Shown here: positions 1 through 64,000 of the stretch, in pieces
How the letters are laid out: each line of letters starts with the position of its first letter
Numbering within the stretch: the stretch's first letter is position 1
Source: Streptomyces sp. ICBB 8177
Lineage (GTDB): Bacteria; Actinomycetota; Actinomycetes; Streptomycetales; Streptomycetaceae
Direction of reading: 5' to 3'
Assembly: GCF_003144095.1 (NCBI RefSeq)
Contig: NZ_NSKH01000018.1
Span: 2,447,541 to 2,511,540, forward strand
DNA length: 64,000 bases
Translations under genes and position numbers: made by a program
The notes under the pieces: model-generated
Told to the model about the DNA's origin: nothing
The model's input: only the letters and a program-made list of their open reading frames with translations
Databases searched by the model: none

Positions 1-1489
1 AGGTCGGCGACAGCGTCGCCGCCAGCACCGCCCGGGCCTCGAACGCGGGCCGCCCGCCGTGCTGGAGGTAGGCGTGCAGGATGTCCGGGGTGTTGACGAA
101 CAGGTTGGGCCGCAGAACGTGCGCCGTCTCCTGGCTCAACTCCGTCAGGTAGTCGGTCAGTTCGTCCTTGGAGTTGCGCCAGGTGAAGTAGGTGTACGAC
201 TGCTGGAAACCGACTTCGGCCAGCGTGCGCATCATCGCCGGGCGGGTGAACGCCTCGGCCAGGAAGATCACGTCGGGGTCGGTGCGGTTGATCTCGCCGA
301 TCACCTTCTCCCAGAACACCACCGGCTTGGTGTGCGGGTTGTCGACGCGGAAGATCCGCACCCCGTGATCCATCCAGTGCCGCAGCACCCGCAGCGTCTC
401 CTTCGTCAGACCGCGGAAGTCGGCGTCGAAGGCGAGCGGGTAGATGTCCTGGTACTTCTTGGGCGGGTTCTCCGCGTACGCGATCGAGCCGTCCGCGCGG
501 TGGTGGAACCACTGCGGGTGCTTGGCCACCCACGGGTGGTCCGGTGAGCACTGGAGCGCGAAGTCCAGCGCCACCTCCATCCGCAGCTCCCGCGCCCGCT
601 CCACGAAGGCGTCGAAGTCGGCGAGCGTGCCCAGGTCCGGGTGGACCGCGTCGTGCCCGCCGTCCGGCGAGCCGATCGCCCACGGCGAGCCGACGTCGTA
701 CGGGCCTGCCGTCAGCGCGTTGTTGGGCCCCTTGCGGTACGCGCGGCCGATCGGGTGAATCGGCGGCAGGTAGACCACGTCGAAGCCCATCGCGGCGATC
801 GCCGGGAGCCGTTCCGCCGCGGTCCGCAGCGTCCCCGACACCGGCGGCTCGCCGGGCTTGAGGACGGCGCCCTCGGAGCGCGGGAAGAACTCGTACCAGG
901 AGCCGAACAGTGCCCTGCGGCGCTCCACCTGGAGCGGCAGCGGCCGGGTGGCGCTGACCAGTTCGCGCAGGGGATGGCGGCCCAGCACCGCCAGGACCTC
1001 GGGCTCCAGGGCCGCCGCCAGCCGGTCGGCGGCGCTCCTGGCCGGGTCGCGCAGCGCGTCCACCACGTCCAGGACGACCGCCCGGCCGTCCTTCTTCGGC
1101 ACGCCCGCCGCCGCCCTCTCGTGCAGCGCGGCGCCCTCGGTCAGCACCAGGTCGGTGTCGATGCCGGCCGGGATCTTAACGCTCGCGGCGTGCCGCCACG
1201 TGCTGAGCGGGTCCGACCAGGCCTCGACGGTAAAGGTCCAGCGCCCTTCGGCCGTCGGGGTGACCTCGGCCCCCCACCGGTCGGTGCCGGGGGCCAGTTC
1301 GCGCATCGGCGTCCAGGGGCCGCAGCGGCCCGCCGGATCGCGCAGCACGACGTTGGCGGCGACGGCGTCATGGCCCTCGCGGAAGACGGTGGCGGACACC
1401 TCGAACACCTCGCCCACCACGGCTTTCGCCGGGCGGCGCCCGCAGTCCACGAGCGGGCTCGGATCGAGTACCGGGATACGACCGATCAT
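1..1489 (-). CDS. glgE: Alpha-1,4-glucan:maltose-1-phosphate maltosyltransferase, C-terminus outside window
   Basis: Transfers maltose from maltose-1-phosphate onto alpha-1,4-glucan (GH13_3). Starting at the ATG on the complement at 1489 the protein begins MIGRIPVLDPSPLVDCG and stays open to the window edge, giving 496 of roughly 660 residues. An N-terminal beta-sandwich is followed by the TIM barrel. Family hallmarks are visible: NPPKKYQDIYP, the nucleophile Asp (about D383) in FRVDNPHTKP, and the acid/base Glu (about E412) in FLAEAFTRP. The RVDNPHTKP context is typical of GlgE rather than a generic amylase. It is divergent from glgP, and glgX lies nearby, so this is a glycogen/trehalose-linked glucan locus. 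The remainder of the gene and any treS/pep2/glgB partners lie to the left. Confidence 0.93.
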   Translation of the reverse strand, partial: MIGRIPVLDPSPLVDCGRRPAKAVVGEVFEVSATVFREGHDAVAANVVLRDPAGRCGPWTPMRELAPGTDRWGAEVTPTAEGRWTFTVEAWSDPLSTWRHAASVKIPAGIDTDLVLTEGAALHERAAAGVPKKDGRAVVLDVVDALRDPARSAADRLAAALEPEVLAVLGRHPLRELVSATRPLPLQVERRRALFGSWYEFFPRSEGAVLKPGEPPVSGTLRTAAERLPAIAAMGFDVVYLPPIHPIGRAYRKGPNNALTAGPYDVGSPWAIGSPDGGHDAVHPDLGTLADFDAFVERARELRMEVALDFALQCSPDHPWVAKHPQWFHHRADGSIAYAENPPKKYQDIYPLAFDADFRGLTKETLRVLRHWMDHGVRIFRVDNPHTKPVVFWEKVIGEINRTDPDVIFLAEAFTRPAMMRTLAEVGFQQSYTYFTWRNSKDELTDYLTELSQETAHVLRPNLFVNTPDILHAYLQHGGRPAFEARAVLAATLSPT

Positions 1490-2065
1490 TGGCTCACCTG
1501 GGCTTACGTCGTTACGTGGTCTCGGTGCCCCCGAAGCCCTTTCTATCCGCTCGCCCGACTTCGCACTCGGCTGCATGGCCGCTCCCCACCGCGTTCACTC
1601 GGTTGGATTTGGATGGCTTCGACGGGAGACCGCGCACCGGTTCCTCCCCCGCGTGCGCGGGCCGAGGGCCGGGACCGCTCACCCCGCCTGGGGCCCGCTC
1701 GGCGAGCCCGCCGTGGTGCCGTGCGCGGGCCGCGCCACGGGTCCCCCGCACCGGCTCGCGGCCACGGCGGACCGGCCCGCGTCATGACCCGTGCCCGGGT
1801 CACCACGACCGGCCGCACACCGCGGGACCGCACCCGGCGCCCGCCCCGGGAAGCCTTCCCCACCGCGTTGCGGGAACACCCCTCAGACCGGCCCGTCCAC
1901 CGGCTTCCCCCGCGGGTCGTCCCGGCTCGCCGGGGCAACGGGGGCGCGTTCGGCCGGATCGCGTGCCAAAGGTGCGCTGGTAGTGCGCCCGTGGAGACTC
2001 GACGACCCCTCCTGGAACGCCGGACGTCGGGCGAAACGGGCACGCGCGCCGCTACGGTCGTAGGC
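1490..2065. other. Divergent intergenic region glgE/glgP
   Basis: This 576-bp gap between divergent glgE and glgP holds no convincing gene. The glgP frame stays open far upstream (to 641), but that stretch is Arg/Pro/Gly-rich, runs through glgE antisense and lacks any glucan phosphorylase similarity. The right end carries a leaderless-type promoter for glgP. The rest is GC-rich with no clear operator that I can see. Confidence 0.6.
2053..2058 (+). promoter_or_regulatory. Leaderless-type -10 box of glgP
   Basis: TACGGT ends 7 nt before the glgP GTG at 2066, so a transcript starting 7 nt downstream would begin at or next to the start codon. No Shine-Dalgarno sequence precedes the GTG, which fits leaderless translation. 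No convincing -35 is visible. Confidence 0.45.
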
Positions 2066-4696
2066 GTGAAGGCTATCCGTCGATTCACTGTCCGAACGGT
2101 CCTCCCCGAACCCCTGCGCCCGCTGGGGGAGCTGGCGCAGAACCTGCGCTGGTCCTGGCATCCGGAGACCCGCGAGCTGCTCCAGTCCGTCGACCCCGGC
2201 GGCTGGCGCGCCGCGGGCGGCGACCCGGTGCGGCTGCTGGGCGCGGTGCCCGCCGACCGGCTCGCCGCCCTCGCCAGGGACCGCAGGTTCCTGCGGCGCC
2301 TGACCGCGGCGGCCGAGGACCTCACCGACTACCTCACGGGCCCCCGCTGGTACCAGGGCGCCGACCGCGAACTGCCCCGCGCCATCGCCTACTTCTCGCC
2401 GGAGTTCGGCATCACCGCGGCCCTGCCGCAGTACTCCGGCGGCCTCGGCATCCTGGCCGGGGACCACCTCAAGGCCGCCTCCGACCTCGGCCTGCCGCTG
2501 ATCGGCGTCGGACTGCTCTACCGGCACGGATACTTCCGCCAGTCGCTGTCCCGCGAGGGCTGGCAGCAGGAGCACTACCCGGTGCTCGACCCCAACGAGC
2601 TGCCGCTGACGCTGCTGCGCGAGCCCGGCGGCGACCCGGCCCGCGTCACCCTCGCCCTGCCCGGCGGCCGCACGCTGCACGCGCAGGTCTGGCAGGCGAA
2701 GGTCGGCCGCGTGCCGCTGCTGCTGCTCGACTCCGACGTGGAGGACAACGGCCCCGGCGAACGCGAGGTCACCGACCGCCTGTACGGCGGCGGCAGCGAA
2801 CACCGGCTGCTCCAGGAGATGCTGCTCGGCATCGGCGGCGTGCGAGCGGTACGCGCCTACTGCCGCGTCACCGGCCACCCGGCCCCCGAGGTGTTCCACA
2901 CCAACGAGGGCCACGCCGGCCTCCTCGGCCTGGAACGGATCAACGAACTCGCCCCGGAACTCGACTTCGACGCGGCGCTGGAGGCGGTGCGCGCCGGGAC
3001 CGTGTTCACCACGCACACCCCCGTGCCGGCCGGCATCGACCGCTTCGACCGCGGGCTGATCGGCCGCCACTTCGGGCCCGGCGGCGAACTGCCCGACGTC
3101 GACGTCGACCGGGTGCTCGCTCTGGGCGCCGAGAGCTACCCCGGCGGCGACCCGGCGGTGTTCAACATGGCCGTGATGGGTCTGCGCCTGGCCCAGCGCG
3201 CCAACGGCGTCAGCACCCTGCACGGCGCCGTCAGCCGCGCGATGTTCGCGGGCCTTTGGCCCGGGTTCGACCCCGAGGAGGTGCCGATCCGGTCCATCAC
3301 CAACGGCGTCCACGCGCCCACCTGGATCGCACCCGAGGTGTTGCGGCTGGCCGCCCGGCAGGTCGGCGGCCAGCGCACCGAGGACGCCCTGACCGTCGGC
3401 GGCGCGGAGCGCTGGGAGGCGGTCGAGTCGATCCCGGACGCCGCGATCTGGGAGCTGCGCCGCACCCTGCGCGAGCAACTGGTCGAGGAGGTGCGCGGCC
3501 GGCTGCGCGCCTCGTGGCGGCAGCGCGGCGCCGCGGACCTCGAACTCGGCTGGTGCGACCAGGTGCTGGACCCGTCCGTCCTGACCATCGGCTTCGCCCG
3601 CCGCGTGCCGTCCTACAAGCGGCTCACCCTGATGCTGCGCGACCCCGAGCGCCTGGCCGGGCTGCTGCTCCACCCGGAGCGGCCGATCCAGATCGTGGTG
3701 GCGGGCAAGGCGCACCCGGCGGACGACGGCGGCAAGCGGCTGGTCCAGGAACTCGTGCGCTTCGCCGACGAGCACCGGGTCCGCCACCGCATCGTCTTCC
3801 TGCCCGACTACGACATGGCGATGTCGCAGGCGATGCTGCCGGGCTGCGACGTCTGGCTCAACAACCCCTTGCGCCCGCTGGAGGCCTGCGGCACCTCCGG
3901 GATGAAGGCCGCGCTCAACGGCGGCCTCAACCTGTCGGTGCTGGACGGCTGGTGGGACGAGTGGTTCGACGGCGACAACGGCTGGTCGATCCCGACAGCC
4001 GATGAGGGCGCGGGCGCCGGGGCGCAGGGCGACGCCGACCGCCGCGACGACATCGAGGCCGCCGCGCTCTACCAGCTGATCGAGTCACGGGTCGCCCCCT
4101 GCTTCTACGACACCGACCGGGGGGGACTGCCGCGCCGCTGGATCGAGATGGTCCGGCACACCCTGGTCACCCTCGGCCCGAAGGTGCTGGCGAGCCGCAT
4201 GGTCCGCGAGTACGTGGACGAGCTGTACGCCCCCGCCGCCAGGGCGCACCGCGCGCTGACCCCTCGGGCGGCGCGCGAGCTGAGCGCGTGGAAGGCCCGG
4301 GTGCGCGAGCAGTGGCCCCAGGTGGCCGTCGACCACGTCGAGGCCCAGCCGGCAGGCGGCACACCCGAGTTGGGGTCCTCGCTCACCCTGCGGGTCAAGG
4401 TCGCCCTCGGCGATCTGGAACCCGGTGAGGTGGACGTCCAGGCGGTCTCCGGCCGGGTCGACGAGTCCGACCGCATCACCGATCCGGTCGTGGTCTCCCT
4501 CAAACCGGCAGGTGGCCGCCCCGACCTCGACGGCCGCAGGCTGTACGAGGGCCCGTTGACGCTGGACCGCAGCGGCCCGTTCGGCTACACGGTGCGCGTA
4601 CTGCCCGCGCACCCGCTGCTGGCCTCATCCGCGGAACCGGGCCTGATCGCCGTACCGCCCGAGACCACCGGGATGACGGCAGGCGTCCTGCGCTGA
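2066..4696 (+). CDS. glgP: Alpha-glucan (glycogen) phosphorylase
   Basis: Releases glucose-1-phosphate from alpha-1,4-glucans using pyridoxal phosphate. The chosen GTG gives an 876-residue protein beginning VKAIRRFTVRTVLPEPLRPL; the segment ELAQNLRWSWHPETREL is the DUF3417 N-terminal domain of the actinobacterial phosphorylase family. Active-site features include YFSPEFGI and GGLGILAGDHLKA near the N-terminus, HTNEGHAGLL in the middle, and the PLP-lysine motif EACGTSGMKAALNGG with K614. The length fits the family. It is divergent from glgE and convergent with the ABC exporter genes, separated from them by a strong hairpin. It and GlgX would work together in glucan breakdown. Confidence 0.93.
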   Translation: MKAIRRFTVRTVLPEPLRPLGELAQNLRWSWHPETRELLQSVDPGGWRAAGGDPVRLLGAVPADRLAALARDRRFLRRLTAAAEDLTDYLTGPRWYQGADRELPRAIAYFSPEFGITAALPQYSGGLGILAGDHLKAASDLGLPLIGVGLLYRHGYFRQSLSREGWQQEHYPVLDPNELPLTLLREPGGDPARVTLALPGGRTLHAQVWQAKVGRVPLLLLDSDVEDNGPGEREVTDRLYGGGSEHRLLQEMLLGIGGVRAVRAYCRVTGHPAPEVFHTNEGHAGLLGLERINELAPELDFDAALEAVRAGTVFTTHTPVPAGIDRFDRGLIGRHFGPGGELPDVDVDRVLALGAESYPGGDPAVFNMAVMGLRLAQRANGVSTLHGAVSRAMFAGLWPGFDPEEVPIRSITNGVHAPTWIAPEVLRLAARQVGGQRTEDALTVGGAERWEAVESIPDAAIWELRRTLREQLVEEVRGRLRASWRQRGAADLELGWCDQVLDPSVLTIGFARRVPSYKRLTLMLRDPERLAGLLLHPERPIQIVVAGKAHPADDGGKRLVQELVRFADEHRVRHRIVFLPDYDMAMSQAMLPGCDVWLNNPLRPLEACGTSGMKAALNGGLNLSVLDGWWDEWFDGDNGWSIPTADEGAGAGAQGDADRRDDIEAAALYQLIESRVAPCFYDTDRGGLPRRWIEMVRHTLVTLGPKVLASRMVREYVDELYAPAARAHRALTPRAARELSAWKARVREQWPQVAVDHVEAQPAGGTPELGSSLTLRVKVALGDLEPGEVDVQAVSGRVDESDRITDPVVVSLKPAGGRPDLDGRRLYEGPLTLDRSGPFGYTVRVLPAHPLLASSAEPGLIAVPPETTGMTAGVLR

Positions 4697-4705
4697 GCCT
4701 TCCGC

Positions 4706-4745
4706 CCGCCGCGCCCCGGGGGACCGTTTCCCCGGGGCGCGGCGG
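4706..4745. terminator. Bidirectional hairpin terminator, glgP / ABC exporter
   Basis: A perfect 16-bp inverted repeat (4706-4721 with 4730-4745, core CGCCGCGCCCCGGGG) with an 8-nt loop lies between two converging stop codons. There is no long T tract, as is usual for GC-rich actinomycete terminators. Confidence 0.75.
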
Positions 4746-4758
4746 CGCGAGCCCCGGC

Positions 4759-6645
4759 TCACACCAGGCTGTCGCGCCAGGCCCGGTGCAGGCCTGCGAA
4801 CTCGCCGTCGCAGCGGGTCAGTTCCGACGGCGGGCCGTCCTCCACCACGCGGCCGTCCGCCATCACCAGTACCCGGTCGGCGATCTCGACCGTGGAGAGC
4901 CGGTGCGCGATCACGAACGCCGTGCGGCCGCGCAGCACGGTGTGCATCGCGCGCTGCACCGCCCGCTCACCCGGCACGTCCAGCGAACTGGTCGCCTCGT
5001 CCAGGATCAGCACCGCCGGGTCGGCCAGCAGCGCCCTGGCGAACGCCACCAACTGCCGCTGGCCCGCCGAGATCCGGCCGCCGCGCTTGCGCACGTCCGT
5101 GTCGTACCCTTCCGGCAGCCCGGCGATGAAGTCGTGGGCGCCGATCGCCCTGGCCGCCGCCTCGATCTGCTCGGGCGTGGCGTCCGGGTCACCCAGCGCG
5201 ATGTTCTCCGCGACGGTGCCGGAGAACAGGAACGCCTCCTGCGTCACCATCACCACCCCGCGCCGCAGTTCGGGCACCGCCAGCTCCCGCAGGTCCACGC
5301 CGTCCAGCGTGACCCGGCCGGACGTCGGGTCGTAGAACCTCGCCAGCAGCTTGGCCAGGGTGGACTTGCCCGCACCGGTCGCGCCGACGACGGCGACGGT
5401 CTGGCCCGCGGGCACCGCCAGGTCGAAGCGCGGCAGCACCTCGCCACCCGTGCGGTACGCGAAGCTCACCCCCTGGAACGCCACCGCGCGGCCCGGCTGC
5501 CCGCTCACCCGCTCCGGCAGCGCCCTGGACTCGGCGGGCTCGGGCACCGACGGGCTCTGCGCCAGCAGCCCGGCGATCTTCTCCAGCGAAGCGGCCGCCG
5601 ACTGCCAGGAGTTGAGGAACATCCCCAGCGGGTCGATCGGCGCGTACAACCGCCGCAGGTAGAGCACGAACGCGGCCAGCACGCCCAGTTCCAGCGAACC
5701 GGCCGCCACCCGGTAGGCTCCCCACAGCACCACCAGCGCCACCGAGGTGTTGGCGATCAGCCACGAGCTGACGGTGAACCGGCCCATCTCCACGATGGCG
5801 TCGCCGTTCGCCGCCCGGTGCGCGCTGTTGAGCCGCGCGAACGCCTCGTCGTTGGCGCGCTCGCGGCGGAACGCCTGCACCGGGCGGATGCCGCCCAGCG
5901 TCTCGGAGAACCGCACGATCACCGACGCCATCGCCGCCGACCGCCGGGTGTAGACCCGCTTGGAGCGCCGCCGGAAGCGGCGGACCGAGAACACCAGCGG
6001 CACCGCCGTCGCCAGCGAGAACAGCCCCAGCTTCCAGTCGAGCCAGATCAGCACGCCCGCGATGTACAGCACGGACAGGCCGACGTTCAGCAGCTCCTGG
6101 AGGCCCTCGGTGAGCAGCTCGCGGATCGCCTCCACGTCGGAGGTGGCCCGGGCGATGATCCGGCCGGAGGTGTAGCGCTCGTGGAAGTCCAGGCCCAGCG
6201 CCTGCGCCTGCCGGAAGATGCGGCCGCGCAGCTCCAGCAGCACGTCCTGGCTGACGATCGCCGAGGACCGGATGAACGTGCGTTGCAGCCACCCGCCGAG
6301 CAGGGCGCAGCCGATGTAGCCGACCGCGGTGGCGATCAGCGGGCCCCGGTCGTGGGCGCGCAGCGCGGGCACGGCGCGGTCGATCGCGTACGCCACGACC
6401 AACGGGCCCGCCTGCACCGCGGCCTGCTGCACCAGCAGCATGATCGCGGCGCACCAGGCGCGCACCTTGTGCGGTCCGACCAGTTCGCGCAGCAGCGCCC
6501 GGGACGCCCCCGGCGGGGCGGGCAGCACGTCGCGGTCGTACGGGTCGCGCCGGGCGGGGGAGCGCCCGCCGGAGTCCGGCCGCGTGCCGTCCGGGTCCCG
6601 GGCGTCGTCGGCGCGGTCGGCCGGGGTCGTCGTGGCGGAGGTCAC
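4759..6645 (-). CDS. ABC exporter, TMD-NBD subunit with canonical Walker B
   Basis: Half-transporter of 628 residues: six-helix ABC_membrane domain (about 60-360) followed by a nucleotide-binding domain with Walker A VGATGAGKST, Walker B VLILDEATSSLD (catalytic Glu present) and H-loop IAHRLST. The signature is RISAGQRQ instead of LSGGQ. The GTG at 6645 is chosen because it overlaps the stop of the upstream ABC gene as GTGA, indicating translational coupling; the longer frame upstream lies inside that gene. With its neighbour it should form a heterodimeric multidrug/lipid-type exporter of the BmrCD/TmrAB class. The substrate cannot be read from the sequence. Confidence 0.88.
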   Translation of the reverse strand: MTSATTTPADRADDARDPDGTRPDSGGRSPARRDPYDRDVLPAPPGASRALLRELVGPHKVRAWCAAIMLLVQQAAVQAGPLVVAYAIDRAVPALRAHDRGPLIATAVGYIGCALLGGWLQRTFIRSSAIVSQDVLLELRGRIFRQAQALGLDFHERYTSGRIIARATSDVEAIRELLTEGLQELLNVGLSVLYIAGVLIWLDWKLGLFSLATAVPLVFSVRRFRRRSKRVYTRRSAAMASVIVRFSETLGGIRPVQAFRRERANDEAFARLNSAHRAANGDAIVEMGRFTVSSWLIANTSVALVVLWGAYRVAAGSLELGVLAAFVLYLRRLYAPIDPLGMFLNSWQSAAASLEKIAGLLAQSPSVPEPAESRALPERVSGQPGRAVAFQGVSFAYRTGGEVLPRFDLAVPAGQTVAVVGATGAGKSTLAKLLARFYDPTSGRVTLDGVDLRELAVPELRRGVVMVTQEAFLFSGTVAENIALGDPDATPEQIEAAARAIGAHDFIAGLPEGYDTDVRKRGGRISAGQRQLVAFARALLADPAVLILDEATSSLDVPGERAVQRAMHTVLRGRTAFVIAHRLSTVEIADRVLVMADGRVVEDGPPSELTRCDGEFAGLHRAWRDSLV

Positions 6646-8570
6646 GCGGCGCTCCTCTCGTCGGTGCCGCCGGACATCAGCCACCGGTACTCGGCGCTGG
6701 TGGCGAGCAGTTCACGATGGGTGCCCACGGCCGCGATCCGGCCCCGCGACAACAGCGCGACGCGGTCGGCGAGTTGGACGGTCGACGGGCGGTGCGCCAC
6801 GACCAGCGCGGTCGTGGTGGCCAGCACCTGCCGCAGCGCGGCCTCCACCAGCGCCTCGGTGTGCACGTCCAGCGCCGACAGCGGGTCGTCGAGCACCAGG
6901 AACCGGGGTCTGCCGACCACCGCGCGAGCCAGCGCCAGCCGTTGCCGCTGCCCACCCGACAGGCTCAGACCCTGCTCGCCGACCTGGGTCTCCACGCCGT
7001 CCGGCAGGTCGTGGACGAAGCCGCACTGCGCGATCGCCAGCGCCCGCCGCAACTCCTCGTCGCTCGCGTCCGGGGCGCCCATCAGCACGTTCTCCCGCAC
7101 GCTGGCGGAGAACAGGGTGGGGTCCTCGAAGGCGGTCGCCACCAGCGAGCGCAACCGGTCGCGCCGCATCGACGCGGCGTCCGCGCCGTCCAGCGTGATC
7201 CGGCCCGCGCTCACCTCGTACAGCCGAGGTATCAGCGTGGTCAGCGACGTCTTGCCGGAGCCGGTCGCGCCGACCAGCGCCATCGTCTCGCCCGAGCGGA
7301 TGTGCAGGTCGATCCCGGTGAGCAGGTCGGGCGTCCCGGCGGGCGCGTCCGGATACCGGAACCGCACCCCGCTGAACCGGATGCCGTCCGCGGCGCGGTC
7401 CGCCTCCGCCTCCGCGCAGTCCGCTGCCTGTCCGCCGTCCGCCCGCCCCTCGTCGTCCTCCGGCGCGTCGGGCGGTACGGGGGTGTCCATCACCTCGAAG
7501 TAGCGGTCGGCCGCCGTGGCCGCCTCGTTGCTGAGCGACAGCAGCCAGCCCAGTGACTCCACCGGCCAGCGCAGCGTCAGCGCGGTGGACAGGAAGGCGA
7601 CCAGCGTCCCGGCCGACACCGTGCCGTCGCAGACCTGGACGCACCCGGCGACCAGGGCCGCGCCCAGCGCGACGTCGGGCAGGCCGGTGATGACCGCCCA
7701 CAGGTCGCCCAGCAGCGCCGCCTTGCGCAGTTCCGTCCGGCGCAGGGCGTGCGACTGGTCGCGGAAGGCGCGGGCCTGGCTGCGGTGCCTGCCGAAGGCC
7801 TTGATGATCCGGATGCCGAGCACCGACTCCTCGACCAGCGTGGTCAGATCGCCGATCTGGTCCTGCGCCCGGCGGGCGGCCAGCGAGTAGCGCGACTCGA
7901 AGTACGAGCAGAGCACCACCAGCGGCACCACCGGGACGAGCAGGATGAGGCCCAGCGTCCACTGCTGCGTCAGCAGGATCGCGAAACCGACCACGATGGT
8001 GGCCGAGTTGACCGCGAGGAAGACCAGCGGGAAGGTCAGGAACATCCGCAGGATCTGCAGGTCGTTGGTGCCGCGCGAGAGCAGCTGCCCCGACCCCCAG
8101 CGGTCGTGGAAGGCCACCGGCAGCCGTTGCAGCCGCTGGTAGAGGTCGCGGCGCAGGTGCGCTTCCAGGCTGGCCATCGGGCGGGCCACCAGCCAGCGGC
8201 GCACCCCGAACAGCCCGGCCTCCAGCACCCCCAGCAGCAGCACCAGCCCGCCGCCGAGCCACACGCCCGCCGGGTCGTGCCGCGCGACGGGGCCGTCCAC
8301 CAGCCACTTGAGGACCAGCGGGATCAGCAGCGACAGGCACGAGGCCAGCACCGCCACCCCGGCGGACCCGAACAGCCGCACCGCGACCGGCCGCACGTAG
8401 GGCCACAACCGCGCCAGCGACCGCGCCGCCGACCGCTTCCCGGCCGCCGGGCCACTCGTGTCGGCCCGATCGATCCCGTCCGCCCGCCCGCCTCCGCCGT
8501 CGTCCCGCCCGCCGCCCTCGTGGTCCTGGCCGCTTTCGCCGTCCCGCTCGCCGCGCCCGCCCTCGGTCAT
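6642..8570 (-). CDS. ABC exporter, TMD-NBD subunit with degenerate Walker B
   Basis: Half-transporter of 642 residues with an N-terminal Gly/Asp-rich tail (first ~40 residues), six-helix membrane domain and NBD. Walker A is VGATGSGKTS and the signature LSLSGGQRQR is canonical, but Walker B reads FLVLDDPLSALD, with Asp where the catalytic Glu is expected; the H-loop VAHRPST is present. Start ATG at 8570 follows a good GAAGGGGG ribosome site. Stop overlaps the next ABC gene by 4 bp. The Asp substitution here, paired with the altered ISAGQ signature in the partner, predicts one degenerate and one active ATP site, as in known heterodimeric exporters. Confidence 0.88.
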   Translation of the reverse strand: MTEGGRGERDGESGQDHEGGGRDDGGGGRADGIDRADTSGPAAGKRSAARSLARLWPYVRPVAVRLFGSAGVAVLASCLSLLIPLVLKWLVDGPVARHDPAGVWLGGGLVLLLGVLEAGLFGVRRWLVARPMASLEAHLRRDLYQRLQRLPVAFHDRWGSGQLLSRGTNDLQILRMFLTFPLVFLAVNSATIVVGFAILLTQQWTLGLILLVPVVPLVVLCSYFESRYSLAARRAQDQIGDLTTLVEESVLGIRIIKAFGRHRSQARAFRDQSHALRRTELRKAALLGDLWAVITGLPDVALGAALVAGCVQVCDGTVSAGTLVAFLSTALTLRWPVESLGWLLSLSNEAATAADRYFEVMDTPVPPDAPEDDEGRADGGQAADCAEAEADRAADGIRFSGVRFRYPDAPAGTPDLLTGIDLHIRSGETMALVGATGSGKTSLTTLIPRLYEVSAGRITLDGADAASMRRDRLRSLVATAFEDPTLFSASVRENVLMGAPDASDEELRRALAIAQCGFVHDLPDGVETQVGEQGLSLSGGQRQRLALARAVVGRPRFLVLDDPLSALDVHTEALVEAALRQVLATTTALVVAHRPSTVQLADRVALLSRGRIAAVGTHRELLATSAEYRWLMSGGTDERSAA

Positions 8571-8619
8571 CGCGATGCCCCCTTCACCGTCCGAGACTAG
8601 AGGCGGGCACTGACAACGC

Positions 8620-11001
<2,382 letters not shown>

Positions 11002-11135
11002 GTCCAGGCCTCCCGCGGCTCGACGGCACCCGGGCGCGCCCCCGCGGGACGCGTGGCCGCCCCCGGCGTCCCGTGCCGCGGACGGATCCCGTTCCTACGA
11101 GAAGTTCCTTCCCTGTTGGCCGCTCGTCGTCACAG

Positions 11136-11152
11136 CGTTTGCCGGGCAAACG
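11136..11152. promoter_or_regulatory. Perfect palindrome upstream of glgX (candidate operator)
   Basis: CGTTTGCC-G-GGCAAACG is a perfect 8-1-8 palindrome in the 217-bp divergent region between glgX and the first L,D-transpeptidase. A second palindrome, GCCGCGG-AC-CCGCGGC, follows at 11168-11183. The first is less GC-rich than its surroundings and has the form of a LacI/GntR-type operator. The regulator is not identifiable from the window. Confidence 0.4.
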
Positions 11153-11218
11153 AGTGGGCGGCCGCACGCCGCGGACCCGCGGCCATCACGCCCGCGCCGC
11201 CCGGTCGTTTGACCCGGC

Positions 11219-12280
11219 GTGATCAGCGCAGCGAAGCACCGCCTCCGGGCGGCCGGGGCGACGGCCGCCGCCGTGGCCCTGGCCGCGCTCTCGGCCCTCG
11301 TTCTCGCCGGCGACACCGGGCACCCGCCCGCGCCCCGGCCCCCGGTCGCCGCCCGGCCGGAACACCGCGCCATGTTCACCGGGTTCACCGGCTCCTACAC
11401 GCCGGACGCCGGGGCCACCGTCGGCACCGGGATGATCGTCTCCATCGTCTTCGACCACCCGGTCGCCGACCGCGCCGCCGTCCAGCGGGCCGTCAGCGTC
11501 CGGGCCACCCCCTACGTGCCGGTGGCCGGGCACTGGTTCGGCGACCGGCGCCTGGACCTGCGGCCGCAGGCGTTCTGGGCTCCCGGCACCCGGGTCGACC
11601 TGCGCCTGCGGCTGCGCGGGGTGCGGGGCGCGCCGCACACCTACGGCACGCAGGACGAGGACGTCGTCTTCCGTGTCGGCCGCGCCCAGACCGACACCGT
11701 GGACACCGACGCCCACACCCTGACCGTGCGACGCGGCGACCAGGTCGTGCGCACCCTCGCGGTCAGCGCGGGCGGCCCGCAGCACGCCACGTACGACGGG
11801 CTGATGGTGATCAGCGAGAAGTTCCCGGTGACCCGGATGAACGGCTCGACGGTCGGCTTCGGCGGGGAGTACGACATCCCGGACGTGCCGCACGCGATGC
11901 GCCTGACCGACTCGGGCACCTTCCTGCACGGCAACTACTGGTCGCCGCCCGGGGTCTTCGGCACCGCCAACACCAGCCACGGCTGCGTCGGCCTGCGCGA
12001 CGTCAAGGGCGGCGGCGCGCACACCCCGGCGGGCTGGCTGTACGCCAACTCCCTGATCGGCGACGTCGTCGAGGTGACCGGGGGCCACGGCGGCCCCGTC
12101 GCGCCCGACAACGGACTCGGCGGCTGGAACATGCCGTGGTGGCGCTGGACCGGCGAGCCCGCCCCCCGGCACCGTACCTCCGCGTCCGCCCAGGCCCACG
12201 CCTCCGCCGCGTCCGCCCAGGCCCACGCCTCCGCCGCGCCCACCCGCCCCGCGGCGACGGCTTTTGCTACGCAACGGTGA
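11219..12280 (+). CDS. Secreted L,D-transpeptidase (YkuD), paralogue 1
   Basis: Peptidoglycan 3-3 cross-linking enzyme, 353 residues, GTG start. An N-terminal hydrophobic segment (residues ~12-31, ending LVLAGDT) acts as signal peptide or anchor; there is no lipobox Cys. One bacterial Ig-like domain (about 45-145, containing HWFGDRRLDLRP) precedes the YkuD domain with catalytic His237 in FLHGNYW and Cys256 in NTSHGCVGLRD, the 19-residue spacing seen in actinobacterial Ldts. The C-terminal tail has a tandem ASAQAHASAA repeat, encoded by duplicated DNA at about 12178-12235. Paralogue of the next gene, but lacking its lipobox and its first Ig domain. Confidence 0.88.
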   Translation: MISAAKHRLRAAGATAAAVALAALSALVLAGDTGHPPAPRPPVAARPEHRAMFTGFTGSYTPDAGATVGTGMIVSIVFDHPVADRAAVQRAVSVRATPYVPVAGHWFGDRRLDLRPQAFWAPGTRVDLRLRLRGVRGAPHTYGTQDEDVVFRVGRAQTDTVDTDAHTLTVRRGDQVVRTLAVSAGGPQHATYDGLMVISEKFPVTRMNGSTVGFGGEYDIPDVPHAMRLTDSGTFLHGNYWSPPGVFGTANTSHGCVGLRDVKGGGAHTPAGWLYANSLIGDVVEVTGGHGGPVAPDNGLGGWNMPWWRWTGEPAPRHRTSASAQAHASAASAQAHASAAPTRPAATAFATQR

Positions 12281-12317
12281 CAATCCCGTGGCCGTCGGCT
12301 CATCGGCCATGTGATTG
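12281..12317 (+). terminator. Inverted repeat after first L,D-transpeptidase
   Basis: A 14-nt imperfect inverted repeat (12281-12294 with 12304-12317, 12 matches, 9-nt loop) begins directly at the stop codon. It is followed by a second perfect repeat GATCCCC-GG-GGGGATC at 12348-12363. These separate the two paralogous genes and probably end or attenuate the first transcript. Confidence 0.5.
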
Positions 12318-12422
12318 TGTGAGAACCCTGTGAGGGCCAAGTGACGTGATCCCCGGGGGGATCGGCACGACGCCGACCGGGCAGTTATGTGGGCGACGGT
12401 TCGCGCGAGGGGAGTGCAGAGG

Positions 12423-13640
12423 GTGAAGCGGATAGGTACGGCGGCGTCCGGGGCCCGGCGGGGTCTGCTGGCGGGGGCGGTCGGCGCGATACTGCTGCTG
12501 GCCACCGCGTGTGGCGGCCACGGCGGCACCGGTTCCGGCGCGGGGAGCTCCGGCGAGTCGGCCGCCAAGACCTCGCAGGCCGTGGTCACCGTCCTGCCGC
12601 GGGACGGCGCGACCGACGTCGCCACCAGCGGGGCCCTGAAGGTGACGGCCGCGCACGGCAGGCTCACCCAGGTCGAGGTCAAGGACGGCAAGGGCACCGA
12701 GGTGCCGGGGAAGGTCACCCCCGACGGCACCGGCTGGACGCCCGACTCCCACCTCGCCGTCTCCACCAAATACACGGTCGACGCGGTCGCCAAGGACGAC
12801 CAGGGGCGCCAGTCGGCCAAGCACGCCACGTTCACCACGGTCGTGCCGAAGGACTCCTTCATCGGCTTCTTCACCCCCGACGACGGCACCACGGTCGGCG
12901 TCGGCACCGAGGTCTCCCTCAGCTTCAACCGGCCGATCGACGACACCAAGGCGGTCGAGGACGGCATCAAGGTGACCGCCTCGCCCTCCGTCCCGGTCGT
13001 CGGCCACTGGTTCGGGAACCAGCGCATCGACTTCCGCCCGGAGAACTACTGGGCGCCGGGCACCAAGGTCACGCTCAGCCTGCGCCTGGACGGCGTCCAG
13101 TCCGCCCCCGGCGTCTACGGCAGCCAGAGCAAGGACGTCCACTTCACCATCGGCCGCAACCAGGTCAGCTACGTGGACGCCTCGACCCACGAGATGCGGG
13201 TCACCCAGAACGGGCAGACGATCAAGACCATCCCGATCTCCGCGGGCAGCCCCGAACACACCACGTACAACGGCAGGATGGTGATCAGCGAGAAGGACCC
13301 GATCACCCGGATGAACGGCTCGACGGTCGGTTTCGGCGGCGAGTACGACATCCCGGACGTGCCGCACGCGATGCGCCTGACCCAGTCCGGCACCTTCATC
13401 CACGGCAACTACTGGGGCGCCGACTCGGTCTTCGGCAGCGAGAACACCAGCCACGGCTGCGTGGGCCTGCGCGACGAGAAGGGCGGCGGCGAGAACGGCA
13501 CGCCCGCCGCGTGGTTCTACGACCACTCGATGATCGGCGACGTGGTGGTGGTCTCCAACTCCCACGACCACACCGTCGCCCCCGACAACGGCTTCAACGG
13601 CTGGAACATGCCGTGGTCGCAGTGGACCGCCGGCCAGTAG
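12423..13640 (+). CDS. Lipoprotein L,D-transpeptidase (YkuD), paralogue 2
   Basis: 405-residue lipoprotein: basic N-terminus, hydrophobic stretch and lipobox LLATAC-G place it on the outer face of the membrane. Two Ig-like domains (about 50-135 and 140-235) precede the YkuD domain with catalytic His327 in FIHGNYW and Cys346 in NTSHGCVGLRD. This is the LdtMt2-like architecture of actinobacteria. GTG at 12423 is preferred because it has the GAGGGGAG site 8 nt upstream; an in-frame GTG at 12414 sits too close to that site. The catalytic domain is very similar to the preceding gene, pointing to tandem duplication. It makes meso-DAP to meso-DAP cross-links; its specific role is not readable. Confidence 0.92.
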   Translation: MKRIGTAASGARRGLLAGAVGAILLLATACGGHGGTGSGAGSSGESAAKTSQAVVTVLPRDGATDVATSGALKVTAAHGRLTQVEVKDGKGTEVPGKVTPDGTGWTPDSHLAVSTKYTVDAVAKDDQGRQSAKHATFTTVVPKDSFIGFFTPDDGTTVGVGTEVSLSFNRPIDDTKAVEDGIKVTASPSVPVVGHWFGNQRIDFRPENYWAPGTKVTLSLRLDGVQSAPGVYGSQSKDVHFTIGRNQVSYVDASTHEMRVTQNGQTIKTIPISAGSPEHTTYNGRMVISEKDPITRMNGSTVGFGGEYDIPDVPHAMRLTQSGTFIHGNYWGADSVFGSENTSHGCVGLRDEKGGGENGTPAAWFYDHSMIGDVVVVSNSHDHTVAPDNGFNGWNMPWSQWTAGQ

Positions 13641-13664
13641 GCCCCCGCACCCCGCCGCACCGAC

Positions 13665-13694
13665 CGGAACGGCCCGCCCTGGCGGGCCGTTCCG
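13665..13694 (+). terminator. Terminator hairpin after L,D-transpeptidase 2
   Basis: Inverted repeat with 14-bp arms, core GGAACGGCCCGCC-CT-GGCGGGCCGTTCC, directly downstream of the stop codon and just before the -10 box of the next gene. Confidence 0.75.
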
Positions 13695-13707
13695 CGTTCC
13701 CGGGCGC

Positions 13708-13713
13708 TACGGT
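13708..13713 (+). promoter_or_regulatory. Leaderless-type -10 box of enoyl-CoA hydratase gene
   Basis: TACGGT lies 6 nt before the ATG at 13720, with no ribosome-binding site between. Placement predicts transcription from the A of the start codon. Confidence 0.5.
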
Positions 13714-13719
13714 CACCCC

Positions 13720-14487
13720 ATGACTGTTCACCTTGAGGCCGCCGACGGGGTCGGCGTCATCCGCCTGGACCGCCCGCCGATGAACGCGCTGGACGCCGCC
13801 ACCCAGGACGCCCTGCGCGACGCGGCCACCGAGTGCGCCCGCCGCGACGACGTGCGGGCCGTCGTCGTGTGGGGCGGGGAGAAGGTGTTCGCGGCCGGCG
13901 CGGACATCAAGGAGATGCAGGCGATGGGCTACGAGGAGATGGCCCTGCGCTCCCGCGAGCTCCAGGACTCCTTCACCGCCGTCGCCCGCATCCCCAAGCC
14001 CGTCGTCGCCGCCGTCACCGGCTACGCGCTGGGCGGCGGCTGCGAGCTGGCGCTGTGCGCCGACATCCGCGTCGCCGCCGAGAACGCCAGGCTCGGCCAG
14101 CCGGAGATCCTGCTCGGGCTGATCCCCGGCGCGGGCGGCACCCAGCGGCTGGCCCGCCTGGTCGGCCCGGCGAAGGCCAAGGACCTGATCTTCACCGGCC
14201 GCCAGGTCAAGGCCGACGAGGCGCTCGCCATCGGCCTGGTGGACCGGGTCGTCCCGGCGGAGAAGGTCTTCGAGGAGGCGCACGCATGGGCCGCGCGGCT
14301 GGCCAAGGGCCCGGCGCTGGCGCTGCGGGCCGCCAAGGAGGCGGTGGACGTGGGTCTGGAGACCGACCTGGAGACGGGCCTGGCCGTCGAACGCGGCCTG
14401 TTCGCCGGGCTGTTCGCCACCCAGGACCGCGAGACCGGGATGCGCAGCTTCGTGGAGGAGGGCCCGGGCAAGGCCAAGTTCGCCTGA
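13720..14487 (+). CDS. Enoyl-CoA hydratase/isomerase family protein
   Basis: Crotonase-fold enzyme of 255 residues that would hydrate 2-enoyl-CoA in fatty-acid oxidation. The oxyanion-hole segment FAAGADIKEM, the GYALGGGCELALCAD block with the first catalytic Glu, and the second catalytic Glu in GQPEILLGLIPGAGGTQRL are all present, so hydratase activity rather than a non-catalytic relative is likely. The C-terminal GPALALRAAKEAV and SFVEEGPGKAKF segments are standard. It sits alone between a terminator and a structured intergenic region. Exact acyl chain preference cannot be told. Confidence 0.9.
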   Translation: MTVHLEAADGVGVIRLDRPPMNALDAATQDALRDAATECARRDDVRAVVVWGGEKVFAAGADIKEMQAMGYEEMALRSRELQDSFTAVARIPKPVVAAVTGYALGGGCELALCADIRVAAENARLGQPEILLGLIPGAGGTQRLARLVGPAKAKDLIFTGRQVKADEALAIGLVDRVVPAEKVFEEAHAWAARLAKGPALALRAAKEAVDVGLETDLETGLAVERGLFAGLFATQDRETGMRSFVEEGPGKAKFA

Positions 14488-14499
14488 ACGCGGCCGCCT

Positions 14500-14505
14500 T
14501 ACGCT
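14500..14505 (+). promoter_or_regulatory. Possible leaderless -10 box in the gap after the hydratase
   Basis: TACGCT lies 7 nt before a GTG at 14513 in the gap between the hydratase and the ATP-binding protein gene. It has the same arrangement as the leaderless promoters elsewhere in the window, and so suggests a transcript covering the repeats and hairpin downstream. Confidence 0.35.
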
Positions 14506-14512
14506 CGTGTGG

Positions 14513-14563
14513 GTGACGGAAACGGTGGCGAAGTGGTCGCGGATGCCCTTAAACAGGCCTTAA
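14513..14563 (+). CDS. Possible leaderless micro-ORF (16 codons)
   Basis: GTG directly at the predicted transcription start opens a 16-residue frame, VTETVAKWSRMPLNRP, ending TAA at 14561. It contains one TTA leucine codon (rare in Streptomyces, read by the bldA tRNA) inside the first CCTTAA repeat. It could be a leader peptide or chance; the only support is promoter placement and the unusual codon. An overlapping frame from 14509 also stays open to 14574. No homology is claimed. Confidence 0.2.
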   Translation: MTETVAKWSRMPLNRP

Positions 14564-14574
14564 AACAACCTTAA
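14547..14574 (+). repeat. Three CCTTAA direct repeats with 11-bp period
   Basis: CCTTAA occurs at 14547, 14558 and 14569, exactly 11 bp apart, making an AT-rich island in very GC-rich DNA. An 11-bp direct-repeat period is the binding geometry of OmpR-type winged-helix regulators and SARPs in Streptomyces. No known box consensus matches exactly. Confidence 0.6.
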
Positions 14575-14744
14575 GGAACTCCGTTTCCCGGCCGGCTCGT
14601 CACCGCCCGTCGGTGGGTGATCACAGCAGGTCAGTGCGCTCATCACGGTGAACGCCCCGCTCAGGGCCCGGGAGCGGTGCCCGGCGGGCGTGGCCGGTAA
14701 CCGCCCCGTCCGGGCGGCCGGTTCCTCCGCTTCGGGCCCCAAGG

Positions 14745-14787
14745 CCTTCCTGACCGGCCATCATGAACTCATGGCCGGTCAGGGAGG
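14745..14787 (+). promoter_or_regulatory. 17-bp inverted repeat covering the start of the ATP-binding gene
   Basis: Arms 14745-14761 and 14771-14787 pair as CCTTCCTGACCGGCCAT / ATGGCCGGTCAGGGAGG: 13 consecutive perfect pairs next to the loop, then one G-U and three more pairs. The 9-nt loop is CATGAACTC. The first base of the right arm is the A of the annotated ATG, so in RNA the start codon is buried. It could be a translation switch or a protein operator. Confidence 0.7.
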
Positions 14788-15259
14788 ATCCGAGCAGTCG
14801 CAGGCTTCGGGCGCCACGGCGGTGGCGGTCGCGGGAGCGGTGCCGCACGACACCGGCACCCTCGAACTGCTGGGCAACCCCTCGGTGGAGGAGGTCTGCC
14901 TCACCTCCCGCCCCGAGTCCGCCGCCACCGCCCGCCGCCTCTCCCTCGCGGTGCTGCGTGCCTGGCAGTTGGCGCCGCTGGGCGACACCTGCGAACTGCT
15001 GGTGTCCGAACTCGTCGGCAACGCCGTCCGGCACACCGGTGCCCAGACCTTCGGCCTGCGGATGCTGCGGCGGCGCGGCTGGATCCGGGTCGAGGTCCGC
15101 GACCCCTCCCGGGCCCTGCCGTGCCTGCTGCCGGTACGCGAGCTGGACGTCAGCGGCCGCGGTCTGATGCTGGTGGACCGCCTCTCCGACCGCTGGGGCG
15201 TGGACCTGCTGCCGCGCGGCAAGACCACCTGGTTCGAACTGCGGGCCCTGGAACGCTGA
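14771..15259 (+). CDS. ATP-binding regulatory protein (RsbW/SpoIIAB-like HATPase)
   Basis: Single-domain GHKL ATPase of about 162 residues, a class abundant in Streptomyces as anti-sigma or serine kinase regulators. Visible boxes are N (ELVGNAVRHT), G1 (VRDPS, with the usual Asp) and G2 (SGRGLMLVDRLSDRWG), followed by GKTTWFEL. There is no histidine-kinase phosphoacceptor domain or membrane segment. The start is uncertain: ATG at 14771 lies in a strong hairpin without a ribosome site; in-frame GTG codons at 14822 or 14840 (the latter after GCGGGAG) and an upstream GTG at 14648 are alternatives. No sigma factor or antagonist gene is adjacent, so its partner is unknown. Confidence 0.8.
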   Translation: MAGQGGSEQSQASGATAVAVAGAVPHDTGTLELLGNPSVEEVCLTSRPESAATARRLSLAVLRAWQLAPLGDTCELLVSELVGNAVRHTGAQTFGLRMLRRRGWIRVEVRDPSRALPCLLPVRELDVSGRGLMLVDRLSDRWGVDLLPRGKTTWFELRALER

Positions 15260-15280
15260 CCGCCCGCCGCGGCACCCGGG

Positions 15281-17188
15281 TCAGCCCAGCGTGCTCGCCA
15301 GGCCGATCGGCTTCGGCTCGGTCTGGTGCAGGTCGAACACCAGGACCTCGTTGCCTCCGCGGCGCAGCCACGGCGCCGGGCAGTACAGCCGCCGCTGCGG
15401 GCCGAGTCGCCAGTAGCGGCCCAGGTTGGTGCCGTTGACCCAGACCACGCCCTTGGTCCAGCCCGACAGGTCGAGGTAGGTGTCGGCGGGCTCGTCCAGG
15501 TCGAGCGTGGCGCGGAAGAAGAGGCCGGGGCGGTGCGGGTCGCTCACCTTCGGGCGAAGGCCGCGCACGAACCGCTCGTCCATCGGCAGCAGGTGGGTCT
15601 CCCATCCGGTCAGCGGGTCGCCGCCGGCCAGGGTGACCGACTCCAGGATGCCCTTGCGGTCCACCAGCGCGTGGCCGTAGTTGGTGCGGCCCATGCCCTC
15701 GACCAGGATGTCCAGCACGCAGGCCGCGTCCTGGCCGGCGGGCAGGGTGAGCGGCGCGTTGCCGTTGGTCACGTTCAGGTCGCTCGCCAGGGCGTCCGGG
15801 ATCCGCGGGCGCGAGAAGCCGCCCGCGTAGGCCCCGTCCACGAAGACCGTCGCGTAGTCGTGCACCCAGCGGATGTCCAGGGCGCCGCCCGCGTAGTCCG
15901 CCAGTCGCTTGCGGTACAGCACGAAGCCGGAGTTCTGCCCGTACGTCTCGAACGGCTGCGGGTGCACGGTGTCGGCGGCGGGCAGCGCGGGCGGCAGGTT
16001 GTCCCAGACCGAGGCGAACGGCCGCGGTGTGACCGAGAGTCCGGCAAGCGTCGGCACCGGGTCGGGCACGGCGGGCAGCGGCGCGGACAGGTAGCCGCCG
16101 ATCAGGTCGCGGTAGGTGTCGTAGCGCGGGCCCTTGGCCCCCTGCTCGGTGACGGGGGCGCAGTAGTCGTAGCTGGTGATGTCCGGCTGGTAGTCGCCGG
16201 ACAGGTCGTCGGCGTTGGCGCCCGCGAAGAAGCCGAAGCTGGTGCCGCCGTGGATCATGTAGAGGTTGAACGACACCTTGCCGTCCATCAGCCCCTTCAG
16301 CGTCCCGGAGATGTCGGAGTCGGCGCCCTGGAAGCCGTCGTCGCCCCAGTGCGTCAGCCAGCCCGGATACACCTCGCCGGCCATCGCGGGCACGGAGGGG
16401 AACGCGGTCCGCGCCTGGGCGACGGAGGGCGCGTCGCCCCCGCTGAGCGCGACGGCGCCGCCGGGGACGTTCGTGTGGTTGGCCTCCACCTGCCCGAGAC
16501 CGTCCTCGGTGTAGAACGGGCCGTCCACTCCGGCCTCGATCCACGCCTGGCGGACCTCGGCCAGGTAGGTGGCGTCGTTCCCGTAGGAGCCGTACTCGTT
16601 CTCCACCTGCACCATGAGGACCGGTCCGCCGTTGGCCACGAGCAACGGCCGCACGATCCGGGCGAGTTCACGGACGTAGCGGCGGGCTGCGGCCATGTAG
16701 TGCGGGTCGTCGGCGGCGCGCACCCGCAGTTTGATGTCGGGGTACCGCAGCAGGTACGGCGGGATGCCGCCGAGGTCCCACTCGCCGCACACGTACGGGC
16801 CCGGGCGCAGCAGCACCCACATGCCCTCCTCCTGGCAGATCCGGATGAAGGAGGCGACGTCGCGGCGGTCGGTGCGGAAGTCGAAGACGCCGGGGCGCTC
16901 CTCGACGTAGTTCCACATCACGTACAGCGAGACGGTGTTCATGCCCATCGCCTTCGCCATCCGGACCCGGTGCCGCCAGTACTGAACCGGGATGCGCGCG
17001 GGGTGCATCTCTCCGCTGCGGATCTGGAACGGCTCCCCGTCCAGCAGGAAGGCGCTGCCGTCCGGGGCGAAGGAGAACGCGTGGCCGCCGGGCGACGGCG
17101 CGTTCGCGGCGAAGGCGGTCCCGGCGTTCACCGCCATCGCCGCGACCGGGCTCAGCGCGCTGACCATCAGGAAACGACGTCTGTCCAC
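15281..17188 (-). CDS. Secreted GH35 beta-galactosidase
   Basis: 635-residue glycoside hydrolase family 35 enzyme acting on beta-galactosides outside the cell. The N-terminus MDRRRFLMVSALSPVAAMAV has a twin-Arg motif followed by a hydrophobic stretch and a cleavage-like AFA-A, suggesting Tat export. The GH35 barrel shows IRSGEMHPARIP, VMWNYVEERPG and LRPGPYVCGEWDLGG; acid/base Glu is in VQVENEYGSYG and the nucleophile Glu in MAGEVYPGWLTHWGD. C-terminal jelly-roll domains include VWVNGTNLGRYW. GTG start at 17188 follows GGGGAG. The methyltransferase gene lies upstream on the same strand. Confidence 0.92.
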   Translation of the reverse strand: MDRRRFLMVSALSPVAAMAVNAGTAFAANAPSPGGHAFSFAPDGSAFLLDGEPFQIRSGEMHPARIPVQYWRHRVRMAKAMGMNTVSLYVMWNYVEERPGVFDFRTDRRDVASFIRICQEEGMWVLLRPGPYVCGEWDLGGIPPYLLRYPDIKLRVRAADDPHYMAAARRYVRELARIVRPLLVANGGPVLMVQVENEYGSYGNDATYLAEVRQAWIEAGVDGPFYTEDGLGQVEANHTNVPGGAVALSGGDAPSVAQARTAFPSVPAMAGEVYPGWLTHWGDDGFQGADSDISGTLKGLMDGKVSFNLYMIHGGTSFGFFAGANADDLSGDYQPDITSYDYCAPVTEQGAKGPRYDTYRDLIGGYLSAPLPAVPDPVPTLAGLSVTPRPFASVWDNLPPALPAADTVHPQPFETYGQNSGFVLYRKRLADYAGGALDIRWVHDYATVFVDGAYAGGFSRPRIPDALASDLNVTNGNAPLTLPAGQDAACVLDILVEGMGRTNYGHALVDRKGILESVTLAGGDPLTGWETHLLPMDERFVRGLRPKVSDPHRPGLFFRATLDLDEPADTYLDLSGWTKGVVWVNGTNLGRYWRLGPQRRLYCPAPWLRRGGNEVLVFDLHQTEPKPIGLASTLG

Positions 17189-17272
17189 GGGTGACTCCCC
17201 AGGGGGGTGGGAATTCCGGCGGACCGGACGCTAGTTGAGCGGCCGCGTGTTTGTCTATGATGGATTCAGTGC

Positions 17273-17283
17273 TGATCCGATCA
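17273..17283. promoter_or_regulatory. Palindrome in the beta-galactosidase upstream region
   Basis: TGATC-C-GATCA, a perfect 5-1-5 palindrome in an unusually AT-rich 60-bp stretch (17245-17295) upstream of the beta-galactosidase. The complement strand also carries TTGATC and, about 20 bp on, a TAGACA-like element. This is a candidate promoter with an overlapping operator for sugar-dependent control. Confidence 0.35.
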
Positions 17284-17385
17284 ATTTTGTGCAGCGGTGG
17301 GGAGGTTCGGGGTCTCAGGGATCTTCGGGCCCCACAGGGGTCAGGGCCCGCGGGCATCGGGCGGCCGGGCTCGGAGTGGCTGGGC

Positions 17386-18189
17386 TCAGGGCTTGAGGGC
17401 GACCGCCGCGTAGCTCGCCGCCTCGGTGTCGCTGGCGGTCTCGTCGCCGGGGTCCGGGCGCCAGTGCTGGGTGGGGACGACACCGGGCTCGACGATCCGC
17501 CAGCCGTCGAGGAACCGGGCGAACTCGGCCTGGCTGCGCGCCTGCACGGGCGTGCCCGCCTCGGTGTAGACGCGCACCACCCGAGCGGTCTCCTGCGGTG
17601 CGAAGTCCGCGGTGACGTGCGTCATCGCCAGCGCGCTGCCCGGCGCGAGGGCGTCCTTGAACTCCTGCACGATCTCGTACGCCCCGAGCGCGTCGGGGAC
17701 GAAGTGCAGCAGCGCGTTCAGGCTGAGCGCCACCGGCTGTGTCAGGTCCAGCGTCTCCTTCAGCCGGGTGTCCGACAGCACGGACTGCGGGCTCGTCACA
17801 TCGGCCTGCACGTAGGCGGTCTGGCCCTGTGCGGTGCCGATCAGCAGCGCGCGGGCGTGGGCCAGCACGATGGGGTCGTTGTCCGCGTAGACCACGCGGG
17901 CGGCCGGGTCGGTGTCCTGGGCGACCTCGTGCAGGTTCGGTGAGGTGGGGATGCCGGTGCCGACGTCCAGGAACTGGCCGATGCCCGCCCGCGCCAGCAT
18001 CCTCGTCGAGCGGTGCATGAAGGCCCGGTTGACCCGGGCGGCGGTCGGCGCCCAGGGGAACACCGCGATCGCGTGGCCCGCCGCCTCGCGGTCCGCGGCG
18101 AAGTTGGTGACCCCGCCCAGGTAGTAGTCGTACATCCGGGCCGAGTGCGGGCGGTCGACCTCCAGGTCGACCCCGTCGAAGTCCGTCAT
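17386..18189 (-). CDS. SAM-dependent methyltransferase, DUF574 (Methyltransf_19) family
   Basis: 267-residue soluble protein. RPHSARMYDYYLGGVTNFAADREA near the N-terminus is the hallmark of the actinomycete DUF574 family, which is expanded in Streptomyces. The SAM-binding site is seen in FLDVGTGIPTSPNLHEVA, followed by VVYADNDPIVLAHARALL and, later, PVALSLNALLHFVPD. ATG at 18189 follows TTGGGGG and begins directly before the conserved region; an upstream extension in the frame is Pro-rich and discarded. Substrates of this family are generally unknown; many occur near regulatory genes. Confidence 0.87.
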   Translation of the reverse strand: MTDFDGVDLEVDRPHSARMYDYYLGGVTNFAADREAAGHAIAVFPWAPTAARVNRAFMHRSTRMLARAGIGQFLDVGTGIPTSPNLHEVAQDTDPAARVVYADNDPIVLAHARALLIGTAQGQTAYVQADVTSPQSVLSDTRLKETLDLTQPVALSLNALLHFVPDALGAYEIVQEFKDALAPGSALAMTHVTADFAPQETARVVRVYTEAGTPVQARSQAEFARFLDGWRIVEPGVVPTQHWRPDPGDETASDTEAASYAAVALKP

Positions 18190-18430
18190 CGGCTGCCCCC
18201 AAGGTGGTGACGCGGTCGGCCGCACCGGTGGCACGCCGGGTGACGCCGGCGCCGGCGCGGGTGGCGAAGAGCCCCACCATCCTTCCCTGGCGCGAGAGTC
18301 GACAATCTTTCGCATGTCCTGAGCGGATCGTCACCGTGTGTGGTTCGCTTGCACCGGACGGTGTCCGGACCGCTGGGACGGCGGAGGGGGATCCAGTGCG
18401 CCGCGCTGTCGAGCCCGGAAGGCGGAACCT

Positions 18431-19057
18431 GTGCGGACGGACGAGGGCGGACGGCCCGGCGGCGGTCCCCGTGGTCGCGCCCCGGTGCCCGGCGGACGCG
18501 TCGCGGTGCGGGACGCCGGGGCGGCGGCCGACGCGCGGCTGCGGATGACGTTCGAGGCCTTCTGCCGCACCCACGAACGCGCCTGGCTCGGCCTGGCCGA
18601 CGTCAGGCTCGGCAACCGCGCCGACGCCGAACTCGTCGTCGCCGCGGTCGAGCAGGAGTTACAGGCGACCTTCGGGTACGTCCTGGAACAGGCCGTACCC
18701 GCCGCGCACGCCTGGCGGTTGCTCAACCACCACGTCGCCGACTGGGCCGACGGACACGAACTGCGCGTGGAGGCACGCACGTTCGCCGCCGTGCTCACCG
18801 CGTTCGAGGAGCTCACGGGCGTCACGCCGCGCGAGGAGGCGGACGGGGCCGCCCTGTACCGGGCGATCATGGAGCTGTCCGACCGGCAGCGCGACGTCGT
18901 GATCCTCCGCCATGTCCTCGCCCTGGACGACGCCGCCATCGCCGCCTGCCTCGACCGCTCCGAGGGCGCCGTGCGCTCGATCCTGCGGCACGCCCGCGAG
19001 CGGCTGACCCGGCGGCTCGGGACCGAGGGCGCGCCCGGACGCGGGGGCGAGCGGTGA
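18431..19057 (+). CDS. Sigma-70-like (ECF-type) protein with weak region 2
   Basis: 208-residue protein. The C-terminal region 4 is clear: LYRAIMELSDRQRDVVILRHVLALDDAAIAACLDRSEGAVRSILRHARERL is a sigma4 helix-turn-helix (only parts quoted here matter: LSDRQRDVVILRHV and SEGAVRSILRHARERL). The region 2 part, FEAFCRTHERAWLGLADVRLGN, starts well but the usual DAEDxxQExF core reads DAELVVAAVEQELQ, so core-polymerase or -10 contacts may be altered. GTG at 18431 follows GGAAGG. The stop overlaps the next start as GTGA, so the downstream unknown protein is made in step with it. It may be a divergent ECF sigma factor or a DNA-binding derivative. Confidence 0.72.
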   Translation: MRTDEGGRPGGGPRGRAPVPGGRVAVRDAGAAADARLRMTFEAFCRTHERAWLGLADVRLGNRADAELVVAAVEQELQATFGYVLEQAVPAAHAWRLLNHHVADWADGHELRVEARTFAAVLTAFEELTGVTPREEADGAALYRAIMELSDRQRDVVILRHVLALDDAAIAACLDRSEGAVRSILRHARERLTRRLGTEGAPGRGGER

Positions 19058-19716
19058 AGGCCCGCGGGGCGCCCGCGCGCACCGTCGTGGTCCGGCTGCC
19101 GGAACGGGCCCACGCCCGCCGCATCGCCGAGGCCCGCCAGAACCGCGTCACCGCGGCCCCCGTCAACCACCTCACCGACAACGAGCAGGCCCGCTTCGAG
19201 CTGGGCCTGCTGGTCGCCCTCACCCTCGACGCCCCCGAGGCCTCGCGCGGCCTGGACCTGCTGGTCAACGACCGGTACATCCACCCGGAGGGCGCCGAGG
19301 TCTTCGCCGCCCTGCTGTACGCCACCGGGCGCCGTGACGCGGCGGAGTTCTGGTGGCGGTTCGCCGCGGGCTCGGGCTGCCGCACCTCGGCGTACTGCCT
19401 GCACCTGCATCACCTGCACCTCGGCGAGGAGGGCGACGCGGACTACTGGCGCGCCTGGGCGGCCGAACTCGCGCACCGCAGGGCCCGCCCCGCCCGCCCG
19501 CGCCCTGCGCGCTCGGCCCGCCCCCTGCTGTCGGACGGCGCCCGCCGCGACATCCTCGCCCGCTGCCACCACGGCCTCGCCCCCGCGCTGCCGACCGCGG
19601 TGGAGGCGGTGATCAACCAGCTGCCGGTGGCGGAGGACAACCCCGACTTCGGCGAGATCCCCCAGCCCCATCCCCGCCTGCTGCGCGGGGCGTTGCGTCC
19701 GGACGGGGAGCGCTGA
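19054..19716 (+). CDS. Unknown protein translationally coupled to sigma-like gene
   Basis: 220 residues, not recognised as a named family. GTG overlaps the preceding stop by 4 bp. There is no signal peptide or membrane helix, so it is not a classical membrane anti-sigma factor. The centre (about 40-140) is helical and resembles TPR/Sel1-type repeats: ARFELGLLVALTLDAPEA and AEVFAALLYATGRRDAAEFWW. A Cys/His-rich segment CRTSAYCLHLHHLHLGEEG could bind metal. The last ~60 residues are Arg/Pro-rich. Its 3' 104 bp overlaps the tail of the convergent TetR gene. Coupling suggests it controls or assists the sigma-like protein; that is inference. Confidence 0.65.
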   Translation: MKARGAPARTVVVRLPERAHARRIAEARQNRVTAAPVNHLTDNEQARFELGLLVALTLDAPEASRGLDLLVNDRYIHPEGAEVFAALLYATGRRDAAEFWWRFAAGSGCRTSAYCLHLHHLHLGEEGDADYWRAWAAELAHRRARPARPRPARSARPLLSDGARRDILARCHHGLAPALPTAVEAVINQLPVAEDNPDFGEIPQPHPRLLRGALRPDGER

Positions 19717-20326
19717 GGGGCGGTCGCAGCGCGTCGATCACCAGGTCCAGCAGGCGTTCGGTCTGCTCGGGCGCGTCGGCGGTGGCCGCGGTCAGGAAGA
19801 TGCCGAGCAGCATCACGGTGACGTCGTCCGCGGCGACGTCGTCGCGGAGCACGCCCTCCTCGGCGCCACGGGCCAGCAGCGTGCCGATCGCCTCGCCGAT
19901 GCGGCGGCGGGTGTCGGGGGTGGCGATACGGCCGGAGTCCCAGCCCGCTCGCAGCACGTCGGCCATACCGCGCTTGGTGGCGACGAACGCCGCGTAACGC
20001 CGCATCCACGCGCGCAGGGCGTCCACCGGCGGCGATTCGGCGAGCAGGCGCGGAACGCTGCCGGTGACGTCGTCGAGTTCGGCCGCGTAGACCGCCTCGA
20101 CCAGCGCCTCGCGGGTGGGGAAGTGGCGGTAGAGGGTGCCGATGCCCACCCCCGCGTCGCGCGCGACGGCTTCCATCGGCGTCGTGTCACCGGAGGCCGT
20201 GAAGGCGGCGCGGGCCGCCGCGAGGAGCTTGTCCCGGTTGCGCAGGGCGTCGGCCCGGGCGGCACGCTTGCGCCGCCCCGGGGCGGGCCCGGGGGCCGGG
20301 GCGGACGAGGGTTCGGCGCCAGACAA
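19613..20326 (-). CDS. TetR-family transcriptional repressor
   Basis: 237 residues. N-terminal helix-turn-helix: LLAAARAAFTASGDTTPMEAVARDAGVGIGTLYRHFPTREAL region with the family hallmark GIGTLYRHFPTREALVEAVY. The rest is an all-helical ligand domain (TetR_C type with PPVDALRAWMRRYAAFVATKRG). The start appears to be TTG at 20326, with GGAGGT 9 nt upstream. The last ~35 residues are Pro/Arg/Gly-rich and run antisense over the end of the preceding gene. It is divergent from the aldo-keto reductase gene and two matching inverted repeats lie between them, so it very likely represses that gene and itself. Confidence 0.88.
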   Translation of the reverse strand: MSGAEPSSAPAPGPAPGRRKRAARADALRNRDKLLAAARAAFTASGDTTPMEAVARDAGVGIGTLYRHFPTREALVEAVYAAELDDVTGSVPRLLAESPPVDALRAWMRRYAAFVATKRGMADVLRAGWDSGRIATPDTRRRIGEAIGTLLARGAEEGVLRDDVAADDVTVMLLGIFLTAATADAPEQTERLLDLVIDALRPPLSAPRPDATPRAAGGDGAGGSRRSRGCPPPPAAG

Positions 20327-20327
20327 A

Positions 20328-20380
20328 GCGGAGTGACCTCCGGTAAAGCTGCTACAGTCGACATGCGGAGGCTTCTCCGC
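20328..20380. promoter_or_regulatory. Paired operator-like repeats between tetR and aldo-keto reductase
   Basis: Two 16-bp sites of the form GCGGAGnnnnCTCCGS: GCGGAGTGACCTCCGG at 20328-20343 and GCGGAGGCTTCTCCGC at 20365-20380, centres 37 bp apart. A -10-like TACAGT (20353-20358) for the rightward gene lies between them. The left site overlaps the TetR ribosome site. This is the layout expected for an autoregulated TetR operator. Confidence 0.55.
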
Positions 20381-20423
20381 TTACCTCATCGTCTCATGGC
20401 TCTCATGAGGGAGGACGTCTGTC

Positions 20424-21386
20424 ATGCCCGAAGGAACCCCTGAAGGAACCCCCGAGGGAACGCCCGAACGAGGCCCCGCGGGAAGCGCTCCCCGCGCCGG
20501 CGGCACCGTGGACGTCGGCGGCCTCGCGCTGTCCCGCGTCGGCTTCGGCGCGATGCAGCTCGAACGTCTCGAAGGCGACCGGGGCGCCGCCGTCGCCCTG
20601 CTGCGGCGCGCCGCCGAACTGGGTGTGAACCACGTGGACACCGCGCAGTTCTACGGCAACGGGTTCGTCAACGAGGCGATCCGCGAGGCGTTCGCCGACG
20701 AGGACGGCGTCACCGTCGTCAGCAAGGTCGGCGCCACCCCCGACCCGGGCGGCCGCCTCCCGCTGCGCCTCGCCCAGCGCCCCGAGGAACTGCGGGCCGG
20801 CGTCGAGGACAACCTGCGCAGCCTCGGCCTCGACCGCATCCCAGTGGTCAACCTGCGCCGTGCCGACTCCGGCCCGGGGCTGCGGGCCGAAGGCGATCAG
20901 ATCGTCGGCCTCGACGACCAGCTCGCGGTGATGACCGCGCTGCGCGACGAGGGCAAGATCGGCGCGATCGGCCTGAGCGCGGTCTCGCCGCAGACCGTGC
21001 GCCGAGCCCTGCCGGCCGGGATCGTCTGCGTGCAGAACGCCTACAGCCTGGTCTCCCGTGAGGACGAGGAACTGCTGCGGCTGTGCGTCGAGCAGGGCAT
21101 CGCCTGGGTGCCGTTCTTCCCGCTGGGCGGCGCGTTCCCCGGCCTGCCCAAGGTGACCGACGCCCCGGAGGTGCTCGCCGCGGCCGAGTCCCTGGACGTG
21201 AGCCCCGCGCAGATCGGCCTGGCGTGGCTGCTCCACCACACCCCGAACACGATCCTCATCCCCGGCACCGCCGACCCCGCCCACCTGGAGTCCAACGTCG
21301 CCGTGGGCGACCTCCACCTGGACGCGGCGACGCTCGCCTCGCTCGACGCGGTGGAGTCCCGCACCGGCGACATCGTCCTGGACTGA
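20424..21386 (+). CDS. Aldo/keto reductase (target of divergent TetR)
   Basis: 320-residue (beta/alpha)8 oxidoreductase using NADPH. After a low-complexity start with three PEGT repeats, conserved blocks are LSRVGFGAMQL, HVDTAQFYGNG (catalytic Asp and Tyr), VVSKVG (catalytic Lys), IGAIGLSAVS and ILIPGTADPAHLESN (NADPH phosphate site). At the position of the fourth catalytic residue, usually the His of YQxH, the sequence is VVNLRRAD, so His is replaced by Arg. Start ATG follows GGGAGGA. Divergent from the TetR gene and probably its regulon; the substrate is unknown, possibly a reactive carbonyl. Confidence 0.85.
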   Translation: MPEGTPEGTPEGTPERGPAGSAPRAGGTVDVGGLALSRVGFGAMQLERLEGDRGAAVALLRRAAELGVNHVDTAQFYGNGFVNEAIREAFADEDGVTVVSKVGATPDPGGRLPLRLAQRPEELRAGVEDNLRSLGLDRIPVVNLRRADSGPGLRAEGDQIVGLDDQLAVMTALRDEGKIGAIGLSAVSPQTVRRALPAGIVCVQNAYSLVSREDEELLRLCVEQGIAWVPFFPLGGAFPGLPKVTDAPEVLAAAESLDVSPAQIGLAWLLHHTPNTILIPGTADPAHLESNVAVGDLHLDAATLASLDAVESRTGDIVLD

Positions 21387-21426
21387 CCGCGCCCGAGGCA
21401 CGCGCCGGTCGAGGGCCGGTGGCGGG

Positions 21427-22794
21427 TCAGCACTCGATGACGTTCACCGCGAGTCCGCCTCGGGCCGTCTCCTTGTACTTGACCTTCATGTCCGCGCCCG
21501 TCTCCTTCATGGTCTTGATGACCTTGTCGAGGGAGACGTGGTGGCGGCCGTCGCCGCGCAGGGACATCCTCGCGGCGGTGACCGCCTTCGCCGCGGCCAT
21601 GCCGTTGCGCTCGATGCACGGGATCTGGACCAGGCCGCCGACCGGGTCGCAGGTCAGGCCCAGGTTGTGCTCCATGCCGATCTCCGCCGCGTTCTCCACC
21701 TGCTCGGGGGAGCCGCCCAGGACCTCCGCCAGACCGCCCGCCGCCATCGAGCAGGCCGAGCCCACCTCGCCCTGGCAGCCGACCTCGGCGCCGGAGATCG
21801 ACGCGTTCTCCTTGAACAGCATGCCGATCGCGCCCGCCGCCAGCAGGAAGCGGATCACGCCCTCCTCGTCGGCGCCCGGCACGAAGTTGACGTAGTAGTG
21901 GAGGACGGCCGGGATGATGCCGGCGGCGCCGTTGGTGGGGGCCGTCACGACCCGGCCGCCCGCCGCGTTCTCCTCGTTGACCGCCATCGCGTACAGCGTC
22001 ACCCACTCCATCGCGTGCGCCGCCGCGTTGCCCTCGGCGCGCAGCTGGCGGGCGGAGTTGGCGGCGCGGCGGCGGACCTTCAGGCCGCCGGGCAGGATGC
22101 CCTCGCGCGACATGCCGCGCTCCACGCAGGCCTTCATCACGCCCCAGATGTCCAGCAGGCCCGAGCGGATCTCCGCCTCGGTGCGCCAGGCCTTCTCGTT
22201 CTCCAGCATCAGCCCGGCGATCGAAAGGCCGGTCTCCCGCGACATCCGCAGCAATTCGTCACCGGTGCGGAACGGGTACTTCAGCACGGTGTCGTCGAGC
22301 TTGATGCGGTCTTCGCCGACCGCGTCCTCGTCCACCACGAAGCCGCCGCCGACCGAGTAGTACGTCTTCTCCAGCAGCGGGCCGCCCGAGCTGTCGTACG
22401 CGAACAGCGTCATCCCGTTCGCGTGGTACGGCAGGGAGCGGCGCCGGTGCAGCACCAGGTCGCGGTCGGTGTCGAAGGCGATCTCGTGCGCCCCCAGCAG
22501 GCTGATCCTGCCGGTGGCGCGGATGCGCTCCACGCGGTCGTCGGCGCTCTCCACGTCCACCGTGCGCGGCGACTCGCCCTCCAGGCCGAGCAGCACCGCC
22601 TTCGGCGTGCCGTGGCCGTGCCCGGTGGCGCCCAGCGAACCGAACAGCTCGGCGCGCACCGACGTGGTGTGCGCGAGCAGGCCCTCGTTCTTCAGCCGGA
22701 GCGCGAACATCCGCGCCGCGCGCATCGGTCCCACGGTGTGCGAACTGGACGGGCCTATGCCGATGGAGAACAGGTCGAAGACGGAGATGGCCAC
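21427..22794 (-). CDS. sdaA: L-serine ammonia-lyase (iron-sulfur)
   Basis: Deaminates L-serine to pyruvate and ammonia. 455 residues in the single-chain form: beta domain starting [23 protein letters not shown], then the catalytic alpha domain with [37 protein letters not shown] and [18 protein letters not shown], which supply the cysteines for the 4Fe-4S cluster. ATG at 22794 follows AAGGGAG. It follows glyA on the same strand after a 243-bp gap with a strong hairpin, so it may have its own promoter. It completes a route glycine to serine to pyruvate with the genes upstream. Confidence 0.95.
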
Positions 22795-22902
22795 GGGTCG
22801 GACTCCCTTGTCGGCGGCTCGTGGGGGCGCGAGCGTACGTGCGTGGTGCGTGGGTGGGGGGAAAGGAACGGGCGGGCACGACGACGCCGTCCCGGCCGTC
22901 GC

Positions 22903-22919
22903 GTCCGCGGATCGCGGAC
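22903..22919. promoter_or_regulatory. Perfect palindrome upstream of sdaA
   Basis: GTCCGCG-GAT-CGCGGAC, 7-bp arms with a 3-nt centre, about 110 bp upstream of the sdaA start. It could be an operator or the base of an RNA hairpin. A TACGCT -10-like box on the sdaA strand lies nearer the gene at 22832-22837. Confidence 0.3.
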
Positions 22920-22984
22920 CGGCCGGGCCCGGCGCACCCTCCAGTGTGCAGGCAACCGGCCGGTTCGCCGAGCGCGGCCCGCGC

Positions 22985-23016
22985 CGGATCGCGCGGCGGC
23001 GGGGCCGCGCGATCCG
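22985..23016 (-). terminator. Hairpin downstream of glyA
   Basis: Perfect 13-bp stem (22985-22997 with 23004-23016, core GGATCGCGCGGC / GCCGCGCGATCC) and a 6-nt loop, 21 bp after the glyA stop. It lacks a T tract. It likely ends or attenuates the gcvT-gcvH-glyA transcript before sdaA. Confidence 0.65.
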
Positions 23017-23037
23017 TACCGCGGGTCCCGGGGAAGG

Positions 23038-24300
23038 TCAGCCCAGGCCCGGGTAGAGCGGGAACTTCTCCGCCAGCGCGGTGACCCGGCCGCGCAGCGC
23101 CGCCACGTCGTACGACGGCTTGAGTGCCTGCGCGATCACGTCGGCGACCTCGCGGAACTCCTCGGCGCCGAAGCCGCGGGTGGCCAGCGCGGGAGTGCCG
23201 ATGCGCAGGCCGGAGGTGACCATCGGCGGACGCGGGTCGTTCGGGATCGCGTTGCGGTTGACCGTGATGCCGATCTCGTGCAGCCGGTCCTCCGCCTGCT
23301 GACCGTCCAGCTCGCTGTCGCGCAGGTCGACCAGCACCAGGTGGACGTCCGTGCCGCCGGACAGCACCGAGACACCGGCCGAGCGCACGTCGTCCTCGGT
23401 CAGGCGCTCGGCGAGGATGCGGGCGCCTTCCAGGGTGCGGCGCTGCCGCTCCTTGAACTCCTCGGACGCGGCGACCTTGAACGCCACCGCCTTCGCCGCG
23501 ATCACGTGCTCCAGCGGACCGCCCTGCTGACCGGGGAAGACCGCGGAGTTGATCTTCTTGGCCAGCTCGGCCGTGGACAGGATCACGCCGCCGCGCGGGC
23601 CGCCCAGGGTCTTGTGCGTGGTCGTGGTCACCACGTGCGCGTGCGGCACCGGGGACGGGTGCAGGCCCGCGGCCACCAGACCGGCGAAGTGCGCCATGTC
23701 GACCATCAGGTACGCGCCGACCTCGTCGGCGATCCGGCGGAACGCGGCGAAGTCCAGCTGCCGCGGGTACGCCGACCAGCCGGCGACGATCAGCTGCGGA
23801 CGGTGCTCCTTGGCCAGCCGCTCGACCTCGGCCATGTCGACCCGGTTGGTCTCGGCGTCCACGTGGTAGGGCACCACGTTGTAGAGCTTGCCGGAGAAGT
23901 TGATCTTCATGCCGTGGGTCAGGTGCCCGCCGTGCGCGAGGTTCAGGCCCAGGATGGTGTCGCCCGGCTTGAGCAGCGCGAACATCGCGGCCGCGTTGGC
24001 CTGGGCGCCCGAGTGCGGCTGGACGTTGGCGGCCTCGGCGCCGAACAGCTCCTTGACGCGGTCGATGGCGATCTGCTCGGCCACGTCGACGTGCTCGCAG
24101 CCGCCGTAGTAGCGGCGGCCGGGGTAGCCCTCGGCGTACTTGTTGGTCAGGACCGAGCCCTGGGCCTCCATGACGGCGACCGGAGCGAAGTTCTCCGACG
24201 CGATCATCTCCAGGGTGGACTGCTGGCGGTGCAGCTCGGCGTCGACCGCCGCGGCGATCTCGGGATCGAGATCGTGCAGCGGGCTGTTGAGCAGGGACAT
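23038..24300 (-). CDS. glyA: Serine hydroxymethyltransferase
   Basis: PLP enzyme interconverting serine plus tetrahydrofolate with glycine plus methylene-tetrahydrofolate. 420 residues with the family blocks [41 protein letters not shown] and the PLP-lysine motif [15 protein letters not shown]. It lies 48 bp downstream of gcvH on the same strand, so it is part of the glycine-cleavage transcript and probably under the same riboswitch. It recovers serine from the methylene-tetrahydrofolate that glycine cleavage produces. Confidence 0.96.
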
Positions 24301-24348
24301 GGGTCTCTCCTGGCTCCGGTGACGGGTGAGGTGGCGGTCGGGGTTACG

Positions 24349-24726
24349 TCACTCGCCCGCGAAGGCGGTGTACTCGTCGGCCGTCAGCAGGTCGGACGGC
24401 TCCTCGGAGACCCGCACCTTGAAGAGCCAGCCGGCCTCGAACGGCGCGGTGTTGACCAGCGCCGGGTCGTCCACCACATCCTGGTTGAACTCGGTGACCG
24501 TGCCGGACACCGGGGAGTACAGGTCGCTGACCGACTTGGTGGACTCCAGCTCACCGCAGGCCTCGCCCGCGGTGACGTCCTGGCCCGCCTCGGGGAGCTG
24601 GACGAAGACCACGTCGCCGAGGGCGTGGGCGGCGTGCTGGGTGATGCCCACGGTGGCCACGCCGTCCTCGACGGCGGAGAGCCACTCGTGCTCCTTGCTG
24701 TAGCGCAGCTGCTCGGGGTTGCTCAT
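24349..24726 (-). CDS. gcvH: Glycine cleavage system H protein
   Basis: Lipoyl carrier of the glycine cleavage complex. 125 residues, the usual length, with the lipoylation motif [18 protein letters not shown] (the Lys carries lipoate) and the N-terminal [10 protein letters not shown]. It lies downstream of gcvT in one operon. gcvP is not in this window and must be encoded elsewhere, as is common in Streptomyces. The start ATG follows GGAGAA. Confidence 0.96.
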
Positions 24727-24875
24727 GGGGGAATTCTCCTGGATGCGTCGGGGTGGTCGCGAACGGGGTGACGGGGGCGCGGGCGGGCGTGCCCGGGCGC
24801 CCCCGGCGGGCGGCGGTACGTGCGGCTCGGCAGGCGCGGGCGCGTGCCGGCTCGGTGGGTGCGAACGCGTCCCGC

Positions 24876-24935
24876 GGTCAGCGGAGGCGGACCGGGGTCA
24901 GCGGGCGCGGGTCTGGGTCAGCGGGCGCGCTTGTA
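24876..24935. repeat. 20-bp tandem repeat, three units, at the gcvT 3' end
   Basis: Units starting GGTCAGCGG at 24876, 24896 and 24916 (the second and third share GGTCAGCGGGCGCG). The last unit contains the gcvT stop codon, and each unit carries the same TCA (TGA on the coding strand). The gcvT tail has evidently been duplicated outward into the 190-bp gap before gcvH. Confidence 0.65.
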
Positions 24936-26042
24936 GAACGGGAGCGCCACGACCTCGTACGGCTCGTGGGCACCGCGGATGTCCACCGCGACGCCCTTCG
25001 TGCCGGGCTCGGCGTGCGCGGCGTCGACGTAGGCCATGGCGATCGGCTTGCCCAGCGTCGGCGAGGGCGCGCCGGAGGTGACCTCGCCGATCACCGTGCC
25101 GTCCGCCACGACCTGGTAGCCCGCGCGCGGCACCCGGCGGCCCTCGGCGACCAGGCCGACCAGCTTGCGCGGCGGGGTCGCGGCGGCCTTCTCGGCGGCG
25201 GCGGCCAGCGCCTCGCGGCCCACGAAGTCGCCGGGCTTGTCGAACTTCACGACCCGGCCCAGGCCCGCGTCGAACGGCGTCAGCGCGGTCGTCAGCTCGT
25301 GCCCGTACAGCGGCATGCCCGCCTCGAGGCGCAGCGTGTCGCGGCAGGACAGCCCGCACGGCACGAGGTCGTACGCCTTGCCGGCCTCCGTCAGCGCCGA
25401 CCACAGCGCCTCGGCGTCGGCGGGGGCCACGAACAGCTCGAAGCCGTCCTCGCCGGTGTATCCGGTGCGGGCGATCAGCGCGGAGACGCCCGCGACGGTG
25501 CCGGGCAGGCCCGCGTAGTACTTCAGGCCGTCCAGGTCCGCGTCGGTCAGCGACTTCAGGATCGCGGGGGAGTTCGGGCCCTGCACGGCCAGCAGCGCGT
25601 ACGCGTCGCGGTCGTCGCGCACGGCGGCGTCGAAGCCCGCGGCGCGGGCGGTCACCGCGTCCAGCACGGTCTGCGCGTTGGAGGCGTTGGCGACGACCAT
25701 GAACTCCTCGTCGCCGAGCCGGTAGACGATCAGGTCGTCCAGGATGCCGCCGTCCTCGGCGCAGATCATGGTGTAGCGGGCGCGGCCCACCGCGAGCGCG
25801 GAGACGTGGCCGACCAGCGCGTGGTCCAGGGCCTGCCCGGCCTGCGTCCCGGTGACCGTGATCTCCCCCATGTGGGACAGGTCGAACAGCCCGGCGGCGG
25901 TGCGCACCGCCTTGTGCTCGTCGCGCTCGCTGCCGTAGCGCAGCGGCATGTCCCAGCCGGCGAAGTCGGTCATGGTCGCGCCGAGCGCGCGGTGCACGGC
26001 GTCCAGGGCGGTACGGCGGGACGCCGCGGGGGGAGTGGACAT
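24918..26042 (-). CDS. gcvT: Glycine cleavage system T protein (aminomethyltransferase)
   Basis: Transfers the methylene group from the H-protein aminomethyl-lipoate to tetrahydrofolate, releasing ammonia. 374 residues with ALGATMTDFAGWDMPLRYGSERDEHKAVR at the N-terminus, DLSHMGEI, the folate-site region ILDDLIVYRLGDEEFMVVANASN and the C-terminal barrel ending PLPFYKR-like VVALPFYKRAR. ATG at 26042 is chosen because it begins just before the conserved region and follows GGGAG; a longer frame to 26096 would run toward the riboswitch. First gene of the riboswitch-controlled operon. Confidence 0.95.
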   Translation of the reverse strand: MSTPPAASRRTALDAVHRALGATMTDFAGWDMPLRYGSERDEHKAVRTAAGLFDLSHMGEITVTGTQAGQALDHALVGHVSALAVGRARYTMICAEDGGILDDLIVYRLGDEEFMVVANASNAQTVLDAVTARAAGFDAAVRDDRDAYALLAVQGPNSPAILKSLTDADLDGLKYYAGLPGTVAGVSALIARTGYTGEDGFELFVAPADAEALWSALTEAGKAYDLVPCGLSCRDTLRLEAGMPLYGHELTTALTPFDAGLGRVVKFDKPGDFVGREALAAAAEKAAATPPRKLVGLVAEGRRVPRAGYQVVADGTVIGEVTSGAPSPTLGKPIAMAYVDAAHAEPGTKGVAVDIRGAHEPYEVVALPFYKRAR

Positions 26043-26090
26043 GGGTACGGAGGCTCCCAGGGTGACGGAGGGCATGGCGATGACGGTCCT

Positions 26091-26289
26091 CCCCATCTGT
26101 CATCGGAACCTGAGAGGTTCACCGCGACACCCATGCGGGGGCGCGGCTTGCACCTTGGGTGGGGCGGCCCTGACGGGCGGCCCGCTTTTCAGATCTGCCT
26201 AGACCGTGCGGTATCGGGGCCTGAGAGATTCAAGGGAGGACTTGCTCCTTCGGCGCCCCGGCGGAGTGCTGCCGGGGACTCTCCCGCAC
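26091..26289 (-). ncRNA. Tandem glycine riboswitch upstream of gcvT
   Basis: On the complement strand two glycine aptamers follow one another. Aptamer 1 (26289 down to about 26211) has GGGAGAGTCC, CGCCGAAGGAGCAAG and GAATCTCTCAGGC. Aptamer 2 (about 26210 to 26091) has AGATCTG, CCAAGGTGCAAGCC, GAACCTCTCAGGTTCCG and ATGACAGATGGGG. These are the conserved cores of the gcvT glycine riboswitch class, and the position 49 bp before gcvT fits. Glycine binding is expected to turn on gcvT-gcvH-glyA expression. The expression platform is not obvious; it may act on translation of gcvT. Confidence 0.93.
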
Positions 26290-26403
26290 GGAGTCGAGCG
26301 GCCGGTATGCAGTTGGCGGCGTCATCATTGCACGGGATTCCGGCGCCGGGCCAGGGCAGTAAGGTTTCGCGCGGCAGGACGCGCGGTGACAGGTGGGGTG
26401 GAG

Positions 26404-27402
26404 ATGAACGTTCCGGCGGACGACGCGACCGCAGGCACCGGAGGCTGGGCGCCCGGCCCCTACGGCGGGGGCCTGCCCGGCCCCTACGACCACGACGGCG
26501 GCCTGCCGGGCGCCCATGACGGCGGCCTGCCGGTCTCCTACGACGGCGGGCCCGCCGTGCACGAGGCGCCCGCGCCCGGCACGTATCCGCCGCCCGCCCA
26601 CGACGGCCCGTACGGCGGCGGTCTCGGTGTGATGCCCACGGGCCCGTACGGCGGCGTGGAGCCCGCCGACCCCTATCTCACCCCCGAACCCGCGCTGCCG
26701 CACGGCTCCGGCTGGCCGTCCAACGAACTGGAGGAGGTGCTGACCGCCGCCCTCGGCGAGCCCGGCGCCACCCCCCGGGTCGTCGAGGTGCTGGGCCGTT
26801 CCGCGGTCTGGGTGCCGCTGCCGCAGGGCACACCGGACGCGGGCCTGCCGACGTTCCTGATGGACGGCGGGCTGTTCGTGCCGGTCTTCAGCTCGGAGGA
26901 GCAACTGCGCCGCGCCGCGCCCGGCATGGCCTTCGGCGTGCTGCCCGGCCGCGAGTTCGCCCGCGGCCTGCCGCCGCGGGTGGGCATCGCGGTCAACCCC
27001 GGCGGCGCCGTCGGCATCCCGCTGCCCGCCCCCGCGATCGGCGACCTGTGCCGCGACTCCACCGGCGCGGGCGCCCGCGTACGGCTGTGGGAGCCGGCGC
27101 CCGACGACGAGCCGGTGGACTTCCTGGCCGCCGCCGCGGGCGAGTTCGCGGTCACCCCGGTCGTGCTGTCGGCGCGGCGGGCGCTGGGGGCGGTGGAGGA
27201 CCAGCCGCCCACGCTCTTCGTCGGCGTCGAACTCGACCGCTGGCAGGACCAGGACCGCGCCGCGGCGATGGACGCCATCGGCCGCGCCCTGGGCGCCGCC
27301 CCGCTGCCGTGGCCGGTGAACCTGCTGCTGCTGGACGTCGCGCAGGACCCGCTGGGGGACTGGATCCACGATCGGGTCGCGCCGTTCTTCACCCGCGACT
27401 GA
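26404..27402 (+). CDS. SseB-family protein with Gly/Pro/Tyr-rich N-terminus
   Basis: 332 residues. Residues 1-95 are low complexity with repeated GPYGGGLPGPYD/GGLP units. After that comes an SseB-like domain: LEEVLTAALGEPGATPRVVEVLGRSAVWVPLP, TFLMDGGLFVPVFSSEEQLRR and FARGLPPRVGIAVNPGGAVGIPLP, followed by a second domain ending DRVAPFFTRD. The family is named for enhanced serine sensitivity in E. coli; its biochemical role is not settled. It is transcribed away from the glycine riboswitch operon and is followed by a related gene. ATG at 26404 follows GGTGGAG; the upstream frame has no SseB similarity and overlaps the riboswitch. Confidence 0.75.
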   Translation: MNVPADDATAGTGGWAPGPYGGGLPGPYDHDGGLPGAHDGGLPVSYDGGPAVHEAPAPGTYPPPAHDGPYGGGLGVMPTGPYGGVEPADPYLTPEPALPHGSGWPSNELEEVLTAALGEPGATPRVVEVLGRSAVWVPLPQGTPDAGLPTFLMDGGLFVPVFSSEEQLRRAAPGMAFGVLPGREFARGLPPRVGIAVNPGGAVGIPLPAPAIGDLCRDSTGAGARVRLWEPAPDDEPVDFLAAAAGEFAVTPVVLSARRALGAVEDQPPTLFVGVELDRWQDQDRAAAMDAIGRALGAAPLPWPVNLLLLDVAQDPLGDWIHDRVAPFFTRD

Positions 27403-27460
27403 CCCGCGGGGGGTGAACCGGCCGGCTCCTCCCTGCGTCCTGAAGTGTCAGAGCGTCCCT

Positions 27461-27486
27461 CTAACCTGGGACGCACCCCTAACCTG
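27461..27486 (+). repeat. Direct repeat CTAACCTG upstream of second SseB-like gene
   Basis: CTAACCTG at 27461-27468 and 27479-27486, 18 bp apart, in the gap between the two SseB-like genes. Each copy contains a TAACCT -10-like hexamer, so this may be a double promoter or a regulator site. Confidence 0.35.
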
Positions 27487-27538
27487 AGGGGATGACGGGC
27501 GAACACGGACCGATGGAGCAGAAGGGGCCGATCCGACG

Positions 27539-28522
27539 GTGAACGCGGGCGTGGAGGACGCGCTGCGCCAGGTGGCGCCCGGCCGGTACGACACGTACGA
27601 GGCGCTGTTGCGCGCGCTGGCGGACGGCCAGGTCTGGATGCTGCTGTGGCACGGCACGCCCGGCTCCCCGGACGCCCAGTACGGGAACATGGAGGTCGAC
27701 GGCCACGGCTACGCGCCGTGCGTCACCTCCGCGCAGGAACTGCTGACCTGCGGCTGGAACCGTTCGCACGAGGTGGTCTCAGGACACGAGGTCGCCGCCG
27801 AGCTGTACGGCGAGCGCTTCGGCCTGTGGCTCAACCCGCACGCGCCGGGCGGCGGCGTCGGCGTGCCCTGGCCCGACCTGCGCCGCATCGCCACCGGCCT
27901 CGACCGCACCCCGGCCGGACCGCTCCAGATCGGCGAACCGGCCCTGCCCGTCACCGGGTTCTACGGCCTGCTGGCCCAGCACGCCCAGCGCACGCCCGCG
28001 GTCCGGGCGCTGCGCGGCGCCTGGGTGCGCCCCGCGCTCGGCGAGCCGTACCTCGCGATAGGCGTCGACCTGTACGACTCGGGCCCCGCCGCCGTGGAGG
28101 CGGTGCGGGTGATGATGGGGCAGTCGGTCGGCGCGGCCCCGGACGGGGTGCGGGTCGCCACCGTCGCGCTCTCCGACGAGTTCGACCCGGTCGCCATGTG
28201 GCTGCGGGCCTGCGCCCGGCCGTTCTACGACCGCGACGCCTCCTACGGCGCCACCGCGGCGATGCCCGGCCCCGGCCCCTCCGCGGGACCCGGCGGCTGG
28301 GGCGACCCGGCGACGTACCCCACGGCCGCCTACCCGGGCCCGAACGCGCCGACCCAGTACCCCGGCGCTCCCGCGCCGTACCCGCACCCGCCCACCCAGT
28401 ACCCGCCGCAGCCCCCGCAGGCCTACGGCCCGCCCACCGGCTTCGGGACGCCGCAGACCGGATACGGGGCGCCGCAGGGGTACCCGGGGCAGGCCGCGCC
28501 GCCCCCGCCCTACGGCGTCTGA
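27539..28522 (+). CDS. SseB-like protein with Pro/Tyr/Gln-rich C-terminus
   Basis: 327 residues beginning VNAGVEDALRQVAPGRYDTYEALLRALADGQVWMLLW, an SseB N-terminal-like domain (YGNMEVDGHGYAPCVTSAQEL, ERFGLWLNPHAPGGGVGVPWPDLRRIA), then a second domain resembling that of the preceding gene (LRGAWVRPALGEPYLAIGVDLYD, DEFDPVAMWLRACARPFYDRD). From about 245 it is low complexity, with many PTQYP/PYP/GYGAP units. The low-complexity tail is C-terminal here but N-terminal in its neighbour. It ends 13 bp into the convergent DUF885 gene. Probably co-transcribed with the previous gene; function unknown. Confidence 0.72.
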   Translation: MNAGVEDALRQVAPGRYDTYEALLRALADGQVWMLLWHGTPGSPDAQYGNMEVDGHGYAPCVTSAQELLTCGWNRSHEVVSGHEVAAELYGERFGLWLNPHAPGGGVGVPWPDLRRIATGLDRTPAGPLQIGEPALPVTGFYGLLAQHAQRTPAVRALRGAWVRPALGEPYLAIGVDLYDSGPAAVEAVRVMMGQSVGAAPDGVRVATVALSDEFDPVAMWLRACARPFYDRDASYGATAAMPGPGPSAGPGGWGDPATYPTAAYPGPNAPTQYPGAPAPYPHPPTQYPPQPPQAYGPPTGFGTPQTGYGAPQGYPGQAAPPPPYGV

Positions 28523-30069
28523 CCCGGCTGCGGCGCTCCGCCACTTCGAACCTCCGCGTCCAGCGCCGCGCCGACCAGCCCCAGCGGAGGGCTGCCCAGC
28601 GCCAGCAGCGCGGCGTGGAAGCGCGCCGGTGTGAACCGGGCGCCCCAGCGCTCACGCGCCCGCTCCCGCAGCGACAGCAGCGCCAGTTTGCCCCAGGTGT
28701 AGCGCCCGTACGCCGCGTCGAAGGTGCCCCGCCGGGCCTCCGAGGCCGCGGCGGCACGCGCCAGGTGGGCGTCCCGGACGAACCGCTCGGTCGCCTCGGC
28801 CACGTCCATGGCGCCGGTGTGCAGGCCGATCGCGCAGGTCAGCCGGGTGACGCGGACCAGCGCCTCCAGCGCCACCCCGATGGCGAAGCGCGGGTCGCCG
28901 GACCGGAAGCCCTCCTCGACGCACACCTCCTCCGCGTAGTGCGCCCAGCCCTCGCAGAACGCCAGGGAGTGCAGCGTGCGCCGCACGTCGGTGGCGGCGC
29001 GCCGCAGCGCCCGGCCGTGCGCGTAGTGCCCCGGCGCGACCTCGTGCGCCGTCACCGCGGGCAGGCCGGTGCGGCTGAAGAGGGTCAGCCACTCCTCGCT
29101 CTGCTCGCGCGGCCAGCCCGGGTCGGGCGGGGTGACGTGGTACCAGGACGCGGCATCCGACTCGTAGGGCGCGGCCCAGGTCATCATCGCCGACGACCAG
29201 CGGCGCGACGCGGGCGCGGGGCCGACCAGGCACTCACCGTCGAGGTAGGGCACGAGGCGCCGCTCGCGGGTGAACTCCATCAGTTCGCGGGTGAGTTCCG
29301 CGGCCTCGGGGATCACGCCCGAGGCGTCCGGGTGGTCGGCGGTCAGCTCCAGCACCAGCTCGGCGGGCTTGCGGCGCGGATCGAACGCGGCGCACGCCTC
29401 GGTCAACAGCGCCTGCATCCGCGCCCGTTCGGCCTCGGCGGCGTCCGCCAGCTCCGACAGGTCGACCACCACGCCTTCCTGACTGCCCATCAGCCGTGCC
29501 AGCGCCGCACCGCCGAGGCGGGGATCGGGGTCGCCGGTCTCCGCGGCCCGGGCCACGTGCGCCACCAGCCGTTCGTGCGCCACGAGCGCGTCGGCCGCGC
29601 CGGCGTCCCGCGCGGGATCGAGCCCGGCCGCCAGCCCCCGCACCGCCGCCAGCAGCGCGCCCGCCACCGGCGCGCTCAGCCGGTCCAGGGAGGCGATCGC
29701 CGCGTCCACCACGTCCGGCCACTGCGCCAGGTGCCGCCGCCGCGCCTCGGCCCGCTCGTGCTCGGGCGCGTAGGCGCGGTCGTAGGCGGCCAGTTCGAGG
29801 TTGGACAGGTGCAGATAGGGGTCGCGGCGGTGCAGTTCCAGCTCGGCGAACTGCACCCGTACCGCCTCCTCGAAGACGCCGAGGTGCGCCTCGTCGTGCG
29901 GGTCGGGGCGCGCCGGGGCGTCGCGCCGGGCCCGGGCCAGCGCGCCGAGTCCGCGCCGCACCCCCTCCGGCGACAGGTCCTGCGGTACGCCGTCGTACTC
30001 GTGCCGCCCCGCCATCTCCCGGACGACGGGCACCATCAGATCGCAGACCGCGCGCAGTCGGGTGTCCAT
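28510..30069 (-). CDS. DUF885 family zinc metallopeptidase-like protein
   Basis: 519 residues, cytoplasmic. The metal-binding motif HEVAPGHYAHGRALRR has the HExxxGH pattern of the DUF885 family, followed by the downstream Glu in FCEGWAHYAEEVCVEEG; PYLDGECLVGPA and TYSTAAY-like YGRYTWGKLALLSLRE are other family blocks. Both support a catalytic metallopeptidase or hydrolase. ATG at 30069 is chosen by the family N-terminus (MDTRLRAVCDLMVPVVREM); the longer frame covers the divergent gene. Substrate unknown. It is divergent from the channel gene with 103 bp between. Confidence 0.82.
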   Translation of the reverse strand: MDTRLRAVCDLMVPVVREMAGRHEYDGVPQDLSPEGVRRGLGALARARRDAPARPDPHDEAHLGVFEEAVRVQFAELELHRRDPYLHLSNLELAAYDRAYAPEHERAEARRRHLAQWPDVVDAAIASLDRLSAPVAGALLAAVRGLAAGLDPARDAGAADALVAHERLVAHVARAAETGDPDPRLGGAALARLMGSQEGVVVDLSELADAAEAERARMQALLTEACAAFDPRRKPAELVLELTADHPDASGVIPEAAELTRELMEFTRERRLVPYLDGECLVGPAPASRRWSSAMMTWAAPYESDAASWYHVTPPDPGWPREQSEEWLTLFSRTGLPAVTAHEVAPGHYAHGRALRRAATDVRRTLHSLAFCEGWAHYAEEVCVEEGFRSGDPRFAIGVALEALVRVTRLTCAIGLHTGAMDVAEATERFVRDAHLARAAAASEARRGTFDAAYGRYTWGKLALLSLRERARERWGARFTPARFHAALLALGSPPLGLVGAALDAEVRSGGAPQPGQTP

Positions 30070-30159
30070 GGGGGCGACGGTAGCGAGCGGCGGGCGGCGG
30101 CGGGGGCGGTTCGGGGGCGGCGGGCGCCGCCGGACCGGGGCGAACCGGGTCCGGCCAGG

Positions 30160-30165
30160 TAGAAC
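30160..30165 (+). promoter_or_regulatory. Leaderless-type -10 box of the TRIC-type channel gene
   Basis: TAGAAC ends 7 nt before the GTG at 30173, with no ribosome-binding site in front of the gene. Confidence 0.4.
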
Positions 30166-30172
30166 TGTCCGC

Positions 30173-30871
30173 GTGACCCCGCACCTGCCTGTCCCGCCCG
30201 TTCCCGCCGTCGGCCTGTTCACGCCGTCCGTCCAACACTCCCTGGACGTGGCCGGCATCTTCGTCTTCGCGATCTCCGGCGCGCTGCTCGCCGTGCGCAA
30301 GAACCTCGACGTCTTCGGGATGGCCGTGCTCGCCGAGGCCACGGCGCTGGGCGGTGGCGTGCTGCGGGACCTGATCATCGGCGCGGTGCCGCCCGCCGCC
30401 TTCACCGACCTCGGCTACTTCCTGACCCCGCTCGGCGCGACGGTGCTGGTCTTCTTCCTCCATCCGCAGGTCGAACGCATCAACCGCGCCGTGATGGTCG
30501 CGGACGCGGCGGGCCTCGGGCTGTTCTGCGTGACCGGCACGACGAAGGCGCACGCCTACGGCCTCGGACTCACCTCCTCCGCCGCGCTGGGACTGCTGAC
30601 GGCGGTCGGCGGCGGCGTCATCCGCGACGTGCTGGCCCAGGAGGTGCCGTCGCTGCTGCGCTGGGACCGCGACCTGTACGCGGTCCCAGCGCTGGTCGGG
30701 GCCACCATCGTGGCGCTGCTGATCCGCTTCCACGCGCTCACCGCGTTCGGCAGCGGCGCGGCGGCGGCGACGGCGTTCGTGCTGCGGTTGCTGGCGATGC
30801 GGTTCGGCTGGCGGGCGCCGCGCGCCTGGCACCGCAGGAGTACGCGGACGGAGGCGGCGGACGAGCCGTGA
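30173..30871 (+). CDS. TRIC-type trimeric cation channel family (UPF0126) membrane protein
   Basis: 232 residues with seven predicted membrane helices arranged as two three-helix UPF0126 repeats plus a final helix. Repeat 1 contains AGIFVFAISGALLAVRKNLDVFGMAVLAEATALGGGVLRDLIIG; only its core GGGVLRDL is needed for recognition, and repeat 2 has GGGVIRDVLAQEVPSLL, the matching glycine-rich kink. Members form trimeric monovalent cation channels. GTG at 30173 is preferred over upstream starts because the leading frame is Arg/Gly-rich and a leaderless -10 box precedes it. Confidence 0.88.
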   Translation: MTPHLPVPPVPAVGLFTPSVQHSLDVAGIFVFAISGALLAVRKNLDVFGMAVLAEATALGGGVLRDLIIGAVPPAAFTDLGYFLTPLGATVLVFFLHPQVERINRAVMVADAAGLGLFCVTGTTKAHAYGLGLTSSAALGLLTAVGGGVIRDVLAQEVPSLLRWDRDLYAVPALVGATIVALLIRFHALTAFGSGAAAATAFVLRLLAMRFGWRAPRAWHRRSTRTEAADEP

Positions 30872-30902
30872 ACGGAGCCGCCAGGGCGGGGGATATCGGG
30901 GC

Positions 30903-30914
30903 TACCGGCCGGTA
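30903..30914. promoter_or_regulatory. Palindrome before the thioesterase gene
   Basis: TACCGGCCGGTA is a perfect 12-bp palindrome 24 bp upstream of the thioesterase start, followed by a second symmetric element GTGTACGGTGCAC. Either could be an operator over the promoter of this gene. Confidence 0.35.
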
Positions 30915-30938
30915 ACTTTTGGGTGTACGGTGCACCGC

Positions 30939-31790
30939 ATGGCACAGGGAACCATCGGGGACAGCGAGTTCGACCGCGACACCGCGGTCACGGCCAGGGC
31001 CGGTGAACCCGGCGTGTTCGACGCGCGGCTGTCGGAGGGCTGGACGATCCTGCGCGCCGTCAACGGCGGCTACCTCCTCGCGCTCACCGCCCGCGCGCTC
31101 GGCGCCGTACTGCCGCACCCCGACCCGTTCACCGTCACCGCGCACTACCTCACGCCCTCCGAACCCGGCCCGGCCGTCGTACGCACCGAGGTGATCCGCA
31201 CCGGCCGCACGATGTCGACCGGCGCCGCACGGCTGCTCCAGACAGACGCCGAGGGCCGCGAGGTGGAGCGGCTGCGCGTCACCGCCTCGTACGGTGATCT
31301 GGCCGCGTTGCCCGACGACGTGCGCACGACGGCGAAGCCGTTCGCCATCCCGCCCTACGAGCACTGCCCCGGGGGCGAGGACGCGCCCGGCGGCCTGCCG
31401 GTCATCTCCGGCAGCACGGAGATCGCCCGACGCCTCGACCTGCGGCTCGACCCGGCGACCGCGGGATGGGCGCTGGGCAAGCCGAGCGGGCGGGGCGAGA
31501 TGCGGGCGTGGTTCGGCCTGGCGGACGGACGTGACGCGGATCCGCTGTCGCTGCTGCTGACGGTGGACGCGCTGCCGCCCACGGCGTTCGAGATGGGGTT
31601 GCAGGGGTGGGTCCCGACGGTCGAGCTGACCACCCACATCCGCCGCAGGCCCGCCCCCGGCCCGCTGCGGGTCGGCATCGTGACGCGGAACCTCGCCGGG
31701 GGCTTCCTGGAGGAGGACGCGGAGGTCTGGGACGCGGAGGACCGGCTGGTGGCGCAGTCACGGCAGTTGGCGCGCGTGCTTTTGGGGTGA
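30939..31790 (+). CDS. Acyl-CoA thioesterase-like protein (double hot-dog, TesB-like)
   Basis: 283 residues containing two hot-dog domains. The N-terminal half shows VNGGYLLALTARALGAVL and DPFTVTAHYLTPSEPGPAVVRTEVIRTGRTMSTGAARLLQ; short pieces such as AHYLTPSEPGP and RTGRTMSTG are typical of the actinobacterial thioesterase family. The C-terminal half has WVPTVELTTHIRRRPAPGPLRV and ends with WDAEDRLVAQSRQLARVL, the standard family tail. It likely hydrolyses acyl-CoA; chain length is unknown. ATG at 30939 is taken as start; an in-frame ATG at 30930 is possible. Confidence 0.82.
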   Translation: MAQGTIGDSEFDRDTAVTARAGEPGVFDARLSEGWTILRAVNGGYLLALTARALGAVLPHPDPFTVTAHYLTPSEPGPAVVRTEVIRTGRTMSTGAARLLQTDAEGREVERLRVTASYGDLAALPDDVRTTAKPFAIPPYEHCPGGEDAPGGLPVISGSTEIARRLDLRLDPATAGWALGKPSGRGEMRAWFGLADGRDADPLSLLLTVDALPPTAFEMGLQGWVPTVELTTHIRRRPAPGPLRVGIVTRNLAGGFLEEDAEVWDAEDRLVAQSRQLARVLLG

Positions 31791-31803
31791 CGGCGGGGGT
31801 GGG

Positions 31804-31937
31804 GGTTGCGGCGCGCTTCCCCGCCCACCCACCCTGACCCTCGCCTGGTGGGCCCCCGCGGGGCGGAGGCCCGGCGGGGGGCCGGGCAGCGGGTCGTGGC
31901 TTGGGTGGGTGGGTGGGTGGGGAAACGCGCCGCAACC
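31804..31937. repeat. Long intergenic inverted repeat after thioesterase gene
   Basis: Arms of 31 bp (31804-31834 and 31907-31937) pair with only two mismatches, one of which would be G-U in RNA. The loop (72 nt) contains a second perfect hairpin GCCCGGC-GGGGG-GCCGGGC. The arms consist of GGTTGCGGCGCG next to a run of CCCACCCACCC. It begins 14 bp after the stop codon and ends 20 bp before the next -10 box, so it could be a terminator. The left arm is related to DNA at 43539. Confidence 0.75.
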
Positions 31938-31956
31938 ACAACCACCCCCCGCCCCG

Positions 31957-31962
31957 TAGAAT
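31957..31962 (+). promoter_or_regulatory. -10 box of cysteine desulfurase gene
   Basis: TAGAAT, a near-consensus -10, lies 9 nt before the ATG at 31972. The transcript would start one to three bases before the start codon, giving an almost leaderless mRNA. Confidence 0.55.
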
Positions 31963-31971
31963 CACCCCACC

Positions 31972-33141
31972 ATGGCCTACCTCGACCACGCCGCCACCAC
32001 TCCGATGCTCCCGGAGGCGGTTCAGGCGATGAGCGCGCAGCTCAGCCTCACCGGGAACGCCTCCTCGTTGCACGCGTCCGGGCGGCGGGCCCGCCGGACC
32101 GTCGAGGAGTCGCGTGAAGCGCTGGCCGCCGCCCTCGGTGCGCGCCCCAGCGAAGTGGTCTTCACCAGCGGCGGCACCGAGGCCGACAACCTCGCCGTCA
32201 AGGGCCTGTACTGGGCCAGGCGCGACGCCGACCCGGCCCGCACCCGGGTCCTGGCCAGCCCCGTCGAGCACCACGCCGTGCTCGACGCCGTGCACTGGCT
32301 CGCCGACCACGAGGGCGCCCGCGTCGAGTGGCTGCCGGTCGACGGTTGCGGACGGGTGCGGCCGGAGGCGTTCCGCGAGGCGGTCGAGCGCGCGCCGCAC
32401 GACATCGCGCTCGCCACCGTGATGTGGGCCAACAACGAGGTCGGCACGATCATGCCGGTCGCCGAACTCGCCGACGTCGCAAGGGAGTTCGGCGTACCGC
32501 TGCACTCCGACGCGGTGCAGGCGTTCGGCCAGGCCGAGGTGGACTTCGCGGCCAGCGGGCTGGACGCGATGACGGTGAGCGCGCACAAGGTCGGCGGCCC
32601 GTACGGGATCGGCGCGTTGCTGCTGCGCCGCGAGTGCGCGCCGGTGCCGCTGCTGCACGGCGGGGGGCAGGAGCGTGACGTGCGCTCCGGGACGCTGGAC
32701 GTGCCCGCGATCGCCGCCTTCGCCACCGCCGGGACGCTGGCCGCGCGGCGCAGGGCGGACTTCGTACGCGAGGTGGGGGCGCTGCGCGACCAGCTGGTGG
32801 ACGCGGTGCGCGAGGCGGTCCCCGACGCGGTGCTCAACGGCGACCCCGATCCGGCCGGGCGGCTCGCCGCCAACGCCCACTTCTCGTTCCCCGGCTGCGA
32901 GGGCGACTCCCTGCTGCTGCTGCTCGACGCGCAGGGCATCGAGTGCTCCACCGGCTCGGCCTGCACCGCGGGCGTCGCCCAGCCCAGCCACGTGCTGCTG
33001 GCGATGGGCGCCGACTCCGAGCGGGCCCGCGGCTCGCTGCGCTTCTCCCTCGGCCACACCTCGACCGCGGGCGACGTCGCCGAGGTCGCCAAGGCGATCG
33101 GCCCGGTCGTGGAACGGGCCCGCAGCGCCGGACTGGTCTAG
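31972..33141 (+). CDS. Cysteine desulfurase (NifS/IscS family)
   Basis: 389-residue class V aminotransferase-fold enzyme that removes sulfur from cysteine as an enzyme persulfide. N-terminus [54 protein letters not shown] with the PLP lysine K206, and the active-site loop STGSACTAG with the catalytic C331. It is followed 28 bp later by mnmA, so its persulfide most likely supplies 2-thiouridine formation in tRNA, as IscS does for MnmA. It may also serve Fe-S assembly. Confidence 0.93.
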
Positions 33142-33169
33142 GCGGACGGCCCCGTACCCTGGAGGGGCT

Positions 33170-34324
33170 ATGACTTTCCCTGGTGCACCCACAGGCCCCC
33201 GTGACGGCTCCCGGCTGCGCGTGCTGGCCGCCATGTCCGGCGGCGTGGACTCCGCCGTCGCCGCCGCCCGCGCGGCCGAGGCGGGCCACGACGTGACCGG
33301 CGTCCACCTCGCGCTGTCCGCCAATCCGCAGTCGTTCCGTACCGGAGCCCGCGGCTGCTGCACGATCGAGGACTCCCGCGACGCCCGCCGCGCCGCCGAC
33401 GTGATCGGCATCCCGTTCTACGTGTGGGACCTGGCGGAACGGTTCCGCGAGGACGTCGTCGAGGACTTCGTCAGCGAGTACGCGGCCGGCCGCACGCCCA
33501 ACCCGTGCCTGCGCTGCAACGAGAAGATCAAGTTCGCCGCGCTGCTGGACAAGGCGCTGGCGCTGGGCTTCGACGCGGTGTGCACCGGCCACTACGCGAC
33601 GATCGTCACCCACGACGGCCGCCGCGAGCTGCACCGGGCGAGCGACGCGGCCAAGGACCAGAGCTACGTGCTCGGCGTGCTCGACGACCGCCAGCTCGCG
33701 CACGCGATGTTCCCGCTCGGCGACACCCTCACCACCAAGGACGAGATCCGCGCCGAGGCCGAGCGCCGGGGCCTGGCCGTCGCCCGCAAGCCCGACAGCC
33801 ACGACATCTGCTTCATCGCCGACGGCGACACCCAGGGCTTCCTGGCCAAGCGGCTCGGCACCGCCGAGGGCGCCGTCGTGGACGAGGACGGCACCCGCCT
33901 CGGCAGCCACGAGGGCGCGTACGGCTTCACCATCGGCCAGCGCAAGGGCCTGCGCATCGGCACCCCCGCCCCCGACGGCAAGCCGCGCTACGTGCTGGAC
34001 ATCTCGCCGGTCGACAACACGGTCACCGTCGGCCCGGCCGAGGCCCTGGACGTCACCGGGCTGACCGCGATCCGCCCGCGCTGGTGCGGCGACGTGCCGC
34101 CGAGCGGGGAGGCGGCGTACACCGCTCAGCTGCGCGCGCACGGCGAGGACGTGCCCGTACGCGCCGAGGTCGTCGACGGCGAGCTGCGGGTGCGCTTCGC
34201 GCAGCCGGTGCGCGGGGTCGCGCCGGGCCAGGCGGTCGTCCTCTACGACGGCACCCGGGTGGTCGGCTCGGCGACGATCAACACGACCCAGCGGCGCGAG
34301 CGCCCGGCCGCGGCCCGCGTCTGA
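33170..34324 (+). CDS. mnmA: tRNA-specific 2-thiouridylase
   Basis: 384-residue ATP-dependent enzyme that thiolates U34 of Lys, Glu and Gln tRNAs. PP-loop [20 protein letters not shown] near the N-terminus, nucleophile Cys in [12 protein letters not shown], the second catalytic Cys in [12 protein letters not shown], and the tRNA-contacting DQSYVLG and [11 protein letters not shown] segments are all present. ATG at 33170 has GGAGGGG directly upstream. It forms a two-gene operon with the cysteine desulfurase. It ends 3 bp from a convergent gene. Confidence 0.96.
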
Positions 34325-34327
34325 CCG

Positions 34328-34903
34328 TCAACTCCCGCAGAACGAGGGCACGTTAGTGCTATCAGCCCGCACCGTCAGCTGTGTCTCGAAGCGGTACGGG
34401 GCCGTCGGCGCGCCCCCGGAGAAGTACACCGGGTACATCCCCGGCGGCGTGCCGCAGCGCACGGTGACCTCAGCGGCGTAGGCGTGGGCCAGTCGCTCCG
34501 GCGCCGGGTGCCGTGCCCGCCACCGGGCGCGCGGCCCCGCCTCGCGCAGGACGATCCGGCCGGCGAAGGCGGGCGAGGTGATCTCGTCGCCGACCACCCC
34601 CGCCGCGTTCGCGCCCAGCGCCACCCCCACGCGACCGCCGGGCCGCGTGGGGGCCACCGGCGCGAGCAGCGGCCACAGGTCCTGCGGCGACGGCCCCACC
34701 CGCGCGCACGGCGCGCCCGCGTGCCGCGCCGGTCGCGGACGCACCCCATCCCAGGGGCTCGCGCCGCAGCGCGTGACGTTCCCGTGGTGGACCGCGCCGC
34801 CGAGGATCACGAACGTCCCCGGCTGGGGTGCGGGCGCGGCGCCGGGCGGGAACACGGCGACGGCCGCCGCGGCCAGTGCGACGGCGGTACGGGGCAGAGC
34901 CAC
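34328..34903 (-). CDS. Small secreted protein of unknown function
   Basis: 191 residues with an N-terminal signal peptide (MALPRTAVALAAAAVAVFPPGAAPA, cleavage likely after the APA). The mature part carries four Cys (in VTRCGAS, APCARVG, VTVRCGTP and SFCGS), suggesting two disulfides, and a beta-rich C-terminus AEVTVRCGTPPGMYPVYFSG. Not recognised as a named family. GTG start at 34903 follows GAGGA. It is divergent from a lipoprotein gene, and both may act in the envelope. Confidence 0.65.
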   Translation of the reverse strand: MALPRTAVALAAAAVAVFPPGAAPAPQPGTFVILGGAVHHGNVTRCGASPWDGVRPRPARHAGAPCARVGPSPQDLWPLLAPVAPTRPGGRVGVALGANAAGVVGDEITSPAFAGRIVLREAGPRARWRARHPAPERLAHAYAAEVTVRCGTPPGMYPVYFSGGAPTAPYRFETQLTVRADSTNVPSFCGS

Positions 34904-35165
34904 GGGCGCGGGTCCTCACGGCGGGCGATCCGGGACAAGCTGTGGAGTTCCTGTGGAGCGTAGCCCATACTGCCGGTGATGCGCGGGCCGTCGCCGCATC
35001 ACCGCCGCGCGTCCGACGCGGCGTCAGCCCCCGCCGCACAGCGGGCGGGTCGTACGAAGGGAGGCCGCCGACGTGCGTCCGCTACGCCGCGTACGCCGAC
35101 CGGGCCGGGAGCCCGGGCACCACGCCGGCCGTGGCCGCCGCGACCACGACCGCGATCACCCGAGG

Positions 35166-35672
35166 GTGACGCGCGCCCGGTTGACCGGGCCCGACGCGCG
35201 GGCCCTGGCCGGAGGGCTCGGCGCGGCCGGGCTGGTGGCGGTCGCGCTGGCCGCCCTGCCGTGTCTGGCGGGCTGCGGCTTCGGAGCCCTCGGGCAGAGC
35301 CCGGCGCCGCCGGACCACCCGCCGCCCCGGCCCGAGCACGCCTCGCCGCTGTCGTCGGTGCAGGCGGACCTGCTGGCCGCCGCACGCCAGACGGCGCACA
35401 TGCCGGTGTTCGACCACGCCTCGCAGCCCGGCGAGAGCCACTGGTCGGTCGCGGGCGTCCGCTTCTTCTACGGCGGCTACACGATCCGCACCGCCTGCGT
35501 CGGCGACGGCACCCTGACCGCCACCGCGACCGGCGTCGGCACCTGGCACGCCCGGTGCGTACGCGACCGGGTCTCGGTCGACCAGGTCACCGAGTCCACG
35601 CAGGGCCGCCCGGTGGACTTCACCTTCACCGCGACGAAGGGCGTGCGCTTCGCGGTGGTGGCGCTCGGCTGA
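35166..35672 (+). CDS. Putative lipoprotein
   Basis: 168 residues from the GTG at 35166. The N-terminus has a long hydrophobic stretch ending in the lipobox CLAGC-G, followed by a Pro-rich linker and a C-terminal beta-rich domain (HWSVAGVRFFYGGYTIRTACVGDGTLT, DFTFTATKGVRFAVVALG; two Cys probably paired). A GTG at 35073 has a better GGGAGG site but would add 31 Arg-rich residues in front of the signal. Not recognised as a named family. Divergent from the secreted protein gene across 262 bp in which I see no other gene. Confidence 0.65.
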   Translation: MTRARLTGPDARALAGGLGAAGLVAVALAALPCLAGCGFGALGQSPAPPDHPPPRPEHASPLSSVQADLLAAARQTAHMPVFDHASQPGESHWSVAGVRFFYGGYTIRTACVGDGTLTATATGVGTWHARCVRDRVSVDQVTESTQGRPVDFTFTATKGVRFAVVALG

Positions 35673-35720
35673 CCGGGGCCCGCTCAGGGGCCTCGGGGTC
35701 CGGGGCGGGCCCGTCGTCGT

Positions 35721-35726
35721 TATCGT
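35721..35726 (+). promoter_or_regulatory. Leaderless-type -10 box of LOG-like gene
   Basis: TATCGT ends 6 nt before the GTG at 35733; no ribosome-binding site intervenes. Confidence 0.5.
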
Positions 35727-35732
35727 GGGCGG

Positions 35733-36272
35733 GTGAACATCTGCGTCTTCCTCTCCGCCGCCGACCTCGACGAGCGCTACACCGCGCCGGCCCGCGAGTT
35801 CGCCGAGCTGATCGGCAAGGGCGGCCACACGCTCGTGTGGGGCGGGTCGGACGTCGGCCTGATGAAGGTCGTCGCCGACGGCGTTCAGGCGGCCGGCGGG
35901 CGGCTCGTCGGGGTCTCGGTGGAGTTCCTGCGGGGCAAGGCCCGCGCGGGGGCCGACGAGATGATCGTCGCCGCCGACCTCGCGGAGCGCAAGGCGCAGT
36001 TGCTGGCCCGGTCCGACGCCGTCGTCATCATGGTGGGCGGCACCGGCACGCTGGACGAGGCCACCGAGATCCTGGAGCTGAAGAAGCACGGCCTGCACAC
36101 CAAGCCGGTCGTCCTGCTCAACACCGCGGGCTTCTACGACGGCCTGCGCGAGCAGTTCCTGCGCATGGACGCGGAGGGCTTCCTGCCGCTGCCGCTGACC
36201 GAACTGGTCTTCTTCGCGGAGGACGGCGCGGGCGCGCTCGCGTACCTGGAGGAGACGGCAGGCATCCGCTGA
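35733..36272 (+). CDS. LOG-family (TIGR00730-like) Rossmann-fold protein
   Basis: 179 residues. MNICVFLSAADLDERYTAPAREFAELIGKGGHTLVWGGSDVGLM matches the N-terminal half of the LOG/lysine decarboxylase-like family. The nucleotide-binding motif normally PGGxGTxxE reads VGGTGTLDEATE, so the Pro is replaced by Val while the Gly, Thr and Glu are kept. Family members release free cytokinin-type bases from nucleoside monophosphates or hydrolyse other nucleotides; in Streptomyces the physiological role is not established. Leaderless-type promoter. Downstream lies a repeat-containing gap and an SDR gene. Confidence 0.82.
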   Translation: MNICVFLSAADLDERYTAPAREFAELIGKGGHTLVWGGSDVGLMKVVADGVQAAGGRLVGVSVEFLRGKARAGADEMIVAADLAERKAQLLARSDAVVIMVGGTGTLDEATEILELKKHGLHTKPVVLLNTAGFYDGLREQFLRMDAEGFLPLPLTELVFFAEDGAGALAYLEETAGIR

Positions 36273-36368
36273 CGCGCGCTTGGGCGGGTACGGGGGGGCT
36301 GACCGCGCCACGGGTGCGCTGACGCGCGCCGGAGGCGGTGCCGGGGGCGCGGGGGTGCTGATGCGAGC
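36269..36368 (+). repeat. Scattered CTGACGCGCGC-like direct repeats
   Basis: CTGACGCGCGC at 36269 and 36319 with diverged copies at 36299 (CTGACCGCGCC) and 36358 (CTGATGCGAGC), spaced 30, 20 and 39 bp, filling the gap between the LOG-like and SDR genes. Significance unknown; probably a degraded tandem duplication. Confidence 0.4.
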
Positions 36369-37067
36369 ATGGCCGGTATGTCCTCTCATCTGATCACCGG
36401 AGCCGGATCCGGCATCGGCGCGGCGCTCGCCCGGCGGCTGCTGGAGCGCGGCGACGACCTGTGGCTGCTGGCCCGCGACGCCGGACGCGCCAAGGAACTC
36501 GCCGACGCCTTCCCCGGCGCGCACACCCTCGTCGGCGACCTCGCCCAGCCGGAGCGGCTGTCGTGGGCGTTCGGCCACCAGGCGCTGCCCGAGCGGCTCG
36601 ACTCGCTGCTGCACGTCGCGGGCGTCGCCGACCTCGGCGAGGTCGGCGAGCTGACCCCCAAGGTCTGGGAGCGCACGCTCGCCGTCAACCTCATGGCTCC
36701 CGCCGAGCTGACCCGCCTCGTCCTGCCCCAACTGCGCCTGTGCAGCGGCCACGTGGTCTTCGTCAACTCCGGCGCGGGCCTGTCCGCCAACGCGGGCTGG
36801 AGCGCGTACGCCGCCAGCAAGCACGGCCTCAAGGCGCTCGCGGACTCCCTGCGGCAGGAGGAGCACGGCAACGGGGTGCGCGTCACCTCCGTCTACCCGG
36901 GCCGCACCGCGACCCCGATGCAGGAGAAGCTCCACCAGTACGAGGGCAGGCGGTACGACCCGGCCGACTGGATCGACCCGGAGTCGGTGGCCTCGACCGT
37001 GCTGCTCTCCCTCGACCTGCCCAGGGACGCCGAGATCAACGACGTCACGGTGCGGCCGGGCCGCTGA
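36369..37067 (+). CDS. Short-chain dehydrogenase/reductase
   Basis: 232-residue classical SDR. NAD(P) motif TGAGSGIGAALARRL at the N-terminus, LLHVAGVADLGEV in place of the usual NNAG, catalytic Ser in VFVNSGAGLS, and YAASKHGLKAL holding Tyr and Lys. Both ATG 36369 and ATG 36378 are possible starts; neither has a clear ribosome site. NADP preference is suggested by Arg in LLARDAGRAKEL. The substrate cannot be told. Confidence 0.88.
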   Translation: MAGMSSHLITGAGSGIGAALARRLLERGDDLWLLARDAGRAKELADAFPGAHTLVGDLAQPERLSWAFGHQALPERLDSLLHVAGVADLGEVGELTPKVWERTLAVNLMAPAELTRLVLPQLRLCSGHVVFVNSGAGLSANAGWSAYAASKHGLKALADSLRQEEHGNGVRVTSVYPGRTATPMQEKLHQYEGRRYDPADWIDPESVASTVLLSLDLPRDAEINDVTVRPGR

Positions 37068-37169
37068 GCCGGACGACCGGCGCGCCCGAGGGTGCGCCCC
37101 GCGCGCGCCGGTCGCAGCATGGAGGGAGAGGGAGAGTCCACACGGCCGTACCGTGCCGGAGGTGACCCG

Positions 37170-37781
37170 ATGACCAGTCCCAGCCCCCGAGGCGCACTGG
37201 GCGCCGGTGGCGTCTTCTGGTCCTTCGCCCCCTGGATCATCTTCGAGGTGGTGGCGGGTCCGAGTACCTGGAAGTTCGCCGCCTTCGCCGCACTGATCGC
37301 CTCCGTGGTGCTCAACCTGCCGGACCTGCGCCAGGGCAGCGTGAAGGTGCTGAACGCGGCCGCGCTCGCGTTCTTCGCCGTGGTGTCCGTGCTGGCGCTG
37401 GCCCTCAGCCACCACGACCTGGTCTGGCTGGAGACGTACGCGCAGGTCATCTCCAACGCCGTGGTCGCCGTCGTCGCGCTGGGCTCGCTGGCCTTCGTGC
37501 CGTTCACCGAGCAGTACGCGCGCGAGTCCACGCCGCGCGAGATCTGGGGCACCCCCGGATTCACACACGTCAACCGCGTGCTGACCCTGATGTGGGGCCT
37601 GGTCTTCGCGGTCACCGCGGTGCTCGGGCTGGTCGCGATCCACGACACCGTCGACAGCGACTGGCTCAACTGGGTCATCCCGATCGCCCTGCTGGTGCTG
37701 GCCGTCAAGTTCACCAACTGGTACCCGCAGCACGTGCGCTCCCAGTCGATGGCCGCCCGGGCCAGGGTCGTCCACCACTGA
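37170..37781 (+). CDS. Integral membrane protein of unknown function
   Basis: 203 residues with about five to six predicted helices: FWSFAPWIIFEVVAGPSTW and AAFAALIASVVLNLPDLR, AALAFFAVVSVLALALS, ISNAVVAVVALGSLAFV, LMWGLVFAVTAVLGLVAI and WVIPIALLVLAVKFTNWY. ATG at 37170 follows GGAGG at 7 nt. The pairing of W- and P-rich helices with a cytoplasmic EQYARESTPREIWGTPGF loop is seen in a Streptomyces family without assigned function. No operon partner is evident. Confidence 0.72.
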   Translation: MTSPSPRGALGAGGVFWSFAPWIIFEVVAGPSTWKFAAFAALIASVVLNLPDLRQGSVKVLNAAALAFFAVVSVLALALSHHDLVWLETYAQVISNAVVAVVALGSLAFVPFTEQYARESTPREIWGTPGFTHVNRVLTLMWGLVFAVTAVLGLVAIHDTVDSDWLNWVIPIALLVLAVKFTNWYPQHVRSQSMAARARVVHH

Positions 37782-37843
37782 GTACGGCCCCCGGTGGCCC
37801 GGCGCCGGGACCGGAGCATTCCGGACACCGCCTGACCGGCGAC

Positions 37844-37849
37844 TACGCT
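37844..37849 (+). promoter_or_regulatory. Leaderless-type -10 box of MetE-like gene
   Basis: TACGCT ends 6 nt before the GTG at 37856; no Shine-Dalgarno sequence is present. Confidence 0.5.
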
Positions 37850-37855
37850 TCCCGC

Positions 37856-39025
37856 GTGAACGACGAGAGCACCTTCGACACCAGTGCCCCCGCCGGCCCG
37901 GCCGACACGCTCCCGCGGCCGGCCCCGGGATCGGCCACCGGCGTGGGCTCGATGCCCGGCGACGACGTGCGCGAGGCGGTCCGCGTCGCGGTGGAGGCCG
38001 TTCCCACGCTGCCGTTCCTGCCGGAGCTGCCCGCCCGCGGCCCCGGCGCGGACATGATCGGGCGCACCCTCGGCATGCTGGTCGAGCTGTACGCGCGGGT
38101 CGAGCCCAGCGGCTGGCGGTTCGGCGACCGCCCGGGGCGCGACACCCGGCGGGCCCGGGCCTTCCTCGCCCAGGACCTCGACACGTTGGAGGAGTTCACG
38201 CAGGGCTATGAGGGCCCGCTGAAGGTGCAGGTCGTCGGGCCCTGGACGCTCGCCGCCTCGGTCGAGCTGCGGGGCGGGGAGGCCGCGCTGTCCGATCCGG
38301 GCGCCTGCCGCGACCTGACCGCCTCGCTCACCGAGGGCCTGCGGCTGCATCTGGCCGACCTCGCCCGGCGCGTCCCCGGCGCGCGGCCGGTGCTCCAGCT
38401 CGACGAGCCGTCCCTGACCGCCGTCCTGCTCGGCCGGATCCGCTCCGCCAGCGGCTACCGCACCCACCGGGCGGTCGACCGGGCCGTGGTGGAGGGCGCG
38501 CTACGCGAGATCGTCGAGACGGCGCGCGCGGCGGGCGCGGCGGTGATCGCGCACTCGTGCGCCCCCTCCGTGCCCTTCGGCCTGCTGCGGCGCGCCGGGG
38601 TGTCCGGCGTGTCGTTCGACTTCTCCCTGCTCACGGAGAGTGAGTGGGACACGATCGGGGAGGCGGTCGAGGCCGGAACGGTTCTGCTGGCCGGAGTGGT
38701 GCCGGGAACGGACACCGGGACGGGCGCCTCGGGCTCCTCGGGCTCCTCGGGCGCTTCGGCGGCGGGCGGCGGGGCGTCCGGCGCGGCGGCGTCCGGCACG
38801 GGCTCCGGATCGGGCACCGGTTCGACGCCGTTGTCAGACCCTGCCGGTAGCGTCAGTGGTGTCCGGTCGTTGTGGCGCGGGCTGGGGCTGTCGCCGGGGA
38901 CTCTCGCGGAGTCCGTGGTGGTCACTCCGGCGTGCGGTCTCGCGGGTGCCTCCCCGGGGTACGCCCGCGCGGCGCTGACCCACTGCGCCAAGGCGGCCAG
39001 GACCCTCGTCGACGACCCCGAGTAG
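37856..39025 (+). CDS. Cobalamin-independent methionine synthase-like (MetE C-terminal) protein
   Basis: 389 residues, about half the size of full MetE, corresponding to its C-terminal methyltransferase barrel. ATGVGSMPGDDVREAV, PFLPELPARGPGADMIGRTLGML, KVQVVGPWTLAASVEL, PVLQLDEPSL and SLLTESEWDTIGEAVEAGTVLLAGVVPG are typical of the short actinobacterial version. HSCAPSVPFGLL has a Cys in the zinc region and VVVTPACGLAGASPGYAR supplies the last zinc Cys. Between the VVPG and SLWRGLGLSP blocks is a Gly/Ser/Ala-rich stretch of about 45 residues (about 38705-38850). Without the N-terminal half, classical folate-dependent activity is uncertain. Leaderless-type promoter. Confidence 0.8.
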   Translation: MNDESTFDTSAPAGPADTLPRPAPGSATGVGSMPGDDVREAVRVAVEAVPTLPFLPELPARGPGADMIGRTLGMLVELYARVEPSGWRFGDRPGRDTRRARAFLAQDLDTLEEFTQGYEGPLKVQVVGPWTLAASVELRGGEAALSDPGACRDLTASLTEGLRLHLADLARRVPGARPVLQLDEPSLTAVLLGRIRSASGYRTHRAVDRAVVEGALREIVETARAAGAAVIAHSCAPSVPFGLLRRAGVSGVSFDFSLLTESEWDTIGEAVEAGTVLLAGVVPGTDTGTGASGSSGSSGASAAGGGASGAAASGTGSGSGTGSTPLSDPAGSVSGVRSLWRGLGLSPGTLAESVVVTPACGLAGASPGYARAALTHCAKAARTLVDDPE

Positions 39026-39048
39026 CCGACGACCATGACCCTGAGTGA

Positions 39049-41259
<2,211 letters not shown>

Positions 41260-41446
41260 GGGCGGCTCACCCGATCGGCGCATACCAGACGGATGAGGGA
41301 TGCAGGGTTCCATTCGGGCAACCCCGGGGGATCGCTGCCCGGGACCGGCTTTCCCGGCCTACTGTTGAGAGGCGCCCCTGCCGGGCATCAGTCTCACGCC
41401 GGGCGTGGCCGACCTGAGCGCGACCCCGGCTGTGAGAGGGACGGGC

Positions 41447-43546
41447 ATGAAACCGACGGACAAGGCCGGACCGGCGCCGAGCCGGCGGCGGTCCGCCGCG
41501 CCGCCGGTGCCCCCGGTGGTGTTGCGGGCCGCGGTGGTCGCCGCCGCGGCGCTGGCGCTGATGGTGGGCGTCGCCCGCGTGGTGGCCGACGGCCACGCGC
41601 TCTTCCCCGGCCACGCCGCGGGCTGGGCCTTCGCCGTGCTGACCGGCGTCATCGTCGGCCACCTCGTCGCGCTCGGCCGCGACCGCTGGTGGGGTGGCAC
41701 CGGCTCCGGCGCCGCCCTCACGCTCGCCGTCCTGCTGCTGTACGGCTGGATGCCCTCGGTGCTGATCAGCCTCGCCGTGGTCGTGCTGGTCGGCGCCGCC
41801 CGCCGGCACCGCTGGCGGCAGGCGCTGCTGCACGGCGCCGTCGACATCCTCGGCATCGGCGCGGCGGCACTGGTGCTGCGGCTGTTCGGCACCGTGCCCT
41901 CCGTGGAACGGCCCTGGCTGCCCGCCACCTGGACGTACTCCGCCATCCCGACGGTGGTGCTGGCCTCGCTGTGCTACCTGGCCGCCACCCGCACCCTGCT
42001 GTGGTTCACCGTCGCACCGTCCGGCGGCGGGCTGCCGACCGTGGCCAGGACCGCGCTGGTGCGGCAGGGCCTGGTCGGGGTGGCCCTGCTGGGCATCGCG
42101 CCGCTCATCGTCGCCGTGGCCGCGCAGATGCCGATGCTGCTGCCGCTGTTCGCGGTGCCGCTGATCGCGCTGGACTCCACGCTGTGGATCGCCCGCGCCC
42201 GCGCCGAGGAACAGCTGCGCGACCCGCTGACCGGCCTGCCCAACCGCCAGTGGCTGCTGGAGCGCACCTGGACCGCGCTGGACCACGCCGACCGGGGCGG
42301 GGTGCGGGCCGCGCTGGTCCTGATCGACCTCGACCGGTTCCGTTCGGTCAACGACACGCTCGGCCATCTCGCGGGCGACCGCCTGCTGTTGCAGATAGCG
42401 GACCGGCTGCGGCTCGCCCTGCCGCGCGGCGCGGAGGCCGCCCGGCTCGGCGGCGACGAGTTCGCCGTCCTGCTGCCCACCTGCGACTCCCCGACCCGGG
42501 CGCAGCGCGTCGCGCGCAGCCTGGTCGCCGCGCTCGGCTCCCCGCTCAACCTCGACGGGCTCACCCTCGTGCTGGAGGCCAGCGCCGGGGTCGCCGTCTT
42601 CCCCGACCACGCCGGCGACGCGGAGGGACTGCTGCGGCGGGCGGACGTGGCGATGTACGAGGCCAAGCAGGACCGCAGCGGCGTCGAGGTCTACGAGGCC
42701 ACCCGCGACGGCAACACGCCCGACCGCCTCGGGCTCCTCGGCGACCTGCGGCGCGCCATCGACCACGGCGACGTCGAACTCCACTACCAGCCCAAGGTGC
42801 GCTTCGACGGCAAGGTCGCCGGCCTTGAGGCGCTGCTGCGCTGGGAGCACCCGGAACGCGGGCGGGTCAGCCCCGAGGAGTTCATCGCGATCGCCGAGTC
42901 CTCCGGGCTCATGCCGCAGCTGACGGACTACGTGCTGGAGACCGCGCTGGCGCAGGTCGCGCAGTGGCGGGGGATGGGCATCGAGGTGCCGGTCGCGGTG
43001 AACGTCTCACCGCGCGACGTGCACACCCCCGGCTTCGCCGGATCGGTCGCCGCCCGGCTCGCGCGGCACGGGGTCCCGCCGGGGGCGCTCCAGCTGGAGA
43101 TAACGGAACACGTGCTGCTGGAGGAGCCGCAGCGGGCCGCGGACACCCTCGCCGGGCTGACCGGGCACGGGGTGAAGATGTCGCTGGACGACTTCGGGAC
43201 CGGCTACTCGTCGCTGGTGCACCTGCGGCGGCTGCCGGTCAGCGAGCTGAAGATCGACCGGTCCTTCGTGGCCCGGCTGGTGGTGGACACCGAGGACGCG
43301 GAGATCGTGCGCTGCACGGTCGACCTCGCGCACTCGCTGGGGCTGCTGGTCGTCGCGGAGGGCGTCGAGGACGACGAGACGTGGGAACGACTGCGGGACC
43401 TGGGCTGCGACGCGATCCAGGGCTGGCTGGTGGCGGCGGCGATGCCGGCGGAGGAGACGACGGCGTGGCTGCGGGTGCGGGCCAAGTCCGGCTGGCACCG
43501 GGGGGAGGGGGTGCGGGTGCTGGGGGTGGACGCTGCGCGGGGTTGA
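41447..43546 (+). CDS. rmdB: Membrane GGDEF-EAL cyclic-di-GMP protein, RmdB-like
   Basis: 699 residues: six or so N-terminal membrane helices (about 25-245), then GGDEF and EAL domains. GGDEF residues 335-339 are intact and DPLTGLPNRQWL leads the domain. EAL is intact as E461-A-L-L-R-W, with NVSPRDVH, ITEHVLLEE and LDDFGTGYSSLVHLRRLP and VAEGVEDDETW, so phosphodiesterase activity is expected. Position directly after ligA and the domain order match Streptomyces RmdB, a c-di-GMP phosphodiesterase affecting colony development; I assign the name on that basis. ATG at 41447 follows GAGAGGGAC; an upstream GTG at 41405 lacks a site. Confidence 0.85.
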   Translation: MKPTDKAGPAPSRRRSAAPPVPPVVLRAAVVAAAALALMVGVARVVADGHALFPGHAAGWAFAVLTGVIVGHLVALGRDRWWGGTGSGAALTLAVLLLYGWMPSVLISLAVVVLVGAARRHRWRQALLHGAVDILGIGAAALVLRLFGTVPSVERPWLPATWTYSAIPTVVLASLCYLAATRTLLWFTVAPSGGGLPTVARTALVRQGLVGVALLGIAPLIVAVAAQMPMLLPLFAVPLIALDSTLWIARARAEEQLRDPLTGLPNRQWLLERTWTALDHADRGGVRAALVLIDLDRFRSVNDTLGHLAGDRLLLQIADRLRLALPRGAEAARLGGDEFAVLLPTCDSPTRAQRVARSLVAALGSPLNLDGLTLVLEASAGVAVFPDHAGDAEGLLRRADVAMYEAKQDRSGVEVYEATRDGNTPDRLGLLGDLRRAIDHGDVELHYQPKVRFDGKVAGLEALLRWEHPERGRVSPEEFIAIAESSGLMPQLTDYVLETALAQVAQWRGMGIEVPVAVNVSPRDVHTPGFAGSVAARLARHGVPPGALQLEITEHVLLEEPQRAADTLAGLTGHGVKMSLDDFGTGYSSLVHLRRLPVSELKIDRSFVARLVVDTEDAEIVRCTVDLAHSLGLLVVAEGVEDDETWERLRDLGCDAIQGWLVAAAMPAEETTAWLRVRAKSGWHRGEGVRVLGVDAARG

Positions 43547-43569
43547 GCTCTCGTTCCCCCCACCCACCC
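43539..43569 (+). repeat. Copy of dispersed GGGGTTG...TTCCCCCCACCCACCC element
   Basis: GGGGTTG, 8 variable bases, TTCCCCCCACCCACCC. This matches 31802-31834 (GGGGTTG, 8 bases, TTCCCCGCCCACCCACCC). The stop codon of the c-di-GMP gene lies inside it. Unlike the copy at 31.8 kb, no inverted second arm is found downstream. Confidence 0.55.
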
Positions 43570-44145
43570 GCCCACCTGTCCGCCGTCCCCACCGTGTCCG
43601 TGGGGCTCCGCCCCTGCACCCCGAAACTCCGCAGCCGCGCTGCGCCTCCGCGCCCCTCCGCAGGTACGGCCCGCACCTTCCGCCCCGTTCGCGAGGCTCC
43701 GCCCCTGTACCCCGGCGGGGCTGCGCCCCTGCACTTCCGTGAGCCACCGCAGCCGGGCTGGGCCTCCGGGCCCCGGGCCCCTCCGCCGGTCCGAAGGTGC
43801 GGCCCGCACCTTCCGCCCGTTCGCGGGGCTGCGCCCCTGCACCCCCGTGAGCCACCGTCGCGGGGCTGCGGTTCGGGGCTCCGCACCCAGCCGGTCCCCA
43901 CTTCCGTAGTGGGCAGTCGTCACGCAGGGCGGGACGGCTGGGCACTACGGCCCGCACCACGCCCCCCGCACCACGACCCCCGCGTCCCCTGCCCCCGCCC
44001 CCACGCCCCCCGTCATCCACGCCGCCTCCCCACCCCCGTAATCCATTGCGAGCCGGACGCTCGCGGAACCGTTTCGCGGCGGGTGCCCGTGCCGCCATAG
44101 GATTGGCGGCGGAAACTCATCGATAACTCACCAGAGGATCGCCAC
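43547..44145. other. 599-bp gene-free region with REP-like palindrome cluster
   Basis: No gene is supported here. From 43602 to 43868 it is built of short palindromes GGGGCT(C/G)CGCCCC at 43602-43614, 43693-43705 (one mismatch), 43717-43729 and 43825-43837. A unit of about 47 bp starting GGTACGGCCCGCACCTTCCG at 43663 recurs at 43797, and one starting CTGCAC(T/C)(T/C)CCGTGAGCCACC at 43730 recurs at 43838. From about 43940 to 44035 it is strongly C-rich on this strand. The right end holds the gat promoter. Reading frames through it are repetitive Arg/Gly/Ala translations and are not genes. Confidence 0.75.
44098..44103 (+). promoter_or_regulatory. -10 box of the gat operon
   Basis: TAGGAT about 43 bp upstream of gatC, in a less GC-rich stretch. 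A proper ribosome site (AGAGGA) precedes gatC, so this transcript has a 5' leader of about 35 nt. Confidence 0.45.
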
Positions 44146-44442
44146 ATGCCTGGCATCACGCGCGAGGAGGTCGCCCACCTCGGCCGGCTGTCGCGTCTGG
44201 AGCTGAAGGACGAAGAGCTCGACCACTTCGCCGGACAGCTCGACGAGATCATCGGCGCGGTGGCCCGCGTCTCCGAGGTGGCGGGCGAGGACGTCCCCCC
44301 GACCTCGCACCCCCTGCCGCTGACCAACGTCATGCGCCCGGACGTCGTCCGGCCGTCGCTGACCCCGCAGCAGGCGCTGTCCGGCGCCCCCGCGCAGGAG
44401 CAGCAGCGTTTCAAGGTGCCGCAGATCCTGGGGGAGGACTGA
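44146..44442 (+). CDS. gatC: Glutamyl/aspartyl-tRNA amidotransferase subunit C
   Basis: 98-residue small subunit that stabilises GatA in the GatCAB complex. [33 protein letters not shown] is the family signature region. First gene of gatC-gatA-orf-gatB; ATG follows AGAGGA. The complex converts Glu-tRNA(Gln) and Asp-tRNA(Asn) to the amides. Confidence 0.95.
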
Positions 44443-44447
44443 CCGCC

Positions 44448-45937
<1,490 letters not shown>

Positions 45938-45941
<4 letters not shown>

Positions 45942-46180
45942 CCGGAAAGCTGGACAAGGCCAAGGGATTCAAGAAGTCGCGGCCCGGCACCTACCTGTCC
46001 ATCGGCACCACGCTCTTCGGCGCCGTGGGTGTCATCAAGCAGTTCCGCAGCGCGCGCGGCGAGAGCGACACGCTCAAGGTGATCGACGCGGTCGTGCGCG
46101 GCGCGGTCATCGTCACCGGCGTGGCCGTCCTGGTGCGCGAACTGCGGAACATGAACAGCGACGACGTCCTCGCCGACTGA
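45938..46180 (+). CDS. Small membrane protein between gatA and gatB
   Basis: 80 residues: [21 protein letters not shown], then two hydrophobic segments (about 20-38 and 52-68: [15 protein letters not shown] and [15 protein letters not shown]), charged ends and a C-terminal [13 protein letters not shown] overlaps the gatA stop by 4 bp, so it is translated with gatA, and gatB starts 26 bp later. No named family recognised. Its place inside an essential operon suggests conservation; its link to tRNA amidation is unknown. Confidence 0.75.
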
Positions 46181-46206
46181 CGACGCGGGCTGAGAGGGAA
46201 ATTTCC

Positions 46207-47718
46207 GTGACTGTCACTGACGACCTGGTGTCGTACGAGGACGCGCTCGCGTCGTACGACCCCGTCATGGGCCTTGAGGTCCATGTCGAGCTGGGCACCA
46301 GGACGAAGATGTTCTGCGGGTGCTCCACCGAACTGGGTGCCGAGCCCAACTCGCAAGTCTGCCCGACCTGTCTGGGGCTGCCCGGCTCGCTGCCGGTGGT
46401 CAACGCGGTCGGCGTGGAGTCGGCGATCAAGATCGGTCTCGCGCTCAACTGCGAGATCGCGCAGTGGTGCCGTTTCGCCCGGAAGAACTACTTCTATCCG
46501 GACATGCCGAAGAACTTCCAGACCTCGCAGTACGACGAGCCGATCGCCTTCAACGGCTACCTGGACGTCGCGCTGGAGGACGGGGAGGTCTTCCGGGTCG
46601 AGATCGAACGCGCCCACATGGAGGAGGACACCGGCAAGTCCACCCACATCGGTGGCGCGACCGGCCGCATCCACGGCGCCTCGCACTCGCTGCTGGACTA
46701 CAACCGGGCCGGCATCCCGCTCATCGAGATCGTCACCAAGCCGATCGAGGGCGCGGGCGAGCGGGCCCCGGAGGTGGCGCGCGCGTACGTGGCCGAACTG
46801 CGCGAGCTGATCCGGGCGCTGGGCGTGTCCGAGGCCCGCATGGAGATGGGTCAGATGCGCTGCGACGTCAACCTGTCGCTGCGCCCGCACGGCACCGAGA
46901 AGTTCGGCACCCGCTCGGAGACCAAGAACGTCAACTCGCTGCGGAGCGTGGAGCGCGCGGCGAGGTTCGAGATCCAGCGGCACGCCGCGGTGCTGTCGAC
47001 CGGCGGCACGATCGTGCAGGAGACCCGGCACTTCCACGAGGACACCGGCTCCACCACCTCCGGCCGCATCAAGGAGGAGGCGGAGGACTACCGCTACTTC
47101 CCGGAGCCGGACCTCGTGCCGGTCGCCCCGGCCCGCGAGTGGGTCGAGGAGCTGCGCGCCACGCTGCCGGAACTGCCGCGCCTTCGCCGGGCACGGCTGC
47201 GCGAGGAGTGGGGCATCTCCGACCACGAGATGCAGTCGGTGCTCAACGCCGGCGCGATCGATCTGATCGTGGCGACGGTGGACGCCGGAGCCCCGGCCGA
47301 CCAGGCCCGCAAGTGGTGGATGGGCGAGCTGGCCCGCCGTTCCAACGAGGACGGCGTGGAGCTGTCGGCGCTGCCGATCACCCCGGCGCAGGTCGCCCGG
47401 GTCTGCGCGCTGGTGGCCGAGGGCAAGCTCAACGACAAGCTGGCCCGCCAGGTCATCGAGGGCGTGCTCGCCGGTGAGGGCGACCCGGACCAGGTCGTCG
47501 AAAAGCGGGGTCTGGCCGTGGTCTCCGACTCCGGCGCGCTCGGCGCGGCCGTGGACGAGGCCATCGCGGGCAACCCGGGCATCGCCGACAAGATCCGCGA
47601 CGGCAAGGTCGCGGCGGCGGGTGCGCTGGTCGGCGCCGTGATGAAGGCCACACGCGGACAGGCGGACGCCGCCCGGGTGCGTGAGCTGATCCTGGAGAAG
47701 CTGGGCGTCCAGGGCTGA
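46207..47718 (+). CDS. gatB: Glutamyl/aspartyl-tRNA amidotransferase subunit B
   Basis: 503-residue kinase-like subunit that activates the misacylated tRNA and accepts ammonia from GatA. Recognisable blocks are [57 protein letters not shown] and the metal/zinc cysteines in the first of these, then [14 protein letters not shown] and the C-terminal YqeY-like tail domain ending [15 protein letters not shown] start at 46207. The operon ends here with a strong terminator. Confidence 0.96.
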
Positions 47719-47782
47719 CCTCGAAGTGCCATCCACGCCGTCACCTGCGCGGGTAAAAACGCCATAAGCGCGACAAAGATCG

Positions 47783-47822
47783 AAAAGCGGCCTTCTCCGT
47801 ACGAGAGGGCCGCTTTTTCGTG
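47783..47822 (+). terminator. Intrinsic terminator of the gat operon
   Basis: Stem AAAAGCGGCC / GGCCGCTTTT (47783-47792 with 47808-47817), extended inward by TCTC / GAGA and one G-U pair to 15 bp, with a 5-nt loop and a T tract. One of the few textbook rho-independent terminators in the window. Confidence 0.9.
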
Positions 47823-48003
47823 TTCATGACTAACTATTGCCGATCTGTGATGAAGCCCACGAAAGGCGCAAAGGATCTCCCCGCCCTGTCAGAGTGGTGC
47901 GCTGTACGCGAAGTTCTTTGAGGGCCTTTCCCGCCGAAGGTCGCGCGGCGTTCACCCGCGCGACGCACCGGCGAAAGCTCCGCTCAAGACTGGAAAGCAG
48001 GGT

Positions 48004-50235
48004 ATGGCCCTACTTGCTCGGTGGTGTGTGCGCCGCCGTCTCGTCGTGATCGCGCTGTGGGTCGCCACCTTCTGCGGCCTGACCGCGGCGGCCGTCGCCA
48101 CCGGCTCCGCGTACTCCAACACCTACGACGTGCCCGGCACCGAGTCCGGCACCGCCGCCACCTTGATGGCCAAGGCGTTCCCCGGCCGCGCGGGGTCCAG
48201 CGACACCATCGTGTGGCACACCGGCCACGGCACCGTGCGGGCCGCCGCCGTCGAGCAGCGCATGACCGGGGCCCTCGACGAGGTCTCCCACCTGCCGGGC
48301 GTCACCGAGGTCACCGGCCCCTACGGCCACGCCGCCACCCCCGACCCGGCCGCCGGCCAGATCAGCCGCGACGGCCGCACCGCCTACGCGACCATCACCT
48401 TCGACGCCGACTCAGAACACCTCAGCGCCGCCCAGGTCCAGCGGGTCGTCGACACCGCCAAGGCGGCCGGCACCCACGACCTCCAGGTCGAACTCGGCGG
48501 CGACGCCATCGGCCTGACCCAGAAGACCGGCGGGCAGCTGTCCGAGATCGTCGGCGTCGCGGTGGCCGCCGTCGTGCTCTTCCTGGCCTTCGGCTCGCTC
48601 GCCGCGATGTTCCTGCCGATCGCCTCGGCGGTGGTGGCCGTCGGCACCGCCGTCATGGGCATCGAACTGCTCAGCCACGTCATGACGGTCGCCGACTTCG
48701 CCCCCATGCTCGGCACCCTCATCGGCCTCGGCGTCGGCATCGACTACGCGCTGTTCATCGTCACCCGGCACCGGCGCGGCCTGCGGCGCGGGCTCAGCGT
48801 CCAGCAGGCCGCCGAGAACGCCGTCGCCACCTCCGGCCGGGCGGTGTGCTTCGCGGGCGGCACCGTCTGCGTCGCCGTGCTGGGCATGTTCATCCTGCGC
48901 CTGAGCTTCCTCAACGGCGTCGCCGTCGCCTCCTCGCTCACCGTCCTGCTCACCGTCGCCGCCTCGGTGACGCTGCTGCCCGCGCTGCTCGGGGTGATCG
49001 GGACGCGGGCGCTCAGCCGCCGCGAGCGCGCCCGGCTCGCCGAGCACGGCCCGGCGCCCGACGTGCCGACCGGGCTCGCCGCCCGCTGGTCGGCGTTCGT
49101 CGAACGCCATCCCAAGCTGCTGGCGGGCGTCGCGGCGGCCGTGATGCTGGTGCTGGCGCTGCCCACGCTCTCGTTGCACCTGGGCACCTCCGACCAGGGC
49201 AACGACCCGGCCGGCTCGACCACCCGCACCGCCTACGACCTGGTCGCCAAGGGCTTCGGCCCCGGCGTCAACGGCCCGCTCCAGATCGTCGCCGAAACGC
49301 ACGACGCCGCCGGCAAGGTCGCCCTCGCCCACCTGACCGACACCCTGCGCCACACCCCCGGCGTCGCCGACGTCACGACGCCCACCCCCGGCGCCGGCGG
49401 CATCGAGTCGCTCACCGTCGTGCCGACCACCTCACCGCAGTCGCAGGCCACCAGCCGCCTCATCACCCACCTGCGAAGCGACGTCATCCCGCTCGCCGAG
49501 CACGGCACCTCGCTGCGCGTCCACGTCGGCGGTGTCACCGCGGCCTACGACGACTTCGCGGGCGTCATCCTCGGCAAACTGCCGCTGTTCGTCGGCGTGG
49601 TGATCGCCCTGGGCGGCACCCTGCTGCTGCTCGCGTTCCGCAGCCTCGGCATCCCGCTGAAGGCCGCCGTGATGAACGTCGCCGCCGTGGCGTCCTCGTT
49701 CGGCGTGGTCGTCGCGATCTTCCAGTGGGGCTGGGGCAGCGAACTGATGGGCCTGGGCCGCGCCGGGCCGATCGAGCCGTTCCTGCCGGTCATCATGGTC
49801 TCGGTGCTCTTCGGGCTCTCCATGGACTACCAGGTCTTCCTGGTCTCCCGGATGTACGAGGAGTGGCTGGAGACCCGCGACAACCGCCGGGCGGTGCGCG
49901 TCGGCCTCGCCGAGACCAGCCGGGTCATCAACTCCGCGGCCGTCATCATGATCTCCGTCTTCCTCGCCTTCGTGCTCAGCGGCGACCGGGTGATCGCGAT
50001 GTTCGGCATCGGCCTGGCGACCGCCGTCGCGCTGGACGCGTTCGTGCTGCGCACGCTGCTGGTGCCGGCCCTGATGCACCTGCTCGGCGGCGCCAACTGG
50101 TGGCTGCCCGGCTGGCTCGAGCGCAGGCTGCCGCGCCTGAGCATCGAACCACCCGGCACTGAGGCGGTCACGATGCTGCCTAAGGTGCCCGCGCCCCGGG
50201 TCGGCGAGCTGCCTAAGGCCCCCGACCCGCACTAG
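48004..50235 (+). CDS. MMPL-family (RND-type) membrane transporter
   Basis: 743 residues with about 12 membrane helices in two halves: one helix, an extracellular domain, then five helices, repeated. The first half shows GVGIDYALFIVTRHRRGL and the second LSMDYQVFLVSRMYEEW, the paired central-helix motifs of the MMPL/SSD family, whose Asp-Tyr pairs carry protons. It should export a lipid or other hydrophobic substrate by proton motive force. ATG at 48004 follows GGAAAG. The C-terminal tail holds two LPK units encoded by CCTAAGG-containing repeats. The 285 bp upstream carry only the gat terminator and an AT-richer stretch; no gene is supported there. Confidence 0.9.
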   Translation: MALLARWCVRRRLVVIALWVATFCGLTAAAVATGSAYSNTYDVPGTESGTAATLMAKAFPGRAGSSDTIVWHTGHGTVRAAAVEQRMTGALDEVSHLPGVTEVTGPYGHAATPDPAAGQISRDGRTAYATITFDADSEHLSAAQVQRVVDTAKAAGTHDLQVELGGDAIGLTQKTGGQLSEIVGVAVAAVVLFLAFGSLAAMFLPIASAVVAVGTAVMGIELLSHVMTVADFAPMLGTLIGLGVGIDYALFIVTRHRRGLRRGLSVQQAAENAVATSGRAVCFAGGTVCVAVLGMFILRLSFLNGVAVASSLTVLLTVAASVTLLPALLGVIGTRALSRRERARLAEHGPAPDVPTGLAARWSAFVERHPKLLAGVAAAVMLVLALPTLSLHLGTSDQGNDPAGSTTRTAYDLVAKGFGPGVNGPLQIVAETHDAAGKVALAHLTDTLRHTPGVADVTTPTPGAGGIESLTVVPTTSPQSQATSRLITHLRSDVIPLAEHGTSLRVHVGGVTAAYDDFAGVILGKLPLFVGVVIALGGTLLLLAFRSLGIPLKAAVMNVAAVASSFGVVVAIFQWGWGSELMGLGRAGPIEPFLPVIMVSVLFGLSMDYQVFLVSRMYEEWLETRDNRRAVRVGLAETSRVINSAAVIMISVFLAFVLSGDRVIAMFGIGLATAVALDAFVLRTLLVPALMHLLGGANWWLPGWLERRLPRLSIEPPGTEAVTMLPKVPAPRVGELPKAPDPH

Positions 50236-50250
50236 CCGCCCCGCCTAAGG
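50179..50250 (+). repeat. Three CCTAAGG repeats at the MMPL gene 3' end
   Basis: CCTAAGG at 50179, 50212 and 50244, about 33 bp apart; two are in the coding tail (LPKVP and LPKAP) and one is after the stop, inside the hairpin-like CCCC-GCCTAA-GGGG. CCT is a rare proline codon in this DNA. Confidence 0.4.
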
Positions 50251-50374
50251 GGCACGACCGAACGGAGATCGGGCAGTCGCCCGATGCGGCGCACCCCCCT
50301 GGGGAACGAGTCTTGAGGCAGTCGGGAACACCGGTTCCCGGCCGTCACGCGACGCCGTCTTCCCAGGGGGAACC

Positions 50375-50611
50375 ATGTACTACCACGAGGCCCAGCTGCG
50401 CTACCGCGAGTCCGAGCTGCGCGCGGCCGCCGAACGGGCCCGGATGCTCCACGAGGCCGTGAACGCCGACTACGAGGTGGAGGCCGAATCCGCCCAGGGT
50501 CCGCGGGCCGCCAAGTCCCGCCGCCGCGGCGGCGGTTCACAGCACCACGGCCGGGCGTCGGGGGACTCGGCCGTGGCCCGGTTGCGGTCCAGACTGCGGA
50601 TCGCCGCCTGA
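50375..50611 (+). CDS. Small hydrophilic protein of unknown function
   Basis: 78 residues: a helical N-terminal half rich in Glu, Arg and Ala (MYYHEAQLRYRESELRAAAERARMLHEAV, probably a coiled coil), then a basic stretch KSRRRGGGSQHH and a second short helix ending VARLRSRLRIAA. ATG follows AGGGGGAACC. It is not recognised. Good ribosome site and composition support it as real. It precedes the LAL regulator by 83 bp. Confidence 0.65.
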   Translation: MYYHEAQLRYRESELRAAAERARMLHEAVNADYEVEAESAQGPRAAKSRRRGGGSQHHGRASGDSAVARLRSRLRIAA

Positions 50612-50681
50612 GGCGGGTGAGCGCTGTGACGGTGACCGTCGTGGACATGCCTGGACCTGCCGCGTTGTCCGACCCCTGTGG

Positions 50682-50687
50682 GATGCT
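50682..50687 (+). promoter_or_regulatory. Possible leaderless -10 box of the LAL regulator
   Basis: GATGCT ends 7 nt before an in-frame GTG at 50695. The ilv leader shows the same spacing with GATGGT. This helps decide the start of the regulator gene. Confidence 0.35.
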
Positions 50688-50694
50688 CGGACCT

Positions 50695-53600
50695 GTGCAG
50701 ACCCAGTCCGTGTCCCCGGTGTTCGTCGGTCGCGCGGCCGAACTGACCGCGCTTGAGACAGCGCTCGCCCGTGCCACCGCCGGCGAGCCGCAGGCCGTGC
50801 TCGTCGGCGGCGAGGCCGGGGTGGGCAAGACCCGGCTCGTCGAGGAGTTCCTGTCCGGCGCCTGCCGGTCCGGGGCGGTCGTCGCGGTCGGCGGCTGCGT
50901 CGAAGTCGGCGCGGACGGGCTGCCGTTCGCGCCCGTCGCCACCGCGCTGCGCGCCCTGCACCGCAGGCTCGGCGACGAACTGGCCCGCGCCGCCGCCGGA
51001 CAGGAAGGCGAACTCGCCCGCCTGCTCCCGGAGCTGGGGGAGACCACCCGCGAGGCGCACGACCAGGAGGGCAGGGCCCGGCTGTTCGAGCTGACCGCCC
51101 GCCTGCTGGAGCGGCTGGCCGCCGAACGCACCCTGATCCTCGCCATCGAGGACCTGCACTGGGCCGACAGCTCCACCCGCGAACTGCTCGCCTACCTCTT
51201 CCGCTCGCTGGACGCCGCCCGGCTGGTCATCGTCGCCACCTACCGTTCCGACGACATCCACCGCCGCCACCCGCTGCGCCCCTTCCTCGCCGAACTCGAC
51301 CGGATGCGCACCGTGCTGCGCGTCGAACTCGACCGCTTCAACCGCGACGAGGTGCACGCGCAGATAACAGGCATCCAGGGCGCCCCACCGGACAGCGCCC
51401 TGGTCGACCGGGTCTTCGCCCGCTCCGAGGGCAACGCGTTCTTCGTCGAGGAACTCGCGTGCAGCATCGCCCAGGGCTGCCGCACCGGACTGAGCGAATC
51501 GCTGCGCGACCTGCTGCTGGTACGCGTCGAGGCGCTGCCGCCCGACGCCCAGCGCGTCGCCCGCATCCTGGCCGAGGGCGGCTCCGAGGTGGAGTACGCG
51601 CTGCTCGCCAAGGTCACCGGGCTCGGAGAGGACGACCTGATCGAGGCGCTGCGCGGCGCGGTCGGCGCCAACATCCTGCTGCCCACCGCGGACGGCGACG
51701 GCTACCGCTTCCGGCACGCTCTGGTGCGCGAGGCGGTCGTCGACGACCTGCTCCCCGGCGAGCGCTCCCGTCTCAACCGCCGCTACGCGGAAGCCCTGGA
51801 GGCCGACCCCGCGCTGGTGCGCTCCGCCGAGCGCGCGGCGCGGCTGGCCAGCTACTGGTACCACGCGCACGACCCCGCCAAGGCGCTGCCCGCGGTGCTC
51901 GCCGCCGCCGTCGAGGCACGGCGGCGGTACGCGTACGCCGAGCAACTGCGCCTGCTGGAGCGGGCGTTGGAGCTGTGGGAAGAGGCTCCGAGGGAACTGC
52001 GGGAGTCCCAGGACCCGTTCGACTACGGCCTGGACGTCTACCCGGCGTGCGGCGGGGCCGACGAGGGCCCCAGCTTCACCGACCTGCTCGCCGAGACGGT
52101 CGTCGCCGCGTACCTGGCCGGTCGCCGCGAGCGGTCCCTGGCCATCAGCAAGCGCGCCCTGCGCCTGCTCGACGACGGCCGCGACCCGCTGCGGGCGGCC
52201 TGGTTCTGGACGCAGCGCTCCCGGGTGATGGAGGGACTCGGCCGCGGTGACGGCTGGGCGGAGCTGAGCCGCGCCCAGGAGCTGGTCCGCGGGCTGCCGC
52301 CGTCCGCCGTGCACGCGGAGGTGCTCGCGCTGGTCGCCGGCTGGGGCATGATCCATCAGCCGGGCCCCGACGCCTACGCGACCGCCGAGCGCGCCGTGGA
52401 ACTCGCCCGCCTCGTCGGAGCCGAGGGCATCGAGCTGCACGCCCGGCTCACCCTCGGCACCCTCATGGTCGACTCCGGGGACGTCGAGGGCGGCCTCGCC
52501 GAGATGGCCGCCGTGTGCGCCAGGGTCGTCGAACTCGGCACCGTGAGCGTGCTGGGCCGCTGCCACGTGAACTACGCCTCCGCACTGGAGTCGGTGGGCA
52601 GATCGGCGCAGGCCGTGGAAGTGGCCACCGAGGGCATCGCCGTGCACAAGCGGTTCGGGTTGGTCGAGTCCCTCGCGTGGGCCTACTCGAACAAGGCCGA
52701 TTCGCTGTTCGCGCTGGGACGCTGGGACGAGGCCGAGGAGTTCGCGACCAAGGCCATGCGGCTGGCCACCAACGTGATGCCCCGGGCGAGCGTCCACTTC
52801 CTGCTCGCCGACATCGCCTTCGGTCGCGGCGAACTCGACCGTGCGGAGGCGCAGTTGGCGGCCCTGCGCGAGGACGAGGAGAAGAACGGCACGCGGCCGG
52901 AGCACGCCGTGTGGAGCTCCCGCCTGGCCATCGCGCTCGCCGGCGCCCGCGGCAGGATCGCGCAGGCGCGCGAGACGCTGGGCCGGGTGGTGGAGCGGGG
53001 TTTCCCGTCCGGGGGGCACCGCTACGCCTGGCCGTTGCTGCTGGCCGCCGCCACCGCCGAGGCGGACGCGCGCGGACTGCCGGGGGCCGAGGAGGGGCGG
53101 GACGCCGTGCTGCGGCGGATCGCCAAGGCGGCGCGGGCGCTGCCGCAGCCGGTCGCGCTGTGGCGGGCGTACGGGCTGCTGGTCGAGGCCGAACTGCGCC
53201 GGGCCGACGGCCGCGACCGGGTGGCGGACTGGGCCGCGGCGGCTGCCGCGTTCGAACCGCTGGAACGCCCCCACCTGCTGGCGACCGCCCGCCACCACTG
53301 GGCGCGGGCGCTGCTCGCCGACGACCAGGCGGCGCGCGACCTCGCCGGGCGGTTGCTGGCGCAGGCGCACGAGAGCGCGGAGCGCCTGGGCGCCCGACCG
53401 CTGCGCGAGGCGGTCGAACTCCTCGCCCGGCGCGCACGCCTGCCGCTGGGGCGGATCCCGCAGGCCCCGGCGGAGGATCTGGGCCTCACCCCGCGCGAAC
53501 GCGACGTCCTGCGCCTGGTCGCGGCCGGCCACAGCAACCGGCGGATAGCGGAGGAGCTGTTCATCTCCCCGAAGACGGCGAGCGTCCACGTCTCCAACAT

Positions 53601-53697
53601 CCTGGCCAAGCTGGGCGTCTCAGGCCGAGGAGAGGCGGCGGCCCTGGCGCACCGCCTGGCCCTCTTCCCTGACGTGGAACGAGCGGCGGCGGGCTGA
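50695..53697 (+). CDS. LuxR-family regulator of the LAL type (ATP-binding)
   Basis: About 1000 residues. N-terminal AAA-type ATPase with SPVFVGRAAELTALE, Walker A VGGEAGVGKTRLVEEF and Walker B LILAIEDLHWADSS; a long TPR-like helical middle; and a C-terminal LuxR helix-turn-helix LGLTPRERDVLRLVAAGHSNRRIAEELFISPKTASVHVSNILAKLGV region recognisable by LTPRERDVL and KTASVHVSNILAKL. LAL regulators are large ligand- and ATP-sensing activators. GTG at 50695 puts the conserved VFVGR close to the N-terminus; GTG at 50617 would add 26 residues. Target genes are not evident; the adjacent aldo-keto reductase is convergent. Confidence 0.85.
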   Translation: MQTQSVSPVFVGRAAELTALETALARATAGEPQAVLVGGEAGVGKTRLVEEFLSGACRSGAVVAVGGCVEVGADGLPFAPVATALRALHRRLGDELARAAAGQEGELARLLPELGETTREAHDQEGRARLFELTARLLERLAAERTLILAIEDLHWADSSTRELLAYLFRSLDAARLVIVATYRSDDIHRRHPLRPFLAELDRMRTVLRVELDRFNRDEVHAQITGIQGAPPDSALVDRVFARSEGNAFFVEELACSIAQGCRTGLSESLRDLLLVRVEALPPDAQRVARILAEGGSEVEYALLAKVTGLGEDDLIEALRGAVGANILLPTADGDGYRFRHALVREAVVDDLLPGERSRLNRRYAEALEADPALVRSAERAARLASYWYHAHDPAKALPAVLAAAVEARRRYAYAEQLRLLERALELWEEAPRELRESQDPFDYGLDVYPACGGADEGPSFTDLLAETVVAAYLAGRRERSLAISKRALRLLDDGRDPLRAAWFWTQRSRVMEGLGRGDGWAELSRAQELVRGLPPSAVHAEVLALVAGWGMIHQPGPDAYATAERAVELARLVGAEGIELHARLTLGTLMVDSGDVEGGLAEMAAVCARVVELGTVSVLGRCHVNYASALESVGRSAQAVEVATEGIAVHKRFGLVESLAWAYSNKADSLFALGRWDEAEEFATKAMRLATNVMPRASVHFLLADIAFGRGELDRAEAQLAALREDEEKNGTRPEHAVWSSRLAIALAGARGRIAQARETLGRVVERGFPSGGHRYAWPLLLAAATAEADARGLPGAEEGRDAVLRRIAKAARALPQPVALWRAYGLLVEAELRRADGRDRVADWAAAAAAFEPLERPHLLATARHHWARALLADDQAARDLAGRLLAQAHESAERLGARPLREAVELLARRARLPLGRIPQAPAEDLGLTPRERDVLRLVAAGHSNRRIAEELFISPKTASVHVSNILAKLGVSGRGEAAALAHRLALFPDVERAAAG

Positions 53698-53759
53698 TCG
53701 CGCGGTTCCGCGGCGGCGCAGACGTGACACTCCGCAGCACAGGACCCGTCGCGCGATCA
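53695..53759. terminator. Inverted repeat spanning two convergent stop codons
   Basis: TGATCGCGCG at 53695-53704 and CGCGCGATCA at 53750-53759 form 10-bp perfect arms around a 45-nt GC-rich loop. The left arm starts with the regulator stop codon and the right arm contains the stop of the convergent aldo-keto reductase. Probably a shared terminator. Confidence 0.5.
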
Positions 53760-54758
53760 ATCCCACGACCCCCGTGCCGAAGGCAGCCCCGCCAGCTCCC
53801 GCACGTCCTCCTCCGTCAGCCGCACCCGCGCGGCCCCCGCGTTCTCCACCGCCCACCGCTCCCGCTTCGCGCCCGGCACCGGGATCACGTGCGGGCCCCG
53901 CGCGAGGACCCAGGCCAGCGCGATCTGGGCCGGCGTCGCGCCGTGCCGTTCCGCGACGCGGCGCAGGCCGACCACGATCGACTGGTTGGCGGCCATCATC
54001 TCCGCCGTGAAGCGCGGGTGCCGCGCCCGTACGTCGTCCTGCTCGAAGCCCTGCCCCGGCGTCAGCGTCCCGGTGAGGAAACCGTTCCCCAGAGGCATCG
54101 CCGCCAGGAAGCCGACGCCGCGCGCCGCGCACCACGGCAGCAGGGCCGCCGCGGCCCCCGGCGCCCACACCGACAGCTCCGCCTGCACGCACGAGACCGG
54201 GAACACCTGCTGCGCGCGCTCCAGCTGACGCAGGGCCTGCGCATACGGGGCGGACGCGGTCCTGCGGCCGCGGCCCGCGCCGCCCGGCTCCAGGACGCAC
54301 AGCCCGAGCGCGCGCACCTTGCCCGCGGCGACCAGTTCGGCCATCGCGCCCCAGGTCTCCTCGACCGGCACCTCCGGGTCGACGCGGTGCAGCTGGTACA
54401 GGTCGATCACGTCGGTCTGCAACCGCCGCAGCGACGCGTCGCACGCCCTTCTCACGTAGCCGGGACGGCCGTTGGCCACGAGATGCTGCTCGCCGACGAG
54501 CAGCCCGCACTTGGTGGCGACGAACGCCTCCTCGCGCCGCTCCTTCAACACCCGCCCCAGCAGCAGCTCGTTGGTGAACGGCCCGTACATGTCGGCGGTG
54601 TCCAGCAGCGTCACGCCCGCGTCCAGCGCCGCGTGCACGGCGCGCAGCGACCGCTCGCCGTCCCGCTGCGAGGCGGTGTAGGCCCAGCTCATCGGCATGC
54701 AGCCCAGTCCCACCGCGCCCACTTCGAGAGCGGACGCACCGATCGTCCTGCGCTCCAC
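53757..54758 (-). CDS. Aldo/keto reductase
   Basis: 333-residue NADPH-dependent oxidoreductase with all four catalytic residues: Asp and Tyr in TLLDTADMYGPFTNE, Lys in AFVATKCGLL and His in VIDLYQLHRVDPEVP. LGLCVLEPGGAGRG and the C-terminal HVIPVPGAKRERWAVEN complete the fold. GTG at 54758 follows GAGGAGG at about 10 nt; a much longer upstream frame is antisense to the dehydrogenase. Divergent from the D-2-hydroxyacid dehydrogenase gene. Substrate unknown. Confidence 0.88.
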   Translation of the reverse strand: MERRTIGASALEVGAVGLGCMPMSWAYTASQRDGERSLRAVHAALDAGVTLLDTADMYGPFTNELLLGRVLKERREEAFVATKCGLLVGEQHLVANGRPGYVRRACDASLRRLQTDVIDLYQLHRVDPEVPVEETWGAMAELVAAGKVRALGLCVLEPGGAGRGRRTASAPYAQALRQLERAQQVFPVSCVQAELSVWAPGAAAALLPWCAARGVGFLAAMPLGNGFLTGTLTPGQGFEQDDVRARHPRFTAEMMAANQSIVVGLRRVAERHGATPAQIALAWVLARGPHVIPVPGAKRERWAVENAGAARVRLTEEDVRELAGLPSARGSWD

Positions 54759-54854
54759 CTGGCCTTGCCTCCTCGCATCCCCCCGCACCCGCCGGACCAC
54801 GGTAACGCCCCGCCACGACACCCCCGTCCCCGGCGCCGACCCCCGCCCCTGGCT

Positions 54855-54860
54855 TAGCCT
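54855..54860 (+). promoter_or_regulatory. Leaderless-type -10 box of the dehydrogenase gene
   Basis: TAGCCT ends 6 nt before the ATG at 54867; no ribosome-binding site. Confidence 0.5.
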
Positions 54861-54866
54861 CGCCTC

Positions 54867-55823
54867 ATGGCCGACTCCACCGCTGACACCGCGCCCGACC
54901 AGCACCCGACGGTCTGGCTGCCCATCCCGCCCGACCGCCTGCCGGGGCTGCCCGAAGGGCCCGAGTACCTCCACTGGGACGGCGAGGGCGACTTCCCCGG
55001 CGACCCCGTCGGCGTCGACTTCTACGTGCCGCCGTACATGAAGCCCCCGCAGGTGGTCACGCGCCCGCTGCGCCACGGCGCACGCCCGCGCGTGGTCCAG
55101 ACGCTCACCGCGGGTGTCGACAACGTCCTCGACGCGATCCCGCCCGGCACGGTGCTGTGCAACGCCCGCGGCGTCCACGAGGCGAGCACCGCGGAACTCG
55201 CCCTCACTCTCACCCTGGCCTCGCTGCGCGCCATCCCGCGCTTCGTGCGCGGCCAGGACGCGGAGCGCTGGTACGCGGGCGTCTACCCGGCGCTCGCCGA
55301 CCGCACGGTGCTGATCGTCGGCTACGGGGCGATCGGCGCGGCGGTCGAGGACCGGCTCACGCCGTTCGAGTGCGCCGTCGTACGGGTGGCGCGCACGGCG
55401 CGCGAGACGTCCAGGGGAGTGGTGCACGCCATCGCCGAGCTACCCCAACTGCTTCCGCACGCCGATGTGGTGATCCTCACGACCCCGCTCACCGACGCCA
55501 CCCGCCACCTGGTGGACGCCGGCTTCCTGGCCCGCATGAAGGACGGCGCGCTGCTGGTCAACGTGGCTCGCGGACCGGTGGTGGAGACCAAGTCCCTGCT
55601 GGCCGAGCTGGAGTCGGGCCGGCTGCGCGCCGCGCTGGACGTCACCGATCCCGAACCGCTTCCGCCCGGCCACCCGCTCTGGCACGCGCCGGGCGTGCTG
55701 ATCAGCCCGCACGTCGGCGGCAGCACCTCCGCCTTCCAGCCGCGCGCCGAGCGCCTGATCCGCGCCCAGCTGCGGCGATTCACCACCGGAGAGCCGCTGG
55801 AGAACGTCGTCACGACCGGGTGA
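54867..55823 (+). CDS. D-isomer-specific 2-hydroxyacid dehydrogenase
   Basis: 318 residues. NAD-binding motif VLIVGYGAIGAAVEDRL, then catalytic Arg in VNVARGPVVETKSLL, Glu in DVTDPEPLPPGHPLW and His in VLISPHVGGSTSAF. The N-terminal part (TVWLPIPPDRLPGLPEGPEYLHWDG) is typical of a Streptomyces subgroup. It reduces a 2-keto acid or oxidises a 2-hydroxyacid; the substrate is not clear. It is paralogous to serA at the window end but lacks the ACT and long C-terminal domains. Leaderless-type promoter. Confidence 0.9.
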   Translation: MADSTADTAPDQHPTVWLPIPPDRLPGLPEGPEYLHWDGEGDFPGDPVGVDFYVPPYMKPPQVVTRPLRHGARPRVVQTLTAGVDNVLDAIPPGTVLCNARGVHEASTAELALTLTLASLRAIPRFVRGQDAERWYAGVYPALADRTVLIVGYGAIGAAVEDRLTPFECAVVRVARTARETSRGVVHAIAELPQLLPHADVVILTTPLTDATRHLVDAGFLARMKDGALLVNVARGPVVETKSLLAELESGRLRAALDVTDPEPLPPGHPLWHAPGVLISPHVGGSTSAFQPRAERLIRAQLRRFTTGEPLENVVTTG

Positions 55824-56045
55824 GCGCCCCCTCGAACTCACCCACAGGCGCCGAACGAACGCGCTCCGCAACCGCCATCATCCGCCCGGTTACGCTCAGT
55901 ACAGCTGCTATGTCCCTGTGTGACCGCTCTGGTGTATCGTCCCGAGCGGGGGTGCGTCGACCGGACCGCTAACGGCCGTCGACCACCGGATGAAGAGTCT
56001 GGAGAGCCCGGGCGGGACGCCGGTCCGGCCCAGGGCGCGAGGGGG

Positions 56046-59000
56046 ATGACGGGCGATGTACGGCCTATGGACACCAACACCGGTACGCAGGAACCGACGC
56101 CTCCGCCACGCGGTGCGCGGCGGCCACCGGGTACGCGGGCGGGGTACGGCGTGAGTGCGTCGGGGGCGTTGCTGCCCGGCCCGGCGGGAGGCGGCCGGGT
56201 GGGCCTGCTGCCCCAACTCCTGGTCGCCATGGTCTGCGGCGGGTACGCGGCCGGGGCCGCGCTCGACTGGGGCACCCCGCCGCTCGCCGCGTTCATGGGC
56301 GACTTCGGGCTGGCCGCCGCGGGACTCGCCGCCTGTGTGTCGTGCCTGTGGTACGCCCGCACCGTCCCGGGGCCCAACCGCCCCGCGTGGGTGATGTTCG
56401 CCGTATCCTCCGCCATGCTCGCCGCGGGCAACGGGACCTGGGGCTGGTACGAGGTCGTGCTCGGCGTCAAGTCCATGCCGCACGTCTCGCCCGCCGACTT
56501 CTGCTTCCTGCTCTTCGCCCCGCCGGCCATAGTGGGACTGCTGGTCCTCGCCAAGCGCCCGGTGACCAGGGCCGGCTGGGTCTGCATCGCGCTGGACGCG
56601 TGGCTGATCGCGGGCTCGCTGCTGACCCTCACCTGGAGCCTGGCGCTCGCGCACGACGCCGGGCTCGACGGCCGCGGCAAGGCGCACATGGCCCTCGCGC
56701 TGGCCTACCCGGTCTTCGACATCCTGCTGGTCTCCCTGGTGCTGGCGCTGCACTTCCGCCGCTCCGCCGCCGACCGCCCCGCGGTCAACGCGGCCATCAC
56801 CTCACTGGCGCTGACCGTGCTGTGCGACGCCGTCTACACCTCGCCGCTGCCGCGCCGCGACTACCATTCCGGCCAGATTCTGGACGCGGGCTGGTTCGCC
56901 GCCAGCATGCTCATGGCGTACGCGCCCTGGGTCGGCCACCGCGGCGCGCCGCCGCCGCCACCGCGCCGGGTGCGCCCCGAGCGCAAGGCCGCCGGATCGC
57001 TCGGCGCCCTCACCCCGTACCTCGCCGCCGCCGTGTGCACCCTGGGCATGCTCTACAACGTCCTCGGCGGTCACAAGATCGACCGGGTGGTGCTCATCAC
57101 CGGCTGCACGGTGGCGCTGGTGCTGGTGGTCCGCCAGGGCATCATGCTCCTGGACAACATCGCGCTCACCCAGGAACTCGCCCAGAAGGAGAACCACTTC
57201 CGCTCCCTGGTGCAGGGTTCGAGCGACGTCATCATGATCGCCGCCCCCTCCGGCGTGCTGCGCTACGTCAGTCCGGCCGCCAAGGGCGTCCTGGGCCGCG
57301 ACCCGGACTCCATGGTCGGCACCGAACTCGCCTCCCACATCCACCCCGAGGACCTCGGGCGGATGCTGCACGAGGTGCGCCGCTTCCTCGCCGCGCAGCC
57401 GTCCGACGAGCCCGCCACCCGCATCGAGTGCCGGGTGCGCTCCGGCGACGGCGGCTGGCTCAACGTGGAGTCCACCGTCAACCGCTACCAGGGCGGCCTG
57501 ATCTTCAACAGCCGCGACGTCACCGAACGGGTGCGCCTACAGGCCCAGTTGCAGCACAACGCCTCCCACGACCCGCTCACCGACCTGCCCAACCGCGCCC
57601 TGTTCACCGAACGCGTCGGGCACGCGCTCGGCGGGCGCCGGGCCGGCGACGGCGAGGCGGCCGTGCTCTACATCGACCTCGACGGCTTCAAGGCCGTCAA
57701 CGACACCGTCGGCCATCAGGCGGGCGACGAACTGCTGATCCAGGCGGCGCGCCGGTTGCAGGACTCGGTCCGGGCCGGGGACACGGCGGCACGGCTGGGC
57801 GGCGACGAGTTCGCCGCCCTCATCTGTGGCGGCACGGGCGATCCCCAGGTGCGCGAGCGGCAGATAGTGGAGATCGCGGAACGGCTGCGGCTGACGCTCT
57901 CCGAGCCGTACGTGGTCTCGGTCGGCGGCCGCAAACCGGGCGGCGACGGGCCCATGGAACACGGCGCCCCCGAAGGGCGGCGGGAGGGCAGGACGCAGGT
58001 GCGGGTCGCCGCCAGCATCGGTGTCGCCTTCGCCACCCCCGGCATCACCTCGGCCGAGCTGATGCGCAACGCGGACCTCGCGATGTACCGCGCGAAGTCG
58101 GCCGGGAAGAACCGCGTGGAGCTTTACGCGCCGCAGATGCAGAGCGAGGTGGCGCACCGCGCGGAGCTGGCCGCCCGGCTGCGCAGCGCGCTGCGCGACG
58201 GCGAGTTCACGCTGCTGCACCAGCCGGTGGTGGACCTCGACAGCGGTGACGTCGACACAGTCCAGGCACAGGCCCGCTGGCGCAGCGCGCAGGGCATCCT
58301 GTTCACGCCCGCCGAGTTCCTGCGCTTCGTGGACGCCGGGTCCGCCGACGGCGCCGAGCGCTCCGAGGTCAGCAGATGGCTGCTGGAGGAGGCCGTCGAA
58401 CAGGCCGCCGCCCGGCACCGGCTGGGCCTGCGGGTGCCCGTGTGCGTGCCGGTGCCCGCGCGCAAGCTGCTCAGCCGCGAACTGCCGGTCAAGCGGCTGG
58501 AAGCGCTGCTCGACCGGCACGAGCTGCCGCCGGACGCGCTGATCGTGGAGGTCTCGGGCCACGATCCGCGCATCCCGCTGGACGAGCTGGAACGCAGACT
58601 CGGCGCGCTGCGCAGACTCGGCGTGCGGATCGCGCTGGGCGGACTGGGCACCGGGTATGCCGGGATGGTGGCGCTGCGGCGGCTGCCGGTGGACGTGCTC
58701 AAGCTGGACCGGTCCTTCACCGAGGGCGTGGTCGAGTCCGCCAGGCTGCACAAGATCACCTCGGGCCTGCTGCGGATCGCCCGCGACCTGGGACTGCGGT
58801 CGGTCGCCGAGGGCGTGGACCGGCCCGACCAGGCGGTGGCGCTGCGCGAGATGGGCTGCACCCACGGCCAGGGCATGGCGTTCGCGGGGCCGCTGGACAC
58901 CCCGCGGCTGCACGGCTGCCTGCTGCGCGGGAGCTTCCCCGTCCCGGGCGGACCCGGGCGTGACGTGGTCACCGCGGGCGCCGGGGCGCTGCCGGTCAGA

Positions 59001-59081
59001 CGAGGGGGCACGGCCGGACCCGACCCGCTGGCCAGCCCTCCCTTGCGCTCACATCATGAGACGTCCGTCCCACCCACTTGA
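56046..59081 (+). CDS. Membrane PAS-GGDEF protein with degenerate EAL domain
   Basis: 1011 residues: about ten membrane helices (residues ~45-380), a PAS domain (HFRSLVQGSSDVIMIAAPSG to FNSRDVTERV), GGDEF and EAL-like domains. GGDEF 585-589 is intact (ARLGGDEFAAL), with DPLTDLPNRALF before it, so diguanylate cyclase activity is plausible. In the EAL domain, EAL reads QAQ (TVQAQARW), NVS is lost (VPVPARKLL), DDFGTGYS reads LGGLGTGYAG, so phosphodiesterase activity is unlikely; it may only bind c-di-GMP. ATG at 56046 is chosen; ATG at 56067 is possible. It lies directly before the ilv operon. Confidence 0.87.
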   Translation: MTGDVRPMDTNTGTQEPTPPPRGARRPPGTRAGYGVSASGALLPGPAGGGRVGLLPQLLVAMVCGGYAAGAALDWGTPPLAAFMGDFGLAAAGLAACVSCLWYARTVPGPNRPAWVMFAVSSAMLAAGNGTWGWYEVVLGVKSMPHVSPADFCFLLFAPPAIVGLLVLAKRPVTRAGWVCIALDAWLIAGSLLTLTWSLALAHDAGLDGRGKAHMALALAYPVFDILLVSLVLALHFRRSAADRPAVNAAITSLALTVLCDAVYTSPLPRRDYHSGQILDAGWFAASMLMAYAPWVGHRGAPPPPPRRVRPERKAAGSLGALTPYLAAAVCTLGMLYNVLGGHKIDRVVLITGCTVALVLVVRQGIMLLDNIALTQELAQKENHFRSLVQGSSDVIMIAAPSGVLRYVSPAAKGVLGRDPDSMVGTELASHIHPEDLGRMLHEVRRFLAAQPSDEPATRIECRVRSGDGGWLNVESTVNRYQGGLIFNSRDVTERVRLQAQLQHNASHDPLTDLPNRALFTERVGHALGGRRAGDGEAAVLYIDLDGFKAVNDTVGHQAGDELLIQAARRLQDSVRAGDTAARLGGDEFAALICGGTGDPQVRERQIVEIAERLRLTLSEPYVVSVGGRKPGGDGPMEHGAPEGRREGRTQVRVAASIGVAFATPGITSAELMRNADLAMYRAKSAGKNRVELYAPQMQSEVAHRAELAARLRSALRDGEFTLLHQPVVDLDSGDVDTVQAQARWRSAQGILFTPAEFLRFVDAGSADGAERSEVSRWLLEEAVEQAAARHRLGLRVPVCVPVPARKLLSRELPVKRLEALLDRHELPPDALIVEVSGHDPRIPLDELERRLGALRRLGVRIALGGLGTGYAGMVALRRLPVDVLKLDRSFTEGVVESARLHKITSGLLRIARDLGLRSVAEGVDRPDQAVALREMGCTHGQGMAFAGPLDTPRLHGCLLRGSFPVPGGPGRDVVTAGAGALPVRRGGTAGPDPLASPPLRSHHETSVPPT

Positions 59082-59107
59082 CACGTGGGCTGTGACGGGA
59101 GGATGGT
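59078..59107 (+). promoter_or_regulatory. Promoter of the ilv operon
   Basis: TTGACA (59078-59083), a perfect -35 overlapping the stop codon of the upstream gene, an 18-bp spacer and GATGGT (59102-59107). Transcription would start 7 nt on, at the ATG of the leader peptide. Confidence 0.55.
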
Positions 59108-59114
59108 CGGTGCC

Positions 59115-59156
59115 ATGCGCACCCGAATTCTCGTACTTGGACGGCGCGTCGGCTGA
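59115..59156 (+). CDS. ilv leader peptide
   Basis: 13-residue peptide MRTRILVLGRRVG followed by TGA. It contains Ile, Leu, Val, Leu and Val, the products of the pathway, and uses codons rare in this DNA (ATT, GTA, CTT, GGA, CGA). A transcription terminator follows. This is the arrangement of branched-chain amino acid attenuation reported for actinobacterial ilvB leaders. GGGAGG at 59097-59102 is too far (12 nt) for a good ribosome site, and the promoter position suggests a leaderless start. Confidence 0.85.
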   Translation: MRTRILVLGRRVG

Positions 59157-59198
59157 CCGGGGCCTCATCACCGCCCCGCGACAAGCACCGGCGCGCTT

Positions 59199-59232
59199 CC
59201 CCTCGCTTGCCTTCTGGCACGAGGGGTTTTTT
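59199..59232 (+). terminator. ilv attenuator terminator
   Basis: CCCCTCG (59199-59205) pairs with CGAGGGG (59220-59226), with an inner TGCC-TTCT-GGCA hairpin and a run of six T (59227-59232). Upstream, CGGGGC (59158-59163) pairs with GCCCCG (59173-59178), a possible pause hairpin next to the leader stop, and CAAGC (59182) could pair with GCTTG (59205) as a weak antiterminator. Ribosome stalling at Ile/Leu/Val codons would shift this balance. Confidence 0.85.
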
Positions 59233-59300
59233 GTTGCACTGGCACCCACCGCCCCCTCCACACCGCGACCGGGGCGGCCTCTCCGAGAAGAGACAGGCAG

Positions 59301-61148
59301 ATGACCGAGCAGGCCACTGGGGCCCACCATCCGCAGCCGCGGGCCCGCAACGCGGCACAGCAGCCCATCACCGAGCAGGTGACGGGTGCCCAGTCCCTCA
59401 TCCGTTCTCTGGAGGAAGTCGGCGCCGACACCGTCTTCGGCATCCCCGGCGGGGCGATCCTCCCCGCGTACGACCCGATGTTCGACTCGCAGCGCGTGCG
59501 CCACATCCTGGTCCGCCACGAGCAGGGCGCCGGCCACGCCGCCACCGGGTACGCGCAGGCCACCGGCAAGGTCGGCGTCTGCATGGCCACCTCGGGCCCG
59601 GGTGCCACCAACCTCGTCACCCCCATCGCCGACGCCCACCTGGACTCGGTGCCGATCGTCGCCATCACCGGCCAGGTCGCCTCCAAGTCCATCGGCACGG
59701 ACGCCTTCCAGGAGGCGGACATCGTCGGCATCACCATGCCGATCACCAAGCACAACTTCCTGGTCACCGACGCCGCCGACATCCCGCGCACCATCGCCGA
59801 GGCCTTCCACATCGCCTCCACCGGCCGCCCGGGGCCGGTGCTGGTCGACATCGCCAAGGACGCCCTCCAGGCACAGACCACCTTCTCCTGGCCGCCCGTC
59901 TCGGACCTGCCCGGCTACCGTCCGGTGACCAAGCCGCACGCCAAGCAGATCCGCGAGGCCGCCCGGCTGCTCACCCAGGCCAAGCGCCCGGTGCTGTACG
60001 TCGGCGGAGGCGTGCTGAAGGCCCGGGCCACCGAGGAACTGCGCATCCTGGCCGAGTTGACCGGCGCCCCGGTCGCCACCACGCTGATGGCGCTGGGCGC
60101 CTTCCCCGACACCCACCGCCAGCACGTCGGCATGCCCGGCATGCACGGCTCGGTCTCCGCGGTCACCGCGATGCAGAAGGCCGACCTGCTGGTCGCGCTC
60201 GGCGCGCGGTTCGACGACCGGGTGACCGGCAAGACCGACACGTTCGCCCCGTACGCCAAGATCGTGCACGCCGACATCGACCCGGCGGAGATCGGCAAGA
60301 TCCGCGCCGCCGACGTGCCGATCGTCGGCGACGCCCGCGAGGTGCTGGCCGACCTGATCGTCGCGGTCCAGGCCGAGCACGAGGCGGGCCACCGCGGGGA
60401 CTACGCCGACTGGTGGCGGCAGATCGACTCCTGGCGCGAGACCTACCCGCTCGGCTACGACCTGCCCGAGGACGGCAGCCTCTCCCCACAGCAGGTCATC
60501 GAGCGCATCGGCCAACTCGCCCCGAAGGACACGGTGTTCGCGGCCGGGGTCGGCCAGCACCAGATGTGGGCCTCGCAGTACATCCGCTACGACAAGCCGT
60601 ACACCTGGCTCAACTCCGGCGGCGCCGGGACCATGGGCTACGCGGTCCCGGCCGCGATGGGCGCCAAGGCCGGCAAGCCCGACACCACGGTGTGGGCGAT
60701 CGACGGCGACGGCTGCTTCCAGATGACCAACCAGGAACTGGTCACCTGCGCGCTCAACGGCATCCCCATCAAGGTCGGCATCATCAACAACGGCGCGCTG
60801 GGCATGGTCCGCCAGTGGCAGACGCTCTTCTACAACGAGCGTTACTCCAACACCGTGCTGCACTCGGGACCGGGCGAGGGCGCCAAGCCCGCGCTCAACG
60901 GCACCCGCACCCCCGACTTCGTCAAGCTCGCCGAGGCGATGGGCTGCGTCGGGCTGCGCTGCGAGGACCCGGCCGACCTCGACGCGGTCATCGAGAAGGC
61001 CAACGCGATCAACGACCGCCCGGTGGTCGTGGACTTCATCTGCCACGAGGACGCCATGGTGTGGCCGATGGTCGCCGCCGGCACCTCCAACGACGAGGTC
61101 ATGGCCGCCCGCGGGGTGCGCCCCGACTTCGGCGACATGGACGACTGA
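59301..61148 (+). CDS. ilvB: Acetolactate synthase large subunit
   Basis: 615-residue ThDP-dependent enzyme for the first common step of Ile, Leu and Val synthesis. The N-terminal domain has [17 protein letters not shown] and the catalytic Glu in [16 protein letters not shown]; the FAD region is [14 protein letters not shown]; the ThDP/Mg motif [15 protein letters not shown] with [13 protein letters not shown] is C-terminal. First structural gene behind the attenuator; ilvN follows 36 bp later. Confidence 0.96.
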
Positions 61149-61184
61149 GCCGGGCCGGAAGACAACGCGAAGGAATCACGGAAC

Positions 61185-61712
61185 ATGTCCAAGCACACGC
61201 TCTCCGTCCTGGTCGAGAACAAGCCCGGCGTCCTGGCGAGGATCACCGCGCTGTTCTCCCGCCGCGGCTTCAACATCGACTCCCTGGCGGTCGGCACCAC
61301 CGAGCACCCCGACATCTCCCGCATCACGATCGTCGTCAACGTGGTCGACGAACTGCCGCTGGAACAGGTGACGAAGCAGCTCAACAAGCTCGTCAACGTC
61401 CTGAAGATCGTCGAACTGGAACCGTCCTCCGCCGTGCAGCGGGAACTGGTCCTGGTCAAGGTGCGCGCCGACAACGAGACGCGCTCGCAGATCACCGAGA
61501 TCGTCTCGCTCTTCCGCGCCAAGACCGTCGACGTCTCGCCCGAGGCCGTCACCGTCGAGGCGACCGGCGGCGCCGAGAAGCTGGAGGCGCTGCTGCGGAT
61601 GCTGGAGCCGTTCGGCATCAAGGAACTGGTGCAGTCCGGCACCATCGCCATCGGCCGCGGCGCCCGCTCCATCACCGACCGCTCGCTGCGGGCACTGGAC
61701 CGCAGCGCGTGA
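61185..61712 (+). CDS. ilvN: Acetolactate synthase small (regulatory) subunit
   Basis: 175-residue subunit giving valine feedback inhibition. N-terminal ACT domain HTLSVLVENKPGVLARITALFSRRGFNIDSL (core VENKPGVLARI) and the second half with KELVQSGTIAIGRG. ATG follows AAGGAA. Co-transcribed with ilvB. Confidence 0.96.
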   Translation: MSKHTLSVLVENKPGVLARITALFSRRGFNIDSLAVGTTEHPDISRITIVVNVVDELPLEQVTKQLNKLVNVLKIVELEPSSAVQRELVLVKVRADNETRSQITEIVSLFRAKTVDVSPEAVTVEATGGAEKLEALLRMLEPFGIKELVQSGTIAIGRGARSITDRSLRALDRSA

Positions 61713-62807
<1,095 letters not shown>

Positions 62808-62826
62808 GGCCTCACCCGCGGTGTAC

Positions 62827-62857
62827 GGGGCCTCCGGGGCGCTGCCCTGGAGGCCCC
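62827..62857 (+). terminator. Terminator after ilvC
   Basis: GGGGCCTCC (62827-62835) pairs with GGAGGCCCC (62849-62857); a G-U and an inner GGGC-GCT-GCCC extend the stem to 14 bp. No T tract. Confidence 0.75.
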
Positions 62858-62936
62858 CGCCGCGTTGTGACCGGGAGGTTTGTCCACGCCGTACACCCAC
62901 GTCCGGGTGATCCTTACGCAACGGCACAGGCAGCCG

Positions 62937-62963
62937 GTCACGGCGCCGATAGACTGCCGTGAC
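62937..62963 (+). promoter_or_regulatory. serA promoter with flanking inverted repeat
   Basis: GTCACGGC (62937-62944) and GCCGTGAC (62956-62963) flank a near-consensus -10 TAGACT (62950-62955). Such symmetry around the -10 suggests repressor binding, and in RNA the right arm would be lost if transcription starts near 62963. A further hairpin GCGGCC / GGCCGC (63028-63049) lies in the leader. Confidence 0.45.
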
Positions 62964-63073
62964 AAGCGCGTCAGGCTCACAGCGTCGTGCGTCTTCCACG
63001 CGGCATGCCAGCCCCTCCCTCCCTGGAGCGGCCGAAAGGGACCGGCCGCCCACGTAGGACAAGTGAGGATCAC

Positions 63074-64000
63074 GTGAGCACTGCTTCAGCCAGCAAGCCT
63101 GTCGTACTCATCGCCGAAGAGCTTTCGCCCGCCACGGTGGATGCCCTGGGTCCGGATTTCGAGATCCGGCACTGCAACGGGGCGGATCGTGCCGATCTGC
63201 TGGGCGCGATCGTGGATGTGGACGCGGTTTTGGTGCGTTCGGCCACGAAGGTGGACGCGGAGGCGATCGCCGCCGCGCGCAGGCTTCGGGTGGTCGCTCG
63301 TGCGGGTGTCGGTTTGGACAACGTGGATGTGTCGGCGGCCACGAAGGCCGGTGTGATGGTGGTGAACGCGCCGACGTCGAACATCGTGACGGCCGCTGAG
63401 CTGGCCTGTGGTCTGCTGGTGGCGACGGCGCGCAATATTCCGCAGGCGAACGCGGCGTTGAAGAACGGTGAGTGGAAGCGCAGCAAGTACACCGGTGTGG
63501 AGTTGGCGGAGAAGACGCTGGGTGTGGTGGGTCTTGGTCGGATCGGTGTGCTGGTGGCGCAGCGGATGTCGGCGTTCGGTATGAGGGTCGTGGCGTATGA
63601 CCCGTATGTGCAGCCGGCGCGGGCGGCGCAGATGGGGGTGAAGTTGCTGTCGCTGGAGGAGTTGCTGGAGGTGTCGGACTTCATCACGGTGCATTTGCCG
63701 AAGACTCCGGAGACGCTGGGTCTGATCGGGGATGAGGCGCTGCGCAGGGTGAAGCCGTCGGTGCGGATCGTCAATGCCGCGCGGGGTGGGATCGTGGATG
63801 AGGTGGCGTTGGCGAGTGCGTTGAAGGAGGGGCGGGTCGCGGGGGCGGGTTTGGATGTGTTCTCGTCCGAGCCGTGCACGGATTCGCCGTTGTTCGAGTT
63901 CGACAATGTGGTGGCGACTCCGCATCTGGGTGCTTCGACGGGTGAGGCGCAGGAGAAGGCGGGTGTCGCGGTGGCGAAGTCGGTGCGGTTGGCGTTGGCG
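63074..64000 (+). CDS. serA: D-3-phosphoglycerate dehydrogenase, C-terminus outside window
   Basis: First step of serine synthesis. 309 codons are visible. GTG follows GAGGATCAC. The N-terminal substrate domain (VVLIAEELSPATVDAL, VRSATKVDAEAI, AGVGLDNVDV) and NAD domain (LGVVGLGRIGVLVAQRM) are complete; catalytic Arg is in VNAARGGIVDEVAL, Glu in DVFSSEPCTDSPL and His in VVATPHLGAST. The ASB and ACT domains expected in the long actinobacterial form lie outside. From about 63150 the codons shift from C-ending to many G- and T-ending ones, unlike the neighbouring genes. Confidence 0.94.
   Translation, partial: MSTASASKPVVLIAEELSPATVDALGPDFEIRHCNGADRADLLGAIVDVDAVLVRSATKVDAEAIAAARRLRVVARAGVGLDNVDVSAATKAGVMVVNAPTSNIVTAAELACGLLVATARNIPQANAALKNGEWKRSKYTGVELAEKTLGVVGLGRIGVLVAQRMSAFGMRVVAYDPYVQPARAAQMGVKLLSLEELLEVSDFITVHLPKTPETLGLIGDEALRRVKPSVRIVNAARGGIVDEVALASALKEGRVAGAGLDVFSSEPCTDSPLFEFDNVVATPHLGASTGEAQEKAGVAVAKSVRLALA

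Follow-up and report, generated by a model that had tools for sequence, protein, structure and literature searches.

Operators of SARP regulators consist of heptamer repeats at 11 bp placed close upstream of the -10 element. Another regularly spaced site is the PmrA box of Klebsiella pneumoniae, which belongs to a regulator of the OmpR/PhoB family and in which the half-sites CTTAAT and CCTAAG have 5-bp spacing (excerpts of PMC3973317 and PMC4660055). In Streptomyces, BldC forms cooperative multimers, head to tail, on direct repeats of AATTXXXX(C) in 9-bp steps (excerpt of PMC5859096), and the OmpR-type regulator CutR has the AT-rich site TAWATAAA (excerpt of PMC12802291). SspH / SCO1241 is a HATPase-only regulator, for which the available excerpt describes no operator of the kind considered here (PMC9137472).

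The locus compared with these systems lies in a window of 64,000 nucleotides, the whole stretch of Streptomyces sp. ICBB 8177 DNA that was analysed. It holds an array of three boxes and two flanking genes:

13720..14487, + strand: enoyl-CoA hydratase (ECH) gene, the upstream neighbour (PF00378, E 3.4e-73)
14547..14552, + strand: box 1, CCTTAA, kept in the array-bearing loci, with a degenerate first unit in genus g10
14558..14563, + strand: box 2, CCTTAA
14569..14576, + strand: box 3, CCTTAAGG, palindromic by itself
14771..15259, + strand: HATPase_c_2 gene (RsbW/anti-sigma-like), 162 aa (PF13581, E 1e-09, queried from 14648)

The letters given in a preliminary description of this DNA were exact on re-reading of the window: CCTTAA begins at 14547, 14558 and 14569, a period of 11 bp, and the array forms an AT-rich island amid GC-rich DNA. 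The three-box pattern has a single match in the window, even at up to 3 mismatches. Throughout the 6.3 Mb of the strain's own genome, the pair of CTTAA words at 11 bp has two overlapping matches, both within this array, and the reversed control pattern has none.

Written as half-sites, the array reads CTTAAA-N5-CTTAAA-N5-CTTAAG and contains at least two CTTAAT/CCTAAG-like half-sites, head to tail and 5 bp apart. With the PmrA box it shares the head-to-tail order, the core and the 5 bp in between, which give the same 11-bp step (excerpt of PMC3973317). The earlier statement that no known consensus fits was therefore too strong, since CTTAA(A/G)-N5-CTTAA(A/G) resembles these half-sites. The PmrA box has two half-sites in the same excerpt, whereas the window has three and many g10 loci have four units; PmrA sites are placed at the -35 element (excerpt of PMC4660055), whereas the window array precedes the start codon by more than 200 bp. 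No promoter was recognised beside the window array, and the start codon is 224 bp away. The array and the BldC sites are both tandem, head-to-tail arrangements in Streptomyces, but the BldC word and step (excerpt of PMC5859096) are others than CCTTAA and 11 bp, and a BldC motif was rejected. CutR offers an OmpR-type regulator and an AT-rich site as likenesses, but its TAWATAAA (excerpt of PMC12802291) is not the array word and, by eye, is absent from the array, so that a CutR site was rejected too. Judged by eye, the spacing of the array fits a SARP operator but its position does not. SspH / SCO1241 is of the same general class as the HATPase_c_2 protein, a likeness of class and not of sequence (excerpt of PMC9137472). 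Among the literature matches listed, at the level of titles and abstract openings, there was no operator of such kind with CCTTAA or CTTAAG in Streptomyces.

Besides these described systems, a CCTTAR array with the same word, the same 11-bp step and a similar extended unit is found in Planobispora takensis (L080) and two relatives. It differs from the window array in having five units, in lying directly upstream of TTTGAC...GTAGGTTC, in showing no long flanking stem by eye and in preceding a different gene, by eye that of a secreted trypsin-like protease. These arrays stand at about 4360-4425 (minus strand) in L080, 1500-1590 in L306 and 1500-1575 in L308, and each reaches the TTTGAC...GTAGGTTC promoter-like sequence; they are possibly operators of a like kind in another family. 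The array letters of G477 are those of L080. In the G477 family, three CCTTA boxes at 11 bp occur in 5 of 100 genomes (reversed control: 2 of 100), and of the 394 genomes of the class, 3 have four boxes at 11 bp (control: 1). Exact three-box matches occur in at least 118 stretches, of which L080 and L149 were read in context. Some lie in unrelated bacteria (e.g. L089, L130 and L141), a part of them doubled at one place, and these may be PmrA-type sites, repeats or chance.

Within the family, exact CCTTAA triples at 11 bp were detected in 9 out of 121 genomes (reversed control: 1) and CTTAA triples at 11 bp in 17 (reversed control: 3). In all 17 genomes with a CTTAA triple, the triple lies, by coordinates, upstream of the orthologous HATPase_c_2 gene. 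Orthologous loci were taken from 90 (30 + 60 fetched) of the 117 genomes with a HATPase protein match. The array is kept in 41 of the 90 loci, with a triple score of 13-18 of 18; the other 49 score 8-12 and lack the array, with the HATPase gene present. Certain distant loci, which lack an ECH match next to the HATPase gene, may be paralogues, and all these counts run over related genomes and are not independent. By genus code, the array is present in 18 of 28 loci of g7, 17 of 27 of g10, 3 of 3 of g14, 2 of 2 of g1 and 1 of 2 of g8, and in 0 of 28 loci of the remaining ten codes. Genus g7 is probably Actinacidiphila, as its locus L047 matches L149, from Actinacidiphila glaucinigra, by eye.

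At a triple score of at least 15, period 11 is found in 34 of the 90 loci and periods 7-10 and 12-16 in none. Lowering the threshold to 13 gives 41 loci for period 11, with 6, 9 and 2 for periods 10, 12 and 16 and none for the other periods. Rotated words scored as well (TTAACC in 19 and AACCTT in 30 of the 90 loci), while unrelated words gave 0-5. Box word, 11-bp period and distance to the RsbW-like gene are conserved across the relatives, and the site is unique in the genome. The alignments comprised 40 of the 41 array loci (A1, with L270 omitted) and two hand-picked sets of 11 (A2) and 9 (A3) loci.

Two further blocks lie between the array and the gene:

14626..14631, + strand: GCAGGT block, 79 bp from box 1; GCAG[GCA][TC] is found at +77 to +79 in 37 of the 41 array loci
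14759..14765, + strand: CATSATG block ahead of the start codon, shared by all 41 array loci; a candidate -10 element of a possible leaderless promoter

CATSATG follows the array register at 202 bp in 30 of the 41 loci, at 201 in six, at 203 in two and at 200 in one; in g10 the register was set 11 bp before the first strong unit. The window and its congener have 212 bp, about one helical turn more than the other 39. Box 1 accordingly stands about 214 bp from the start codon, or 224 bp in the window's genus. With the end of the ECH gene placed by tblastn, the upstream gene is an estimated 23-123 bp from the array in 23 loci, and in 17 g10 loci the estimates span 19-300 bp. Across 19 representatives, mean pairwise identity is 71% in the boxes, 38% in the spacer (30-75 bp from box 1) and 54% from 78 to 202 bp; with 38% identity at constant length, the length of the spacer is kept without its sequence. 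A coding sequence as the reason for the fixed length was rejected, since every reading frame is interrupted in some of the 30 loci of equal length, the best one being open in 23. To our knowledge, a near-constant 202-bp register across genera with free spacer sequence is unusual for a bacterial promoter.

ATATGC occurs at +118 to +120 in 36 of the 41 array loci and is absent from the window's genus. Most array loci of A1 (e.g. L041, L049 and L253) carry, at a constant position about 83 bp before CATSATG, a TGCCnnnGGCATATGCC-like block that the window's genus lacks and that is perhaps the site of a second regulator. CATSATG is kept in 29 of the 49 array-less loci, 16 of which have a TTC block at exactly -38 from it, so the part near the gene is more widely retained than the array.

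Alignment of the relatives places the start of the HATPase gene at ATG 14771, rather than at that of the longer GTG frame from 14648. The protein is 97% identical in the congener. It has the HATPase_c_2 domain of the RsbW-like class, the NCBIfam model RsbA_anti_sig reaching 27.1 bits against a cut-off of 210, and no solved structure matched it at E up to 0.01. All 41 array loci have CATSATG, and only one shows a Shine-Dalgarno-like 4-mer in the 18 nt preceding the start, so that leaderless translation of the gene is possible. On the upstream side, a look-up of SCO4930 as a possible relative of the ECH gene led nowhere. Further upstream, the adjacent genes at 11219-12280 and 12387-13640 have similar translations, the second with a YkuD (L,D-transpeptidase) domain, and the pair looks like a duplication.

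Candidate regulators were compared between three genomes. The strain's own genome (G000) has 31 PF00486 matches, of which 23 OmpR-type regulators were compared with 18 from the array-bearing G176 and 28 from the array-less G084; the 8 further matches, mostly long SARP-like frames, were outside this comparison. Reciprocal best hits in G176 were found for 15 of the 23, and all 15 are also present in G084. In this three-genome test none of the 15 shared regulators tracks the site, and for the one genome pair with and without the array none of them was lost along with it. The binder, if it is among them, must have other duties. No PmrA orthologue was identified, none of the 15 being singled out, and no CCTTAA pair scoring 10 of 12 was found near the 23 regulator genes (74,133 bases).

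Together, these observations make it rather probable, in our judgement, that the array is a tandem operator of the OmpR/PhoB kind and that the HATPase_c_2 gene is its probable target; protein binding, regulator family and target are what we infer from the following. The triple precedes the orthologous gene in every genome that has a CTTAA triple, period 11 stands alone at the stricter score, and the distance to CATSATG is constant while that to the upstream gene varies. Moreover, PmrA half-sites have the same core and spacing (excerpt of PMC3973317), and the CCTTAR array of the other family runs to TTTGAC...GTAGGTTC in three contexts. The DNA-binding domains of the regulator, most likely of the winged-helix OmpR/PhoB type, would lie head to tail on one face of the helix in 11-bp steps. 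The operator would act on the HATPase_c_2 promoter as a distal element, about 214 bp ahead of the start codon or, in the window's genus, 224 bp. RNA polymerase or further factors are the probable binders of the fixed blocks GCAGGT, TGCCnnnGGCATATGCC (in most relatives), ATTCC and CATSATG. Against an operator speak its position more than 200 bp from the gene start, the lack of a recognised promoter beside it and its absence from 49 of the 90 loci, as well as the fact that no regulator was singled out and that no CCTTAA pair lies near the 23 regulator genes.

A chance repeat deserves next to no weight and was rejected, as 0 of 100 dinucleotide shuffles carried the three-box pattern and 41 loci have it in the same place and register. 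The preliminary description had left open a regulator site, a leader peptide or both, and proposed for the peptide the following feature:

14513..14563, + strand: micro-ORF of 16 codons, its GTG and frame shared by 2 of 41 loci; unsupported as a peptide gene

A leader peptide, or a leaderless micro-ORF with its TTA codon as an attenuator, is very improbable. Its letters exist as described (TACGCT at 14500-14505, GTG at 14513, TTA within box 1, 16 codons, or 18 if begun at GTG 14507), and 5 of the 41 loci, two of g1 and three of g14, share an 18-codon ORF that opens with GTG TGG GTG ACG and ends in the array. But the g14 ORF, which stops in box 3, has a different frame with respect to the boxes, the peptides diverge after VWVT, and 36 of the 41 loci have no comparable ORF. 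The stop TAA at 14561-14563 falls inside box 2, and since 11 mod 3 = 2, TAA repeated at 11 bp stops each of the three frames in an intact array, so the ending of the micro-ORF is imposed by the repeat and is no evidence for it. A GTG at this place and in this frame recurs in the congener alone, and among the sequences inspected TACGCT precedes the ORF only in these two. While start, frame and peptide are not conserved, the regulator site has held up in its word, spacing and distance.

The boxes might instead be conserved as RNA, in a plus-strand hairpin with CCUUAA units that ends transcription of the upstream gene or works as a regulatory leader. The hairpin in question is:

14515..14611, + strand: predicted RNA hairpin whose upper part contains the three boxes (-43.2 kcal/mol, z -2.42; matched in stability by 3 of 200 shuffles)

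We consider this reading doubtful. Seven of the eight loci folded have z of -2.4 or below (-2.42 in the window, then -2.97, -3.31, -4.11, -4.11, -4.79 and -3.03), with L259 at -0.33. In nine g7 loci, 6 of 20 pairs show compensatory changes on both sides and none of 500 shuffles reached the covariation score, but eleven g10 loci gave no significant covariation, with compensatory changes in 4 of 27 pairs and the score reached by 57 of 500 shuffles. At the array, folding favours the plus over the minus strand in 31 of 41 loci, compared with 23 of 41 for a downstream stretch and 14 of 41 for a coding stretch used as controls; the congener L032 has the opposite preference. In a sliding fold scan, noisy at 20 shuffles per position, the strongest stretch was often at the array and in several array loci elsewhere. 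Hairpin and array are also not strictly coupled, as the array-less L295, L273 and L265 have hairpins as strong or stronger, and it is not clear what a strict 11-nt period would mean for RNA. Boxes this close to palindromes pair among themselves in any case, so the argument for the hairpin rests on its outer stem. No Rfam family matched over 13400-15400 with E up to 1. Ms1 RNA, which matched by text alone, was rejected; its Streptomyces candidate is located between sco3558 and sco3559, according to the available excerpt. The compensatory changes in one subgroup do point to an RNA role as well: the predicted transcript-level hairpin, perhaps the terminator of the upstream gene, would share its place with the operator, or it may be part of the mechanism.

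Less probable than an RNA element is a site at which the AT-rich repeats are coated head to tail by a MerR/BldC-like or architectural protein instead of a response regulator. Cooperative multimers of BldC on direct repeats (excerpt of PMC5859096) and the AT-rich island of the array are in line with it, but BldC takes 9-bp steps on AATTXXXX(C), the array 11-bp steps on CCTTAA, and period 9 is found in 0 of 90 loci. More tentatively than the tandem operator by itself, we suggest that the array could be both a DNA operator and the upper part of an RNA hairpin that ends the upstream transcript, locked at about 202 bp from the start block in a rigid promoter complex in which length and not sequence is selected.

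If the operator reading is true, an operator that is apparently present once per genome in its strict form would have been added to the control of a small HATPase regulator widespread in the family, of a class which the literature ties to anti-sigma factors and antibiotic control.
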